DNA of 53,353 nucleotides, taken from the NCBI GenBank assembly GCA_903892645.1, contig CAITJF010000263.1, positions 1 to 53,353 of the forward strand. Direction: 5' to 3'. Source of the stretch: an uncultured Nitrosomonadales bacterium. GTDB taxonomy: Bacteria > Pseudomonadota > Gammaproteobacteria > Burkholderiales > Gallionellaceae. Made by a program: the position numbers and the translations under genes. The notes under the pieces are model-generated. The model was not told the origin of the DNA and searched no databases. It worked only from the letters and a program-made list of their open reading frames with translations. Below are positions 1 to 53,353 of the stretch, piece by piece (positions within the stretch are counted from its first letter, which is position 1; each line of letters begins with the position of its first letter).

Positions 1-508
1 CGATGGCTTGGTTCATGCACTCGATAGACTCGCCGGAAGCAAGATCATAACGAACATTCCCCCGCCAGCAGAAATAAAGGAAAGTGGCGACAGCTTCAAT
101 TTGATTCGATACGAGGCAGAGCTGGATCGTGATGGACGCATTGATGCTGTAAATATTGAACTGCCTGAGCGGCTCTATCATTTTGCGACAGACTGGACGT
201 ACGTATGTGCCATGCACCCTGACTACTTCTCGCTCACGCCATTACGCAGGCTGATCTACATCCTCGCCAAAATACATTGTGGCGAGTGGTGTCCGTGGAC
301 AATATCCATCAATGAATTACACCGGTTGACGGGCGGCACGTCGCCTTTCCGTAAATTCAAACAGTTTGTGCAAGCACTTAACGATAATTCAATCCCCGAA
401 TATCGGATCGAGGTGGATGCGCAGAATGCGACCCCGACCTTTTATCGGCTTGCGCAACAAACCCCATCATTCGTGCCAGGAATGACATCAACAGAGCGCA
501 CTCTGTAA
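1..508 (+). CDS. Plasmid replication initiator protein, RPA family (C-terminal part)
   Basis: This is the 3' part of a replication initiator gene; the frame is open to the left edge of the window (first full codon at base 2), so the real start lies outside. About 169 codons are visible. The block around SLTPLRRLIYILAKIHCG followed by TSPFRKFK matches what I recall of the RPA (replication initiator protein A) family of broad-host-range proteobacterial plasmids, which bind iterons and open the origin. The iteron array directly downstream, with the stop codon inside the first iteron, strongly supports this role. Function is inferred from family and context. Finding such a gene a few kb from chromosomal housekeeping genes implies an integrated replicon or an integrative element that can replicate. 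Confidence 0.8.
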   Translation, partial: DGLVHALDRLAGSKIITNIPPPAEIKESGDSFNLIRYEAELDRDGRIDAVNIELPERLYHFATDWTYVCAMHPDYFSLTPLRRLIYILAKIHCGEWCPWTISINELHRLTGGTSPFRKFKQFVQALNDNSIPEYRIEVDAQNATPTFYRLAQQTPSFVPGMTSTERTL

Positions 509-973
509 AACGAATGCACTTTATTTTAGCAATCCTGTAAAGCGGGTACGCCTGCGTGCCGATCTGTAAAACGTTCCGATCATCAAAGCAACCCGGTAAA
601 ACGGGTACGCCACCATCCACATGAATATTATATGGATAATTTCTGTAAATCGGGTGCAGGCGTCTTATTCGGATGCTGTAAAACGGGTACGCTTTTGTGC
701 CGACCTGTAAAACGTTCCGCTCATCAAAGCAACCCGGTAAAACGGGTACGCCATTATCTACATGAATGCTATATGGATAATTTCTGTAAATCGGGTGCAC
801 GCGCATTTTGCTGGCGCTGTAAAACGAGTACGCCTGCGTGCCGACCTGTAAAACGTTCCGCTCATCAAAGCAACCCGGTAAAACGGGTACACCATTATCT
901 ACATGAATGCTATATGGATAATTTCTGTAAATCGGGTGCACACGCATTTTTTTGACGCTGTAAAACGGGTACG
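503..973. repeat. Iteron array, putative replication origin (oriV)
   Basis: Fourteen copies of a 15-18 bp motif (type CTGTAAAACGGGTACGC) lie in one orientation, starting at 503, 535, 564, 594, 643, 676, 705, 735, 784, 817, 846, 876, 925 and 958. From 535 on, spacing is 29, 30, 49, 33 repeated three times, giving an exact 141-bp unit (535, 676, 817, 958). Within a unit the four positions carry four distinct variants (…GGGTACGC, …GTTCCG, CGGTAAAACGGG…, CTGTAAATCGGGTGC), so the array grew by duplication of a four-iteron block. Such iterons beside an initiator gene are the classical plasmid origin arrangement. The first copy contains the rep stop codon TAA (506-508). Confidence 0.85.
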
Positions 974-1177
974 TTTACCGCGCGGAACCGGCTGCGCGCG
1001 TTGAAGTAAAGTTGCGCGGAAACGACTGATTCCGCCACACAATAAAATTACTGTTTTTTGTATTGGTCGACGTAAATATGGAAGATCACTTCATCACCGC
1101 AACGGAACCTGTGAGATTTCTACTTGGCGTCGCGACACGTCACGCAGCTCAATACACGTTTTGTGTACGGAGATGTC
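974..1177. other. Non-coding stretch between iterons and recombination module
   Basis: About 200 bp follow the last iteron. The first half is GC-rich and includes two GCGCGGAA-type segments (about 982 and 1015). An AT-rich patch with a T run lies near 1043-1063 and could be the origin's unwinding region or a promoter for the next gene. No gene is convincing here; short open frames lack a ribosome-binding site. This stretch should contain the junction between the plasmid replication region and the recombinase module, but no clear inverted or direct repeat marks it. Confidence 0.4.
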
Positions 1178-1633
1178 ATGGAGAACAAACAGTGCGTAGC
1201 GTGTGGTCAGTCTTTTCAACCATGTCCGCAAGTTCCGCAGCAAGCTTATTGTTCAGCATCTAGTTGCCAGCGTGAGCGACGACGACAGTGGCAGCGCCTC
1301 AAGCTGCAGACTGATTCCGACTACCAAGATAACCAAGCTCGGGCGCAACAGACTTGGAGTCAGCGCAATCCAGACTACTCGCGTAAATACCGCGCGTCCC
1401 ACCCAAAGTATGTCAAACGTAATCGAGCTCAGCAACATGAACGCAACGCCAAAGCCATGGTTGGCAAAATTGCAAAGATGGACGCGTCAACTTCAGTAAT
1501 TCCATTGCCATCGGGGATTTATCATCTCCGTTCAGTCACGGATAGCGGAATTGCAAAGATGGACGTCTGGACAGTCGAAATCACGGCGCATTCCTGCGAG
1601 TGCAAGTCACACGTCGATATTGCAAAGAGATGA
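1178..1633 (+). CDS. Small Cys-containing conserved protein beside the recombinase
   Basis: The start at 1178 is chosen over an upstream in-frame ATG (1124) because GGAG lies a few bases before it and homologues I recall start MENKQC. The product is about 151 residues. Its N-terminus has a CVAC pair and a later C-x4-C pair (SASSCQRE context), a plausible zinc-binding knuckle, followed by a very basic Arg/Gln-rich segment resembling HNH-like or DNA-binding small proteins. The C-terminal third repeats the motif IAKMD, which reflects a DNA direct repeat in this gene. Proteins of this look occur upstream of large serine recombinase plus ParB-like gene pairs in proteobacteria (from memory). The function is unknown; a DNA-binding accessory role is inferred from charge and context only. 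Confidence 0.65.
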   Translation: MENKQCVACGQSFQPCPQVPQQAYCSASSCQRERRRQWQRLKLQTDSDYQDNQARAQQTWSQRNPDYSRKYRASHPKYVKRNRAQQHERNAKAMVGKIAKMDASTSVIPLPSGIYHLRSVTDSGIAKMDVWTVEITAHSCECKSHVDIAKR

Positions 1634-1635
1634 CG
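1469..1635 (+). repeat. Three direct repeats of ATTGCAAAGATGGACG type
   Basis: The 16-mer ATTGCAAAGATGGACG occurs exactly at 1469-1484 and 1550-1565, with a third slightly altered copy (ATTGCAAAGAGATGACG) at 1619-1635 that contains the stop codon of the small Cys-containing gene. Spacing is 81 and 69 bp. In the reading frame the copies give IAKMDA, IAKMDV and the terminal IAKR. Because the DNA is nearly identical while the intervening sequence is not, a DNA-level function (binding sites for a recombinase or ParB-like protein) is at least as likely as a protein-level one. Confidence 0.7.
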
Positions 1636-1794
1636 TGATCGGCAAGCTTGATGGGGCCGAATACCATATTGCCCATGCGCTCTCTCTGCACGTTCTGCAT
1701 GGAATTCAAATATGGCCTTCATTCTTTCCTTGAGGGCAGCAACAGCGAATTATTGAGAGCTGATTTTACAAATGAACCGGGGCGATCAAAACTT

Positions 1795-3360
1795 ATGCAA
1801 CAAGACGAATCAAGCGATATCGTGGTTGAAGCGCCTACACTGTTGCGAGCGGTGGAATACGTTCGGATGTCGACCGAGCACCAGCAATACTCCACAGAAA
1901 ACCAATCTGACAAAATCCGCGAGTACGCCGCCCAGCGCGGTATTGAAATTGTCCGGACCTACACCGACGCCGGCAAAAGTGGTCTGCGCATGGAAGGACG
2001 CGCGTCGCTGCAACAGTTGCTCAAGGATGTCGAAAGCGGCTCGACGGATTTTACGATCATTCTGGTCTACGACGTCAGCCGGTGGGGGCGATTTCAGGAC
2101 GCCGACGAAAGTGCCTTTTACGAGTACCGCTGCCGAAGTGCCGGCATCCAGGTCGCCTACTGCGCCGAGCAGTTTGAGAATGACGGCTCCCCGGTGTCCA
2201 CCATCGTCAAGAGCGTCAAACGAGCTATGGCCGGTGAGTACAGCCGTGAACTATCCGCCAAGGTATTCGCCGGGCAGTGCCGACTGATTGAACTCGGTTT
2301 TCGGCAAGGCGGACCGGCTGGCTACGGGCTACGCCGTGTGCTTCTTGACCAGAACGGTTCCATCAAAGCGCAACTTACCCGTGGCGAACACAAGAGTTTG
2401 CAGACTGACCGCGTCATTCTCATGCCCGGCCCGGATGATGAAATACATAATGTCAATCTCATGTACCGCTGGTTCATCGATGACGGCCTGGTCGAATCAG
2501 AGATCGCCAGACGCTTGAACGAGATGGCGGTGCGCACCGATCTGGACAGGCCGTGGACGCGTGCCACCGTGCATGAGGTGCTGACCAATGAAAAATATAT
2601 CGGCAACAATATCTATAACCGGACATCGTTCAAGCTCAAAAAACTGCGGGTGGAAAACACGCCAGACATGTGGATCAAGAAGGAAGGAGCCTTCGATCCT
2701 GTCGTTCTGCCCGAACTGTTCTATACCGCGCAAGGGATCATTCGCGCCCGGTCGTACCGTTACACGAATGAAGAGTTGATCGAGCGCCTGCGCCATCTTT
2801 ACCAAAACCGAGGATTCCTGTCGGGCCTGATCATCAACGAGGCCGAGAACATGCCATCAACGTCGATCTACACACACCGCTTCGGCAGCCTGGTGCGCGC
2901 CTATCAAATGGTGGGCTTCACGCCCGATCGTGATTACCGGTATCTGGAAACCAACAAGTTCCTGCGCCGTTTCCATCCTGAAATCGTCAATCAGATCGAA
3001 AGCCAGATCGCCAGTCTTGGCGGTGTCGTCCGGCGCGACCCGGCCACTGACCTCCTGCGGGTCAATGATGAATTCAGCATCTCATTGGTGTTGGCGCGGT
3101 GTCAGACGCCAGAGAGTGGTCGCCATCATTGGAAGGTGAGGTTCGATACCAGTCTTGCACCGGATATCACCGTGGCGGTTCGCCTTGATCAGACCAATCA
3201 GGCAGCCCTGGACTATTACCTGTTGCCGCGCTTGGATTTTTGGCAGCCTCGCATCAGTCTGGCCGAGCGCAATGCTGTCGAGTTCGAGAGCTACCGGTTC
3301 GACAGTTTGGATTACCTGTACGGGATGGCAGAGCACACACGGTTGAGGAGAGCTGCATGA
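1795..3360 (+). CDS. Large serine recombinase (resolvase/invertase superfamily)
   Basis: The product is about 521 residues from ATG 1795; the frame is open further upstream to 1648, but that part looks unlike a recombinase, so the start is a choice. The catalytic N-terminal resolvase domain opens with EYVRMSTEHQ, where the Ser at about residue 26 is the expected nucleophile, and continues with DAGKSG and VSRWGRF. A recombinase domain follows at about 185-300 (SEIARRLNE, NEKYIGN). The Cys-rich zinc ribbon typical of many large serine integrases is not visible; the C-terminal 200 residues are of another kind. The enzyme should cut and rejoin DNA at specific att-like sites. It overlaps the next gene by ATGA (3357-3360), so it is co-translated with two ParB-like proteins. 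Its target site is unknown. Confidence 0.85.
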   Translation: MQQDESSDIVVEAPTLLRAVEYVRMSTEHQQYSTENQSDKIREYAAQRGIEIVRTYTDAGKSGLRMEGRASLQQLLKDVESGSTDFTIILVYDVSRWGRFQDADESAFYEYRCRSAGIQVAYCAEQFENDGSPVSTIVKSVKRAMAGEYSRELSAKVFAGQCRLIELGFRQGGPAGYGLRRVLLDQNGSIKAQLTRGEHKSLQTDRVILMPGPDDEIHNVNLMYRWFIDDGLVESEIARRLNEMAVRTDLDRPWTRATVHEVLTNEKYIGNNIYNRTSFKLKKLRVENTPDMWIKKEGAFDPVVLPELFYTAQGIIRARSYRYTNEELIERLRHLYQNRGFLSGLIINEAENMPSTSIYTHRFGSLVRAYQMVGFTPDRDYRYLETNKFLRRFHPEIVNQIESQIASLGGVVRRDPATDLLRVNDEFSISLVLARCQTPESGRHHWKVRFDTSLAPDITVAVRLDQTNQAALDYYLLPRLDFWQPRISLAERNAVEFESYRFDSLDYLYGMAEHTRLRRAA

Positions 3361-4259
3361 CAGAAAAGATACCGACAGGTGAGATGCGGCTGATCCCAAT
3401 CAACCTGATTGACGTCCTTAATCCCAGAGAACGCAACAAAAGCGTGTTCGATGAGATTGTCGCCAACATCAAAGCGATCGGCCTGAAAAAACCGATCACC
3501 GTGACTCCGCGTGCCGACCCGGATGGCACCGAGCGTTATCTTTTGATTTGTGGCGAAGGTCGCATGAAGGCGTTCCGCTCATTGGGTGAGCAGACCATTC
3601 CGGCTTTGGTTGTGACAGTCAGCGATGAAAACGCTTTCATCATAAGTTTGGCAGAAAATATCGCGCGTCGCCAATACCGACCGCTGGAACTGCTCGTCGG
3701 CATCGAGCAACTTCGCGACCAAGGTTACGATAAGAAGGTCATCGCGCAAAAAACAGGGCTCACGGTCGAATACGTGAATGGCATCCTGACGCTCCTGAAA
3801 AATGGCGAAGAGCGGCTACTGGTTGCGGTTGAGAGGGGGCGCATTCCCCTGAATGCGGCGCTGACTATCGTCGGTGCGGGTGACGATGACAAAGACGTCC
3901 AAGCGGCGCTTCAGGATGCCTATGAGTCCGGCAAGCTTCGCGGCAAACAACTGATCCAGGCTCGCCGTGTCATTGAGTCCCGGCTAACCTTGGGCCGATC
4001 GGTGGCGCGTGGCACTCCACGCAAGAGACAGGATGTTACGACCTCAAGTTTGGTCAGGGTCTATCAGAAGGAAGTGGATCGCCAAAAGCAAATGGTGAAA
4101 AAAGCCGAGATTACCCAACAGCGTCTATTGTTTGTCGTCGGTGCCCTGCGCGAGCTGCTTGCCGATGAGCATTTCACCACCCTGTTGCGTGCGGAAGGTT
4201 TGGACTCGTTACCGAAATACCTCGCTGACCGAGTTTGGTCAGGAGGGCGTACAGCATGA
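3357..4259 (+). CDS. ParB/RepB/Spo0J-like DNA-binding protein (first)
   Basis: About 300 residues. The ATG at 3357 overlaps the recombinase stop. The N-terminal ParB-type domain is recognisable by CGEGRMKAFRSLG (ParB GERR-like box) and by ENIARRQYRPLE (ParB ENxxR box), followed by a helix-turn-helix region near KKVIAQKTGLTVEYVNGIL. The C-terminus is charged and helical. ParB proteins bind parS-like sites and, in several families, are CTPases; the ENxxR box that contributes to CTP handling is present here. No ParA ATPase gene is next to it, so ordinary partition is doubtful. Coupling to the recombinase suggests a role in recombination-site recognition or element maintenance. Confidence 0.8.
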   Translation: MTEKIPTGEMRLIPINLIDVLNPRERNKSVFDEIVANIKAIGLKKPITVTPRADPDGTERYLLICGEGRMKAFRSLGEQTIPALVVTVSDENAFIISLAENIARRQYRPLELLVGIEQLRDQGYDKKVIAQKTGLTVEYVNGILTLLKNGEERLLVAVERGRIPLNAALTIVGAGDDDKDVQAALQDAYESGKLRGKQLIQARRVIESRLTLGRSVARGTPRKRQDVTTSSLVRVYQKEVDRQKQMVKKAEITQQRLLFVVGALRELLADEHFTTLLRAEGLDSLPKYLADRVWSGGRTA

Positions 4260-5137
4260 CCAAGGTGTCAATTGGGTTCGATCTTGAATCGCTGACAGTG
4301 CCGGTCGACAAGATCCTGCCGTCGCGCAAAACGCCCGTGGGCATTTCCACCTCACGCAAATACATGCAGATTCGATCATCGATCCAGGAGATTGGGCTGA
4401 TCGAGCCCTTGTCAGTGGGATCAGCTAATTCGAAGACCGGCCAGCACATCCTCCTCGACGGTCACATTCGTTTGATCGCGTTGCGGGAATTGAACTACAG
4501 CAAGGTGCCGTGCCTAGTTGCCACGGATGACGAGAGCTACACCTACAACAGTCGAATTAACCGCTTATCGACAATCCAAGAGCACTATATGATCCGGCGC
4601 GCAATTCAACGCGGTGTCACCCCAGAGCGGCTGGCCAAAGCACTCAGCTTGGATCCGCGCACGATCACTCGGAAGATGTCACTGCTGGAAGGAATCTGCC
4701 CGGAGGCAGCCGAATTGCTCAAAGATTGTCAGTTCGCAACTGACATTTCTCGGGCGCTGCGCAAAATGAAGCCGACCCGTCAGGTCGAATGCGTTGAGTT
4801 GATGGTATCGGCCAACACCATCACAGTTGCGTATGCCGAAGCGATGTTGGTCGCAACACCTGCGGCGATGCTGGTTGAGGGGAAGAAACCAGCTAAGCTG
4901 ACCGGATTGAGCCAGGAGCAAATGGCAAAAATGGAGCGCGAGATGAGCAATCTTCAAGGGCAGTACAAGATGGTCGAACAGACCTACGGCCAAGACGTTC
5001 TCAATCTGGTGCTGGCCAAGGGCTACCTGACCAAACTGCTGGATAACAAATCGGTGGCTCGCTACCTCAAGCAGCGCCAGTCTGAGGTACTGGCCGAGTT
5101 TGAGACAATCGTTCAGACGGTATCGCTCGATCAATAA
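4256..5137 (+). CDS. ParB-like protein with RepB-type C-terminal domain (second)
   Basis: About 293 residues. The ATG at 4256 overlaps the previous stop by ATGA, and AGGAGG at 4241-4246 is a strong ribosome-binding site. The N-terminal half is ParB-like (LLDGHIRLIALREL in place of the GERR box), with a helix-turn-helix near PERLAKALSLDPRTITRK. The C-terminal part (from about LLEGICPEAAELLKD) resembles the RepB-type domain of plasmid partition proteins. The ENxxR box is weak or absent, unlike in the first ParB, suggesting the two have different roles, for example site binding versus clamp formation. It ends the recombinase-ParB-ParB operon; a 165-bp gap precedes the Fic gene. Confidence 0.78.
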   Translation: MTKVSIGFDLESLTVPVDKILPSRKTPVGISTSRKYMQIRSSIQEIGLIEPLSVGSANSKTGQHILLDGHIRLIALRELNYSKVPCLVATDDESYTYNSRINRLSTIQEHYMIRRAIQRGVTPERLAKALSLDPRTITRKMSLLEGICPEAAELLKDCQFATDISRALRKMKPTRQVECVELMVSANTITVAYAEAMLVATPAAMLVEGKKPAKLTGLSQEQMAKMEREMSNLQGQYKMVEQTYGQDVLNLVLAKGYLTKLLDNKSVARYLKQRQSEVLAEFETIVQTVSLDQ

Positions 5138-5302
5138 GGGCTGCGTGAAATTGGATCGAAACCCAGTCAAATAGTGATGCGGAGATTACAATACGTTATA
5201 TCCGCAACTCTTGAGGCGATAAATTTGCGCAACAAAGACCCGTTAATCTATCTCCTGCGGTGAATGTCTGTCATAATAGACGCACAAATTGCGGAGATTA
5301 AA

Positions 5303-6403
5303 ATGTTTGTCTGGGAGCAGTCTGATTGGCCAGGTTGGCGCTTTGATGCGAGTGTGCTTTCTACGGCACTGGCCAGTGTTCGCCATTCGCAGGGGCGTTT
5401 GCTGGGGCGAATGGAAGGACTGGGCTTTGCGCTACGCGACCAAGCTACCCTGCAAGTGCTGACAGAAGACGTACTCAAAACCAGCGAAATCGAAGGGCAG
5501 CAACTCAATCCAGAGGCGGTGCGTTCATCCATTGCCAGACGCCTAGGGGTAGATATTGGTGCTCTGGTTCCTGCCGATCGGCATGTGGATGGTGTAGTCG
5601 AGATGGTGCTGGATGCAACCAGCGGGTTTGCCAATCCGCTGACTCGGAAACGCCTGTTCGGCTGGCACGCTGCACTTTTTCCAACGGGATATAGCGGCCT
5701 TGCGAAAATCAGGATCGGTGCTTGGCGAGATGATGCGGCAGGCCCCATGCAAGTTGTGTCGGGTCCTGTCGGTCGCCAGAAAGTGCACTATGAGGCACCT
5801 CCGGCTGCGCGTCTTGAAGCAGAGATGGAAGCGTTCTTGCGTTGGTTCAATAGTGGGCAAGACATCGACCCTGTCATCAAGGCGGGGCTTGCGCATCTGT
5901 GGTTTGTGACTATCCACCCGTTTGATGATGGCAATGGGCGGATTGCGCGTGCTATCGGTGATATGGGGCTGGCTCGGTCGGAACTATCTGCACAACGTTT
6001 CTATAGCCTGTCTGCCCAAATTCAGCGTGAGCGCAAGGAATATTACAATTTGCTGGAGCAGACCCAGAAGGGCGAGCTTGATGTGACTGAATGGCTCGCA
6101 TGGTTTTTGGCGTGTCTTGGGCGCGCAATCGAGGGTTCTGAAAGCACGCTTGGAATGGTGATTGCTAAGGCACGATTCTGGGAGCGGTGTGCTGGCATAT
6201 CGCTCAACGAGCGACAAGTTAAATTAATAAATCGGTTTCTCGATGGCTTCGAAGGCAAACTAACTAGCTCCAAGTGGGCAGCGATAGCGAAGTGTTCCCC
6301 TGATTCAGCGCTGCGCGACATTAATGATTTGATCGAGCGCGGCGTGCTGAAAAAAGCCGAGGGTGGTGGCAGAAGCACGAGTTATGAGTTGGTAGTTGAA
6401 TGA
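5303..6403 (+). CDS. Fic family protein, class II (putative AMP transferase)
   Basis: The start at 5303 is preferred over ATG 5264 because GGAG (5293-5296) is correctly spaced. The 366-residue product has an N-terminal segment like DUF4172 (MFVWEQSDWPGW), an N-terminal inhibitory helix motif TSEIEG at about 60-65, which is the [ST]xxxE[GN] signature of class II Fic enzymes, and the intact core HPFDDGNGRIAR near residue 206. A winged-helix-like C-terminus (about 310-366) follows. Fic enzymes usually transfer AMP from ATP to hydroxyl groups of target proteins; the Glu of the inhibitory helix normally restrains this. It lies 132 bp upstream of the helicase operon on the same strand, so it could be an independent regulator/toxin or part of the defence block; the sequence does not decide this. 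Confidence 0.88.
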   Translation: MFVWEQSDWPGWRFDASVLSTALASVRHSQGRLLGRMEGLGFALRDQATLQVLTEDVLKTSEIEGQQLNPEAVRSSIARRLGVDIGALVPADRHVDGVVEMVLDATSGFANPLTRKRLFGWHAALFPTGYSGLAKIRIGAWRDDAAGPMQVVSGPVGRQKVHYEAPPAARLEAEMEAFLRWFNSGQDIDPVIKAGLAHLWFVTIHPFDDGNGRIARAIGDMGLARSELSAQRFYSLSAQIQRERKEYYNLLEQTQKGELDVTEWLAWFLACLGRAIEGSESTLGMVIAKARFWERCAGISLNERQVKLINRFLDGFEGKLTSSKWAAIAKCSPDSALRDINDLIERGVLKKAEGGGRSTSYELVVE

Positions 6404-6535
6404 GAGTAATGCACCATCAAATCGTTTGGATTATGCCGGACTTTACAGTACATTACAGCACATCCTCATTTAGCAGCAGAACAATAAGAGCAGAGGGTTT
6501 GGAAGCGAATGGGTGCGCGTAGTTCAGGGGAATGA

Positions 6536-9500
6536 ATGACAACAAAAACAGTTGCGAATACTCAAGGCATCCGCGACAACTATAGACGCGGCAATGTGTC
6601 GGACTTTCTGAAGGAAAAAATTCAGGAAGGATCAATGCTCTCGGTAGTTTCCGCATACTTCACAATCTATGCCTATGACGCGCTCAAAGGCAATCTTGAC
6701 CGCATCGAGCATCTTGATTTCCTTTTCGGTGAGCCATCATCCGTCAATCGTCTCGACCCCAATAAGACGGATATGAAGGCCTTCATCATTGATGCCGACG
6801 GGCTGGAGCTTGCAAACAAACTTCAGCAAAAGCGTGTAGCCAAAGAATGCGCTGAGTGGATAGAGCAAAAAGTCGACATCAAGACCATCAAGCAGTCGAA
6901 CCTGCTCCACGGAAAGATGTATCACATCGCGACCGGCGGAGTGGAGGACGCAATTCTCGGTAGCTCCAATTTCACCGTCCGTGGTCTCGGGCTGGGCAAT
7001 GGGGGAAACAATATTGAATTGAACCTGATTGTTGATAGCAACCGCGACCGCCAAGAGCTGAAGCAGTGGTTCATGGAAGTATGGAATGACGAAGCATTGG
7101 TCAAGGATGTGAAACAGGAGGTGCTGAACTACCTTCGGAAGCTCTACGCGAACCAGCCGCCCCAGTTTATTTACTACCTCACACTTTTCCACCTCTTCCG
7201 AGATTACCTCGATGGTACACGCGACATCGACGATAACATCCGGCGTGTCGCACTCCCTGATACACACATTTGGCGCACGCTCTATACCTTCCAGAAGGAC
7301 GGTGCCAAAGCGGCCATCAACAAGATTCTTGAATATAACGGCTGCATTCTTGCGGATAGTGTTGGCTTGGGGAAAACCTACACTGCCCTCGCCGTCATAA
7401 AATATTTCGAGCAGCGCAACGAGCGCGTTCTAGTGCTTTGCCCAAAGAAACTAAGCCGCAACTGGACTATCTACCGCAACCCCAGTTCACTGAATCCATT
7501 TTCTGACGACAAGTTCAGATATGACGTACTTCATCATACTGACCTTTCGCGCGAATCTGGCAACGTCAACGGCCTAGAGCTGGACACGCTGAACTGGGGT
7601 GCCTACGACCTAATCGTAATCGACGAGTCACACAATTTCCGAAATAATAAGCTGGCGACCCAACGCTATGGAGACACGAAAGAACGCAGGAGCCGTTATC
7701 AGCGGCTCATGGAGGACATCATCTCCGCAGGTGTAAAAACGAAGGTGCTATTGCTTTCGGCCACGCCGGTAAACAACCAGTTGGCGGATCTCCGCAACCA
7801 GATTTCCTTCATTGCTGGTGGCGACGTGGCACGCAACGATTCTGCGGACGCAGCTTTTGCCGAGAAGCTCAACATCCTATCGGTCAGGGACACTTCCCGG
7901 CAGGCACAAACGCAATTCACCAACTGGGCCAAGAAGCCACCAGGCCAACGTAAAACACGCGAGCTCATCGCGGCCATCGGCGGTGACTTCTTCAAGCTGC
8001 TCGACGGTCTCAGTATTGCCCGTTCGCGAAATCAAATTGCCTCCTATTACGCTGGCGAGATGAAAGAGCTTGGCGGGTTCCCACGTCGGCCAGCGCCAAA
8101 GGCAATTCATGCGCCCATTGATTTGGAGCAGCGCTTCTTGTCGTTTGAGCAGCTCGATGCTGAAATCAGTGCGCTAAACTTGGCGCTCTATCACCCAACG
8201 AGCAAGCTACGCGATGATTTGCCAGCAAACATCCGTGCCGAATATGAAAACAAAATCCTCGGAGGGTTTACCCAGGAGGGCCGTGAGCGCATCCTCATCT
8301 CGATGATGAAGGTCAACTTCCTCAAGCGCCTCGAAAGCTCCGTGGATTCCTTCCGCCTGACGCTCCAACGAACCATCAACAAGATTGATCGGCTGGAAGA
8401 ACGCATCACCGCTTTCGAGAAGCACCTCGATGATAATCCCCACATCGACTACGATTCGCTGACCCCAGACCAGTTTGAGGACCCTGATTTTGACGAAGAG
8501 GATTTCACCATCGGTGGCCGCCGCCGCATCCATCTCGCCCATCTAAAATTGCCGGAATGGCTCAAAGAGGTTCGGAATGACCGCACCCAACTTCAATTCC
8601 TGCTCGAAAAAACCCAGTCCGTTACGGCCAAACGCGACGGCAAGCTCGCCGAACTTAAAGCGTTCATCGAAGCCAAGGTCCGCCAGCCCACCACCAACCG
8701 CGATGGCAAAGTCAATCGGAAGATGCTTGTTTTCACCGCCTTTGCCGACACCGCCCGCTATCTCTACGAAAACCTCGACTTATGGGCGCGGAAAGAACTC
8801 AAGATTCATACTGGCCTCGTCTGCGGTGACGGGGGCAACGCCGCCTCACTGGGCCGTACTGACTACGACGACATCCTCACCAACTTCTCTCCGATAGCCA
8901 AACGACGCGCGGACCAGTCTCCCAGATTTCAAAATCAACAAGAGGAAATTGACCTTCTCATCGCAACGGATTGCATCAGCGAAGGCCAGAATCTTCAGGA
9001 CTGCGACCTGCTCGTCAACTACGACATTCATTGGAACCCTGTCCGCATCATTCAGCGCTTTGGTCGTATTGATCGTATTGGCTCGCGTAATGATTCGGTG
9101 CAGTTAGTCAATTTCTGGCCAGTCACCGATCTCGATCATTACCTCGGACTCAAGTTGCGCGTGGAAGCGCGCATGGCGCTTGCTGACTTGGCCGCCACGC
9201 AAACAGACAACCTTCTCGATCCTGGACAACTTGAAGACCTAATCAAGGAGGATATGCTATTTCGTGACCGCCAGCTCAAGCGCCTCAAGGACGAAATTCT
9301 TGATCTCGAAGACCTCGACGATTCCGTTTCGCTCACCGATTTTTCACTAGACGAGTTTCGCATGGACCTTTTGCGCTATCTGAAGGCAAACCAAAAGGAG
9401 CTCGAAGAGGCTGGCGAAGGGCTCTATGCCGTCGTGCCACAAAAGGTAGATTTGTTCATGGCCGCGCAACCTGGCGCGCTGTTCTGCCTGCGTCACCGCG

Positions 9501-9916
9501 CAACGGAAAAGAAGTCGCCCGACACATCAAGCAAAGCAGCCGATTCCACTAGATTGAATCCGCTGGCGCCTTACTATCTTGTTTACGTCCACGACGATGG
9601 CACTGTCCGTTTTAGCTTTGCCAAGCCGAAGGAATCAATGATTCTCCTGCGTGATCTCACTGCTGGAGAGCCAGCTGCATTTGAGAAACTTTGCGACCTG
9701 TTCGATCAGCACACACAGGACGGCACTGACATGAGCCACTACGATGGCCTGCTTAGGAAAGTGCTCGCCTCAATAGAACACACCTTCCAACGGCGTGCGG
9801 TCGCCTCACTCCTGAGCAATCGTGGCGCGCTGCTGCCAACCACTTCCGAAGCCCCGACCTCCAGCGGAGACGACTTCGAACTCGTCACCTGGCTGGTCAT
9901 CATGGAGGCACAATAG
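6536..9916 (+). CDS. PLD-nuclease/SNF2 helicase fusion of a restriction-like system
   Basis: The product is 1126 residues; AGGGG lies just before ATG 6536. The N-terminus is a phospholipase D-like domain with LHGKMY (His125, Lys127) and GSSNF (Asn145), the HxK…N pattern of PLD-type nucleases; only one HxK is visible, so a dimer may be needed. From about 245 an SF2 SNF2-type helicase follows: Walker A SVGLGKT (about 275-281), DESH (363-366), SATPVNN (about 408) and motif VI QRFGRIDRIGS (about 840). A coiled, Glu/Arg-rich insert lies between the two RecA-like lobes. It should translocate on DNA and cut it through the PLD domain. The next gene, a DNA methyltransferase, starts 4 bp after its stop. 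DISARM and some other systems also combine SNF2 helicases, PLD proteins and methylases, but this fusion plus ATPase arrangement is not one I recognise by name. Confidence 0.88.
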   Translation: MTTKTVANTQGIRDNYRRGNVSDFLKEKIQEGSMLSVVSAYFTIYAYDALKGNLDRIEHLDFLFGEPSSVNRLDPNKTDMKAFIIDADGLELANKLQQKRVAKECAEWIEQKVDIKTIKQSNLLHGKMYHIATGGVEDAILGSSNFTVRGLGLGNGGNNIELNLIVDSNRDRQELKQWFMEVWNDEALVKDVKQEVLNYLRKLYANQPPQFIYYLTLFHLFRDYLDGTRDIDDNIRRVALPDTHIWRTLYTFQKDGAKAAINKILEYNGCILADSVGLGKTYTALAVIKYFEQRNERVLVLCPKKLSRNWTIYRNPSSLNPFSDDKFRYDVLHHTDLSRESGNVNGLELDTLNWGAYDLIVIDESHNFRNNKLATQRYGDTKERRSRYQRLMEDIISAGVKTKVLLLSATPVNNQLADLRNQISFIAGGDVARNDSADAAFAEKLNILSVRDTSRQAQTQFTNWAKKPPGQRKTRELIAAIGGDFFKLLDGLSIARSRNQIASYYAGEMKELGGFPRRPAPKAIHAPIDLEQRFLSFEQLDAEISALNLALYHPTSKLRDDLPANIRAEYENKILGGFTQEGRERILISMMKVNFLKRLESSVDSFRLTLQRTINKIDRLEERITAFEKHLDDNPHIDYDSLTPDQFEDPDFDEEDFTIGGRRRIHLAHLKLPEWLKEVRNDRTQLQFLLEKTQSVTAKRDGKLAELKAFIEAKVRQPTTNRDGKVNRKMLVFTAFADTARYLYENLDLWARKELKIHTGLVCGDGGNAASLGRTDYDDILTNFSPIAKRRADQSPRFQNQQEEIDLLIATDCISEGQNLQDCDLLVNYDIHWNPVRIIQRFGRIDRIGSRNDSVQLVNFWPVTDLDHYLGLKLRVEARMALADLAATQTDNLLDPGQLEDLIKEDMLFRDRQLKRLKDEILDLEDLDDSVSLTDFSLDEFRMDLLRYLKANQKELEEAGEGLYAVVPQKVDLFMAAQPGALFCLRHRATEKKSPDTSSKAADSTRLNPLAPYYLVYVHDDGTVRFSFAKPKESMILLRDLTAGEPAAFEKLCDLFDQHTQDGTDMSHYDGLLRKVLASIEHTFQRRAVASLLSNRGALLPTTSEAPTSSGDDFELVTWLVIMEAQ

Positions 9917-9920
9917 CGCT

Positions 9921-12900
9921 ATGGCCGCAGACATTAAAAGGATTGAAGCTGCCCTTGCCACCTTCTCGCAACAGCCTCTCCGCGAAGCGGCCACCAAGTT
10001 CTTGGGTGAGCTCGGTTATCAATCCGACCGTACGCTCAACCTCGGTAATTCCAGCCCGAGGGCATTTCTTGAGTTAGTGAATTCTCATACCGGCAGTGCT
10101 GGTTTTAACGAATCCAAAGCCTTATTTTCAAACTGGGCATCCGCCGACCTCCTCTTCCAGCTCACCGACGAGGAACTCTCTGGCAACATGAGCCTCTTCA
10201 AGGATACCGCCGTCGATCCCGGCCTGCTCCGCTCCTACCTCTTTTTCGCCATAGAATTAACCGGCGGCGACTACCCCCGTGGCAAACTTACCGGCATTGC
10301 CCGCCAGATCAACCGCGTCTTCCCCATGCCCGTCATGCTGCTCATCAAGCACCTTACGGATAAGAAGCCCGTTCTTTCAATCGCCGTCATCAACCGTAGG
10401 CAGAACAAGCGCGATGCTGCGCGCGATGTTCTCGGCAAGGTCACCATCATCCGCGATATTTCGCTCTCGCAGCCACATCGTGGTCACCTCGACATCCTTG
10501 CATCCTTTGCCTTTCATGACCTTGTCCACCCACAACGGCTCCCGATCAATAACTTCGATGCCCTCCACGCCGCATGGGAGGAAATATTCAATGTCGAGTT
10601 GCTTAGCCAGCGTTTCTACCGCGAGCTGGCCAATTGGTACTTCTGGGCTCTCCCGCAAGTCGAGTTCCCATCCGACACTGAGAAGGACGATGACAAACGC
10701 CGTGCCACCTCGCTTATCCGCCTGCTCACCCGTCTCATCTTCTGCTGGTTCCTGAAGGAAAAGGGACTCATCCCCGATAAACTTTTCGTCGAGGCCGATC
10801 TGAAGCGCATCCTCGCCGACCTCGCGCCAGATGCCTCCACTTACTATCAGGCCATCCTTCAAAACCTTTTTTTCGCTACGCTTAACCAGCGTATGGGAAA
10901 GGATAAAAATGGCCAGCCCTACCGTACATTTGCTCTCAATGAGGGTTTCCTGAATAACCGCGCCACCTATGGTGTAGACACCCTTTATCGGTACGAGGAG
11001 CACTTCTGCGACCCGGCCACTGCCATCGACCACTTCGTTGACGTGCCTTTCCTCAATGGGGGCCTGTTCGAATGTCTTGACCGCATTGAGGACGGCACCG
11101 ACAAGAAACTCTATATCGACGGCTTCTCGCGAAATAAGAAGAAGCGTCCCTCTGTCCCCAATCGCCTCTTTTTCGCTGATGAGCAGACAGCCGACCTTTC
11201 CGGTGCCTACGGTGAACCCAAGCGCAGGAACGAGAAAGTTCGCGGCCTTCTCCGCATCCTGCATGCGTACAAGTTTACGATCGTAGAGAACACACCCATT
11301 GACCAGGAAATTGCCCTGGACCCAGAACTGCTCGGCAAGGTTTTTGAAAACCTCCTCGCCTCCTATAACGATGAAACCAAGACCACAGCCCGCAAACAGA
11401 CCGGTTCCTTCTATACCCCGCGCCCCATTGTCGAATACATGGTTGATGAATCACTAAAGGCTCACCTCACCGGCGCGCTGACAAAAACCGGCATGGGCGC
11501 AGAGGACGCTCAGACCGGTCTCGACATTCTGTTCACCTACACCGAGCGCGACCACCCGTTCCACGAACGAGAGGTCACCGTACTGCTCGACGCCATACAC
11601 ACCTGCAAGATTCTTGACCCCGCTTGTGGCTCAGGCGCCTTCCCGATGGGCATGCTGCACAAGCTTGTTTACATCATCCATAAGCTTGACCCCGACAACT
11701 CCCGCTGGAAACAGCTACAAATCGAAGCCGCCGAAAAAATCCCAGATTCCTCCTCCCGTGACGCCGCTATTGTTGCCATTGAGCGAGACTTCGCCGACAA
11801 CGAGGACGATTACGGTCGCAAGCTCTACCTCATAGAGAACTGTCTCTATGGCGTGGATATTCAGCCCATCGCGATACAGATTTCAAAACTCCGCTTCTTC
11901 ATATCTCTCGTCTGCGATCAGCGCACCAACCGCAGCAAGAAAGAAAACCACGGCATTCGTCCGTTGCCTAACCTCGAGACCAAGTTCGTTGCCGCCGACA
12001 CACTGATTGGTTTGCCCGAGATGGAGCAGATGACACTCGTTCCGCAGCGCGTTTACCAGATCGAGGCGGAGATCGAATCCCTCTATCACAAGCACTTCGC
12101 AGTCCAGCGCCGCGACCAGAAGCTCGCCCTTCAGCGCAAACTCAAAGAACTCCGCAAAGAGCTCGGGAAACTCCTTGCCGAAAGCCTTATGGCCTCCAAA
12201 AAGGCTCAGCACGTCGCCGACTGGGACCCATTCGACCCTCAGGCTAGCTCAGACTTTTTTGATTCGCACTGGATGTTCGGGCGCTCGCTAGCAGATGGCT
12301 TCGACATCGTATTGGGGAACCCACCTTATCAGTCAGCAATTGAACACAAGAAGGTGAGAGGTGAGATATATAGGAACTCCGTTAAGCAACGATACATCTC
12401 AGCTACAGGGACATGGGATCTCTACATTCCGTTCTTTGAAGCTGGGATTAAGTTCCTAAAGGCAAATGGGGTTCTTTCATTTATCTCGCCGAACAAGTTT
12501 CTTTCAGCGACATATGGTATTGGACTTCGCAAGTTTTTTCTTGAGACATGCCGCATCCTTTCATTGACCGATGTCAGTCACCTTCCAGTTTTTGAATCAG
12601 CTAGTGTCTACCCAGTAATTTCAGTTTTTCAGAAAATACGGCCCAAGGATCAGTACGAACTCATGCTCAACCTTCCAAGTTCACGGGCCTCGCAGTTTAA
12701 TGCGGATGAATATTTGGTTGCCCGACAGAGCTCTTATGCCTTAACACTCCTGCCAGAAAACTTATGGGGGTTCTTGCTTTCACCTCGCCTGAAGATTTTG
12801 GAGTCCCTATTGATCGACTGTCAGACACTCGATTCAGTTACTCGTGTTTGCGCTACAACCACAGCTGCCGAAGCGGATGAACTAGGTGCAACGCTTTGCT

Positions 12901-13670
12901 CCGCACCAAGTGCCGGATGGAAGACTTTAAACACGGGAACGATCGATCCGTTCTGCAACCATTGGGACTCCGTGCCAATTCGGCACCAAGGGAAATATGT
13001 ATCTCAGCCGATGATACCTAACGGAACAGCTGTGTCCGAAAACCGACGCGATCTCTACTCTTCGCCAAAATTGATCATTGCCAAGATGGCCCTGCGATTG
13101 GAGGGGTTCGTCGATCGACGAGGAGAGTATGCAGCCCTCAATTGCAATTGCGCCTCTGCCCCGACTAATGACTGGACATTAGATTCATTAGCTGTGGTTC
13201 TCCATTCCACTGTGGTCGCATTTGCATATAAACAGTACTTCGATGCTCTGAGAATGAGCGGCGGTTACTTGCCGTTTCAGGCACCACAGCTAAGGATTAT
13301 TCCGATTCCTAAGATCAAGAAGCCCGCTGTCGAACGATTGGATACGCTTGGCCAACTTTGTGCATTGGCTACAAATTCGCAGATTGACAATACAGTTCGA
13401 GCGTTTCTTGCGGATCTTTCGGACGCCTGCGTAATGGAGTGCTACTTCTGCAAGCACATGGCGGAGCGCGATCTGCTCTTCCTTGACGACCTGGCCCCAC
13501 ACCTCACCGCCTACGATCCAAATGAATCTGAGGCGAAGCAATGCGAGTATCTCACCAAAATCTACCATACACTCAACTCTCCGTCGTCGAAGATACGCAA
13601 TCGCCTCCTGCGTCTCACCGCCGACAGTCCCGACCTCCTCGGTGTCATCAAGGAGGAGGGCAAGGTATGA
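9921..13670 (+). CDS. Eco57I-like N6-adenine DNA methyltransferase with specificity domain
   Basis: The start at 9921 (MAADIKRIEAAL) is chosen because it follows the helicase stop by 4 bp; the frame itself opens earlier. The product is about 1249 residues. A long helical N-terminus (about 1-480) precedes GSFYTPRPIVEYMV, a standard lead-in to N6 methylases. The SAM motif I DPACGSGAF is near 566-574, YGVDIQPIAIQISKLR follows near 640, and the catalytic NPPY is near 800. The C-terminal ~450 residues (TaqI/Eco57I-like) should read the target sequence. It resembles BREX PglX and type IIG enzymes in layout, but no PD-(D/E)XK motif was seen in the N-terminus, so cutting may be left to the PLD-helicase. 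It overlaps the ATPase gene by ATGA. Its C-terminal part is visibly more AT-rich than the rest. Confidence 0.88.
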   Translation: MAADIKRIEAALATFSQQPLREAATKFLGELGYQSDRTLNLGNSSPRAFLELVNSHTGSAGFNESKALFSNWASADLLFQLTDEELSGNMSLFKDTAVDPGLLRSYLFFAIELTGGDYPRGKLTGIARQINRVFPMPVMLLIKHLTDKKPVLSIAVINRRQNKRDAARDVLGKVTIIRDISLSQPHRGHLDILASFAFHDLVHPQRLPINNFDALHAAWEEIFNVELLSQRFYRELANWYFWALPQVEFPSDTEKDDDKRRATSLIRLLTRLIFCWFLKEKGLIPDKLFVEADLKRILADLAPDASTYYQAILQNLFFATLNQRMGKDKNGQPYRTFALNEGFLNNRATYGVDTLYRYEEHFCDPATAIDHFVDVPFLNGGLFECLDRIEDGTDKKLYIDGFSRNKKKRPSVPNRLFFADEQTADLSGAYGEPKRRNEKVRGLLRILHAYKFTIVENTPIDQEIALDPELLGKVFENLLASYNDETKTTARKQTGSFYTPRPIVEYMVDESLKAHLTGALTKTGMGAEDAQTGLDILFTYTERDHPFHEREVTVLLDAIHTCKILDPACGSGAFPMGMLHKLVYIIHKLDPDNSRWKQLQIEAAEKIPDSSSRDAAIVAIERDFADNEDDYGRKLYLIENCLYGVDIQPIAIQISKLRFFISLVCDQRTNRSKKENHGIRPLPNLETKFVAADTLIGLPEMEQMTLVPQRVYQIEAEIESLYHKHFAVQRRDQKLALQRKLKELRKELGKLLAESLMASKKAQHVADWDPFDPQASSDFFDSHWMFGRSLADGFDIVLGNPPYQSAIEHKKVRGEIYRNSVKQRYISATGTWDLYIPFFEAGIKFLKANGVLSFISPNKFLSATYGIGLRKFFLETCRILSLTDVSHLPVFESASVYPVISVFQKIRPKDQYELMLNLPSSRASQFNADEYLVARQSSYALTLLPENLWGFLLSPRLKILESLLIDCQTLDSVTRVCATTTAAEADELGATLCSAPSAGWKTLNTGTIDPFCNHWDSVPIRHQGKYVSQPMIPNGTAVSENRRDLYSSPKLIIAKMALRLEGFVDRRGEYAALNCNCASAPTNDWTLDSLAVVLHSTVVAFAYKQYFDALRMSGGYLPFQAPQLRIIPIPKIKKPAVERLDTLGQLCALATNSQIDNTVRAFLADLSDACVMECYFCKHMAERDLLFLDDLAPHLTAYDPNESEAKQCEYLTKIYHTLNSPSSKIRNRLLRLTADSPDLLGVIKEEGKV

Positions 13671-15331
13671 AGTCCCGACTGCATCGCCTTGAAATTCAGA
13701 ACTTCAAGGCCTTCCGAGAATTCGCCCTCGACCTCGAAGGTCGTCATCTCCTCGTTTATGGCCCCAACGGCTCAGGCAAATCCTCCCTCTACTGGGCGCT
13801 TTACACCTTCCTCCAAAGCGCCCGCAAGCAAACGCCCGGCGTCGCCAAGTATTTCGACCCCGCCGATTCGCAGAGCTTGCTTAATATCCACGAGCAGGGT
13901 GAGGTAACTCCGAAACCCGGCGAGATTGCTTTGACCATGCGAGATGCTGTTACCAAGATCGATACCACCTACCGTATTAGCCACACTACCCACGACACAC
14001 ATCGTCAGCCTGCCATCCTGAAGGGTGACCTCGCCAGCGACTTTATTACCTACCGCTTTTTTTTCGGCTTCTCGCACTTCCGAAATTCGGAGAAGTACAA
14101 CCTTTGGCCGTTGTTCGAAAAGGAGATATTGCCGTTCTGTGTTTCGACTGGTGGCAAGGTTCCGTTGGACTGTTGGAACGCGATCAAGGGGGGTGATCCA
14201 AATCCGTTTACGAGTCGTGGATTGGGTGGCACCTACGCCTACGATGATTTCACAAGGAGAGTCGGCGAATTCGCCGCTATCTTACCTGGCATCGTCGATA
14301 CCATAAGCATCGAAGCCCAGAAGTTTTATGACGAGCACTTCTCGCAGGGCGATCCCGAGAAAGTCACGCTCAAGCTGGGCGTCACCACGCTTCCGTCATC
14401 GACGGGCAACAACCAGCAGACCTTTCAATTCACAATCCCGGTCATCGAGTTCGGCATTCAGATAGGCAGCAAGACAATCACTCGACCGCAAGCTTTTCTC
14501 AACGAAGCCAAGCTGACGCAGTTAGCACTATCGGTACGCTTTGCCGCTTCGCTCGTTAATCTTCACGAGTCCGACCTCAAACTCTTAGTCCTCGACGACC
14601 TCCTCGTGAGCCTCGACATGAGCAACCGGATGAAGGTCGTCGAAATCCTGCTTTCCGAAACTTTTGCCAACTACCAGAAAATTATTCTCACTCACGAACT
14701 CGGATTCTTCCGCGAGTTTCGCCGCAAGCTTGGTGCTGGCCACCCGGAATGGTGCTTTCTCCGCCTCGAAGGTAACGCCGCCACCAAAATCGAAGCCAGG
14801 AGCGAGAAAACCGATATCCAGAAAGCCGAGGAATATCTGCACGGTTACAACCTCGACGAAGCCGCGCTTTGCTTGCGGAAGGCAGCAGAAGACATGGGCA
14901 GGCGATGGCGAGAGTGGGCGGACAAAAAAGCAATTCCGCCAGGCACATTTTTTACGCTCACTGAGAATCTTCGCGCCGCGAGAAATAAGCTTCTTGGCGA
15001 ACTACCGCTTAATATCCTCGAAAAGATAATCGAACCCACGCCATCCGCTTATCGCAACCTGCTGGTCGCGGCGTCGGATGCTGACGTCGACGGAAATGCG
15101 GCCCTTGATGCTGCCACAAAAGGAATTCTGAAATCAAAGCGGAAGCGTCTTCGTGAGGCGTTCACAACCGACTACAGCGACCGACTCCGGCAGATCAAGC
15201 TTATCGACGACATCCTCGCCTGCACCGAGCGCGTACTTAACCCTGCCGCTCACTTTAGTATCACACCACTTTACGAGAAGGAGGTTACGGACGCTTTGGA
15301 CTTAATTAAGCAACTCGAAACTATTGTATAA
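13667..15331 (+). CDS. SMC/RecF-like AAA ATPase, third gene of the restriction-like operon
   Basis: The product is 554 residues. ATG 13667 overlaps the methylase stop (ATGA) and follows AGGAGGAGGG. It has an ABC/SMC-type ATPase head split by a short middle region: Walker A YGPNGSGKSS at about 31-40, an ABC-signature-like segment LNEAKLTQLALSVRF near 280, Walker B LLVLDDLLVSLD near 305, and the switch His in LTHELGFF near 342. The C-terminal 190 residues are helical (AEEYLHGYNLDEAALCLRKA) and unassigned. There is no TOPRIM domain, so it is not an OLD nuclease. RecF-like ATPases in defence operons often sense DNA ends or invader DNA and gate effectors; that role here is inference. No further gene is joined to it; 206 bp of non-coding DNA follows. 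Confidence 0.82.
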   Translation: MKSRLHRLEIQNFKAFREFALDLEGRHLLVYGPNGSGKSSLYWALYTFLQSARKQTPGVAKYFDPADSQSLLNIHEQGEVTPKPGEIALTMRDAVTKIDTTYRISHTTHDTHRQPAILKGDLASDFITYRFFFGFSHFRNSEKYNLWPLFEKEILPFCVSTGGKVPLDCWNAIKGGDPNPFTSRGLGGTYAYDDFTRRVGEFAAILPGIVDTISIEAQKFYDEHFSQGDPEKVTLKLGVTTLPSSTGNNQQTFQFTIPVIEFGIQIGSKTITRPQAFLNEAKLTQLALSVRFAASLVNLHESDLKLLVLDDLLVSLDMSNRMKVVEILLSETFANYQKIILTHELGFFREFRRKLGAGHPEWCFLRLEGNAATKIEARSEKTDIQKAEEYLHGYNLDEAALCLRKAAEDMGRRWREWADKKAIPPGTFFTLTENLRAARNKLLGELPLNILEKIIEPTPSAYRNLLVAASDADVDGNAALDAATKGILKSKRKRLREAFTTDYSDRLRQIKLIDDILACTERVLNPAAHFSITPLYEKEVTDALDLIKQLETIV

Positions 15332-15537
15332 ATTAAAAAATGGCGATTTATTTTTCATCTGCCAGATTTGCAAATCAACCATTACCCACACTTGGCAGCG
15401 GCAAGTTGTGCGAAATAGTTGATGGTATGCAAGGTGGTTTTTGAAAAGCGGTGTATGGAGTGATGCGTGTTGTCGAGGATAAAATATGAGAGCCTGCACA
15501 TGATGCATAACTTGCTCACCAGAAAGGTTCGTTTGAT

Positions 15538-17097
15538 ATGAAACCGTTGCGCATTTTTATCAGCAGCGTGCAGAAGGAATTCTCCGCAGAGCGTATCGCG
15601 CTGCGCGATTGGCTGCGCAACGATGCGTTGATGCACCGTTTTTTCGAGCCGTTTTTGTTTGAGGATGTGCCAGCGGCGGATCGTCGTGCCGATGAGGTTT
15701 ATTTGGATGAGGTGGCGGGGTGCGATATTTACGTCGGGCTGTTTGGCAACGAGTATGGCTTTGAAAATACTGCCGGTGTTTCGCCCACCGAACGTGAGTT
15801 CGCCCAAGCGACTGCGCACCACAAGACCCGCCTGATTTTTGTGAGGGGTGCGGACGATCTTCGCCGCCACGCCAAGATGCAGGCGTTGATCGGGCGCGTG
15901 GGCAATGAGTTGATCCGCCGCCGCTATGCCAGCACGTCGGAGCTGGTCGCCGGGCTGTATGCGGCATTGGTGCAATATCTGGAATCGCATGAGCTGATTC
16001 GCAATGGGCCGTTTGATGCGGCACCGTGCCGCAATGCCACGCTGGCTGATCTGGATGAAGAGCGCATGGTCACTTTTCTGCGGCGCGCGCGTCGCGCACG
16101 GGGTTTTCCTCTGCCGGAGGAGGCCACGCCGGGCGAGTTGCTGACGCATCTCAATTTGCTTGATGATGGCCGTCCCACCAATGCCGCGATGCTGTTGTTC
16201 GGCAAACAGCCGCAACGGTTTCTGATTTCTTCCGAGGTGAAGTGCGCTCACTTCCACGGAATGGAGGTGGCCAAGCCGATTCCGTCGTATCAGGTGTACA
16301 AGGGCACGGTGTTCGATCTGGTAGATCAGGCGGTGGATTTTGTGATGTCCAAAATCAATCTCTGGGTTGGCACGCGCGAGGCAGGTGCTGCCGTGCCGGT
16401 GGAATACGAAATTCCCCGCGAGGTGGTGGCGGAGGCTATCGTCAATGCCGTGGCGCATCGCGATTACACCAGCAATGGCAGCGTACAGGTGATGTTGTTC
16501 GCCGACCGGCTGGAGGTGTGGAACCCCGGCGCTTTGCCGCCATCGCTGACACTGGAAAAGTTGCGCCATCCGCATGGTTCTGTGCCGTTCAATCCGCAGT
16601 TGGCGGAGCCGCTTTACCTCACCAAGTACATCGAGCGTATGGGGACGGGCACGGGCGACATGATTCGCCGCTGCCGCGAAGTGGGGCTGCCGGAGCCTCG
16701 GTTCACGGTGTCGGATGGGTTTGTGACGACGATCTGGCGCAAGGCCGGACAAGTCGCCGGACAAGTCGCCGGACAAGTCGCCGGACAAGTCGCCGGACAA
16801 GTCGCCGGACAAGTCGCCGGACAAGTCACCGGACAAGTCACCGGACAAGTTGATCCGTGGGTGATGCGTGTTGTTGAAGCGTGCTCAACTAAAGATTTGA
16901 AGAGCGCAGAAATTCAGGAAGTGGCGGGAATCCGGCATCGTGAGACTTTTCAGCGTAACTATCTGGATAAGCTGCTGGAGGATGAATTGTTAGAACGCAC
17001 CATTCCAGACAAACCTAATAGTCGCTTGCAACAATATCGGCTGACTGAAAAAGGGCGGTTGTTATTGGGGTCGTTGCGAAAAGTGAGTCCGACATAA
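15538..17097 (+). CDS. DUF4062 + GHKL-type ATP-binding protein with GQV repeats
   Basis: The product is 519 residues. The N-terminus ([14 protein letters not shown] to about residue 95) is DUF4062, a TIR/nucleoside-deoxyribosyltransferase-like fold common in defence proteins. The middle resembles the RecG-like/AlbA_2-associated transcriptional regulator family with a GHKL ATPase (HATPase_c_4), seen in [19 protein letters not shown] and RLEVWNPG. Then come nine tandem [AT]GQV units (about 403-438) and a C-terminal winged helix ([21 protein letters not shown]). Such proteins are often annotated as transcriptional regulators or ATP-dependent DNA-binding proteins; the substrate is unknown. It is the last intact gene of the island. 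A base stretch at 15450-15478 upstream resembles its own coding sequence around VMRVVE, hinting at an older partial copy. Confidence 0.8.
16744..16851 (+). repeat. 12-bp tandem repeat encoding [AT]GQV x9
   Basis: Nine head-to-tail 12-bp units (consensus GCCGGACAAGTC; the last two begin ACC) encode AGQV seven times and TGQV twice. The units are nearly identical in DNA, which points to recent slippage or recombination. Because the unit is 12 bp, copy-number change keeps the frame and only alters the length of the linker between the ATPase and the winged helix. Confidence 0.95.
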
Positions 17098-17163
17098 ACC
17101 GGACAAAGCAGACATCGACAGCAGTAGCGGTGTCAGGTCAAAAGGAGTGAACGAAAGTCATGA

Positions 17164-17559
17164 TGGACATCGGCAGTTGGTGAGCAAGATGCCAAGCGTT
17201 TGTTGGGTGGTGATAGCCAGAAAACTGCGGTGAAAACTTCGGTGAAAACTTCGGTGAAAACGCCGGAGAGAATCCTTCAGTTATTGGAGGCAAATCCGTC
17301 CATGACGCTTGCCCAAGTTGCCACCGAGATTGAAAAGTCACAACGTGCCGTTGAACTCGCCAGTTCCAAGCTGGTTAAGGCAGGGCGGTTGAGATACGTT
17401 GGCCCGCAAAAAGGTGGGCACTGGGAGGTATTGAAAGGAGCGCAAAGCAACAAGTTGCCGCCTTCGCTGAAGCCAATATACAAGATGGGGGATGTGAACT
17501 CGTTATCCGAGCCACAAATTTCTGTGGCGTTTTTGTGGCGGTCATCAGCCAAAACATGA
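17164..17559 (+). pseudogene. Remnant of a winged-helix C-terminus (Fic/AlbA_2-type protein)
   Basis: From 17164 the frame reads about 131 codons without a good start or ribosome-binding site; a stop precedes it at 17161. The segment KTAVKTSVKTSVKT (a three- to four-fold VKTS repeat) followed by a winged-helix unit (PERILQLLEANPSMTLAQVA, then GRLRYVGPQKGGHWEVL) is the usual C-terminal tail of Fic or AlbA_2-like regulators. The body of that protein is missing, and after WEVLK (about 17435) the frame runs on into unrelated sequence. It is best read as a decayed gene end, perhaps of a relative of the preceding DUF4062 protein. A short expressed DNA-binding peptide from TTG 17200 cannot be excluded. 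Confidence 0.6.
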
Positions 17560-17631
17560 CGAATCATGCTCAACAAGCCGCATCACTATTGGCGATTTCA
17601 TTGGGCATGGGTTATCATGCCTTGTTTTGGC

Positions 17632-17659
17632 GGAGGTTCGAATCCTCTCGCCCCGACCA
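17632..17659 (+). other. tRNA-Pro 3'-end remnant, candidate att site (island boundary)
   Basis: The sequence GGAGG-TTCGAAT-CCTCT followed by CGCCCCG-A-CCA is a T-arm, acceptor 3' strand, discriminator and CCA. The acceptor strand implies a CGGGGCG 5' partner, as in betaproteobacterial tRNA-Pro (TGG) genes as I remember them. No 5' half is present in the 100 bases upstream, so this is not a functional tRNA. A terminator follows at 17690. This is the expected right end of an element integrated into a tRNA-Pro 3' end, with the intact tRNA at the other, unseen end. Confidence 0.7.
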
Positions 17660-17689
17660 GTCTAATCAATAAGTTATACAAAATAAAAG

Positions 17690-17712
17690 AGCCGGTCAAT
17701 CCGGCTTTTTTG
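17690..17712. terminator. Rho-independent terminator after the tRNA remnant
   Basis: AGCCGG (17690-17695), loop TCAAT, CCGGCT (17701-17706), then six T. It also has an A-rich 5' flank, so it could work on both strands. It is probably the original terminator of the tRNA-Pro gene. Confidence 0.8.
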
Positions 17713-17903
17713 TTTTCTGGACAACATCTCTTTTTCCTGAGAAGACAGAATAAAAAGTTTCGCATTTCCTCGTGACGGATTATCATCTGGGCGCGTTGTG
17801 CTTTACCGAACTTGGGTTGACTCAACGGCAGGGTTGCATCTTTAAACCGAACCACATTTGTAGCCGCATATTTCAGAATACCGACACTACGAGGAGAACG
17901 ATC

Positions 17904-17972
17904 ATGGCTAAAGGACAACAGCGCAAGAACAAAGAAGCGAAAAAACCAAAAAAGGCGCCGCCCGCCAAGTAA
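17904..17972 (+). CDS. Very small basic protein (22 residues)
   Basis: GAGGAG at 17891-17896 sits 7 bases before ATG 17904. The frame encodes MAKGQQRKNKEAKKP…APPAK, a Lys-rich 22-residue peptide. Short proteins starting MAKGQQR.NKEAKKPKK recur in proteobacterial genomes (from memory), often too short to be annotated, which together with the clear ribosome-binding site supports a real gene. Net charge is strongly positive with no hydrophobic segment, so RNA or ribosome association is conceivable but unproven. It stands alone between the island boundary and the lexA terminator region. Confidence 0.65.
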   Translation: MAKGQQRKNKEAKKPKKAPPAK

Positions 17973-18013
17973 CTGGCACGTTCATCACGCATTCCTAAGT
18001 ACAATTCCAACCC

Positions 18014-18047
18014 CCTCCCTAACCAAGCCTTGGCTCTGTTAGGGAGG
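18014..18047. terminator. Hairpin between the small basic gene and lexA
   Basis: CCTCCCTAAC (18014-18023) pairs perfectly with GTTAGGGAGG (18038-18047) around a 14-base loop. There is no strong T run on either side, so it may act as a weak terminator or RNA-stabilising hairpin between the two convergent genes. Confidence 0.45.
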
Positions 18048-18103
18048 CTGCACACAAGCCCTCGTGCTTCCGCGCGAGGCATGTGCCGCCCCGAGTACGA
18101 AGT

Positions 18104-18697
18104 TTACTTCCGGTACTTGCGTATCAAGCCCACCAGCACGCCGAAAATTTCCAGCATGCCTTGCGGGCGGATGACGGGATAGGCTTGGTTGGCCGGACGC
18201 AGGATGAATTTGCCGCGCTCCTTGTCCAAGGTCTTCAGCGTGAATTCGCTGTCCACGATGGCCACCACGATGTCGCCGACATTGGCAGACATGCGTTTTT
18301 CCACCACGGCCACATCACCATCATGGATGCCCGCTTCGATCATCGAATCGCCCTTGACCGGAATCAGCGTGGTCTTGGAGGGCGTATCAATCAGCATCTC
18401 ATCGATGATGAATAACTCGCCTTGGCCGGAATCGACGGAAACCGGCATGCCCGCCGGGACTGCGGACTCGGCCAGGGGCCGCGCAAAGAACTGGCGCATC
18501 GGCACCCAGACCCCATCCGGGGTGCGCTCGATGAAGTCCGCTTTGCTCAGGCGCGTCAGGATGGTTTTGACCCAGGATTTGGAAGCGATGCCGAACACCC
18601 CGCACAACGAGGCATACGAGGGAATGCTTTTCCAGTTGGCGTAATAGTCCTGGAGCTTGGAAAGATATTCGGCGTCTTTAGGGTTGAAGTCGGTCAT
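18104..18697 (-). CDS. lexA: LexA-type SOS repressor (S24 peptidase)
   Basis: The product is 197 residues. The N-terminus holds a winged-helix-like DNA-binding region (YLSKLQDYYANWKSIPSYAS…SKSWVKTIL) divergent from the E. coli LexA HTH. The S24 peptidase half has an Ala-Gly cleavage candidate in VPAGMPV (about residue 83), nucleophile Ser in KGDSMIEAGI and general-base Lys in FTLKTLDKERG. On RecA activation it should cleave itself and release SOS promoters. Two palindrome-like GAACGAACGT sites lie 16-52 bp upstream of its start and probably allow autoregulation. It could be a second, lineage-specific LexA rather than the sole SOS repressor; no imuA/imuB/dnaE2 cassette is adjacent. It is divergent from htpG. 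Confidence 0.85.
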   Translation of the reverse strand: MTDFNPKDAEYLSKLQDYYANWKSIPSYASLCGVFGIASKSWVKTILTRLSKADFIERTPDGVWVPMRQFFARPLAESAVPAGMPVSVDSGQGELFIIDEMLIDTPSKTTLIPVKGDSMIEAGIHDGDVAVVEKRMSANVGDIVVAIVDSEFTLKTLDKERGKFILRPANQAYPVIRPQGMLEIFGVLVGLIRKYRK

Positions 18698-18712
18698 GGC
18701 AATATGGATAGA

Positions 18713-18749
18713 GAACGAACGTGCTGCGCACTGTAAGGAACGAACGTTC
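18713..18749. promoter_or_regulatory. Two candidate LexA operators
   Basis: GAACGAACGTGC (18713-18724) and GAACGAACGTTC (18738-18749) are 12-mers differing at one base and spaced 25 bp start to start; the second contains the palindrome GAACGTTC. They lie just upstream of the lexA start. The motif is not the E. coli CTG-N10-CAG box, which fits the divergent DNA-binding domain. Confidence 0.6.
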
Positions 18750-18849
18750 TGTTGTCAATAGGGATGTAAAAAAGGGGAGGTTGGCATAGGCGGCCAACTG
18801 CGCCACGAACAGCCAGGACTTGCATCGCCATGTATATCGGAACCCAGCA

Positions 18850-18877
18850 CTTGAAATTTTTCAGATAGACTCCATCT
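18850..18877 (+). promoter_or_regulatory. Sigma-32-like heat-shock promoter of htpG
   Basis: CTTGAAA at 18850-18856 and CTCCATCT at 18870-18877, separated by 13 bases, fit the sigma-32 pattern (CTTGAA, 13-17 bp, CCCCATnT) and lie 36 bases upstream of the htpG start. This agrees with the known heat-shock control of htpG. Confidence 0.6.
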
Positions 18878-18912
18878 CCCAAAACTCTTTTTGAACGTAC
18901 CGAGGGGCTTGT

Positions 18913-20817
18913 ATGACCGAGAACATTGCTACAAATCGTGAAACGATGGGTTTTCAGACGGAAGTTAAGCAACTTCTGCAATTGATGATCCATTCGCTGT
19001 ATTCCAACCGCGAGATTTTCCTGCGCGAGCTGATTTCCAACGCGTCGGATGCTTGCGACAAATTGCGTTTTGAGGCGCTGCACAATGCCACGCTGTTCGA
19101 AAGCGATGCGGATTTGCAAATCCGCATCAGTTACGACCAGGATGCCAGGACGCTTACGGTCAGCGACAACGGCGTCGGCATGAGCCGCGATGAGGTTATC
19201 AGCAACCTGGGCACAATCGCGAAATCGGGCACCCAGGAATTTTTCGCCAGGCTGAGCGGGGATCAGCAGAAGGATGTAAATCTGATCGGGCAGTTTGGCG
19301 TGGGCTTCTATTCCGCTTTTATCGTCGCCGACAAGGTCGCTGTCACCACGCGCCGTGCCGGGGAAAAGACCGATCAGGGCGTGTGCTGGGAATCGGATGG
19401 CGGCGGGGAATTTTCCATCGAAATGGTGGATAAGCCCGCGCGCGGCACGGAGATCACTTTGCATCTGCGTGCCGACCAGGACGACTTGCTCAGCGGCCAA
19501 AAAATTCGTTCCATCATCCATAAATATTCGGATCATATCGTCCAGCCCATCCTCATGAAAAAAGAGGAATGGAAGGAGGGCAAGCAGGAAATCACCGCTG
19601 AGGATGAGACGGTCAACCAGGCCTCCGCATTGTGGGCGCGTTCCAAGAGCGATATTTCCGAGGACGAGTACAAGGCGTTCTACAAGCATGTCGGGCACGA
19701 TTATGAAGACCCATTGGCGTGGACGCATGCCCGTGTGGAAGGACGTCAGGAATACACGCAACTGCTTTATATTCCCGCGCGCGCCCCGTTTGATATGTGG
19801 AACCGGGAGGCGCGCCACGGCATCAAGCTGTACGTGCGCCGCGTGTTCATCATGGATGACGCCGAACAACTGTTGCCGTCCTACCTGCGTTTCGTGCGCG
19901 GTGTGGTTGATTCCAGCGACCTGCCGCTGAACGTGTCGCGCGAAATTCTGCAGGAGTCGAAAGACATCGAGGCGATTCGCGCTGGTTGCGCTAAGAAGGT
20001 GCTTGGCCTGCTCGAAGAGCTGGCGGCAAATGACACGGAAAAATATGCCAAGTTCTGGGATGAGTTCGGTCTGGTGCTGAAGGAGGGAGCAGGGGAAGAT
20101 TTTGCCAACAAGGAAAAAATCGCCGCCTTGCTGCGCTTCGCCTCGACCCATGCGGATACCGATGCAGAAACCGTGTCTCTCGCCGATTACCTTGGGCGCA
20201 TGAAGGAGGGGCAGGACAAAGTTTACTATATCACCGCCGAAACTTTCAATGCAGCGAAGAACAGCCCGCATCTGGAAGTGTTCCGCAAGAAGGGCATTGA
20301 AGTGCTGCTGCTTTCTGAGCGCGTGGACGAGTGGGTAGTGGGTTATTTGACCGAGTTTGATGGCAAGCCGCTGGTCTCCGTGGCCAAAGGCGGGCTTGAT
20401 CTGGGCAAGCTGGAGGATGAAGCCGAGAAACAGGAGCAGGAGAAACAGGCCAATGACCACAAGGACCTGACCGAAAAAATAAAAGCCAGCCTCGCCGAGC
20501 GCGTCAAGGAAGTTAGGGTGACCCACCGCCTGACCGACTCGCCCGCCTGCCTGGTGGCTGACGAGCATGATATTGGCGGCAACATGGCACGCATGCTCAA
20601 GGCGGCCGGGCAGAAGACACCTGCCACACGTCCCATCCTGGAGATCAACCCGAATCATCCGGTGGTGAAGCGTTTGAAGGAAGAAGAAAAACATTTCGAC
20701 GACTGGACGGCGGTACTGTTTGATCAGGCATTGCTGGCAGAGGGCGGACAACTTGACGACCCCGCCGGTTTTGTCAAACGGGTTAATCACCTGATGCTCG
20801 AAATGCGCGCGGGCTGA
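18913..20817 (+). CDS. htpG: Molecular chaperone HtpG (Hsp90)
   Basis: The product is 634 residues, the usual length. The N-terminal GHKL ATPase domain shows [26 protein letters not shown] and [11 protein letters not shown] (ATP lid); the middle domain contains [10 protein letters not shown] and [10 protein letters not shown]; the C-terminal dimerisation domain ends with NHLMLEM. It is a cytosolic ATP-dependent chaperone that remodels client proteins with DnaK. AGGGGC precedes the ATG, and a sigma-32-like promoter lies upstream. No deviation from the family is seen. Confidence 0.98.
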
Positions 20818-20846
20818 TGAATTTATAAGACGCAATTGGTGATTGT

Positions 20847-21086
20847 GTAGGTGCGGATTTATTCGCACTATTGATTCAGCACAAATTAAATTACTATTCT
20901 GTTCGGCCTGAGCCTGATTAACTACTAGCCATTCAACTAGGCGGCCAAAAGACGTCAGCCAAGTTGCTGGTTATGTCGAAGGCCATGAAGCCATTCATGT
21001 TTCGACAAGCTCAACACGAACGGCCTCATACTTTATTTGTGCCGGTTCAATAACCAAGAGCTATGTGCAAATAAATTCGCACCTAC
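20847..21086. repeat. Inverted-repeat-bounded intergenic element (240 bp)
   Basis: GTAGGTGCGGATTTATTC (20847-20864) is matched at the far end by AAATAAATTCGCACCTAC (21069-21086), an 18-bp terminal inverted repeat with two mismatches. Near 21000 lies TTTCGACAAGCTCAACACGA, a segment I recall from intergenic repeats of many environmental proteobacteria. No target duplication is evident. The terminus is the same as the perfect hairpin at 25144-25173, so the two are one repeat family. The element fills most of the htpG-glgP gap and carries no gene. Confidence 0.6.
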
Positions 21087-21101
21087 GAGAGGAAGGAAGC
21101 C

Positions 21102-22796
21102 ATGCTCGACGAATTCATCCATGAACCGCGCGTCGCCTATTTCTCAATGGAGATCGCGCTGCACAGCGCGATCCCGACCTATGCCGGAGGTTTGGGCGTG
21201 CTCGCTGGCGATACCGTGCGCTCGGCCACCGACCTCGAGCTGCCGATGGTGGCGGTCAGCCTGGTAAGCCACGCCGGCTATTTCCGCCAGGAAATTGACG
21301 CGCAGGGACGGCAGCTGGAACATGCGGCGGCATGGGAACTCAGGCACTGGGCGCAGCCCCTCGACGCCAAGATTGCCGTGCAGATCGATGGCCGCACGGT
21401 CTGGATCGGCGCCTGGTTGTATGTGCTCGAAGGCCATATGGGGGGCCGCCAGCCGGTGTTGCTGCTCGACACCGACCTGAGCGAGAACAGCAGCGACGAC
21501 CGCGAAATCACCCACTATCTTTACGGTGGCGACAACGTCTACCGGCTCAAGCAGGAAATCGTGCTTGGGCTGGGCGGTGTGCGTCTGCTGCAAGCGCTCG
21601 GCTTCACCATCCGGCATTACCACATGAACGAGGGGCACTCCGCGCTGCTCGGGCTGGAATTGCTGCATCGCCACGCGCGTATGCCCGAGCTTGTCCGTCC
21701 GGGCGAATCGCTCTACGATCTTCCATACGTGCGCAGCCTGTGCAGCTTTACCACCCACACTCCGGTCGAGGCCGGGCATGACCGCTTTCCCTACGACTTG
21801 GTGCAGCGCGTCCTGAACAACGGCTTTGACATCGAAACCATCAAGCGCCTGGCAGGCGAGGACAGCCTCAACATGACGCGGCTGGCGCTGAACTTGAGCG
21901 AATATGTAAACGGTGTCGCCAAGAAACACGCTGAAGTATCCAACGCGATGTTTCCCGGCTACAAAGTGCATGCGATCACCAACGGCGTGCATCCGTATAC
22001 CTGGGCCGCCGAAAGTTTCCGCCAGCTTTATGACCATTACCTTCCGGGCTGGTGCCACGAGCCCCAGTTGCTGATGCGCGCCGACTGCTGTATCCCTGAA
22101 GTCGCGATCTGGGAAGCGCATGTTCAGGCGAAACAACATCTCATCGAGAAAGTGCAGGCACTCACCGGCGTGTCGCTGCAACCCGAGGTCCCGATTTTTG
22201 GCTTTGCGCGGCGCATGACGGCGTACAAGCGCCCGGATCTGTTGTTCTCCGATCTGGAACGGTTGCGGGCAATTGCCCGCAAATTTCCGTTTCAGATCGT
22301 ACTCGCCGGCAAGGCGCATCCGCACGATGAAGGCGGCAAACACCTGATTGAGCAACTGTGCGCGCATGCGCGTGTCCTTGCCGACACGATACCGGTGGTC
22401 TATCTGCCCGATTATGATCTGGCGCTTGCCCAGACGCTGACCGCAGGGGCGGACGTGTGGCTCAACACGCCGCTGCCGCCGCTTGAGGCTTCGGGCACCA
22501 GCGGCATGAAAGCCGCGTTCAACGGCGTGCCCAATCTTTCGGTGCTCGATGGCTGGTGGATTGAAGGCTGCATCGAGGGTGTGACCGGCTGGGCGATCGG
22601 CGATGCGGCGGGAATGGCCGACGGCAAGGCACAGGTGCTTTACGACAAGCTCGAACAAGTGGTGCTGCCGTTGTATTACAGCCACGGCGATGGTGGGTGG
22701 CTCAAGGTGATGAAGGGAGCGATCAGCAAGAACGCCTCGTATTTCAACAGCCATCGCATGATGCGCCGCTATGCGACGGAAGCGTATATCCGATGA
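21102..22796 (+). CDS. glgP: Alpha-glucan (glycogen/starch) phosphorylase, short GT35 type
   Basis: The product is 564 residues, matching the shorter bacterial/archaeal alpha-glucan phosphorylase class rather than the ~800-residue E. coli GlgP. Features include FSMEIAL and TYAGGLGVLAGD near the N-terminus, NEGHSAL in the active-site region, and ASGTSGMKAAFNG near residue 469, whose Lys should bind pyridoxal phosphate. It releases glucose-1-phosphate from alpha-1,4-glucans. A good ribosome-binding site (AGGAAGGAAG) precedes the ATG. A glycogen role would fit, but no other glycogen gene is in the window. Confidence 0.92.
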   Translation: MLDEFIHEPRVAYFSMEIALHSAIPTYAGGLGVLAGDTVRSATDLELPMVAVSLVSHAGYFRQEIDAQGRQLEHAAAWELRHWAQPLDAKIAVQIDGRTVWIGAWLYVLEGHMGGRQPVLLLDTDLSENSSDDREITHYLYGGDNVYRLKQEIVLGLGGVRLLQALGFTIRHYHMNEGHSALLGLELLHRHARMPELVRPGESLYDLPYVRSLCSFTTHTPVEAGHDRFPYDLVQRVLNNGFDIETIKRLAGEDSLNMTRLALNLSEYVNGVAKKHAEVSNAMFPGYKVHAITNGVHPYTWAAESFRQLYDHYLPGWCHEPQLLMRADCCIPEVAIWEAHVQAKQHLIEKVQALTGVSLQPEVPIFGFARRMTAYKRPDLLFSDLERLRAIARKFPFQIVLAGKAHPHDEGGKHLIEQLCAHARVLADTIPVVYLPDYDLALAQTLTAGADVWLNTPLPPLEASGTSGMKAAFNGVPNLSVLDGWWIEGCIEGVTGWAIGDAAGMADGKAQVLYDKLEQVVLPLYYSHGDGGWLKVMKGAISKNASYFNSHRMMRRYATEAYIR

Positions 22797-22843
22797 GGTG
22801 CGGTACCATACAATCCGCAGCATCACAAAAACCCAAATAATAG

Positions 22844-23671
22844 ATGAGTGACAAAAACGAAATAAGGCCCGGCCAATCAATTGAGCTGTTGAAAGAGCTG
22901 CACATCCTTACACGCGACGGCAAGATGAACCAGGATTCCCGCCGCAAGCTCAAGCAGATTTATCACCTGTATCAATTCATCGAGCCGCTGCTGCAGGAAA
23001 TTCAGCAAGACCATCCCGATATTCAGCTGGTGGATCACGGGGCGGGGAAATCCTATCTGGGCTTCATCCTGTATGACCTGTTCTTCAAGACGCTGAACGA
23101 CAAATCACACATCTACGGCATCGAAAGGCGCGACGAGCTGGTCGAACATTCGCTGGAACTGGCTGCACGCCTGGGTTTCCCCGGCATGACATTCCTCAAT
23201 CTGTCGGTGGAGAAATCCATCGAATCCGATCAACTGCCCGCCAAAGTGGATGTAGTGACCGCGCTGCATGCGTGCAATACCGCTACGGATGATGCCATCC
23301 AATTTGCGTTGAAGAAGCAGGCGCAATTCATCGTGCTGGTGCCGTGCTGCCAGGCCGAAGTGGCAGCAACACTGCGCAGAAACAAGGGTAAGGAATTGGC
23401 GAAAAATGCCCTGACAGAACTGTGGCGCCACCCGATCCACACCCGCGAATTCGGCAGCCATGCCACCAACGTGCTGCGCTGCCTGCAGCTGGAAGCGCAC
23501 GGCTACCAGGTCACCGTGACCGAACTGGTGGGCTGGGAACACTCGATGAAAAACGAACTCATCATCGCCAGTTTTAAAAACCTGCCGCGCAAGCGCGCAG
23601 CCGAGCGCCTGAATGAAGTGCTGCAAATGCTGGGGCTGGAAGAAATGGGCGAGCGGTTTTCTGCAGTTTAA
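22844..23671 (+). CDS. SAM-dependent methyltransferase (Methyltransf_32-like)
   Basis: The product is 275 residues. The SAM-binding region is seen in LVDHGAGKSYLGFILYDL (motif I) and YGIERRDELVE (acidic end of beta-2). ALHACNTATDDAI and VLVPCCQAEVA resemble the Methyltransf_32/GSTCD-type family, where a CC pair follows the strand; the substrate is unknown. It lies 47 bp after glgP on the same strand. Its stop overlaps the stop of the convergent ylqF gene in the shared TTAA (23668-23671), an unusually tight convergent junction. Function beyond methyl transfer cannot be told. Confidence 0.75.
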   Translation: MSDKNEIRPGQSIELLKELHILTRDGKMNQDSRRKLKQIYHLYQFIEPLLQEIQQDHPDIQLVDHGAGKSYLGFILYDLFFKTLNDKSHIYGIERRDELVEHSLELAARLGFPGMTFLNLSVEKSIESDQLPAKVDVVTALHACNTATDDAIQFALKKQAQFIVLVPCCQAEVAATLRRNKGKELAKNALTELWRHPIHTREFGSHATNVLRCLQLEAHGYQVTVTELVGWEHSMKNELIIASFKNLPRKRAAERLNEVLQMLGLEEMGERFSAV

Positions 23672-24567
23672 TTCTGAGAGGCTTCCATTTGCACCGTGCC
23701 GGCAGGCGTTTGCCCGCCAAGCATAGCGCTGCGGCTTTTTGGTGTCTCCAGGCTGATGCGGCCTAGCGCGCCGGTGCGGTAATCCTGCAGCAGCATGAGC
23801 GCGGCTTTTTCCAGGTCGGGTTCGCCGCCCTTGAGGAGGTAGCCGCGACGTTTGGCTATGGCTTCGATAATGTCCGCACCATCCATTCCCTCCACGGCAA
23901 ATCCGTAGCGCACAGTGAGCAGGGCAGGGTAGTGGGCGAGCAGGAGGCCGCCTAAAAAGGTGGCAACTTCTTCGTCTATGATGGCGTTGCGTCCGATGGC
24001 GTGGCTGGCGGCCAGCATGAGGCCATCGCTTTCATGCTCTATTTTTGGCCACATTAATCCCGGCGTGTCGATGAGCGTCATCTGTTCGTTCAAGTCGAAG
24101 CTCTGCTGGTTTTTGGTGATAGCCGGTTCATCGCCCACCAACGCCACGCGGCGTTTTAATAGCGCGTTCATCAGGGTGGATTTGCCGACGTTGGGGATGC
24201 CCATGATCATCATGCGCAGGGGCTTGAGGTTGGTGCCGCGATGCGGGGCGAGTGCGGCGCACAGGCCGGGTATTTTCGCGGCATCGCCCGGTTTTTTGCA
24301 CGACAGTGCGACGGCCTTGACGTTTTTTTGCGAGTTGAAAAAATTGAGCCAGGCCTTGGTGGCGATGGGGTCGGCGAGGTCTGCCTTGTTGAGGATTTTC
24401 AGGCAGGGGCGCTGGCGGTGCAGGCGCAGTTCATTGATCATCGGGTTGCAGCTTGCCTCAGGCAGGCGCGCATCCAGCACTTCGATCACGACATCGATTC
24501 GCTCCATCGTCTCGGTGGCTTTCTTGCGCGCCGAGGTCATGTGACCGGGATACCATTGGATGGACAT
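23668..24567 (-). CDS. ylqF: Ribosome biogenesis GTPase YlqF/RbgA
   Basis: The product is 299 residues. GTPase motifs are circularly permuted as expected: G4 NKAD (60-63) precedes G1 GIPNVGKST (123-131) and G3 DTPG (about 163). The N-terminus IQWYPGHMTSARK is diagnostic of the YlqF family. The C-terminal helical domain (about 200-290) contacts rRNA in homologues. In Bacillus RbgA matures the 50S subunit; in proteobacteria the role is less studied. It is transcribed alone on the minus strand. Confidence 0.93.
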   Translation of the reverse strand: MSIQWYPGHMTSARKKATETMERIDVVIEVLDARLPEASCNPMINELRLHRQRPCLKILNKADLADPIATKAWLNFFNSQKNVKAVALSCKKPGDAAKIPGLCAALAPHRGTNLKPLRMMIMGIPNVGKSTLMNALLKRRVALVGDEPAITKNQQSFDLNEQMTLIDTPGLMWPKIEHESDGLMLAASHAIGRNAIIDEEVATFLGGLLLAHYPALLTVRYGFAVEGMDGADIIEAIAKRRGYLLKGGEPDLEKAALMLLQDYRTGALGRISLETPKSRSAMLGGQTPAGTVQMEASQN

Positions 24568-25212
24568 TTGAAATCAGCAATTCAATAAAGGGCGCATTCT
24601 ACCTTTTTCGGTATTGCAGCGATGGGCGGAATCCGCCGATGGATAATCTGGGTTGTGGCAATCGATACAAAACTGATATTGGCGAATGGCTGCTTGGCGG
24701 AAGATTGCTACTATTGTAGGCCAAGGGCGCAGCGTCCAGTTGACCGCCGGGTTAGGTTCCACCGCCAGTGTTTTCATTGTCTCGTGGTTCAGCAGGCACT
24801 TGCCCTATGTAAGCCGTGATTTTTGTAGATCGAAGTATGGCTTCGACGTTTGCAACATTGCGATCAGTGCGACCACTTCTGAAAAGCTCAACAATGAAAC
24901 CGCCCGTAAGAATAAGACTGGCATTCGGAAAAAACTCGCCGGGCCATGAGAAGATGTAAGCTGTGCGCACTATATTTATTAGCAGTAACAAAAAGATGAA
25001 AGCGACAAACAAACTTAAAAGCTGATTGATTTTTGAAACAGAGAAGTTGTAGGGACTGTTTAGCTTCCAAAACCGCATATCGGTGCTTACACAGCAGAGT
25101 GGACAGCCTGCGAGGTTCTTTGGCACGAGCCAGCCATTTGCACTTGTAGGTGCGAATAAATTCGCACCTACAAAACTGCCAACGACTATTTCCATGACTA
25201 TTTGGATTTATA
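24568..25212. other. 645-bp intergenic region with a repeat hairpin and a possible gene relic
   Basis: This stretch between ylqF and recQ, both on the minus strand, contains the perfect hairpin at 25144-25173. A minus-strand open frame (24752-25195) encodes one convincing hydrophobic helix (LLSLFVAFIFLLLLINIV) but runs through the repeat hairpin at its 5' end and has no ribosome-binding site or recognisable family. It may be a decayed membrane-protein gene. The region at 24800-25080 is more AT-rich than its neighbours. Nothing else is supported. Confidence 0.35.
25144..25173. repeat. Perfect palindromic repeat hairpin
   Basis: TTGTAGGTGCGAA (25144-25156), a four-base TAAA loop, then TTCGCACCTACAA (25161-25173): 13 perfect base pairs. 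It matches the termini of the 20847-21086 element and resembles the hairpin at 36983-37010, so it belongs to a REP-like family of this genome. Confidence 0.8.
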
Positions 25213-27057
25213 TCAAACATCTTTTGCTTCATCCTCCAAAACCTTCAAGAATGCATCCCCGTAGCGTGCCAGCTTGGCTTGCCCCACGCCGTTGATGCGG
25301 CCTAATTCTGTGAGGCTGGCCGGGCGCTGGTTGATGAATTCCAGCAGGGTGCTGTCGTGGAAGATGACGTAAGGCGGCACGCCTTGTTCGCGCGCAAGCT
25401 CCATGCGCTTGGCTTTGAGGGCGAGCCATAAGCGATCATCTTTGGTGCCTGCAAAAGGTTTTGGTGCTTTATCGCCGCGCTCGGTGCGCTCGCCGCGTTT
25501 GCTTTTGCGTTTCACCGGCTCGGCATCGCGCCGCAGCCACACCGCTTGTTCGCCGCGCAGCACGGGGCGCGCGGCTGCGGTGAATTTCAATCCGCCGTAG
25601 GCTTCCATGTCTGCTTCCAAAAATCCGCCCGCCACCAGTTGGCGGAATACGCTGCTCCATTGCGTGGTGGTGAGCGCCTGGCCGATGGCGAAGGTGGAGA
25701 GTTTTTCGTGGTGGAATTTTTCGACTTGTGGGGTGGTTTTTCCGAGCAGGATATCGACCAGATGGCCGACGCCGAAGCGTTGTCCGGTGCGGTACGCGCA
25801 GGACAGCGCCATCTGCGCGGGCTGCGTGGCGTCCCAGGTATCCACCGGTTCCAGGCAGTTGTCGCATGCGCCGCAATTGCCCGGATGTTCTTCGCCGAAA
25901 TAACGCAGCAGCGTTTGATGGCGGCAGGTAGTGGATTCGCAATAGCCCAGCAGCGCATCAAGTTTTTGCCGTTCCACGCGCTTGCGTTCTTCGGGTGCTT
26001 CGCCGGAATTGATCAATTGGCGCATGGAGACCACGTCGCCCAGACCGTAGGCCAGCCAGGCATTGGTGGGCAAGCCGTCGCGCCCGGCGCGCCCGGTTTC
26101 CTGATAATAGCCTTCCATGCTTTTGGGTAGGTCGAGATGCGCGACGAAGCGCACATTGGGCTTGTCGATGCCCATGCCGAACGCCACGGTGGCGACCATC
26201 ACCACGCCTTCTTCGCGTAGAAAGCGCTGCTGGTGCATGGTGCGCGTGGCAGTGTCCATCCCGGCGTGATAGGGCAGCGCGTCCCAGCCGCGCTCTTTCA
26301 GCCAGACAGCGGTTTCTTCCACCTTCTTGCGCGACAGGCAATACACGATGCCCGCGTCGTTCGCATGTTCGCTTTCCAGGAATGCCTGCAACTGCTGGCG
26401 CGCATTGTTTTTTAGCGCCACGCGATAACGGATATTGGGGCGGTCGAAGCTGGAGACGAACTGGCGCGCCTGCTCCAGCCCGAGCCGCTCCACGATTTCG
26501 CGCCGCGTCGGCGCATCAGCCGTGGCCGTCAGGGCGATGCGCGGCACGTCGGGAAAATGCTGGTGCAAGATGGTCAATTCACGGTATTCGGGGCGGAAGT
26601 CGTGCCCCCACTGCGAGACACAATGCGCCTCGTCAATGGCGAACAGTGCCAGCCCCTGTTCGGCCTGCACCCGCTCCAGCAGGTTGAGAAAATTTTCATT
26701 CAACAGCCGTTCCGGCGCCACATACAGCAGATCAAGTTTGCCTTGCAGCAACTGCTGCTGCACCGTGCGTGCGGTATCAGCGGCCAGGCTGGAATTGAGG
26801 AAGGCGGCCTGCACCCCGAGCTGGCGCAACGCATCCACCTGATCCTGCATCAACGCAATCAGCGGCGACACCACGATGCCGACACCGCGCCGCAGCAGCG
26901 CGGGTATCTGGAAACACAACGACTTGCCGCCTCCGGTGGGCATCAGCACCAGCGCATCGCCGCCCGCCGCGACATGCTCGACGACAGCCTGCTGCTCGCC
27001 ACGGAAAGCGGCATAGCCGAAGACGTTTTGTAAAATTTGCGGGGCGGAGGCAGGCAT
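25213..27057 (-). CDS. recQ: ATP-dependent DNA helicase RecQ
   Basis: The product is 614 residues, the standard RecQ length. Motifs in order: Walker A MPTGGGKS (about 39-46), DEAHC (about 143), TATAD, the RecQ GRAGRDG motif, the four-Cys zinc site (CRHQ…NCGACDNC), the RQC winged helix and the C-terminal HRDC domain ([13 protein letters not shown]…[13 protein letters not shown]). It unwinds recombination intermediates 3' to 5' and works with the RecF pathway. It is a single gene; the upstream region holds an inverted repeat but no obvious SOS box. Confidence 0.97.
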
Positions 27058-27192
27058 GGGCGGTTGGGAGAGTAGAGCGCTATTTTATACAATACAGGGA
27101 AGCGGGTTGGTTATTTGGCGCTTCCCCGCAAAGCAGCGCCGGAGTAGCATCACAAACAGGCCAACTCACTTTGATCCCATAGCACAAAACTG

Positions 27193-27319
27193 CGTCATTC
27201 CCGCGAAGGCGGGAATCCAGCAAGAACAAATATCCCGCAGAGCGGACAAAACCGCGATATTGTCCCGCTTCGCGGGAGATTTTTTAATCATCTGGATTCC
27301 CGCCTTCGCGGGAATGACG
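27193..27319. repeat. 28-bp perfect inverted repeat pair of a common intergenic repeat
   Basis: The 28-mer at 27193-27220 (starting CGTCATTCCCGCGAAGG) is exactly reverse-complemented at 27292-27319. Each arm is itself a small hairpin (TTCCCGCGAAGGCGGGAA). Between them lies a further partial hairpin (CCCGCTTCGCGGG). This family is widespread in proteobacterial intergenic DNA. It lies in the 309-bp gap between the divergent recQ and the next gene; no target duplication is evident, and nothing else recognisable is in the gap. Confidence 0.85.
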
Positions 27320-27366
27320 AAGCAAATGGATAATTTGATTTAACGGCACGCCAGAGGAAAGACACA

Positions 27367-28323
27367 ATGGGGTTGTTCGGGCAATTGTTTGGGAACGATC
27401 GGGAGAAGGATACACCCGAGTTACTGTCAGCCATTGAACGCGCTGTCTCTGCGGTTGAGCCTTTGCTCAAGCAGACAAGAGGATATCCCGGAAGCTACCG
27501 CAAACCCGTCACAACCGCACTGGAATACGCCCACAGCCTGGCGGCCAGCGTGCCCGGCCCGGTGGTGGTCAACCGGGAATCGTATGTCAAGGATGCTTTT
27601 GTCCATGCCCTATTTCCATCCGCAGATGCTGTCATGGAGGCGTTTTATTCCAGCCGTGCCATGCAGGACTATTACCGCGAATTCCCCGCTACCGATGAGC
27701 TATATGCCCTGATGGGCATGCGGCGCTTTGAAAAAAACATGGCGGGAGTGGCGTTGGTCGGCGAAGTGGTGCAGCGCGATGTGGTTCAAAAAGTGGTCTA
27801 TTTCACCAGCCATACCATTGAGAATCCTGCGCCAAGTGAAAAACAGGCCAGGGATCAGGCGGCATGGAGTTTTTTCGACAGCCTGGTGGGTAAGGTGAAA
27901 AAGCGGATGGAGGCACGCAAGCAGGACAAGCAATCGCAGTTGCTAGAGAGGGATTTGCTGGTAGCCAAGATGCGCGCGGCTGATGCACAGGCGCGACCTG
28001 CCCTTGAAGAAGCGTTGTCAAAGATGATGGACAAGATTCAGGCCACCACCAGCTCACTGGAATTGTGCAATTACCTGGAAGACTTCGAAGCCGTGCTGCT
28101 GAACCCGGAGCAGCACCTCCGCTTGGTGCAGATACACATGGTTCTGGATAGCATGGGCATCAGGCGGGAGAGTGATGCAAACCAGGAGGGGGCGGTTGTG
28201 TTCAATGAGTTGATTGGTTTTGACCGCCGGGATTGGACGGTGACCATGGTGCATTGCAGCAACATGCAAAGCGAATCATTTGCCACGAGGCTGGATAAGG
28301 CTTACCGCAGGCTGGCCATATAA
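27367..28323 (+). CDS. Conserved hypothetical protein
   Basis: The product is 318 residues, with AGAGGAAAG ahead of ATG 27367. I do not recognise a named domain. It starts MGLFGQLFGNDREKD, has no signal peptide or membrane helix, a mixed alpha/beta N-terminal two thirds, and a helical, charged stretch with coiled-coil character around 180-235 (KVKKRMEARKQDKQSQLLER), followed by a possible beta-rich end. Codon use is like the backbone genes. It stands alone between two repeat elements (27193-27319 and 28330-28440). A cytoplasmic role is likely; no function is proposed. Confidence 0.7.
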   Translation: MGLFGQLFGNDREKDTPELLSAIERAVSAVEPLLKQTRGYPGSYRKPVTTALEYAHSLAASVPGPVVVNRESYVKDAFVHALFPSADAVMEAFYSSRAMQDYYREFPATDELYALMGMRRFEKNMAGVALVGEVVQRDVVQKVVYFTSHTIENPAPSEKQARDQAAWSFFDSLVGKVKKRMEARKQDKQSQLLERDLLVAKMRAADAQARPALEEALSKMMDKIQATTSSLELCNYLEDFEAVLLNPEQHLRLVQIHMVLDSMGIRRESDANQEGAVVFNELIGFDRRDWTVTMVHCSNMQSESFATRLDKAYRRLAI

Positions 28324-28329
28324 TTTCAC

Positions 28330-28440
28330 TTCGCAATAGAAGCGATAACTGTGTTGGCTTCGTCTTCGGCTCCTAGCCGTACTGCTTGTACTGTCTTTGT
28401 CGCCTCATCCTCGCCGCCTTGTTCTCGCTTCTATTGCAAA
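28330..28440. repeat. 111-bp inverted-repeat element
   Basis: TTCGCAATAGAAGCGA (28330-28345) and TCGCTTCTATTGCAAA (28425-28440) are inverted copies, 15 of 16 matching. The interior is pyrimidine-rich on the plus strand (GCTCCTAGCCGTACTGC…). No target duplication or ORF is seen. It lies between two convergent genes and may act as a transcription barrier; a miniature mobile element is equally possible. Confidence 0.65.
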
Positions 28441-28463
28441 CTGGAATAACAGGTTGAGTGTTG

Positions 28464-29699
28464 TTAATGCTCCTTGCCGTCAACCCGTGGCTGCATGAGG
28501 AAGGGGATATACCGCCATGCGAGTATCGCAAAACAGACAAACCAGCACGTCGCCGCGAGGTAAATCCAGAGTGTGTAGCCTGCCGGGTAAACAAGCGGTG
28601 CAATGACACGGAGTACAAATGCCAGGATCATTACCCGCAGAGCCAGTTTGTCGAAGGTGTCGAAAACCACTTTTCTGCCCGTGTGCCCCTTCGTAATTCG
28701 GATCAGCATGGCAGGAACAATCAGGCCTATCACACCGAAGGTGAAGACATGGACGGACGCGGAAGAAGCCCACTCGGGGTGGGCGATGTGCCTGAGAAAC
28801 TCGATCAGCAGTTGGGCGATGATCGCGAGCTGGCCCAGATACATGACACCGATATCAAGCCGCTGCATGGCCAGTTGCGGCTTCCAGAAAATGAAGCGGC
28901 CTGCCAGCAGCAGCGCGAGCAGCAGGGCGATCCAGCCTGACAGTTGTGGCGGCAGCAGGCTTTCGAACACCAGAAGTAGCCCGAGAATCTTGATCGCCTT
29001 GTTCAGCACGGGGTTGCTCAGGATCGAAACCTGGAATACGCCCTTCATGAACTGGGTCAGCGTTCGCTCCAGCATCACCAGAAAGGCCATCCGGAAAAGC
29101 CCCACTGCCATGCTCCAGCCGACCTGGAAATAATCGTGGCTCAGTATCAGGTTTTTTGTTATCAGAAAAGCCGGAAGCATCAGCAGGAAAAAGTAGTTGT
29201 CGCGGTAGGAGTCATCCTTGCGGTTCCGGATCAGCGTCCACAGCAGCATCGCAACAATTGAACCCAGAAACAGGTTGTTTGAAATCCGGAACAGTAGCGG
29301 CGGCCAGGTGCCTTCAAACCACATGCCGAGCCGTTCGAAGAGCCAGGCAGCAACGAGAAGCATCAGCGAGTAACCATGATAGCCGCGAACCCCGACCCAG
29401 TTTTTGGTTGAGGTCAACAGGAATCCGCCGAGAACGGCCCAGCCAAAGCCAAAGAACATCTCATGGGCGTGCCACTGGGTCATGGAAAACGACGTTGCCG
29501 GTGCCGGAATGGTGTGCGAAAAGATCAAGGCCCACAAAACCGGCAGGCTCAACCCTGATAAAAATGCCAATCCAAAGAACGGACGAAAGCCCACAAGCCA
29601 GAGCGGATGCACTGGCAGTTTCATCCTGATTTCAGATTGTGTTGATGTTTGCTGTGAATTGGGCAGGCTTGAGTTCTTTTGAGTGTCACTTTTGGTCAT
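28464..29699 (-). CDS. nnrS: NnrS family membrane protein
   Basis: The product is 411 residues with about 11-12 hydrophobic segments. The N-terminus HPLWLVGFRPFFGLAF and QWHAHEMFFGFGWAVLGGFLLT are hallmark NnrS motifs, with conserved His thought to bind haem and copper. NnrS proteins are linked to denitrification and protect against nitric-oxide stress; the chemistry is not settled. The first 25 residues before MKLPVHP are polar and may be an over-extended start; ATG at about 29624 is an alternative. No Nnr/Dnr box was looked for with rigour, and no other denitrification gene is near. Confidence 0.9.
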   Translation of the reverse strand: MTKSDTQKNSSLPNSQQTSTQSEIRMKLPVHPLWLVGFRPFFGLAFLSGLSLPVLWALIFSHTIPAPATSFSMTQWHAHEMFFGFGWAVLGGFLLTSTKNWVGVRGYHGYSLMLLVAAWLFERLGMWFEGTWPPLLFRISNNLFLGSIVAMLLWTLIRNRKDDSYRDNYFFLLMLPAFLITKNLILSHDYFQVGWSMAVGLFRMAFLVMLERTLTQFMKGVFQVSILSNPVLNKAIKILGLLLVFESLLPPQLSGWIALLLALLLAGRFIFWKPQLAMQRLDIGVMYLGQLAIIAQLLIEFLRHIAHPEWASSASVHVFTFGVIGLIVPAMLIRITKGHTGRKVVFDTFDKLALRVMILAFVLRVIAPLVYPAGYTLWIYLAATCWFVCFAILAWRYIPFLMQPRVDGKEH

Positions 29700-29742
29700 G
29701 GCTTGGTTGGTAGAAAATTTAAACTGTACATAATCAGAAAAA

Positions 29743-30351
29743 CTATTTCAGCAAACCTTCTGCTTGCATTGCCGCTTGCACTTTCGGGCGCGCAGCTACT
29801 CGCGCCATGTATTCTTTGAGCTTGGGAAACGGGCCGAGATCGAAGCCGGTAAAATTGCTCCAGTTCACCACCGTGAACAAATACGCGTCTGCCACGCTGA
29901 ATTTATCGCCCATCAAATACGGCTTGTTCGCCAACTGCGTTTCCACATAGCCCAGGCGTTTGGTAAGCAAGTTACGCGCATTATTTTTTACTTCTTCCGC
30001 TGCGGACTTGTTGAATAATGGACTAAACGTTTTATGGATTTCGGTGCCGATGAAAGTGAGCCATTCCTGCAGGCGATAACGCTCCATCGTACCGGCTTTA
30101 GGCGCAAGACCGGAGTCCGGCTGCTGGTCGGCAATGTATTGCAGAATCGCGCCGCCTTCGGTTAGTACGCTTCCGTCATTGAGTTTTATTGCGGGCACGT
30201 AACCTTTTGGGTTGACCTGATTGAAATCTTTTCCGCTGGCAGTCTTTTTGGTAGCGAAATCCACTTTTTCAATTTCAAATGCCAAGCCTGTTTCGTGCAG
30301 CGCGATGTGTGAAGCCAGCGAGCAGGCACCTGGTGCGTAATATAGTTTCAT
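29743..30351 (-). CDS. gstA: Glutathione S-transferase, beta class
   Basis: The product is 202 residues. MKLYYAPGACSLASHIALHE is the typical bacterial beta-class start (active-site Cys in GACS), the cis-Pro region reads KGYVPAI, and LTEGGAILQYIAD binds the gamma-glutamyl part of glutathione. The all-alpha C-terminal domain has SVADAYLFTVVNW. It should conjugate or reduce with glutathione in the cytosol. It is 43 bp upstream of nnrS on the same strand, so the two may be cotranscribed. Confidence 0.92.
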   Translation of the reverse strand: MKLYYAPGACSLASHIALHETGLAFEIEKVDFATKKTASGKDFNQVNPKGYVPAIKLNDGSVLTEGGAILQYIADQQPDSGLAPKAGTMERYRLQEWLTFIGTEIHKTFSPLFNKSAAEEVKNNARNLLTKRLGYVETQLANKPYLMGDKFSVADAYLFTVVNWSNFTGFDLGPFPKLKEYMARVAARPKVQAAMQAEGLLK

Positions 30352-30695
30352 GTGAGTTCCTTGGTGAGAATGGGTCGGACATAAACCAATTTTTTCATTT
30401 CATGCCACTTGCCGTTTTTTCGATGCCACGTTGAAACCTGCAAAGCATAGTTCGACGCAGGGTTTGCCGTCCAGCATTTTGTCATGTTGCTTAAGTGCGT
30501 TGTTTAACTTGTATTCCCCGCTCTCTTGGCATGTGGACTGGGTTTACCCCTGTTTTTCCGGTACCTTGGCAGCACCTGTGCTGTTCGTTTCTGTTGTTTG
30601 CCCACTCTCGCTAAACTTCCGGATTGGCCGGCCGATAACATAATCACGGGGCGGCATTTCAACCTCAATACCACGGAAGCAGAAGGAGGTGTGTC
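30352..30695. other. 344-bp intergenic region upstream of a small gene
   Basis: This divergent gap should hold the gstA promoter and the promoter of the small gene at 30696. A GC-rich GGATTGGCCGGCCGATAAC patch lies near 30619-30639. A plus-strand open frame at 30431-30643 has no ribosome-binding site and no recognisable protein, so it is not called. Confidence 0.4.
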
Positions 30696-30917
30696 ATGGG
30701 TGTCGTGATGAACATGAGCAGCTACGAAATAGAACGCGATTCGATGGAAGCGGAATATGGCGAAGAGGTCATGTGCGCCGGTTGGAACCCCGCTGTCGCA
30801 CTGGTGTGTCAGCAACAGATGGTTGTGCCGACTGACAGGCAGATGGAAATGCCGGCTGATCTTGCAGCGGTGAATGCGGAGTTATTCCTGCAAAGGATGT
30901 ATGCCTGCCAGTGTTAA
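30696..30917 (+). CDS. Small hypothetical protein, 73 residues
   Basis: AAGGAGGT at 30683-30690, five bases before ATG 30696, is among the best ribosome-binding sites in the window and argues for a real, well-translated gene. The product is acidic, with EYGEEVMCAGWNPAV in the middle and a C-terminal MYACQC. Three Cys residues (one mid, two at the end) could bind metal or form a disulfide. I do not recognise the family. It is convergent with the DUF190 gene, with a 13-bp hairpin between them. Confidence 0.65.
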   Translation: MGVVMNMSSYEIERDSMEAEYGEEVMCAGWNPAVALVCQQQMVVPTDRQMEMPADLAAVNAELFLQRMYACQC

Positions 30918-30949
30918 TTTTGCGGTGTTCTTTGGATTGCGATCAGACA

Positions 30950-30980
30950 GCCTCCCGTTCCCGCAAAGGGAACGGGAGGC
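30950..30980. terminator. Strong bidirectional hairpin
   Basis: GCCTCCCGTTCCC (30950-30962), loop GCAAA, GGGAACGGGAGGC (30968-30980): a perfect 13-bp stem between convergent genes. There is no T run, so it is either a Rho-assisted stop or an mRNA 3'-end stabiliser. Confidence 0.6.
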
Positions 30981-30992
30981 ATGACGAGGGGC

Positions 30993-31304
30993 TTACAAAA
31001 TCCCTGATTCCACCGCATAGCGCACATAGAACAGGTTGAGCTTGCGCGCGCGCAACGCTTCCAGCAGTTTGTCGGCCAATACCGTATCCAGCACGAACTC
31101 CACTTGCACCGGCAATTCACCCGCAAGCTCGAAAAAGGATTCGTCGTGTAGGCGGCCATGCCGGCCAAAACCCGCGATGGCGCGGAATGCGGAGCCGCCC
31201 GGCACGCCGAGCTTCTTCGCCTCTTCCAGCAACCATTCATACAGCAGTGTGCCATTGTGGCGTTGCTTTTCCGTCAGGTAAAACTTGAGGTAAACGCTCT
31301 GCAT
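30993..31304 (-). CDS. DUF190 family protein
   Basis: The start at 31304 (MQSVYLKFYL) is chosen because CAGGAGGA lies just upstream; the longer frame runs into crcB. The product is 103 residues, the usual DUF190 length, with LYEWLLEEAKKLGVPGGSAFRAIAGFG and a PVQVEFV strand, typical of this PII-like fold. It starts 11 bp after the crcB stop on the same strand, the common crcB-DUF190 pairing, so a regulatory or accessory role in fluoride export is inferred. Confidence 0.88.
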   Translation of the reverse strand: MQSVYLKFYLTEKQRHNGTLLYEWLLEEAKKLGVPGGSAFRAIAGFGRHGRLHDESFFELAGELPVQVEFVLDTVLADKLLEALRARKLNLFYVRYAVESGIL

Positions 31305-31315
31305 ACATCCTCCTG

Positions 31316-31696
31316 TTACTGAATCCACTTCATGGTTTGTATCCCCAGCACGGTCATCAGCAGCGAACCGCCTAAATGAGCGGCGATGATGGCCATGCTC
31401 CATGCGTATTGCCCGCGTGCGAGCAGCGTGACGGTTTCAGCCGAAAAGGTGGAAAAGGTGGTCAGCCCGCCGAGAAAGCCGGTGATGATGAGCAGGCGCC
31501 ATTCTGGTGATAGCCCAGGATGCTGCATGAAGAACGCCACAGCGAGACCGATGAGATAGCCGCCGACCAGGTTGGCAGAAAGCGTGCCGAGCGGTAATTC
31601 GGGCAGCGCCGGATTGAGCCACAGGCCCAAGCCCCAGCGCAGCCACGCACCGATGGCCGCCCCGAGACCGACTGCAATAAACGCATTGAGTGTCAT
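31316..31696 (-). CDS. crcB: Fluoride ion exporter CrcB/Fluc
   Basis: The product is 126 residues from ATG 31696; a GTG two codons upstream (31702) is an alternative and neither has a strong ribosome-binding site. Four membrane helices are visible, with the family motifs [23 protein letters not shown] and [13 protein letters not shown]; the conserved Asn and Phe/Ser/Thr line the fluoride path in Fluc channels. It works as a dual-topology dimer in the inner membrane. I looked for a fluoride riboswitch upstream and did not find one. Confidence 0.92.
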
Positions 31697-31767
31697 GCGC
31701 ACAGTTTAGCAGATCGCGGAAATACGCATTTAACGAACCTCCGGACAAGTCCCATATGCTTACAGAG

Positions 31768-32616
31768 TTACTTGACCCATTGGTTCAACAGCCAGCGTGC
31801 CCACTCGGTCACATCCGTAGCCGTCATGCCGATGGCAACTCCCTGCTGCGCCAGCGCATCGCCCGCCGCACCGTGCAAATGCACAGCCAGCAGCAGGGCC
31901 TGATCTGCATCCAAACCTTGTGCAATGAAGGCGGCGATCATGCCGGTCAGCACGTCGCCCATACCGGGGCTGCTCATGCCGGGATTGCCGGTCTTGTTGA
32001 GGTACGTTTTGCCGTTAGAAGTAACGCAGACGCTACCCGCACCTTTCAGCACGACGGTGCAATGTAGTTTCTCCGCGAGTTGCTGTGCGGCTTCGGTGCG
32101 TGCGGCCTGCACCTTCGCCGCACTGATGCCGAGCAACTTTGCGGCTTCGCCGGGGTGGGGGGTGATCACGGAGGGGGTCTTGCGGGCGCGCAGGTCGTCT
32201 TGCAAATCGGGTTGGCGGGCGAGGAGGTTGAGCGCATCGGCATCCAGCACCAGTGCGGCATCTGTCTTGAGCGCTTCGTGCAGGATTTTCTGCGCGGTAA
32301 CCGAGGTGCCCATGCCGCAACCGACGGCCAACACATCCACGTTGGGTAAACGTAGCGCATCATGTACGCCGTGCAGCATCAGTTCCGGTTGCAGTAAGTC
32401 CACAACCGGGGCGTTGCCCGCCAGCAGTCCGACATGTACGCAACCTGCGCTCAGTTTAAGCGCGGCGCGTGCGGCCAGCAATGGCGCACCCACCATGCCA
32501 CTGGCGCCGCCGATCACTGCCACCGTGCCGAACATGCCCTTGTGGCTGTCGCGCGAACGCGGTTTGAGGAAGGCGGCGACCTGTTTTTGCGTGATTGCGG
32601 GGATACGTGTGCTCAT
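31768..32616 (-). CDS. nnrD: ADP-dependent NAD(P)H-hydrate dehydratase (C-terminal NnrD type)
   Basis: The product is 282 residues with KGMFGTVAVIGGASGMVGAP, DADALNLLA, TPHPGEAAKLLG and GNPGMSSPGMGDVLTG, the ribokinase-like core and ATP/ADP loop of the dehydratase. It repairs NAD(P)H hydrates. The usual N-terminal epimerase (NnrE) domain is absent, so the epimerase must be elsewhere. Oddity: its start codon lies inside a 6-bp direct repeat (CATGTG) flanking a MITE-like element that now forms its entire 5' leader. It is followed by crcB and the DUF190 gene on the same strand. Confidence 0.93.
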   Translation of the reverse strand: MSTRIPAITQKQVAAFLKPRSRDSHKGMFGTVAVIGGASGMVGAPLLAARAALKLSAGCVHVGLLAGNAPVVDLLQPELMLHGVHDALRLPNVDVLAVGCGMGTSVTAQKILHEALKTDAALVLDADALNLLARQPDLQDDLRARKTPSVITPHPGEAAKLLGISAAKVQAARTEAAQQLAEKLHCTVVLKGAGSVCVTSNGKTYLNKTGNPGMSSPGMGDVLTGMIAAFIAQGLDADQALLLAVHLHGAAGDALAQQGVAIGMTATDVTEWARWLLNQWVK

Positions 32617-32619
32617 GTG

Positions 32620-32804
32620 GGTACCTCTAAAAATTTAGAGTTCGCCCAAACGCAAGGCGTGGAAAAAATTTCGCTGCACCGCATATATATAAATATGTAA
32701 GCAAGAAAACGAAGTTTCAGTGCAGGGTAACCTTTAGGTTGGCCGAAACTAAGTTTTTTACGCAACGCAGCGGTTGGGATGAAATGTGAATTTTTAGAGG
32801 TGCC
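32620..32804. mobile_element. MITE-like element with 16-bp TIRs and 6-bp target duplication (copy A)
   Basis: GGTACCTCTAAAAATT (32620-32635) and AATTTTTAGAGGTGCC (32789-32804) are inverted with one mismatch. CATGTG directly flanks both ends (32614-32619 and 32805-32810), a perfect 6-bp target-site duplication. The 185-bp element has no gene. It contains GCAAGGCG…GGAAAAAATTT and ATATGTAAGCAAGAAA segments also present in the relative at 52620-52803, and internal hairpins (GTAACCTTTAGGTTGG; GTTTC…GAAAC). It separates nnrD from the divergent purL and probably supplies promoter or leader sequence. Confidence 0.75.
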
Positions 32805-32872
32805 CATGTGAGTAATCCCGGCTTGGCGGAGGTGCATAGTATAATTGCACTTTAAGATTTCTCCGCACTGTC

Positions 32873-35800
32873 ATGTCCATGTTCCGAGTTTCTGCCGGTA
32901 AAGCCGCCCTATCTTCCTTCCGTTTCGAAAAACTGCGCACCGCCCTCAAGGAGGCCGCACCCAATGTTGCGCTGGTAGAGACGCGCCACTGGTATTTCGT
33001 TGCGCTGAGAAGTATGGCGCTGGCTGAGGGCGATACGGTGCTGCTGGATCGTATCCTCGGGCTGGATGATGTGGCAGACGAGCCAGATGGCTCCGCACAG
33101 ATGCCCCCGCAAGAGGGACGCCGCGAGGTGCCCCAAGGGGACGCTGGCGGTATCTGCTCGCAAGCTCCCAGGCCGCTCAGTCAGCCCGGAACCTTCGGTT
33201 CCACCCCCGCGCAGCAGCGGCTGCTGGTGGTGCCGCGCCTCGGCACGATCTCGCCGTGGTCGTCCAAGGCTACTGACATCGCGCAACATTGCGCGCTGCC
33301 GCAGGTGGAGCGCATTGAGCGCGGTATGGCGTATTACTTCAAGACCAGAACTGGCAAGGAGCTCACCGGACAGGAGCTCAAGGCAATCCTGCCTCTGCTG
33401 CATGATCGCATGACGGAATCGGTATTATTTGATTTTGACGGCATCGCGGAGAAAATCTTCAGGCATGGTACGCCTGTGCCGCTGTCCACCGTGGATATCC
33501 TCGGTGGAGGGCGTGCGGCGCTGGAGGCCGCCAATCGAGACATGGGGCTGGCGCTGTCTGCCGACGAGATTGATTATCTGGTGGAGAATTTCCATAAGCT
33601 AAAACGCAATCCTACCGACGTCGAACTGATGATGTTCGCACAGGCTAATTCCGAGCATTGCCGCCACAAGATTTTCAATGCGGATTGGGTCATCAACGAT
33701 GAGCAGCAGTCTTACTCCCTGTTCGGCATGATCCGCAATACGCACAAGCTGCATCCGGAAGGCACGGTGGTGGCATACTCCGACAACTCTTCCGTCATCG
33801 AGGGGGCCGAGGTCGAGCGTTTCTATCCGCGCACCGACGGTAGCTATGCCTCCAGCACCGAATTGACGCATACGCTGATGAAGGTGGAGACGCACAACCA
33901 TCCGACGGCCATTGCACCGTTCGCCGGTGCGGCGACGGGCGCGGGCGGCGAGATTCGTGACGAGGGAGCGACCGGCTCCGGCTCCAAGCCCAAGGCGGGA
34001 CTGTCCGGGTTCTCGGTTTCCAACCTGAACATTCCGGGATTTGAACAGTCGTGGGAAGCAAATCCATACGGTAAGCCGGGACGCATCGCCTCCGCCTTGC
34101 AAATCATGATAGATGGCCCCATCGGCGGCGCGGCATTCAACAATGAATTCGGCCGCCCCAACTTGGCCGGATATTTCCGCACGTTTGAAGAAAACATCAA
34201 CGGCGAAATGCGCGGCTATCACAAGCCCATCATGCTCGCGGGCGGTGTCGGCAGCATCCGGGCGGAGCACACACACAAACACGCGCTGCCGACAGGCGCG
34301 CTGTTGATCCAGATCGGTGGGCCTGGCATGCTGATCGGCTTGGGCGGTGGCGCGGCCTCCAGTATGGACACCGGCGTGAATGCGGAGAATCTGGATTTCG
34401 ATTCGGTGCAGCGCGGCAACCCAGAGATGCAGCGCCGCGCGCAGGAGGTGATAGACCGCTGCTGGCAGATGGGCGGGAACAATCCCATCCTGTCCATTCA
34501 CGATGTCGGCGCGGGCGGTATTTCCAATGCGCTGCCGGAGCTGGTGCACGGCGGCGGCAAGGGTGCGCATTTCGAATTGCGCGCAGTGCCGAGCGAAGAG
34601 CGCGGCATGTCGCCGATGCAAATCTGGAGCAACGAGGCGCAGGAACGCTATGTGCTGGCGATTCCACCGGAACGGCTGGATGAATTCAAATCGCTGTGCG
34701 AGCGGGAGCGCTGTCCGTTCGCGGTGCTGGGGCATGCCACCGTCGGAGACCAGTTGACAGTGCATGACTCGGAATTCAACAACCACCCGGTGAACATGCC
34801 GCTATCGGTGCTACTCGGCAAACCGCCGAAGATGACGCGCAAGGTGAAGCGCGAAACCGTGGCGCTGCCCGCATTCGACGTGAGCAAGATTTTATTGCAT
34901 GAAGCCATCGAGCGTGTGCTGCGCCTGCCTTCCGTGGCGGACAAGACTTTCCTCATCAGCATCGGCGACCGCACCGTGGGTGGCATGACCGCGCGCGATC
35001 AGATGGTCGGCCCGTGGCAGGTGTCGGTGGCCGACGTGGCGGTGACGCTGATGGGCTACAACACCAATCTCGGAGAAGCGTTTGCGCTGGGCGAACGCAC
35101 GCCGCTGGCGGTGCTCAACGCACCGGCTTCCGGGCGCATGGCGGTGGGCGAGGCGATCACCAACATCGCCGCCGCGCGCATCGAAAAAATCGGCGATATC
35201 AAACTCTCCGCCAACTGGATGGCTGCAGCGGGACACCACGGCGAAGACGCCGCGCTGTTCGACACCGTCAAGGCGGTTGGCATGGAGTTGTGTCCGCAAC
35301 TCGGTATCAGCATCCCGGTGGGCAAGGATTCGATGTCGATGAAGACTGCGTGGCAGGAGGGTGAAAAGCGCAAAGAAGTCACCGCCCCCTTGTCGCTCAT
35401 TGTGACCGCCTTCGCACCGTGCGCCGATGTGCGCCAGACCCTTACGCCGCAACTCGCCGCTGATCTCGATACCGTGCTGCTGCTGTTCGACCTTGGGCAG
35501 GGCAAGAACCGCATGGGTGGCTCGGCGCTGGCGCAGGTGTACAAACAGGTGGGCAATGTCGCGCCGGATGTGGACGATGCGCGGCAACTCAAAAAATTCT
35601 TCGAGCTGATCCAGCGATTCAATGCGGAAGGAAAATTGCTGGCTTACCATGACCGTTCCGATGGCGGCTTGTTCGCGGCGTTGTGTGAGATGTCATTCGC
35701 CTCGCACATCGGGCTGGACGTCAATCTGGACGAATTGAAGGGCGATGCCATCAGCACCCTGTTCAACGAAGAACTTGGCGCGCTGGTGCAAGTGTGCCGC

Positions 35801-36955
35801 AGCGACCTGGCGGAAATTTTTGTGCGCTGCGACGAAGCCGGGTTGGAGGCGATACATGAGGTGGCGACGCTGAATATCAGCGGGACGATAACGGTTGCGC
35901 GCAACGGCAACACACTGTTCAGCAAGAACGTGATTGTGCTGCAACGCATTTGGTCGGAGACCACTTACCAGATACAGAAGCTGCGCGACAACCCGGCCTG
36001 CGCGCAACAGGAGTACGACCGCATACTCGATGCGTACGACCCCGGCCTGCATGTGAAGCTGACTTACGATCCGAACGAGAACCCTCTCCCTCAATCCTTC
36101 TCCCGCAAGCGGGAGAGGGAAGCAGAACCCTCTCCCGCTTGCGGGAGAGGGCAGGGAGAGGGAGCGTGCGTCAATATCAATCTGTCGCGCCCCAGAATCG
36201 CCATCTTGCGCGAACAGGGCGTGAACGGCCAGGTGGAAATGGCGGCGGCATTTGACCGCGCCGGATTCGCGGCAGTGGACGTGCACATGAGCGATATCAT
36301 CGCCGGGCGCATTGCACTGGCCGATTTCAAAGGCGTGGCGGCCTGCGGCGGCTTCTCATACGGCGATGTGCTGGGCGCGGGCAAGGGTTGGGCCAAGTCC
36401 ATTCTGTTCAATCCGAGGGCGCGCGATGAGTTCGAGGCATTTTTCAAACGCAATGACACATTTGCCTTGGGCGTGTGCAACGGCTGCCAGATGATGAGTA
36501 ACCTGCACGAGATCATTCCTGGCGCGGAACACTGGGCGCACTTCGCGCGCAACCAGTCGGAACAATTCGAAGCGCGTTTCGTGATGGTGGAAGTGCAAGC
36601 GTCACCCTCGATCCTGTTCGATGGCATGGCAGGCAGCCGCATGCCCATCGTGGTGTCGCACGGCGAAGGCTACGCCGATTTCGGCAATGCGCAAAAACTG
36701 CAAGCCGCGCAACCGCTGGTCACGCTGCGTTACGTGGACAACACCGGCAAGCCCACCGAAATCTATCCGCTTAACCCCAACGGCTCACCGCAAGGCATCA
36801 CTGGCCTCACCACGCTGGATGGGCGCTTTTCGATCATGATGCCGCACCCAGAGCGCGTGTTCCGTGCCGTGCAGAACTCTTGGTATCCGCGCGAGTGGAA
36901 GGAAAATGGCGCATGGCTGCGCATGTTCCAGAATGTAAAGAAGTGGGTAGGCTAG
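32873..36955 (+). CDS. purL: Phosphoribosylformylglycinamidine synthase (large, single-chain PurL)
   Basis: The product is 1360 residues, longer than the ~1290-1310 usual for proteobacteria. It converts FGAR to FGAM with ATP and glutamine. Seen are [14 protein letters not shown], the ATP-grasp-like core ([12 protein letters not shown] as [22 protein letters not shown] as [10 protein letters not shown]), and a C-terminal glutaminase with the catalytic Cys in LGVCNGCQM and His/Glu in MPHPERVFR. All key motifs are intact, so the enzyme should work. The extra length comes from two in-frame insertions: about residues 72-114 and about 1071-1098, the second being a palindromic repeat. A second ATG two codons in is an equally plausible start. 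Confidence 0.97.
33086..33214 (+). other. In-frame insertion in purL (N-terminal, about 43 codons)
   Basis: Between VADEPDG and [15 protein letters not shown] the protein carries about 43 extra residues, rich in Pro, Gln, Gly and Ser, which I do not expect in PurL. The DNA has short hairpins (CCCCAAGGGG; GAACCTTCGGTTC) and a CCCCAAGGGGACGC stretch like that in the intergenic repeat at 52620-52803 (CCCCACAAGGGGACGC). It looks like intergenic repeat DNA captured in frame. Exact borders are approximate. Confidence 0.6.
36082..36165 (+). repeat. Palindromic repeat inserted in frame in purL (84 bp, 28 codons)
   Basis: Outer arms CCCTCTCCCT (36082-36091) and AGGGAGAGGG (36153-36162) enclose TCTCCCGCAAGCGGGAGA and the palindrome CCCTCTCCCGCTTGCGGGAGAG. 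This is a common intergenic repeat; a further copy lies at 53194. Here it is translated, giving roughly residues 1071-1098 (…[13 protein letters not shown]) between the FGAM synthase and glutaminase parts, in a linker that tolerates it. Confidence 0.88.
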
Positions 36956-36982
36956 ATGTTTTATTCCATTTTTTAATCAAAG

Positions 36983-37010
36983 GTAGGGGCGCGATTTATC
37001 GCGCTTCTAC
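36983..37010. terminator. REP-like hairpin after purL
   Basis: GTAGGGGCGCGA, TTTA, TCGCGCTTCTAC forms a 12-bp stem with one or two mispairs, 27 bases after the purL stop. Its GTAG…CTAC ends relate it to the hairpin at 25144. It may end purL transcription and that of the convergent exporter gene. Confidence 0.5.
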
Positions 37011-37070
37011 CTTTCGGAAAATATTGCACATCTTGCTGACGGACTCGATGGTGATACTTCTTCCTGTTCA

Positions 37071-38177
37071 TCATAACAAGGCGTGCAGCCCCTGATAGCC
37101 GATATACAAACCAACCAGTGAAATCAGGCCTCCAGAGAAGTAGGGGGCTTTCTGTGCGATATCGCCAAAGCCACTCCAGCGTTTCGACACGTGTTTCACG
37201 CTCAACGCGGCCATTACGCCGGAGAGCACCATGGTCAGCGCTAGGCCGATGCTGAAGCACAACACCAGCGTTGCGCCAAGCGTGATCTGCTTGAGTTGCA
37301 GGCACAGCAGCAGGACGGTGATGGATGCGGGGCAGGGGATCAGCCCGCCGGTGAGACCGAACAGGAGTATCTGGCCGTTGGTTACTTCACGGTTGGCGAA
37401 GCGGTGGCGGATGTCGTTGGCGTGCGCAAGTTCGTGCGGGTCTTGATAGCCGGGCGCGGCAAGCTCCAGTTCGTCCAGTTCCTCAATGACGTGATGGTGG
37501 CCATGTTCGGTGAATTCAACATCGAAGTCGTGGTAGTGGCTCCCATGTTCGAGATGTAGCCGTGCGATGAATTCATGCGGTTCTGGAATTTCTTCGATTG
37601 ATTCGAAAAAGTCATCGCGCCGGACGAAGGAAAATATCTGACGTTGCCCATCCGGACGTTCGGTTTCAATAGTCACCAGCCCGGAAGACAAGTCGTGCCC
37701 ATGCGCCCCCTCCTGTGAGACCAGGAAACGCGGCGGAGCACCTTTCTCAAAAATCTCCAGACGCAGCATGCCGTGCCCGGTATCTATCCGCTTGCTGTCA
37801 TTGTGGCTGTGATCGTGGTCGTGAGCCGCGTGCAAATGACGCCGGGTGCTGAATATCATCCAGGCTGCCACGCCGATGATCAGGGTGCCTGAGGCGAGCT
37901 GTAAATAAGGCTCGGCTGATTCGGCGTTCCACTGGCCGCCGAAGTAAAGCCCGGTCAGGGCGACTACCCAGACCACGGCGGTGTGCGACAGGGTGGCGGC
38001 AAGGCCCAGCATTACTGCTTGGGCGACCGTGCCGCGAATGGCGATGATAAATGCCGCCATCATGGTTTTGGAATGGCCTGGCTCCAGGCCGTGAAGTGCG
38101 CCGAGCAGGATGGCACTGGGGATGAATAGCCAGGCGTTGGTTGTGCCTTGTTGCAACAGCGCGGCAAAGTCGGTCAT
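37071..38177 (-). CDS. rcnA: Nickel/cobalt efflux protein, RcnA (NiCoT) family
   Basis: The product is 368 residues. The first helices carry LHGLEPGHSKTMMAAFI, the metal-binding signature of RcnA/NiCoT transporters. A long hydrophilic His-rich loop (about 115-270; HDHDHSHND and later EHGHHH) splits the protein, then the second helix block has GLIPCPASITVLLLCL. It should export Ni2+/Co2+ across the inner membrane. The loop is longer than in E. coli RcnA and contains a small beta-rich insert (FLVSQEG…IFSFVRRDDFF). No RcnR-like regulator is next to it. Confidence 0.9.
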   Translation of the reverse strand: MTDFAALLQQGTTNAWLFIPSAILLGALHGLEPGHSKTMMAAFIIAIRGTVAQAVMLGLAATLSHTAVVWVVALTGLYFGGQWNAESAEPYLQLASGTLIIGVAAWMIFSTRRHLHAAHDHDHSHNDSKRIDTGHGMLRLEIFEKGAPPRFLVSQEGAHGHDLSSGLVTIETERPDGQRQIFSFVRRDDFFESIEEIPEPHEFIARLHLEHGSHYHDFDVEFTEHGHHHVIEELDELELAAPGYQDPHELAHANDIRHRFANREVTNGQILLFGLTGGLIPCPASITVLLLCLQLKQITLGATLVLCFSIGLALTMVLSGVMAALSVKHVSKRWSGFGDIAQKAPYFSGGLISLVGLYIGYQGLHALL

Positions 38178-38281
38178 TGAAGCTGTTCTTGGGTAAAATG
38201 GAATGCACGTATAATACCGTGCAACGATAGTGAGCTCCTAAGTTTCAGACAGTTCTCCAAGGGTATTGCAGGTAATAAAAT

Positions 38282-39478
38282 ATGCTGAAAAAAATTAATG
38301 TTCGTGATGCCAGGCTCGGGATGTTCATTACGGAAATTTGCGGGAACTGGATGGATCATCCGTTTTGGAAAAAGGAATTCGAGCTTGATAAGCAGAAGGA
38401 TCTGGATACCTTGCAGCTGTGCGGTATAGAAGAAGTATGGATCGATACCATAAAGGGCTTGGATGTCGAACGCCATCCCCCAGTAGCTGCTAAAGAGGAG
38501 AACATATCACCGGAAACAGTGGTTAGCGAAAAGAAAGCAGACCAACATATTCCTGTGCAGGAAGAAGTTCAGCGCGCTCAAAAGGTGCATTTCAAGGCCA
38601 AAAGGACAACCGCCTTCATGTTTAAGGAAGCGCGTATGGGCAATGCACTGCAAACCGGTGAAGCTGTTGAACTGGTGGACGATATTACCCAGTCCGTTGC
38701 ACGTCACCCGGGAGCCTTATTAAATTTTGCGCGACTGAAGAACAAGGATGATTATACCTATCAGCATTCTGTGGCCGTGAGTGCATTGATGATTGCCTTG
38801 GGCAGGCAAATGGGTATTGAAGGTGACATGTTGAGAAGTCTTGGGATTGCGGGATTGCTGCATGACGTTGGAAAAATGATGATTCCAGAAGATGTGCTTA
38901 ACAAGCCCGGACGCCTGACCGATGAGGAATTCGAAATCGTTAAAACTCACTCTCTGCTCGGATGGAAGATTCTGAAGGAATCGCATGATGTGGATGCCAC
39001 GGTGCTGGATGTCTGCATGCACCATCACGAACGGGTAGATGGCATGGGTTATCCTGACAGGCTGTCAGGAGCAGCACTGACACTGCCTGCCCGTATGGCA
39101 GCGGTATGCGATATATATGACGCACTTACTTCTGATCGCAGTAATAGGAGAGGCATGCCGCCCTCTGAAGCAATCCGTAAAATGGCCGAGTGGCAAGGCG
39201 GGCATTTGGATCAAACCGTATTTCATGCATTCGTAAAGACAGTTGGGATATATCCGACCGGTACACTGGTTAAGCTGAAATCAGGACGTTTGGGTGTGGT
39301 GGCGGATCAGGCGCCAAAAAGTTTACTTACTCCGATCGTGAAGGTGTTCTTCTCGACAAGAATCAATGAGCCCATTTTTCCTGAGTTGATTGACCTTTCC
39401 AAGGTGCCGGATTCTATTGCAAGTGTCGAGGATCCAGCCGACTGGAAACTCGACTTGAAGACAATGGCGGGAATTTGA
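38282..39478 (+). CDS. HD-GYP domain protein with N-terminal DUF3391
   Basis: The product is 398 residues. Residues 1-60 (LKKINVRDARLGMFITEICG) are DUF3391. The HD domain shows LLHDVGK (about 192-198) and the GYP domain HHERVDGMGYP (about 247-257), both intact. Such enzymes hydrolyse cyclic-di-GMP, lowering it and favouring motility over biofilm. There is no membrane helix or sensory domain besides DUF3391, so it is cytosolic. It is a single gene, divergent from the rcnA-type gene. The domain order matches the common stand-alone HD-GYP/DUF3391 proteins of beta- and gammaproteobacteria. Confidence 0.93.
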   Translation: MLKKINVRDARLGMFITEICGNWMDHPFWKKEFELDKQKDLDTLQLCGIEEVWIDTIKGLDVERHPPVAAKEENISPETVVSEKKADQHIPVQEEVQRAQKVHFKAKRTTAFMFKEARMGNALQTGEAVELVDDITQSVARHPGALLNFARLKNKDDYTYQHSVAVSALMIALGRQMGIEGDMLRSLGIAGLLHDVGKMMIPEDVLNKPGRLTDEEFEIVKTHSLLGWKILKESHDVDATVLDVCMHHHERVDGMGYPDRLSGAALTLPARMAAVCDIYDALTSDRSNRRGMPPSEAIRKMAEWQGGHLDQTVFHAFVKTVGIYPTGTLVKLKSGRLGVVADQAPKSLLTPIVKVFFSTRINEPIFPELIDLSKVPDSIASVEDPADWKLDLKTMAGI

Positions 39479-39521
39479 CCCTTCACGTTAGGGTTTTGGC
39501 GCAGTATGTGCGAGCTGACTT

Positions 39522-41102
39522 TTAGCCATCAAGCGGGGCATTGCGTGTCTCCGGCAGAAAAATAAAACCAATAACAAAGGCTGCTGTCAGCAACCCGACC
39601 GGATACCACATGCCGGATAACGCATTTCCGGCTTTCACGTTGAGCAGTGTAATCATGAACGGTGATAAGCCGCCTATCCAGCCAGCGCTGAGGTTGTGTG
39701 GCAGCGCCACGGCCGTGTAGCGTGTGCGCGCCGGAAATAATTCGGCCAGCGTGGCGGTTTGCGGGCCGGTGATGAGCGCGACGGCAATGACCGGAAAAAG
39801 CAATAACAGAAATATCATCAGCCGGTCTGCCTGGCGCGAATCGGCCTGCTCTGTCCAGCCCTCGGACTTCAACATCTGCGTGAGCGCCTCTGGTTGATAG
39901 CCGGCAACCTCGCTCTTGTTGCCGATACGCACCACTGTGCCATTTGGTGCCTGTGCGGGATAAAGCGTGTATGACACGCTCAGTTTGGCGAGCAATTGCT
40001 GATTGCGCTCGCAGTCGTTGCGCGTCGAGATGAACGGGTCGTAGGCGCATGATTCGCCGTACAGCGCCACCGGTACCTCGCGGTTGAAGTGTTCCAGCGC
40101 CGGGTTGCCATAATGCATCAAGCCCTTGAACACGGGCAGGATGGCCAGGCTGCCAAGCAGCAGTCCTGCCAGCAGCACCGGTCTGCGGCCAACACGGTCC
40201 GATAGCCAGCCGAAAAGAATGGTCAGCGGGAACAGCAAGAGTGTACTCAACATCACCAGCGTTCCGGCAAGTTGTGGATCAAGCCTGACCACACTTTTTA
40301 AATACACATTGGCGTAGACCTGGGACGAGAAAAACAGCAGCGAGCCGCCTGCGGAAATGCAGAAAAACAATAGTGCCATTCGTCCGAGCGTGTGGGGATT
40401 GGATAAACATTCACGCAGCGGCGCTTTCGACAAGGCGTGTTTTTCGCGCAAATGCAGGAACACCGGCGACTCGAACATGTTCATCCTGCTTTTGAGCGAG
40501 ACCAGCAATAATATGATGGAAAGCAGAAACGGCACGCGCCACCCCCAAGCCTGGAAATCGGCGGCACTCAATAACGATTGCAGCAATACCACCTGCAAAG
40601 TGGAAGCCAGTATGCCCAATGGCCCCATCAATTGCAGCACGCTGGTATAAAAGCCCCGTTTGCCGCTTGGGGCATGCTCGGTAAGATACACTGCCGCGCC
40701 GCCGATTTCGCCACCGACTGCAAATCCCTGCAACAGGCGCAATACCAGTAGCAATGCGGGAGCCAGCAGGCCAACTTGTTCATATGTCGGCAACAATCCA
40801 ACACAGAATGTTGTCAGTCCCATGAGCACAATAGTGGCGATAAAAACCGGGCGGCGGCCATGCTTGTCGCCCAGTGACCCGAACAGCGCTGCACCGAGCG
40901 GACGCACCAGCATGCCGACCCCGAAGGTGGCGAGGCTTGCCAGGAGCGCGGCAACCGGGTTTTCCTGGGGAAAAAACAGCACGCTGAAATAGGTTGCCAA
41001 CGAGGCGAAAGTGAGGAAGTCATACCATTCCAGAAAAGTGCCGAAACAGGCGGCGATGGCTACTTTGTGCTGGATAGTGGCAGGCGAATAATGGGCTTCC
41101 AT
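39522..41102 (-). CDS. MFS transporter, metabolite:H+ symporter (MHS) family
   Basis: The product is 526 residues with 12 predicted helices. FGTFLEWYDFLTFASLA and GSLGDKHGRRPVF are hallmark MHS motifs (as in ProP, ShiA and KgtP). A long periplasmic insert at about residues 335-405 (CAYDPFISTRNDCERNQQ) with two Cys that could form a disulfide is unusual for ProP/KgtP but known in some longer MHS members. The substrate cannot be inferred; organic acids or osmolytes are typical. It is divergent from the mgtA-like gene with a 112-bp gap. Confidence 0.88.
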   Translation of the reverse strand: MEAHYSPATIQHKVAIAACFGTFLEWYDFLTFASLATYFSVLFFPQENPVAALLASLATFGVGMLVRPLGAALFGSLGDKHGRRPVFIATIVLMGLTTFCVGLLPTYEQVGLLAPALLLVLRLLQGFAVGGEIGGAAVYLTEHAPSGKRGFYTSVLQLMGPLGILASTLQVVLLQSLLSAADFQAWGWRVPFLLSIILLLVSLKSRMNMFESPVFLHLREKHALSKAPLRECLSNPHTLGRMALLFFCISAGGSLLFFSSQVYANVYLKSVVRLDPQLAGTLVMLSTLLLFPLTILFGWLSDRVGRRPVLLAGLLLGSLAILPVFKGLMHYGNPALEHFNREVPVALYGESCAYDPFISTRNDCERNQQLLAKLSVSYTLYPAQAPNGTVVRIGNKSEVAGYQPEALTQMLKSEGWTEQADSRQADRLMIFLLLLFPVIAVALITGPQTATLAELFPARTRYTAVALPHNLSAGWIGGLSPFMITLLNVKAGNALSGMWYPVGLLTAAFVIGFIFLPETRNAPLDG

Positions 41103-41214
41103 AAATATTTGTATGCAACACGAGCTAGAAAGCGATGTGCGATATTAACCCAACAAGCGCACTTAGGTTTAGCATCTGCCGTACACATAGCTGCACTGAA
41201 AGAAGGTGAGCACA

Positions 41215-43761
41215 ATGGATCGCCCTGATGCCCTGTTCTGGAATCTGCCAGCCGAAGTTCTCCAATCGCAATTGGAGGCACTTCCGACCGGCTTGAGCCA
41301 GCGGGAAGCGCGTGCGCGAACCACACAGTTCGGCCCCAATACGCTACGGGCACACGGCGAACGGCCGCTGATTCTCCAGTACCTGAGCCACTTCAAGAAC
41401 CCGCTGGTGATGGTTCTACTGGCGGCCAGTGCCGTGTCCGCGCTGACCGGCGAGATCACCGGATTCGTGATTATCTGGGCCGTCGTGCTGATGAGTGTGA
41501 CCCTGGATTTCGTCCAGGAATACCGGGCCGGACGCGCCGCAGAACAGTTGAAGCAGGCTGTGACGGTACGGGCCACGGTGCTGCGGGACGGACATCCCCA
41601 AGAACTTCCGATAGCGGATCTGGTGCCGGGCGATGTGGTGCTGCTGGCCGCAGGTGATCTCATGCCTGCCGATTGCCGCTTGCTCGAGGCAAAGGACTTT
41701 TTCATCAACCAGTCGCTGCTGACGGGTGAGTCCTATCCGGTGGAGAAATTCGCCCGTGATTTGCCGTCACCGGCGGAAGACCTCAACCAGGCAGAGAATG
41801 CCGTGTTTATGGGCACTTCCGTTATCAGCGGAATGGCCAAGGCTATGGTCTGCCGTACCGGAGCCGACACGGCGGTGGGCAATATCGCCGATTCGCTGGT
41901 GGCCAAGGCGCCGCCTACCGCTTTCGAGCTGGGCACCCAGAGCTTTGGCATGCTGATCATGCGCCTGACTTTCCTGCTGGTGCTGTTCGTGTTCCTGATC
42001 AACGCTTTTTTCCACCGGCCATTCCTCGAATCGTTTCTCTTCGCCATCGCGCTGGCCGTCGGCCTCACGCCGGAATTGCTGCCGATGGTAATCACGGTGA
42101 CGCTGTCGCGCGGCGCCCTGCGCATGGCGAAGAAGCTGGTAATCGTGAAGCAGCTTGCCGCCATCCACAATTTGGGCAGCATGGATGTGCTGTGCACCGA
42201 CAAGACCGGCACGCTCACCGAGGGGCGCATCCAGCTGGAACGCCATCTCGACGCGCAAGGAAACGACAGCGCGCAGGTATTGCAACTGGCCTACCTCAAC
42301 AGCTATTTTGAGACCGGCCTGAAAAGCCCGCTGGATGACGCGATCCTCGAGCACAAGGAAATAGACGCAAGCGGCTGGCGCAAGATTGACGAGGTGCCCT
42401 TCGATTTCGAACGGCGGCGCGTGTCTGTCCTCGTCGATCAAGGCGAGAAACGGCTGCTCGTGGTCAAGGGCTCGCCCGAGGATATCCTCAGGCTGTCCAC
42501 GCACTATGCCGTAGGCGAAACACAAGGAATGCAATCGATGGGCGAGGAGGCGCTGGCATCCATCCAGGCCTTGCACGACAGTCTCGGACGGGAAGGCTTC
42601 AAGGTACTCGGTATCGCCTGGCGGCCAGTGGCGCTGGATCATCCGCATGCCATCGTGGACGATGAAACCGAGCTCATCTTCGCCGGGTTCGCCGCCTTCC
42701 TCGATCCGCCGAAGGTGAGTGCGGCGCCTGCGCTCAAGGCGCTGGCGGCGAGCGGGGTCAATATCAAGATCGTCACCGGCGACAGCGAGCTGGTCACCCG
42801 CCACGTGTGCGCCCAACTGGGCATGCCGGTCACGGGGGTGCTGACCGGCAGCGAGATTCAGCGCATGGACGACCCCACCCTGGCGGTGCGGGTGAGGGAG
42901 GCCAACCTGCTCTGCCGCGTCACGCCGGCGCAGAAGAACCGCGTCATCCTGTCGCTGAAAGCGCAGGGGCACACCGTTGGTTACCTCGGCGACGGCATCA
43001 ACGATGCGCCTTCGTTGCGCTCGGCGGACGTCGGCATCTCGGTGGATGGCGCCGTGGACGTGGCCAAAGCGGCTGCCGACATGATCATGTTGCGCCAAGA
43101 TCTGAATGTGCTGCACGCAGGTGTGCTGGAGGGGCGCCGCACCTTCGCCAACATCATGAAGTACATCATGATGGGGACGAGTTCCAATTTCGGCAACATG
43201 TTCAGCATGGCCGGCGCGACACTGTTCCTCCCCTTCCTGCCGATGCTGCCGACACAGATTCTACTCAACAACCTGCTCTACGATGTCTCGGAACTTCCGA
43301 TCCCCATGGATAACGTAGACAACGATTACCTCGCCCATCCCAGGCAATGGGACACCACCTTCATCCGCAACTTCATGTGGGTGGTCGGGCCGGTCAGTTC
43401 AATATTCGATTTTCTGATGTTCTTCATCCTGCTGAAGGTGTTCGGGGCAGGGGAGGCGCTGTTCCACACCGGCTGGTTCATCGAATCCATCGCCACCCAG
43501 GTGCTGGTGATTTTCGTCATTCGCACCCGGGCTAACCCATTAAAAAGCCGGCCAAGCGTTGCGCTGACCATCACTTCGTTGCTGGTCGTCCTGCTAGCCG
43601 TAGCATTGCCTTTTACGCCACTTGCAACGCACCTCGGCTTCGTTGCCCCGCCGCCGTTGTTCTTCCTGATCCTTATGGCAATGGTGCTCTGCTATCTTGT
43701 GGCGGTGGAGTTTGCCAAGAGGTTTTTCTACCGCAATTTCTCGGTGCGACAAGGCCTTTAG
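41215..43761 (+). CDS. mgtA: Magnesium-transporting P-type ATPase (MgtA/MgtB type)
   Basis: ATG 41215 follows GAAGGTGAG; an in-frame GTG at 41206 is inside that site and less likely. The product is 848 residues. Motifs in order: LTGES (A domain), CTDKTGTLTEG with phosphorylated Asp (about 329), KGSPEDILR in the nucleotide domain, VTGDS (about 520) and GYLGDGINDAPSL (about 590), then the C-terminal helices with NNLLYDVSELPIPMDNVD typical of MgtA/B. It imports Mg2+ at the expense of ATP. An mgtA-type leader control would need a longer 5' region than the 112 bp here, and I see no convincing one. Confidence 0.93.
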   Translation: MDRPDALFWNLPAEVLQSQLEALPTGLSQREARARTTQFGPNTLRAHGERPLILQYLSHFKNPLVMVLLAASAVSALTGEITGFVIIWAVVLMSVTLDFVQEYRAGRAAEQLKQAVTVRATVLRDGHPQELPIADLVPGDVVLLAAGDLMPADCRLLEAKDFFINQSLLTGESYPVEKFARDLPSPAEDLNQAENAVFMGTSVISGMAKAMVCRTGADTAVGNIADSLVAKAPPTAFELGTQSFGMLIMRLTFLLVLFVFLINAFFHRPFLESFLFAIALAVGLTPELLPMVITVTLSRGALRMAKKLVIVKQLAAIHNLGSMDVLCTDKTGTLTEGRIQLERHLDAQGNDSAQVLQLAYLNSYFETGLKSPLDDAILEHKEIDASGWRKIDEVPFDFERRRVSVLVDQGEKRLLVVKGSPEDILRLSTHYAVGETQGMQSMGEEALASIQALHDSLGREGFKVLGIAWRPVALDHPHAIVDDETELIFAGFAAFLDPPKVSAAPALKALAASGVNIKIVTGDSELVTRHVCAQLGMPVTGVLTGSEIQRMDDPTLAVRVREANLLCRVTPAQKNRVILSLKAQGHTVGYLGDGINDAPSLRSADVGISVDGAVDVAKAAADMIMLRQDLNVLHAGVLEGRRTFANIMKYIMMGTSSNFGNMFSMAGATLFLPFLPMLPTQILLNNLLYDVSELPIPMDNVDNDYLAHPRQWDTTFIRNFMWVVGPVSSIFDFLMFFILLKVFGAGEALFHTGWFIESIATQVLVIFVIRTRANPLKSRPSVALTITSLLVVLLAVALPFTPLATHLGFVAPPPLFFLILMAMVLCYLVAVEFAKRFFYRNFSVRQGL

Positions 43762-43857
43762 CAATCACTCCGTATCCCGTAGATATTGGTGATGTGCAAG
43801 TTGGCATGCGCCGCATAGCCTTTCTTGATTACACTGTTTATATCAACTTCAAAACCA

Positions 43858-45123
43858 TCATCCGCCCGCGGGCTTTATGGTGTCCTGCGCCTTTGCCTTA
43901 CGCGGACTGGCATCCTGATCGTGCATCACAATTCGCGCGACGAACATAATCGCCAACACATTCGCCGTCATCGCAATATATCCTACCGTTGCATAACCGA
44001 CGATTTGCCCCGCGCTGTTTTGTGTGATGATAAAACCAGCCAGCGTGGTGGCCAAGCCCATTGCGAACGTTTGCATTGTGGCGTTGAGTGACATGAAGGT
44101 CCCACGCAGTTTCGGTTGGGCAGCCGAGGTAATGATGGCCATCGCCGGGATCATGCGCCCCGATACCAATACGAAAAATGCTGTGGTGCAAACCAGCCAC
44201 AGCCATAGCGGCACAGCCCCGATCTGGGTTACCACAAACAATGGCAGCAACGCGGCGGTAGCGACCAGTCGATAGATTTTGACCTTGCCGTGCAGATCAG
44301 CCCAATGACCGATCAGTCGCGCGGTAATTAATGTTGCCGCGCCGCCTGCGAGGTAAACGAATGGAATGTCGTATTGCGAAATGCCGACGTTGCCCACCGC
44401 GTAAAGGGTAATGTAGGGAATCACCGTAAAGCCGGAAAAAATGAGCAGTGCGGAAAGCAGCAAGGCGCGCAGATGGTTGGCGTCGCGCAACACCGCAAAC
44501 ATCGCCGCAAAGGTATGGGCGCGCTTATCTGCACTGATGTGCTGGCGCAGCTCCGGCAGGGCGCGCAGGCCGACGATGACGAACAAGACGGTCATCCCCG
44601 CGATCAGAATGAAGGGCGCGCGCCAACCTATGTGATTGGCCAGCCACAGCGACAGAGGTACGCCGGCAACTGTGGATAGCGAAAAGGCAGTCGATACCAT
44701 GCCGCTGGCACGTGCGCGGCGTTCAAACGGAATCACATCGCCGACTATGGTTTGCACCATCGCCCCCATTATGCCGCCGAACACCCCTGCCAGGCCGCGT
44801 GCGACAAGCAGCGTGGCATACCCCGGAGCCAAGCCGCATGCCAGCGTTGCCAGGCCGAACAGGGCAAATAGGGTCAGCAGCAACCGTTTGCGCTCGAAGC
44901 GATCTATAAACGTCGCGGCAAGCAGGCCGGACAAGGCGGCGCTGAAGCTGTATGACGCAACCAGAAGGCCGAACTCATGCGTGCCAATGCCGAATGAGCT
45001 TATCAGGATAGGTCCGAGCGGCATCATGATCATGAAATCCAGGATATGGCTGAACTGAATTCCTACAAGCGTCAACAGTAAATAGCGTTCGCGTTGCGGG
45101 GTGAGGGGTGTTGTAGTGTGCAT
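43858..45123 (-). CDS. MFS transporter, AraJ/sugar-efflux-like
   Basis: The product is 421 residues with 12 hydrophobic segments. The N-terminus QFSHILDFMIMMPLGPIL and DRFERKRLLLTLF (motif A-like) are typical of the DHA1/AraJ-type drug or sugar efflux MFS group. Substrate unknown. It is convergent with the mgtA-like gene (97-bp gap without a clear terminator) and divergent from the export operon at 45423, so the 299-bp region 45124-45422 should hold both promoters; nothing specific is recognised there. Confidence 0.87.
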   Translation of the reverse strand: MHTTTPLTPQRERYLLLTLVGIQFSHILDFMIMMPLGPILISSFGIGTHEFGLLVASYSFSAALSGLLAATFIDRFERKRLLLTLFALFGLATLACGLAPGYATLLVARGLAGVFGGIMGAMVQTIVGDVIPFERRARASGMVSTAFSLSTVAGVPLSLWLANHIGWRAPFILIAGMTVLFVIVGLRALPELRQHISADKRAHTFAAMFAVLRDANHLRALLLSALLIFSGFTVIPYITLYAVGNVGISQYDIPFVYLAGGAATLITARLIGHWADLHGKVKIYRLVATAALLPLFVVTQIGAVPLWLWLVCTTAFFVLVSGRMIPAMAIITSAAQPKLRGTFMSLNATMQTFAMGLATTLAGFIITQNSAGQIVGYATVGYIAMTANVLAIMFVARIVMHDQDASPRKAKAQDTIKPAGG

Positions 45124-45422
45124 CAGGCAAAGTCTATCAGATACACAGTGAACCCTTGGCAGGAGTAAACAACGACTTTTTGGCCGACAGGAGGCTTGGC
45201 CCTGAAAACTGAATTTAGCCTTTTACATTTCCATGAAATGCCTGCGTGATGATTGATTCTTGCACCTTTGATGTAACTGCTTTTTATTAGATGGATTACC
45301 TTCCGTGCTAATCTTCGTTTGCATATAATTCACCAGGCAATGCACAACTGCTTGCACCATCTTTGATATCTGTCAGCGGTACTGCACCTTGGCCGCATTT
45401 CACCGGTTGCTCAGGAGGTTGA

Positions 45423-46604
45423 ATGGTTCTGCCACAACAAAGCAAGCGCGGGTTCCCGTTGCGCCATGTCACTGTTATTGCCGCGCTTATTCTGCTGGTC
45501 CTCGCCGCATGGTATTTCACGCGCCCCAAACCGCTACCGGTTACCTTATGGAAAGTGGAGCGTGGTGTTGTCGAGGCGACAGTCAGCAACACCCGCGCCG
45601 GCACCATCAAGGCCTGCCACCGCGCCAAATTGGCTCCTCCGGCTGGCGGGCAGATTTCCCAGTTGAGGGTGATAAAGGGGGAACGGGTTGTCGCCGGTCA
45701 GGTGTTGCTGGAGCTATGGAATAACGACTTGCAGGCACAGGAACGTTTGGCGCGGGAGCAGCTCGACACGGCACAGGCGCAGACGCAGCAGGCTTGTATG
45801 CAGGCAGACCTGGCGGAAAAGGAAGCCGAGCGTGCGCGCCAGTTAAAAGAACGCGGATTTATTTCTGCTGAAGGGGTGGATCAAAAATTATCGGCTGCCA
45901 AGGTGAATCGTGCAGGGTGTGATGCCGCACGTAGCCAAATCGAGCAGAGCCGTTCGCGCATTACGGTGGCGCGAGCCGGGCTTGACCGCATGGTGCTGCG
46001 TGCGCCGTTCAATGGTGTGGTGGCTGACATCAGCGGCGAACTGGGTGAGTATGCTACACCGTCCCCGCCCGGCATTCCGACGCCACCTGCGATAGATCTG
46101 ATTGACGACCGTTGCCTGTTTGTCAGTGCGCCGATAGATGAAGTGGATGCGGCCAACATCAAGGCGGGGCAGGTCAGCCGCATCACCCTGGATGCGATCA
46201 AAGGCAAGTCGTTTGCAGGCAAGGTCAAGCGCGTTGCGCCCTATGTGCTGGAAGTGGAAAAGCAGGCGCGTACCGTGGAAGTGGAAGTCGAGTTTGTTGA
46301 GCCGCCGACGGCTGAAAATTTATTGGTAGGCTACAGCGCCGATGTCGAGATCATGCATACCTCCCATGCAAATGTGCTGCGCATTCCCACGCAGGCATTG
46401 CTGGAAGGCAAGCGGGTATTGGTCTACAAGCCTGCCGATAGCACACTGGAAGAACGTACCGTGACGACAAGTTTGAGCAACTGGGAACAAACCGAAATTA
46501 CCGCAGGGCTGAGCGAAGGCGAGCAGATCGTGATGTCGCTCGATCAGGCCGGGGTGAAGGCTGGAGCGCATGTACAGCCGGAAGCAAATAAACCGGCTAA
46601 ATGA
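45423..46604 (+). CDS. HlyD/MacA-like periplasmic adaptor of an ABC exporter
   Basis: The product is 393 residues; AGGAGG lies just before ATG 45423. One N-terminal membrane helix (VIAALILLVLAAWYF) anchors a periplasmic body with lipoyl halves (PPAGGQISQLRVIKGERVVAG and LRAPFNGVVADISGELGEY) around a helical hairpin (about 95-185) and beta-barrel/MP domains. Adaptors of this kind bridge an inner-membrane transporter to an outer-membrane channel. The stop overlaps the ATPase start by ATGA, showing coupling with the following ABC genes. No outer-membrane TolC gene is in the window. Confidence 0.9.
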   Translation: MVLPQQSKRGFPLRHVTVIAALILLVLAAWYFTRPKPLPVTLWKVERGVVEATVSNTRAGTIKACHRAKLAPPAGGQISQLRVIKGERVVAGQVLLELWNNDLQAQERLAREQLDTAQAQTQQACMQADLAEKEAERARQLKERGFISAEGVDQKLSAAKVNRAGCDAARSQIEQSRSRITVARAGLDRMVLRAPFNGVVADISGELGEYATPSPPGIPTPPAIDLIDDRCLFVSAPIDEVDAANIKAGQVSRITLDAIKGKSFAGKVKRVAPYVLEVEKQARTVEVEVEFVEPPTAENLLVGYSADVEIMHTSHANVLRIPTQALLEGKRVLVYKPADSTLEERTVTTSLSNWEQTEITAGLSEGEQIVMSLDQAGVKAGAHVQPEANKPAK

Positions 46605-47281
46605 TTCGGCTAGATAAAGTCACCCGCAGCTTCACAGTCGGCGACCAACAAGTCGCCGCGTTACGCGGTATCGACCTGAACATCGCGGCGGGCGATTATG
46701 TCTCCATCATGGGGCCGTCTGGTTCCGGAAAATCCACACTGCTTAATTTGATCGGCCTGCTGGATCGCCCGAGTTCTGGTACTTATAGCCTGGATGGCGG
46801 CAACGCCACCGACTTGAGTGATGAGCAACAAGCCAAAGTGCGCAGCGAAAAAATCGGCTTCGTGTTTCAGGCGTTTCATCTGGTGCCGCGCCTCACCGCC
46901 GCGATGAACATCGAGCTGCCGCTGATCCTAGCGGGTGTTCCTCCCGCCGAACGCAAGGCACGTGTGGTGCAGTTGCTGGAAAACTATGGCTTGACGGATC
47001 GCGCCGATCACCGCCCCGATCAACTTTCCGGCGGGCAGCGGCAGCGTGTGGCGATTGCCCGCGCCACCAGCATGCACCCGGCTGTGCTGCTGGCCGACGA
47101 GCCGACCGGTAACCTCGACCAGACCACCGGCAAGGAAGTGATGAACCTGCTCGAACAACTGGTCGCGCAACATGTCACTTTGATCGTTGTCACCCACGAT
47201 CCGGTTATCGGCGGACGTGCGATGCGGCAGGTGCGGATGGTGGACGGGCAGATCACCGGTGAAACTGGACGCGGCACATGA
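46601..47281 (+). CDS. ABC exporter ATP-binding subunit (MacB/LolD type)
   Basis: The product is 226 residues. Walker A GPSGSGKST, Q-loop FVFQAF, signature LSGGQRQR, Walker B LLADEPTGNLD and the switch His in VVTHDP are all present. The sequence GNLDQTTGKEVM is typical of the MacB/LolD/FtsE group, which power substrate extrusion by mechanotransmission. The ATPase is separate from the permease, unlike fused MacB. It overlaps both neighbours by ATGA. Confidence 0.95.
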   Translation: MIRLDKVTRSFTVGDQQVAALRGIDLNIAAGDYVSIMGPSGSGKSTLLNLIGLLDRPSSGTYSLDGGNATDLSDEQQAKVRSEKIGFVFQAFHLVPRLTAAMNIELPLILAGVPPAERKARVVQLLENYGLTDRADHRPDQLSGGQRQRVAIARATSMHPAVLLADEPTGNLDQTTGKEVMNLLEQLVAQHVTLIVVTHDPVIGGRAMRQVRMVDGQITGETGRGT

Positions 47282-48486
47282 ACCTTTCTGACACCCTGCT
47301 TTTTGCCTCCGGCAGCCTGCGCGGCAGCCGCACGCGCACTTTGCTGATGATCCTGGCGATGTCCATCGGCGTGGCGTCGGTGGTGATACTGACCGGGTTG
47401 GGTGAGGGTGCGCGGCGTTATGTGGTCGGGCAATTTTCTTCGCTGGGCACGAACCTGGTGATCGTGTTACCCGGACGCACAGAAACTGCGGGCATCGGGC
47501 CGGGGATGTTGCTCGGGCAAATCCCGCGTGAACTTACTCTAGACGATGCGCAAGCCTTGTTGCGCAGCCGCGCCATCGGGCGCATCGCGCCGCTGACGCT
47601 GGGTTCGTCGCAGATTTCCCAGGGCGCGCTTAACCGCGAAGTGGTTGTGCTGGGATCAACCAGCGATCTGCTCGAAGTACGTCACATGAGCCTGGCGCTA
47701 GGACAATTTCTGCCCGCCGGAGATGTGCATTCCAGCGAGTCTGTGTGTGTGCTGGGCGCAAAAATAAAACACGAGTTGTTCGGCCAGCAACAGGCTGTCG
47801 GCGCATGGGTGCGGCTGGGCGACCGGCGTTTTCGCGTGGTCGGCGTGATGGCGAACCAGGGTGAATCCATGGGCTTCAATACCGACGAGATCGTCATCGT
47901 GCCGGTCGTCTCGGCGCACATGCTGTTCAACACTTCCGGCCTGTTCCGCGTGCTGGTGGAAGCAAAAAGCCGCGATACCATCGAACAAGCCAAGCACGAT
48001 GCCGAAGAAATTCTAATGCGCCGCCACAGTGGCGAACGCGACGTGACCGTCATCACGCAGGACGCCGTGCTGGCCACTTTTGATCGCATCCTGCGCGCCT
48101 TGACCCTGGCCGTCGGCGGCATCGCCTCTATCAGCCTCGCAGTGGCGGGCATCCTCATCATGAACGTGATGCTTATCGCCGTTACGCAGCGCATCAAGGA
48201 GATCGGCCTGCTCAAAGCCTTGGGCGCACCAGCCGCGCAAATCAGGAATCTGTTTTTTGCTGAAGCGATTTTATTGTCCAGCATTGGTAGCGTGACAGGC
48301 TTGATTTTGGGTGAAGCGGGCGTATTGGTAATCGGAAAAATTTATCCATCGTTGCCGGTGGCAGCGCCCTGGTGGGCGGTGTTGGCGGCCCTTGGTACGG
48401 CCCTCGGCACAGGCATTATGTTCAGTGTTTGGCCGGCGCGGCGCGCCGCACAGCTCGATCCGGTGATGGCGCTGGCGAGGTCATAG
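47278..48486 (+). CDS. ABC permease, MacB-like (first)
   Basis: The product is 402 residues with the FtsX/MacB plan: an N-terminal helix (LLMILAMSIGVASVVILTGLG), a large periplasmic MacB_PCD domain (about 45-270) and three C-terminal helices (GGIASISLAVAGILIMNVMLIAV, …). ITQRIKEIGLLKALGAP-like coupling region is present as VTQRIKEIGLLKALGAP. It pairs with the second permease that starts directly after its stop, so the transporter is likely a heterodimer with the preceding ATPase and adaptor. Confidence 0.9.
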   Translation: MNLSDTLLFASGSLRGSRTRTLLMILAMSIGVASVVILTGLGEGARRYVVGQFSSLGTNLVIVLPGRTETAGIGPGMLLGQIPRELTLDDAQALLRSRAIGRIAPLTLGSSQISQGALNREVVVLGSTSDLLEVRHMSLALGQFLPAGDVHSSESVCVLGAKIKHELFGQQQAVGAWVRLGDRRFRVVGVMANQGESMGFNTDEIVIVPVVSAHMLFNTSGLFRVLVEAKSRDTIEQAKHDAEEILMRRHSGERDVTVITQDAVLATFDRILRALTLAVGGIASISLAVAGILIMNVMLIAVTQRIKEIGLLKALGAPAAQIRNLFFAEAILLSSIGSVTGLILGEAGVLVIGKIYPSLPVAAPWWAVLAALGTALGTGIMFSVWPARRAAQLDPVMALARS

Positions 48487-49686
48487 ATGCTATTCCCTGA
48501 CCTGATCCGCCTTACCACCTCCAGCTTCGTCGCCTACCGGCTGCGCAGCTTTCTGACTGGTCTCGGCATTGCCATCGGCATCACAGCGGTGATTTTGCTC
48601 ACCTCCATCGGCGAGGGGCTGCATCAATTTGTGTTGTCTGAATTCAGCCAGTTCGGTACCAACCTGATCGCCATCCAGCCCGGCAAGACGCAGACACAGG
48701 GCGGAAACGTGGGCATTTTCGGCTCGGTCAAGACGATTTCCATCGAGGATGCGCAAGCCTTGCGCCGTTTGCCTAATGTCGAGTACGTCAACCCCAGTGT
48801 AACGGGTAATGCCGAAATACGTTTCAATGGCAAGACGCGCCGCACCACGGTGTTCGGGGCTGGGCACGATCTTCCCAGGGTGCTGGCAAGCAATGTGCAG
48901 ACCGGCAGCTTCCTGCCCGACGATGATCCGACACAAGCGCGCGCCCTGGTCGTGCTGGGTCCCAAAGTGCGCCAGGAATTATTCGCCGGAGAGAACCCGC
49001 TCGGCAGTTATTTGCGCATTGGCGGGCAACGCTACCGCGTGATCGGCGTGATGGAGCCCAAGGGGCAGATGCTCGGCTTCGATCTCGACGATACCGTGTT
49101 CATTCCTGCCGCGCGCGCGCTGGAATTATTCAACCGTCCGGGACTGATGGAAATCCAGTTGAGCTACAAGGCCAATGTCGAATTGCAAAGTGTGGTGAAC
49201 TCTATTACCGCGCTGCTCAAGGAGCGGCACGGGCGCGAAGACTTCACGCTGATCCCGCAGGAAAAAGCGCTCGAAGTACTCGGCTCGGTGCTGGATGTGA
49301 TTACTTTTGCGGTGGGCGCGCTGGGCGGGATTTCCTTGCTGGTGGGCGGCGTCGGCATCCTCACCATCATGACCATGGCCGTTACCGAACGCACTGCCGA
49401 GATCGGTTTGTTGCGCGCCCTGGGCGCACGTGAAGGACAGGTGCTGACGCTGTTTCTGGGCGAGGCTATGCTGCTCTCCGCGCTGGGCGGACTGGCCGGT
49501 TTGGCGCTTGGAGTCGGCATTGCACAGGCAGTGCATTGGTTGTTTCCGGCAATGCCGGTGCATACGCCGTGGCTGTTCGCTGTAGTCGCGGAATTGAGCG
49601 CGGTCAGCATCGGTCTTGCGGCGGGCGTGATGCCGGCACGGCGCGCGGCGCGGCTCGACCCGGTGGAGGCGTTGCGGACGGAATGA
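48487..49686 (+). CDS. ABC permease, MacB-like (second)
   Basis: The product is 399 residues, starting the base after the previous stop. Same layout: helix RSFLTGLGIAIGITAVILLT, periplasmic domain (SLFGSVKTISIEDAQALRR-like core), and C-terminal helices with GGVGILTIMTMAVTERTAEI and VMPARRAARLDPVEALR, the conserved end of MacB permeases. It is related to the first permease but clearly diverged. Its stop overlaps the earP start (ATGA at 49683), tying a translation-factor modification gene to the exporter operon. Confidence 0.9.
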   Translation: MLFPDLIRLTTSSFVAYRLRSFLTGLGIAIGITAVILLTSIGEGLHQFVLSEFSQFGTNLIAIQPGKTQTQGGNVGIFGSVKTISIEDAQALRRLPNVEYVNPSVTGNAEIRFNGKTRRTTVFGAGHDLPRVLASNVQTGSFLPDDDPTQARALVVLGPKVRQELFAGENPLGSYLRIGGQRYRVIGVMEPKGQMLGFDLDDTVFIPAARALELFNRPGLMEIQLSYKANVELQSVVNSITALLKERHGREDFTLIPQEKALEVLGSVLDVITFAVGALGGISLLVGGVGILTIMTMAVTERTAEIGLLRALGAREGQVLTLFLGEAMLLSALGGLAGLALGVGIAQAVHWLFPAMPVHTPWLFAVVAELSAVSIGLAAGVMPARRAARLDPVEALRTE

Positions 49687-50846
49687 ACAATCCGGTTACT
49701 TGCGATATTTTCTGCAACGTCATCGACAACTACGGCGATATCGGTGTGTGCTGGCGCCTGGCGCGGCAACTGGCGAATGAATACGGCGTGGCGGTGCGGT
49801 TGTGGATGGACGATCTGGCGAGTTTCCGCAGGCTGTGTCCGGAGGTGGAGGTCTCATTGGCGCAACAGCGTTGCCGTGGTGTGGAGGTCAGGCATTGGGC
49901 CGCACTGTTCCCGGAGGTAGAGCCCGCGCATCTGGTGATCGAGGCATTCGCTTGTGAATTGCCAGAATCCTATATCGCGGCGATGGCGGCGCAGGAACAC
50001 AAGCCGGTGTGGATCAACCTTGAATACTTGTCTGCCGAGGATTGGGTGGCGGGTTGCCACAAGCTGCCCTCACCGCACCCGTTCCTGCCGCTGATCAAGT
50101 ATTTTTTCTTCCCCGGCTTTACCCCGCAAACCGGTGGGCTGCTGCTGGAGCGTGACCTGATTGCGCGGCGCGATGCATTTCAGAGCGATGCCGCACAGCA
50201 GCGCAGCTTCTGGCAGTCCATCGGCATGGCCATGCCTGATACGGCAACACTCAGGGTGTCGCTGTTCGGTTATGAAAATACCGCACTGCAAAGTTTGTTT
50301 GATGCTTGGGCGAGTGGCACCCAAGCTGTGCTGTGTCTCGTACCGGAAGGCCGCATCCTGACGCAGGTCGGACAATACTTCGGCGATGCCGTGCCGTGCG
50401 TGGGCAAAGCTTATTCAGGCGGCAATCTGCAAGTGCGCGTGCTGCCTTTCGTGGAGCAGGAGCGCTACGATGAACTGCTATGGGCGTGCGATATCAACTT
50501 CGTGCGCGGCGAGGATTCCTGCGTGCGTGCGCAGTGGGCGGGACAGCCATTTGTCTGGCACATCTACCCGCAACTTGACAATGTGCATATGCAAAAGCTG
50601 CGCGCCTTCATGGCGCTGTATTGCACCGATTTGCCGCCGGATGCGGCGCATGCGTTATATGCCTTGTGGGAAGGTTGGAATCATTCAGCAAGCCCAGGAC
50701 AGGCATGGAACGATTTCTGGATACACGAGTCTATTCTGCGGCAACAGGCCCGCGCTTGGGCGTATAAACTTTCCGGCAATAGCCTCGCATTGAATTTGCT
50801 GGATTTTTTCCGCAGTATTGATAAAATGCGCGGCTCCGAAATTTAG
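49683..50846 (+). CDS. earP: EarP, protein-arginine rhamnosyltransferase for EF-P
   Basis: ATG 49683 overlaps the permease stop; the open frame extends further upstream but lies inside the permease gene. The product is 387 residues. DNYGDIGVCWRLARQLA (catalytic Asp pair at about 15 and 19) and RGEDSCVRAQWAGQPFVWHIYPQ-type region (as VRGEDSCVRAQWAG, Glu part of the active site) are diagnostic. It transfers rhamnose from dTDP-rhamnose to Arg32 of EF-P. The efp gene follows 17 bp later and encodes Arg32, which confirms the pairing. The rhamnose synthesis genes (rmlABCD) must be elsewhere. Confidence 0.96.
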   Translation: MNNPVTCDIFCNVIDNYGDIGVCWRLARQLANEYGVAVRLWMDDLASFRRLCPEVEVSLAQQRCRGVEVRHWAALFPEVEPAHLVIEAFACELPESYIAAMAAQEHKPVWINLEYLSAEDWVAGCHKLPSPHPFLPLIKYFFFPGFTPQTGGLLLERDLIARRDAFQSDAAQQRSFWQSIGMAMPDTATLRVSLFGYENTALQSLFDAWASGTQAVLCLVPEGRILTQVGQYFGDAVPCVGKAYSGGNLQVRVLPFVEQERYDELLWACDINFVRGEDSCVRAQWAGQPFVWHIYPQLDNVHMQKLRAFMALYCTDLPPDAAHALYALWEGWNHSASPGQAWNDFWIHESILRQQARAWAYKLSGNSLALNLLDFFRSIDKMRGSEI

Positions 50847-50863
50847 TTTAGGCAGGGTAAAAC

Positions 50864-51424
50864 ATGAAAATCGCTCAAGAGCTACGCGCAGGTAACGTCG
50901 TGATGATTGGCAACGATCCTATGGTGATCCAGAAGGCGGAGTACAGCCGCTCTGGCCGCAGTGGTTCGGTGGTGAAAATGAAATTCAAAAATCTGCTCAC
51001 CGATGCGCCGAGCGAGGCCATTTACCGTGCGGATGACAAGTTCGATCAAGTCATTCTGGATCGCAAGGAATGCACTTATTCTTATTTCGCTGACCCGATG
51101 TATGTGTTTATGGACACTGAATACAATCAGTACGAAGTGGAAAAAGACAATTTGGGTGACGCGATTAATTATCTTGAGGACAGCATGCCGTGCGAAATGG
51201 TGTTCTACAATGAAAAAGCGATTTCCGTAGAACTGCCTAACACCATTGTGCGCGAAATTATTTACACCGAACCCGCCGCGCGCGGCGACACTTCCGGCAA
51301 GGTAATGAAGTCCGCCAAGATCAGCACGGGGATGGAACTGCCCGTGGCGGCATTCTGCGAAATCGGCGACAAGATTGAGATTGACACTCGCACCAACGAA
51401 TTTAAGCGCCGCGTGTCGGCTTGA
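50864..51424 (+). CDS. efp: Translation elongation factor P
   Basis: The product is 186 residues with the KOW-like N-domain, two OB domains and the usual C-terminal [17 protein letters not shown] segment. The loop [11 protein letters not shown] carries Arg at position 32, the rhamnosylated residue in the EarP branch of EF-P. It rescues ribosomes stalled on polyproline. It is followed by a strong terminator. A G/A-rich stretch (GGCAGGGTAAAAC) precedes ATG 50864. Confidence 0.98.
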
Positions 51425-51448
51425 TTGATATTTGTTGCAAGTAAAAAA

Positions 51449-51472
51449 GGCAGCCGTGAGGCTGCCTTTTTT
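51449..51472. terminator. Bidirectional terminator between efp and the parvulin gene
   Basis: GGCAGCC (51449-51455), loop GTGA, GGCTGCC (51460-51466), with AAAAAA before and TTTTTT after. It should end both convergent transcripts. Confidence 0.92.
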
Positions 51473-51488
51473 ATTCTGCTGGATGAAT

Positions 51489-52322
51489 TTATTCGATCTT
51501 TGCCTTGGCGCGTAGCTCGGCAATCAGGTTTTGTACGGCTTGTTGTTGCATTTTCTGCGTGAGTTGCGGTTTGAGTTCATCGAAAGAAGGCAGCTTGAGT
51601 TCGCGCACGTCTTCCAGTTTGATGATGTGCCAGCCGAACTGTGATTGCACCGGCTCGCTTATTTGCCCCTTGGTCAGATTCATCAGCGCATCGCCAAACG
51701 GTTTTACAAAAGCGTTGGAGATGTTGCCAACAGGAATCCATCCCAAATCCCCCCCGTGTTCTTTGGAGCCGGCATCCTTGGAGCTGGATTCCGCCAGCTT
51801 GTCGAACTTACCGCCTTTTTTCAGCTTGGCTGCGATGGATTTTGCTTCACTCTCTTTTTCCACCAGGATGTGGCGCACGCTGTATTCCTTGCTCCCGAGG
51901 TTTTTTTTCAGGTTGTCATACCCCTGCATGAGTTCATTTTCGCCGACTGGGTGGCTCTTCACATAGTCCTGCACGAATGCGCCAACCAGCACGGTCTGCC
52001 TGGCCAATGCTAATTGCTGGATAGTTTCTAGTTGTTTGTCCAAATTTTTCTTGGTTGCTTCCTGTGACATCATTTCGATGTTGATCAGGTCATCACGGAT
52101 AGCCTTGCGCAGTTCAGGGGTGTCTGCCTGGCCTTGGGTAGCGACGACTTTGACGCGCAAATCCACGCGTTCCTGGGGAATAGGGATGCCATTTACAATT
52201 GCGGCCGGTTTGCTTTCTGCAGCTGGCTTGTTTTCTGTAGCGGGTTTATTTTCGGCATACACCGGGCTTGCAGCAATTGCGCCTAATATGGCGAGAACGG
52301 CAAACTTGGAAGTTCTTTGCAT
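51489..52322 (-). CDS. Periplasmic parvulin-type peptidyl-prolyl isomerase
   Basis: The product is 277 residues. A signal peptide (SKFAVLAILGAIAASPVYA) ends at about residue 23. A short repeat follows (ENKPAT, ENKPAA, ESKPAA), then a SurA/PpiC-like helical N-domain and a parvulin domain from about 147 (SVRHILVEKESEAKSIA) to 243 (GDLGWIPVG, FGWHIIKLED). It should help outer-membrane or periplasmic proteins fold. The order parvulin-BolA-YciI-YciB is a betaproteobacterial block. Confidence 0.93.
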   Translation of the reverse strand: MQRTSKFAVLAILGAIAASPVYAENKPATENKPAAESKPAAIVNGIPIPQERVDLRVKVVATQGQADTPELRKAIRDDLINIEMMSQEATKKNLDKQLETIQQLALARQTVLVGAFVQDYVKSHPVGENELMQGYDNLKKNLGSKEYSVRHILVEKESEAKSIAAKLKKGGKFDKLAESSSKDAGSKEHGGDLGWIPVGNISNAFVKPFGDALMNLTKGQISEPVQSQFGWHIIKLEDVRELKLPSFDELKPQLTQKMQQQAVQNLIAELRAKAKIE

Positions 52323-52352
52323 GGTTTAATCCTTATTGAATAAAGTTGAGGG

Positions 52353-52622
52353 TTATATTTCACCCGGCGTGCTGGCTGTGATGTGCAGCGCATGTATCTC
52401 GTGCTTCTGTTTCAGCATCTCCCCCAGTGCGAAATATACCATACGGTGCCTTGCCACGGTAGGCTTGCCGGTGAATTGTGCCGACACAATTTTGAGCCGG
52501 TAATGTCCGCCACCATTGCGTGCGCCGACGTGTCCCGCATGCTTATGACTGTCATCGGCAATCTCGATTTGTACGGGCTGCAATGAGGCCAGCCGTGCAC
52601 GCATCTGCTTCATGCAGTTCAT
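52353..52622 (-). CDS. bolA: BolA family protein
   Basis: The product is 89 residues from ATG 52622, or 86 from ATG 52613; neither has a clear ribosome-binding site. DDSHKHAGHVGARNGGGHYRLKIVS and HRMVYFALGEMLKQKHEIHAL-type segments are the BolA core, with the conserved His that ligands Fe-S clusters with monothiol glutaredoxins. The upper start lies at the very end of the intergenic repeat copy at 52620-52803, so the true start may be 52613. It is 30 bp upstream of the parvulin gene and probably cotranscribed. Confidence 0.92.
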   Translation of the reverse strand: MNCMKQMRARLASLQPVQIEIADDSHKHAGHVGARNGGGHYRLKIVSAQFTGKPTVARHRMVYFALGEMLKQKHEIHALHITASTPGEI

Positions 52623-52803
52623 AAAGATTTAGATTTCATCTCAACTGCGGAAAGAATTTCTTGCTTACATATAACCCCATATGCCGCACGGCAAATTTTT
52701 TTCCGCGCCTTGCTGACGACTCCGCACGGGCTGCTTTTGCCCGTAACGGATTGGCGTCCCCTTGTGGGGTATTTGAGCGAACTCTGAATTTTTAGATGTA
52801 TCC
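52620..52803. mobile_element. MITE-like mosaic element (copy B), inverse orientation
   Basis: Read on the minus strand it starts GGATACATCTAAAAATT, then CAGAGTTCGC, and shares with copy A (32620-32804) the segments GAGTTCGCyCAAA, GCAAGGCG.GGAAAAAA, ATGTAAGCAAGAAA and GATGAAATcTaAAT. It carries a ~58-bp insert not in copy A (with CCCCACAAGGGG and CGGGC…GCCCG hairpins) and lacks a ~50-bp stretch of copy A. Total length is almost the same. The right terminus is more decayed and no target duplication is left. It fills the yciI-bolA gap. Confidence 0.65.
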
Positions 52804-53109
52804 TCAAGAGGGAAAAGTTTTCCTGAATGGCTTGACCGTAACTTGTGCATACACCCCTGCGGCCACATAAGGGTCGGCCTGCGCCCAGGTTTCGGCATCC
52901 GGCAGCGAGGCAAACTCCGCCACGATCAGGCTGCCGGAAAATCCCGCCGTGGCGGGATCGTTTGCGTCCACGGAAGGGAAGGGGCCAGCCAGGATCAGGC
53001 GGCCTTCCTCCTGCAAGGCTTGCAACCGCGCCACATGCGCAGGCCGCGCCGCGAGGCGTTTTGCCAGGCTATCTGGAATGTCTTGGCCAACGATGGCATA
53101 TAACATCAA
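52804..53109 (-). CDS. yciI: YciI family protein
   Basis: The product is 101 residues: [27 protein letters not shown] and [28 protein letters not shown] are the ferredoxin-like YciI fold with the conserved His-poor variant ([12 protein letters not shown] carries the His of the proposed active site). Enzymatic role unknown in most cases. Its position beside yciB and bolA is the conserved order. The stop abuts the repeat copy B, which therefore forms its 3' flank. Confidence 0.93.
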
Positions 53110-53293
53110 AAGCCCCTTATGAAATTTGCCATCCCTGCTATGCCAGTCATTACCATCCTAAGCTTCCCTCAGAGTGGGAGGGTACGATTGCTTCCTCTCC
53201 CGCTTGCGGGATAACCAGCGACTTAGCTGCGGTCTTTGGCCGCTTAGTCGAATGGCTAGTTGTTCCATCCAGAGGATTGAGGAGAGGGTAAGC
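53110..53293. repeat. Intergenic region with a degenerate palindromic repeat
   Basis: CCTCTCCCGCTTGCGGGA (53194-53211) is the same palindrome as inside purL. GAGAGGG at 53281-53287 could be the displaced right arm, with about 70 bp of unrelated sequence between. A second small hairpin, CCCTC…GGAGGG, lies near 53166-53182. No gene is seen. Confidence 0.6.
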
Positions 53294-53353
53294 ATCAGTT
53301 GCTTTCCTTCTTCTCGTCCACATATTTTGCCAGCCATGTGCTTTGTGCCAGGA
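53294..53353 (-). CDS. yciB: Septation protein A family (YciB/IspZ), C-terminal end only
   Basis: The last 19 codons are visible: a hydrophobic turn into LAQSTWLAKYVDEKKESN and a TGA stop (53294-53296). The pattern of a helix end followed by a charged tail, and the position next to yciI in the conserved yciB-yciI-bolA-parvulin block, suggest the inner-membrane protein YciB. The fragment is too short for certainty. Confidence 0.6.

Follow-up and report, generated by a model that had tools for sequence, protein, structure and literature searches.

What does an array of fourteen short repeats, lying between a replication initiator gene and a transfer gene and built on a spacing that recurs three times, do for the element that carries it, and how did it arise? 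The window analysed here, in which this array occupies part of the first kilobase, is an entire contig of 53,353 bp (G000:C263) from a genome of 2.68 Mb in 268 contigs. Judged from its sequence and surroundings, we regard the array as the probable iteron part of the origin of vegetative replication (oriV) of an RPA-type replicon belonging to a MobI-type mobile element, with a probability of about 0.82.

An iteron array downstream of a truncated initiator gene

The window begins within a replication initiator gene (rep), of which the 3' part (positions 2–508, plus strand, 168 codons) is present with an open frame throughout. Because the window is a whole contig, the 5' part falls outside it and is not seen, and it was not found elsewhere in the contigs of the same genome. 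The encoded fragment matches PF10134 (E = 2e-23, profile positions 94–227 of 228) and is the sole RPA match in its genome. The assignment made in a preliminary description, of the iterons to an adjoining RPA-type initiator gene, is supported. One RPA relative also exceeds the cut-off for PF01051, the WH1 domain profile of iteron initiators of the Rep_3 family. A sequence search of solved structures gave no match, and a structure prediction from three sequences reached a pLDDT of 33. The contig has no terminal overlap of 15–399 bases of the kind expected of a circle. No plasmid DNA relatives of positions 1–1100 were found, and viral contigs contained no Rep relative, their motif matches being single, one per stretch. 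On another contig of the genome (C179, 6645–6743), a stretch with a short palindrome and without an RPA gene resembles the Nitrotoga region upstream of rep.

The fourteen iterons, all on the plus strand, span positions 503–974 and start at 503, 535, 564, 594, 643, 676, 705, 735, 784, 817, 846, 876, 925, and 958. A first spacing of 32 bp is followed by the series 29, 30, 49, and 33 bp, repeated three times, so that three units of 141 bp (535–675, 676–816, and 817–957) lie between a lead iteron (503–519) and a closing iteron (958–974). Each unit contains four variants in constant order: A (CTGTAAAACGGGTACGC; 535, 676, and 817), B (CTGTAAAACGTTCCG; 564, 705, and 846), C (CGGTAAAACGGGTACGC; 594, 735, and 876), and D (CTGTAAATCGGGTGCAC; 643, 784, and 925). 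The closing iteron is again an A, and A and C are one base apart. Three tail types are mixed in the array, that of the lead iteron (GAATGCAC) being the Nitrotoga type and that of B the type of two other relatives (L036 and L037). The number, spacing, and order of the iterons are therefore as first reported.

This regularity lies far outside what chance would give, as random reordering of the 13 spacings reproduced the period in 2 of 200,000 trials, and Tandem Repeats Finder returned a period of 141 bp with 3.1 copies (score 717). The motif CNGTAAAWCGNNTNC, with at most one mismatch, has 11 matches in the array and one elsewhere in the 53 kb, compared to an expectation of 1.4 (sd 1.26) for the whole window, and 12 matches were reached in 0 of 100 shuffles. 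Elsewhere in the genome, the core pattern of the iterons has two stray single matches. A unit corresponds to 13.4 helical turns (141/10.5), as the preliminary description had calculated. None of the spacings of 29, 30, and 49 bp amounts to a whole number of turns, and a Rep filament on a single face of the DNA is therefore not obvious. C and D are separated in each unit by an AT-rich gap (611–642, 72% AT; 752–783 and 893–924, 75% AT), a candidate unwinding element whose counterparts in relatives have 62–77% AT. The gaps also contain DnaA-like sites, which are weak evidence because each carries a single mismatch and duplicates the others.

Related elements in the Gallionellaceae carry the cassette once

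RPA relatives are present in 26 of the 158 family genomes. Close relatives of the Rep fragment (81–82% identity) are encoded at three loci on named contigs, two from Candidatus Nitrotoga records and one from a Nitrosomonadales MAG. The closest distinct loci have the order rep, iterons, conserved box, mobI, and share a skeleton in which four iterons are set 31/32, 48/49, and 33/34 bp apart and the last is followed after 46 bp by the box and then mobI. The individual spacings are 31, 49, and 33 bp in L016 and L035, 32, 48, and 34 bp in L036 and L037, and 31, 31, 49, and 33 bp in L033, and L058 has a spacing of 34 bp within its motif-detected part. The distance of 46 bp to the box is found in L033, L016, L036, L037, and L058 and for the closing iteron of the window; the box of L035 was missed by the pattern search, yet it aligned in the block alignment. 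The 49/33 part of the skeleton occurs once in these relatives and three times in the window.

Searching the 158 family genomes with window positions 503–1063 gave DNA matches in 15, including the source genome itself, and no second triplicated array. Each match outside the window is one stretch that ends in the box region and in some cases extends back over the last cassette, except that one genome (G142) has two such loci and another (G143) an extra piece of 27 bases. The rep genes of the Candidatus Nitrotoga HW29/SPKER element (L011 and L012) and of L013 and L035–L037 are 75–82% identical to the window fragment. These loci resemble the window in the place and geometry of their iterons, the box, and the adjacent mobI, but have one cassette, other iteron tails, and an intact mobI. 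In L012, mobI (PF19456) is followed by genes for a TraD-like coupling protein and a DUF4400 protein, and the Nitrotoga rep has a gene for an ALP actin as its neighbour.

Related elements also reside in chromosomes, as found in genome G064. There, a single contig of 3.16 Mb contains, at 918,708–963,915 (L153–L156), an RPA rep, TraD, DUF4400, and BREX genes (BrxC, Eco57I methylase, PglZ, and BrxL), with genes for a tyrosine recombinase and ALP actin at the far end. This appears to be a mobile element that has integrated, brings along an iteron replicon, and carries phage defence genes as cargo. The same surroundings minus the replicon occur on the Sulfuricystis plasmid pSTJ2 (L148), where a tyrosine recombinase gene is followed by a ParM/StbA gene and then by mobI, and where the annotation shows no RPA gene in between.

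The array as a putative replication origin

Among the relatives, the iteron tail tracks Rep and not MobI. L033 and L035 have a common AATGCA tail with Rep proteins 86% and MobI proteins 68% identical, whereas the tails of L033 and L036 differ (AATGCAC vs. TTCCGC) with Rep proteins 81% and MobI proteins 88% identical. This covariation, seen across a small set of relatives, favours an initiator-binding origin over the possibility that the repeats are part of an oriT bound by MobI or another transfer protein. The array does adjoin mobI in all close relatives, and the intergenic region between srpM and mobI of the integrative and conjugative element (ICE) R391 holds the oriT, according to the portion of the source available (PMC4489591). 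Still, the iterons change where MobI is well conserved and persist where it has diverged, and RPA plasmids without MobI also have repeats beside rep. Moreover, a block nearest mobI (974–1035, plus strand; TTTACCGCGC...GAAGTAAAGTTGCGC...GATTCCGC) is kept across loci with quite different iterons; it aligned in six relatives, was matched also in more distant family genomes, and, by analogy with this region of R391, appears to be the better oriT candidate. We therefore consider it very unlikely that the iterons themselves serve in transfer.

The state of the element raises a second alternative. Homology of mobI (5' end at 1078–1110, plus strand) to its relatives ends after about 11 codons, and the remainder of MobI was found neither in the window, where tblastn matches were at chance level, nor in the rest of the genome. 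Positions 1648–17,097 encode a serine recombinase, two RepB-like ORFs, a SoFic-like Fic protein, an HKD/SNF2 helicase (PADLOC C3a139), a type IIG restriction-modification protein, and an SMC-like ATPase, and further to the right the contig runs on into chromosome-type genes, e.g. recQ and purL. Minisatellites of 12 bp are found at 16,744–16,850 (8.9 copies, inside the ORF at 15,538–17,097) and 17,220–17,261 (3.5 copies). The 3' part of a TraD gene, 97% identical to that of Nitrotoga, is located on a separate contig (C136). In this genome the element is broken at mobI and, with rep seen only in part, this copy may be dead and no longer replicate. The array could then be a functionless remnant of an element in decay, expanded neutrally in the manner of a satellite, to which the truncated mobI, the chromosomal continuation, and the missing 5' part of rep would correspond. 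This, too, has little probability, as the visible rep frame is open and the differences among the units avoid the iterons. The 23 sites that vary among the units are mostly located between iterons; five fall within the 68 of 141 positions that belong to iterons (P = 0.005) and one within the 40 core positions (P = 0.003), indicating that the sites were kept.

A role of the array as a centromere, on which the actin-like ALP protein would act in partition, is less probable again. A gene for this protein stands beside rep in Nitrotoga, and the same region of R391 that holds oriT also contains a centromere with repeats, as given in the accessible text (PMC4489591). However, the array and the ALP gene lie on opposite sides of rep, no ALP gene was found in the window's own genome, and the type of iteron follows Rep within the small set of relatives.

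We thus return to the oriV reading. From the observed layout, conservation, copy differences, and covariation with Rep, we infer Rep binding, origin activity, and an effect on copy number. Rep produced from the upstream gene would form an ordered complex on the GTAAANCG iterons, and the DNA would open at nearby AT-rich sequence. A segment of Rep (TGCSSPFRNFKISVQGLLKD) is changed in the window at 8 of 20 positions, compared to 19 of 130 elsewhere (Fisher P = 0.011), and may be a recognition helix matching the new iteron tail of the window, although we do not lean on this reading because the segment was picked after viewing the alignment. By the customary reasoning on titration and handcuffing, additional iterons would bind more Rep, which may lower the copy number or strengthen incompatibility. 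A bolder proposal, which we regard as doubtful, is that the array acts as a tandem triple origin. Each 141-bp cassette would then have what a minimal origin needs (four fixed variants, an AT-rich gap, and a DnaA-like pair), the number of modules would set the copy number, and modules would be gained or lost by recombination between A iterons; successive modules would be rotated by 0.43 turn, leaving no continuous Rep face. The family offers a clean natural contrast between one and three copies of the same heterogeneous cassette at fixed geometry. In RPA replicons, which have been little studied, this allows a test of whether copy number is set by how many iterons there are or by their order. 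If the element is dead, its value would be mainly evolutionary.

Growth of the array

The array had been described as an exact 141-bp repeat, which holds for the spacing but not for the sequence, as the units differ from one another at 19, 18, and 9 of 141 positions (87–94% identity). The smallest difference, 9 positions, is that between units 2 and 3, whereas unit 1 differs from them at 18–19 positions, fitting two rounds of copying. Over a stretch of 99 bp, the units are 85–93% identical to one another and 61–68% identical to the relatives; they were thus either copied after the split from these relatives or homogenised. Taken together, these observations are consistent with an ancestral layout of a single iteron cassette between rep and the box before mobI, which would persist in the relatives, and in which the stretch from A to A (141 bp, comprising four iterons and one AT-rich gap) would have been copied twice in the lineage of the window. 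A iterons probably served as the sites of the unequal exchange or slippage involved, exchange being the simplest route since an A iteron is found at every unit boundary. Unit 1 would be the older one and units 2 and 3 the outcome of later copying, and the subsequent drift, mostly outside the iterons, would reflect constraint on the sites or homogenisation for some time.

That a single cassette was erroneously assembled three times is barely credible, even with a fragmented genome, a contig end 500 bp away, and one cassette in the relatives, because each unit has its own variants (9–19 differences in pairwise comparison, 23 variable sites in all) and the longest exact repeat among the units, 53 bp, is within normal read lengths, making a short-read artefact unlikely. 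Further identical units could have been lost by assembly collapse. The preliminary description had coupled two eventualities, a cassette present only once in related origins and an assembly artefact in the window; the first is what we observed, and the second is contradicted by the divergence of the units.

Its proposal that the array grew by duplication of a four-iteron cassette agrees with the single cassette of the relatives, but the added "rather than growth by single units" goes too far where the whole family is concerned, as the Nitrotoga array (L033) is one 31-bp unit longer than those of L016 and L035 (Tandem Repeats Finder, 2.5 copies of 31 bp). Internal duplications of at least 45 bp at offsets above 40 were detected in 4 of 30 scored loci, namely the window and L041 (73 bp, offset 120), L038 (57 bp, offset 119), and L059 (47 bp, offset 125), with the reservation that the 29 loci other than the window are not independent (L033 and L034 are identical and L044–L050 nearly so). 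L040 and L043 were too short for this scoring, and L057 was dropped as tblastn detected no rep. With duplications at three other loci, the window is extreme but not unique in kind.

A protein-coding reading of the array (141 bp equal 47 codons; ORFs at 632–955 on the plus and 378–947 on the minus strand) was rejected, as no Pfam match exceeded the cut-off and the 23 variable sites are spread evenly over the codon positions (9/6/8). An RNA reading was rejected as well, with no RNA family matching positions 1–2400.

The rep stop codon within the first iteron

The rep gene ends with CTG TAA, its TAA (506–508) lying inside the iteron at 503, just as the preliminary description had stated, with the suggestion that binding at the origin could affect the end of the gene. 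As a device, however, the overlap is not conserved, being present at 2 of 8 distinct loci with GTAAA-type iterons, the window and L036 (CTG TAA ATCG). The stop codon lies shortly upstream of the array in L033, L016, L035, and L042, the rep frame reads through iterons in L037 and L058, and the Rep tail beyond TFYR is not conserved. Since the iteron contains TAA, a drifting rep frame will stop there in one of three frames, and the overlap looks incidental, resulting from drift of the rep 3' end into the array.

Comparison with known replication systems

The initiator family of the window is shared with RPA plasmids such as pPDL2 of Sphingobium, Polaromonas pW10NP1, Fluviibacter pSHINM1, and Nitrosospira plasmid 3. 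Of 16 RPA plasmids sampled, 14 have repeats next to rep, the upstream side of the other two (Wohlfahrtiimonas and Paracoccus p5) being too short to score. As in the window, the repeats are located downstream of rep in the plasmids of Fluviibacter, Polaromonas, Acidithiobacillus, Halomonas, and Nitrosospira, in contrast to alphaproteobacterial RPA plasmids with their repeats upstream. The sampled plasmids differ from the window in iteron sequence and mostly have one short period (about 22–34 bp). Weaker higher-order periods are found in Sphingomonas p03, Halomonas p1, and Fluviibacter pSHINM1, and a four-variant cassette repeated three times occurs in none of the sample. DnaA-like replicons of Rhodobacterales have been linked to RPA. 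In the portion available of a paper on these replicons, RPA is not mentioned (PMC9025767). For pPDL2, a mini-replicon of repA and oriV is reported to replicate in the section of the source considered here (PMC3516476).

Classical origins contain two to seven iterons, according to the part consulted of a review (PMC4980987), and IncA/C origins have 11–14 iterons of 19 bp with a sequence other than that of the window, as stated in an excerpt of a further study (PMC7433901). Fourteen iterons as such are therefore not new. In titles and abstract openings of the literature on iteron duplication and higher-order arrays, with most subscription journals outside the coverage, no repeated multi-iteron cassette is described.

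Among integrated mobile elements, SGI1 offers a functional parallel, with a proven iteron oriV directly 3' of its rep gene, as far as the text of the sources at hand goes (PMC7433901, PMC7826253). Unlike the window, it has, in the same texts, a RepA_C-type initiator and four iterons of 16–17 bp; it depends on an IncC helper. ICEs of the SXT/R391 family and IncA/C plasmids share with the Gallionellaceae elements a coupling protein, an actin-like gene for partition, and the position of MobI next to the transfer region. R391 relies on TraI to replicate from oriT, and iterons do not appear in the accessible part of the paper on its replication (PMC4489591). The MobI-type elements of this family, some of them chromosomal, thus differ from R391 in carrying what is probably a plasmid-type iteron replicon.

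Follow-up and report, generated by a model that had tools for sequence, protein, structure and literature searches.

The nnrD gene of an uncultured Nitrosomonadales bacterium (Gallionellaceae) begins directly against a short repeated element, which raises the question of how the element came to lie there and what would now serve as the leader of the gene. We addressed it on a stretch of 53,353 nucleotides (assembly GCA_903892645.1, contig CAITJF010000263.1), called the window below. nnrD, assigned to NAD(P)H-hydrate dehydratase by its open reading frame and its match to models of that enzyme, occupies 31768-32616 of the minus strand, and purL lies on the opposite, plus strand at 32873-36955. 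Inspection of 32300-33200 places the element between the two genes, at 32619-32805 in consensus orientation on the plus strand, as delimited by the sequence, the empty site and the family copies. It is 187 bp long, corresponding to a canonical element of 141 bp and an internal module of 46 bp, and is non-coding, with no transposase inside. As an earlier, sequence-only reading had described, it resembles a miniature inverted-repeat transposable element (MITE): the left terminal repeat, GGGTACCTCTAAAAATT (32619-32635; read outward on the minus strand it ends ..TTTTTAGAGGTACCC), and the right one, AATTTTTAGAGGTGCCC (32789-32805), both given here on the plus strand, are identical at 16 of 17 positions. 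Both ends contain the motif CCTCTAAAAATT, for which the expectation over the entire window, allowing one mismatch, is 0.17 matches.

The nnrD start codon, complement of 32614-32616, abuts the left end of the element, and the region 32614-32809 reads ..CTC ATGT, GGGTACCTCTAAAAATT ... AATTTTTAGAGGTGCCC, ATGT GAG... The window sequence alone is compatible with a target duplication of 4, 5 or 6 bp, and the sequence-only reading had settled on the 6-bp CATGTG. Family statistics reject this length: among 199 family copies, perfect duplications were found 98 times at 4 bp, never at 5 and once at 6. Since the perfect duplications of the sibling copies sit at 4 bp, we take the duplication to be ATGT (32615-32618 on the left and 32806-32809 on the right, both consistent with the empty site); six bases appear to be repeated because the element's terminal GGG/CCC happens to match the C and G that frame ATGT in CATGTG. 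The duplication thus overlaps the nnrD start codon, as had been proposed, but includes two of its three bases rather than the whole codon. On the other side, the right ATGT and the last C of the element regenerate a minus-strand ATG at 32805-32807. Duplications in the family are A/T-rich, mostly TNNA. One copy in this genome (L005, G000:C65:7632) has, in place of the 4 bp, a direct repeat of about 18 bp (AGGCGTGTGGTTTTCCAT) on its two sides.

Comparison of the nnrD-purL intergenic region among relatives, which the sequence-only reading had suggested, revealed the precise empty site, ..TTCATGTGAGTAATCCCGG.., in two members of the same genus (G002 and G003). The G003 sequence, ..TTCATGTGAGTAATCCCGGCTTGGCGGAGGTGCATAGTATAATTGCAC.., matches the right flank of the window, and that of G002 differs by one base; the element was also absent from this gap in the other relatives displayed. 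The existence of relatives with an empty site indicates that the insertion is confined to this species or to a closely related group.

About 15 copies of the element occur in this genome, and matches were seen in 25 of 60 relatives and in 111 of 158 genomes of the bacterial family. An exact 20-base core was recovered in named records of Gallionella, Nitrotoga, Nitrosomonas, Sulfuriferula, Sulfuricella and related genomes; plasmid and phage records gave no match to the element, and Rfam none covering it at E<=1. From 334 loci we extracted 199 distinct copies with both ends, 129 of them exactly 141 bp long. Subfamilies are 72-75% identical at constant length, which suggests that the family is old. 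The repeats, the constant 4-bp duplication, the empty sites and the dispersed, multicopy family together confirm that the element is a MITE. The window copy is 46 bp longer than the canonical form because of a TTTCAGTGCAGGGTAACCTTTAGGTTGGCCGAAAC hairpin module (32709-32753, plus strand), lacking in the 141-bp copies and recurrent at eight other loci. At least three distinct modules occur at fixed points of the 141-bp element, giving forms of 180, 187 and 199-202 bp (seen in L009, L021, L049, L005, L008, L065 and window 32709-32753); these may be nested mobile hairpins. A second, decayed copy, detected by sequence match at 52627-52801 on the minus strand of the window, has a different module (CCCCACAAGGGGACGCC..), lies directly before the ATG of a short gene and has lost GAGG at its gene-facing end.

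Insertion had been attributed to a transposase acting in trans, and the empty site, the roughly 200 siblings with 4-bp duplications and an autonomous partner in relatives support this. In a closed genome with many young MITE copies (G050), eight pairs of the same ends are spaced 1334-1335 bp apart; these IS copies are nearly identical and five of the eight have perfect 4-bp duplications. Their two overlapping frames match the IS5 model NF033581, the first of them (L361) at 159.9 bits (cut-off 140). All eight copies have the transposase gene divided between these frames, and it may thus be frameshifted or use programmed frameshifting. Relatives of this transposase were found in 11 of the 158 genomes of the bacterial family, and four of the genomes (G090, G102, G137 and G151) contain elements of 1279-1335 bp with similar ends, perfect duplications (TTAA, TTTA, TTAA and TGAA, respectively) and open frames of 287-434 codons. 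A search for the same ends in the present genome gave a divided answer, with sibling copies here and the transposase found only in relatives: no long terminal-repeat pair surrounds a transposase in this genome (G000), and searching the draft assemblies G000 to G003 for the partner gave nothing at E<=1e-30. With no partner found in genome or genus, the copies here look like relics. Together, the shared ends and duplication length support the derivation of the MITE from an IS5-family element. Larger terminal-repeat pairs at L149, L276, L287 and L304 were discarded as tandem, split or chance pairs without transposase. PF01609 matches in five copy-rich genomes did not have the MITE's ends. In G050, the 4-bp flanks of L361 and L363 are swapped (TTTA..ATAA and ATAA..TTTA), as after a chromosomal inversion between IS copies.

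What might allow an insertion at a start codon to be tolerated? Read outward, both terminal repeats give TTTTTAGAGGNNCCC, in which GAGG resembles a Shine-Dalgarno sequence and stands 5 nt from the target. GAGG(TG) can pair with the anti-Shine-Dalgarno CACCTCC, the 16S 3′ context of which is exact in three members of the order and missing from drafts of this bacterial family. As had been noted, the whole leader of nnrD, and with it any ribosome-binding site, now consists of element sequence, and the element end facing the gene provides AGAGG (32624-32628, minus strand), with 7 nt between GAGG and ATG. The predicted duplex with the anti-Shine-Dalgarno strengthens from -4.1 kcal/mol in the empty nnrD leader to -7.1 with the element. 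More generally, in 42 of 54 cases the best duplex in the 20 nt before the ATG gained strength relative to the reconstructed empty leader (medians -6.5 kcal/mol with the element, -3.45 without).

The family as a whole piles up at start codons, in a sample of copies drawn by similarity and with gene starts taken from a simple codon model. An ATG lies at offset 2 from the terminal CCC in 49 of 393 ends, vs. about 7 at other offsets, and 32 of the 49 open a frame of at least 80 codons. Against a null built from the duplication preference of other copies, start codons at offsets 0-5 were observed 54 times (12.4 expected; 46 observed once homologous genes are merged) and at offset 2 30 times (2.1 expected). 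An ordinary MITE with no translational role could produce some excess: in compact operons, A/T-rich NNAT sites would be among the few tolerated targets, and where stop and start overlap (TAATG, TGATG), duplicating 4 bp would spare both genes. The A/T-rich duplications, the many start-adjacent copies that occupy narrow gaps in operons, where the upstream stop is 0-10 nt distant, and a mild excess of stop-adjacent copies (14 vs. 8.3 expected) all agree with this explanation. Because of these tight operons, the unconstrained 54 vs. 12 overstates the effect, and we used a second null confined to positions between the upstream stop and the start. The excess nevertheless survived, with 19 start-adjacent copies vs. 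5.6 expected in codirectional gaps with at least 15 allowed positions, and 7 vs. 1.9 in gaps with at least 50. We regard 19 vs. 5.6 as the trustworthy figure, with a few homologous genes (one of them three times) still in the count. Ends with GAGG are, moreover, start-adjacent more often than other ends (46/265 vs. 8/133, p=0.0017), and we consider it unlikely that tolerance of A/T-rich targets accounts for the pattern.

The start-codon pile-up is thus statistically supported, and supply of a ribosome-binding site by the element ends would be a function suggested by their sequence and spacing. The decay of individual ends does not favor this function: among start-adjacent copies with one altered end, GAGG is kept toward the gene in 8 and away from it in 6, giving no hint that selection acts more strongly on the end facing the gene, which counts against ribosome-binding-site supply. 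Gene-facing ends are decayed in some copies of this genome (L007, L008, L021). A depletion at offsets of 6-16 nt, expected if neither Shine-Dalgarno worked there, was looked for and not seen.

The excess could also arise at insertion rather than by selection, if the transposase has, in this lineage, a bias toward NNAT|G or start-region DNA. An ATG at +2 is indeed found at 49 ends when only 32 open a long frame, and in three of five G050 IS copies examined, one of them with an open frame. However, despite having the same ends, MITE copies are never start-adjacent in G050 (0/13) or in genus g9 (0/13), and perfect duplications elsewhere are mostly TNNA; we judge target choice to be the least probable of the explanations considered. 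Perfect duplications remain in 13 of 51 start-adjacent copies vs. 85 of 148 others (p=9e-5), and the start-adjacent share is 17/29 in this genus vs. 0/26 among the young copies of G050 and g9, a genus comparison in which lineage and insertion age are confounded. The age pattern fits retention of start-adjacent copies. In the 30 offset-2 copies, the two gene-side bases after CCC are often AT even where the far duplication differs (TTAT, CTAT, GCAT, TGAT). AT at this place lengthens the stem by AT pairs, as could follow from template-switch correction of a quasi-palindrome or from selection.

The element is predicted to fold on itself as a whole, at -80.6 kcal/mol on the plus strand (z -8.7) and -58.4 on the minus strand (z -5.5). 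Of 127 distinct 141-bp copies, 125 fold more stably on the consensus strand, in both subfamilies, departures from arm pairing being G.U rather than A.C on that strand. The terminal arms pair in nearly all 127 copies, and variable arm positions change together (positions 4/138 are paired in 126 of 127 copies, vs. 85 in shuffles). The GAGG signal thus lies within a very stable predicted hairpin, which could equally mask it, a point against ribosome-binding-site supply. An RNA regulator or silencer, whose strand-specific hairpin would occlude the start and tune expression or mRNA processing, would explain the strand asymmetry, the covariation with its one-sided G.U departures, and the AT-extended stem of 25/38 start-adjacent copies with imperfect duplications vs. 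15/63 others. Orientation within operons shows no clear bias (51:37), and strand-biased C-to-T change or template-switch correction could yield the same pattern; we hold a regulatory role to be improbable, about as much so as the ordinary-MITE account.

The duplicated ATG suggests how the hairpin might be opened. A far-side ATG adjoining the native leader is regenerated in 25 of the 30 offset-2 copies, opening frames of 9-68 codons that run into the element. At nnrD, the regenerated ATG would open a putative 64-codon leader ORF through the element (32613-32807, minus strand), whose TGA overlaps the nnrD start codon (ATGA), perhaps a translational-coupling arrangement. More speculatively, the native initiation site would be kept at this upstream ATG, and a ribosome on the leader ORF might melt the hairpin that pairs GAGG with the other terminal repeat. 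The 5′ arm would likewise be opened by a ribosome that terminates where an upstream gene ends.

On the purL side, the element does lie upstream of the gene, as had been pointed out, and the accompanying hint of an effect on it is weakened by a conserved, -10-like box beyond the element. This TATAAT (32840-32845, plus strand), conserved in the bacterial family between nnrD and purL, marks a probable promoter region; a block beyond the element, GCATAGTATAATTGC, is conserved in most of the family and adjoins purL. As the box lies between element and gene, the probable purL promoter would be downstream of the insertion and untouched, only the nnrD leader being displaced. Any nnrD promoter on the purL side would now be 191 bases farther from the start codon; a scan of the region found no sigma-70 promoter or terminator. 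PurL itself has a 37-residue in-frame insertion (33110-33220, codons ~78-114) that G003, of the same genus, lacks; the G003 protein has another insertion, of 16 residues (SPRPLAGEGVGERVSA-like), at a different place. A further repeat-like stretch of the window's PurL lies near 36100-36190. By analogy with the palindromic elements of Rickettsia, these look like in-frame palindromic repeats in a core gene.

We propose that a transposase acting in trans placed a non-autonomous, IS5-family MITE at C-ATGT-G, over the start codon of nnrD, in this species and not in its genus relatives. Landing on NNATG would remove the native leader and yet set a Shine-Dalgarno-like sequence 5-10 nt before the start, since each terminal repeat runs outward into AGAGG followed by 5 nt; start-codon insertions would be tolerated because a new signal is supplied. 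They would then become entrenched, because losing the element end would remove the gene's ribosome-binding site, and this would explain the predominance of start-abutting copies in old lineages, this genus among them. The insertion, its empty site and 4-bp duplication, the multicopy family and the same-end autonomous partner in relatives are observed. That the outward ends replaced the nnrD leader signal and were then entrenched is, on balance, the reading we favor for this locus. Its extension to the family, in which terminal repeats would double as outward Shine-Dalgarno sequences, replace ribosome-binding sites and become entrenched, with leader ORFs coupling translation through the hairpin, is more tentative, and we would lean slightly against it in this complete form. 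If true, it shows how a parasite survives landing on the base where a gene is most sensitive, and a site that one species has filled and its sister has empty offers a testable case of entrenchment.

How does the family compare with known systems? RUP, BOX and ERIC (PMC3049150, PMC2229807) are likewise palindromic intergenic repeats, some of them modular, co-transcribed with their neighbors; Shine-Dalgarno supply, as proposed here, is not reported in the portions of these sources available, which note BOX-encoded ORFs as lacking good Shine-Dalgarno candidates. The Rickettsia palindromic elements (PMC10969869) are also palindromes of ~150 bp that genes tolerate, and are translatable, but insert in frame inside ORFs, whereas the present family lands at gene boundaries. 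Correia elements of Neisseria (PMC10969869) are small MITEs immediately upstream of genes and affect their expression, in their case through promoters, IHF sites and RNase cleavage. Published MITE effects comprise promoters, IHF sites, RNase cleavage, sRNAs and coding fusions (PMC10969869, PMC2229807, PMC3049150, PMC6382973). The review PMC10969869, in which bacterial MITEs bring promoters, protein-binding sites, RNase sites and coding fusions, does not list supply of a translation initiation signal, and its text mentions neither ribosomes nor start codons; open-access full texts yielded nothing on terminal repeats as ribosome-binding sites, which is weak evidence of absence. IS5-family MITEs such as MITEAba12 (PMC6382973) are also short and multicopy, with the terminal repeats of an IS of the host group and A/T-rich duplications. 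MITEAba12 differs in being 113 bp long, with 9-bp duplications and putative outward promoters; in the present element the outward feature is Shine-Dalgarno-like, and the unusual part, statistically supported across the family, is the pile-up of such ends on start codons.
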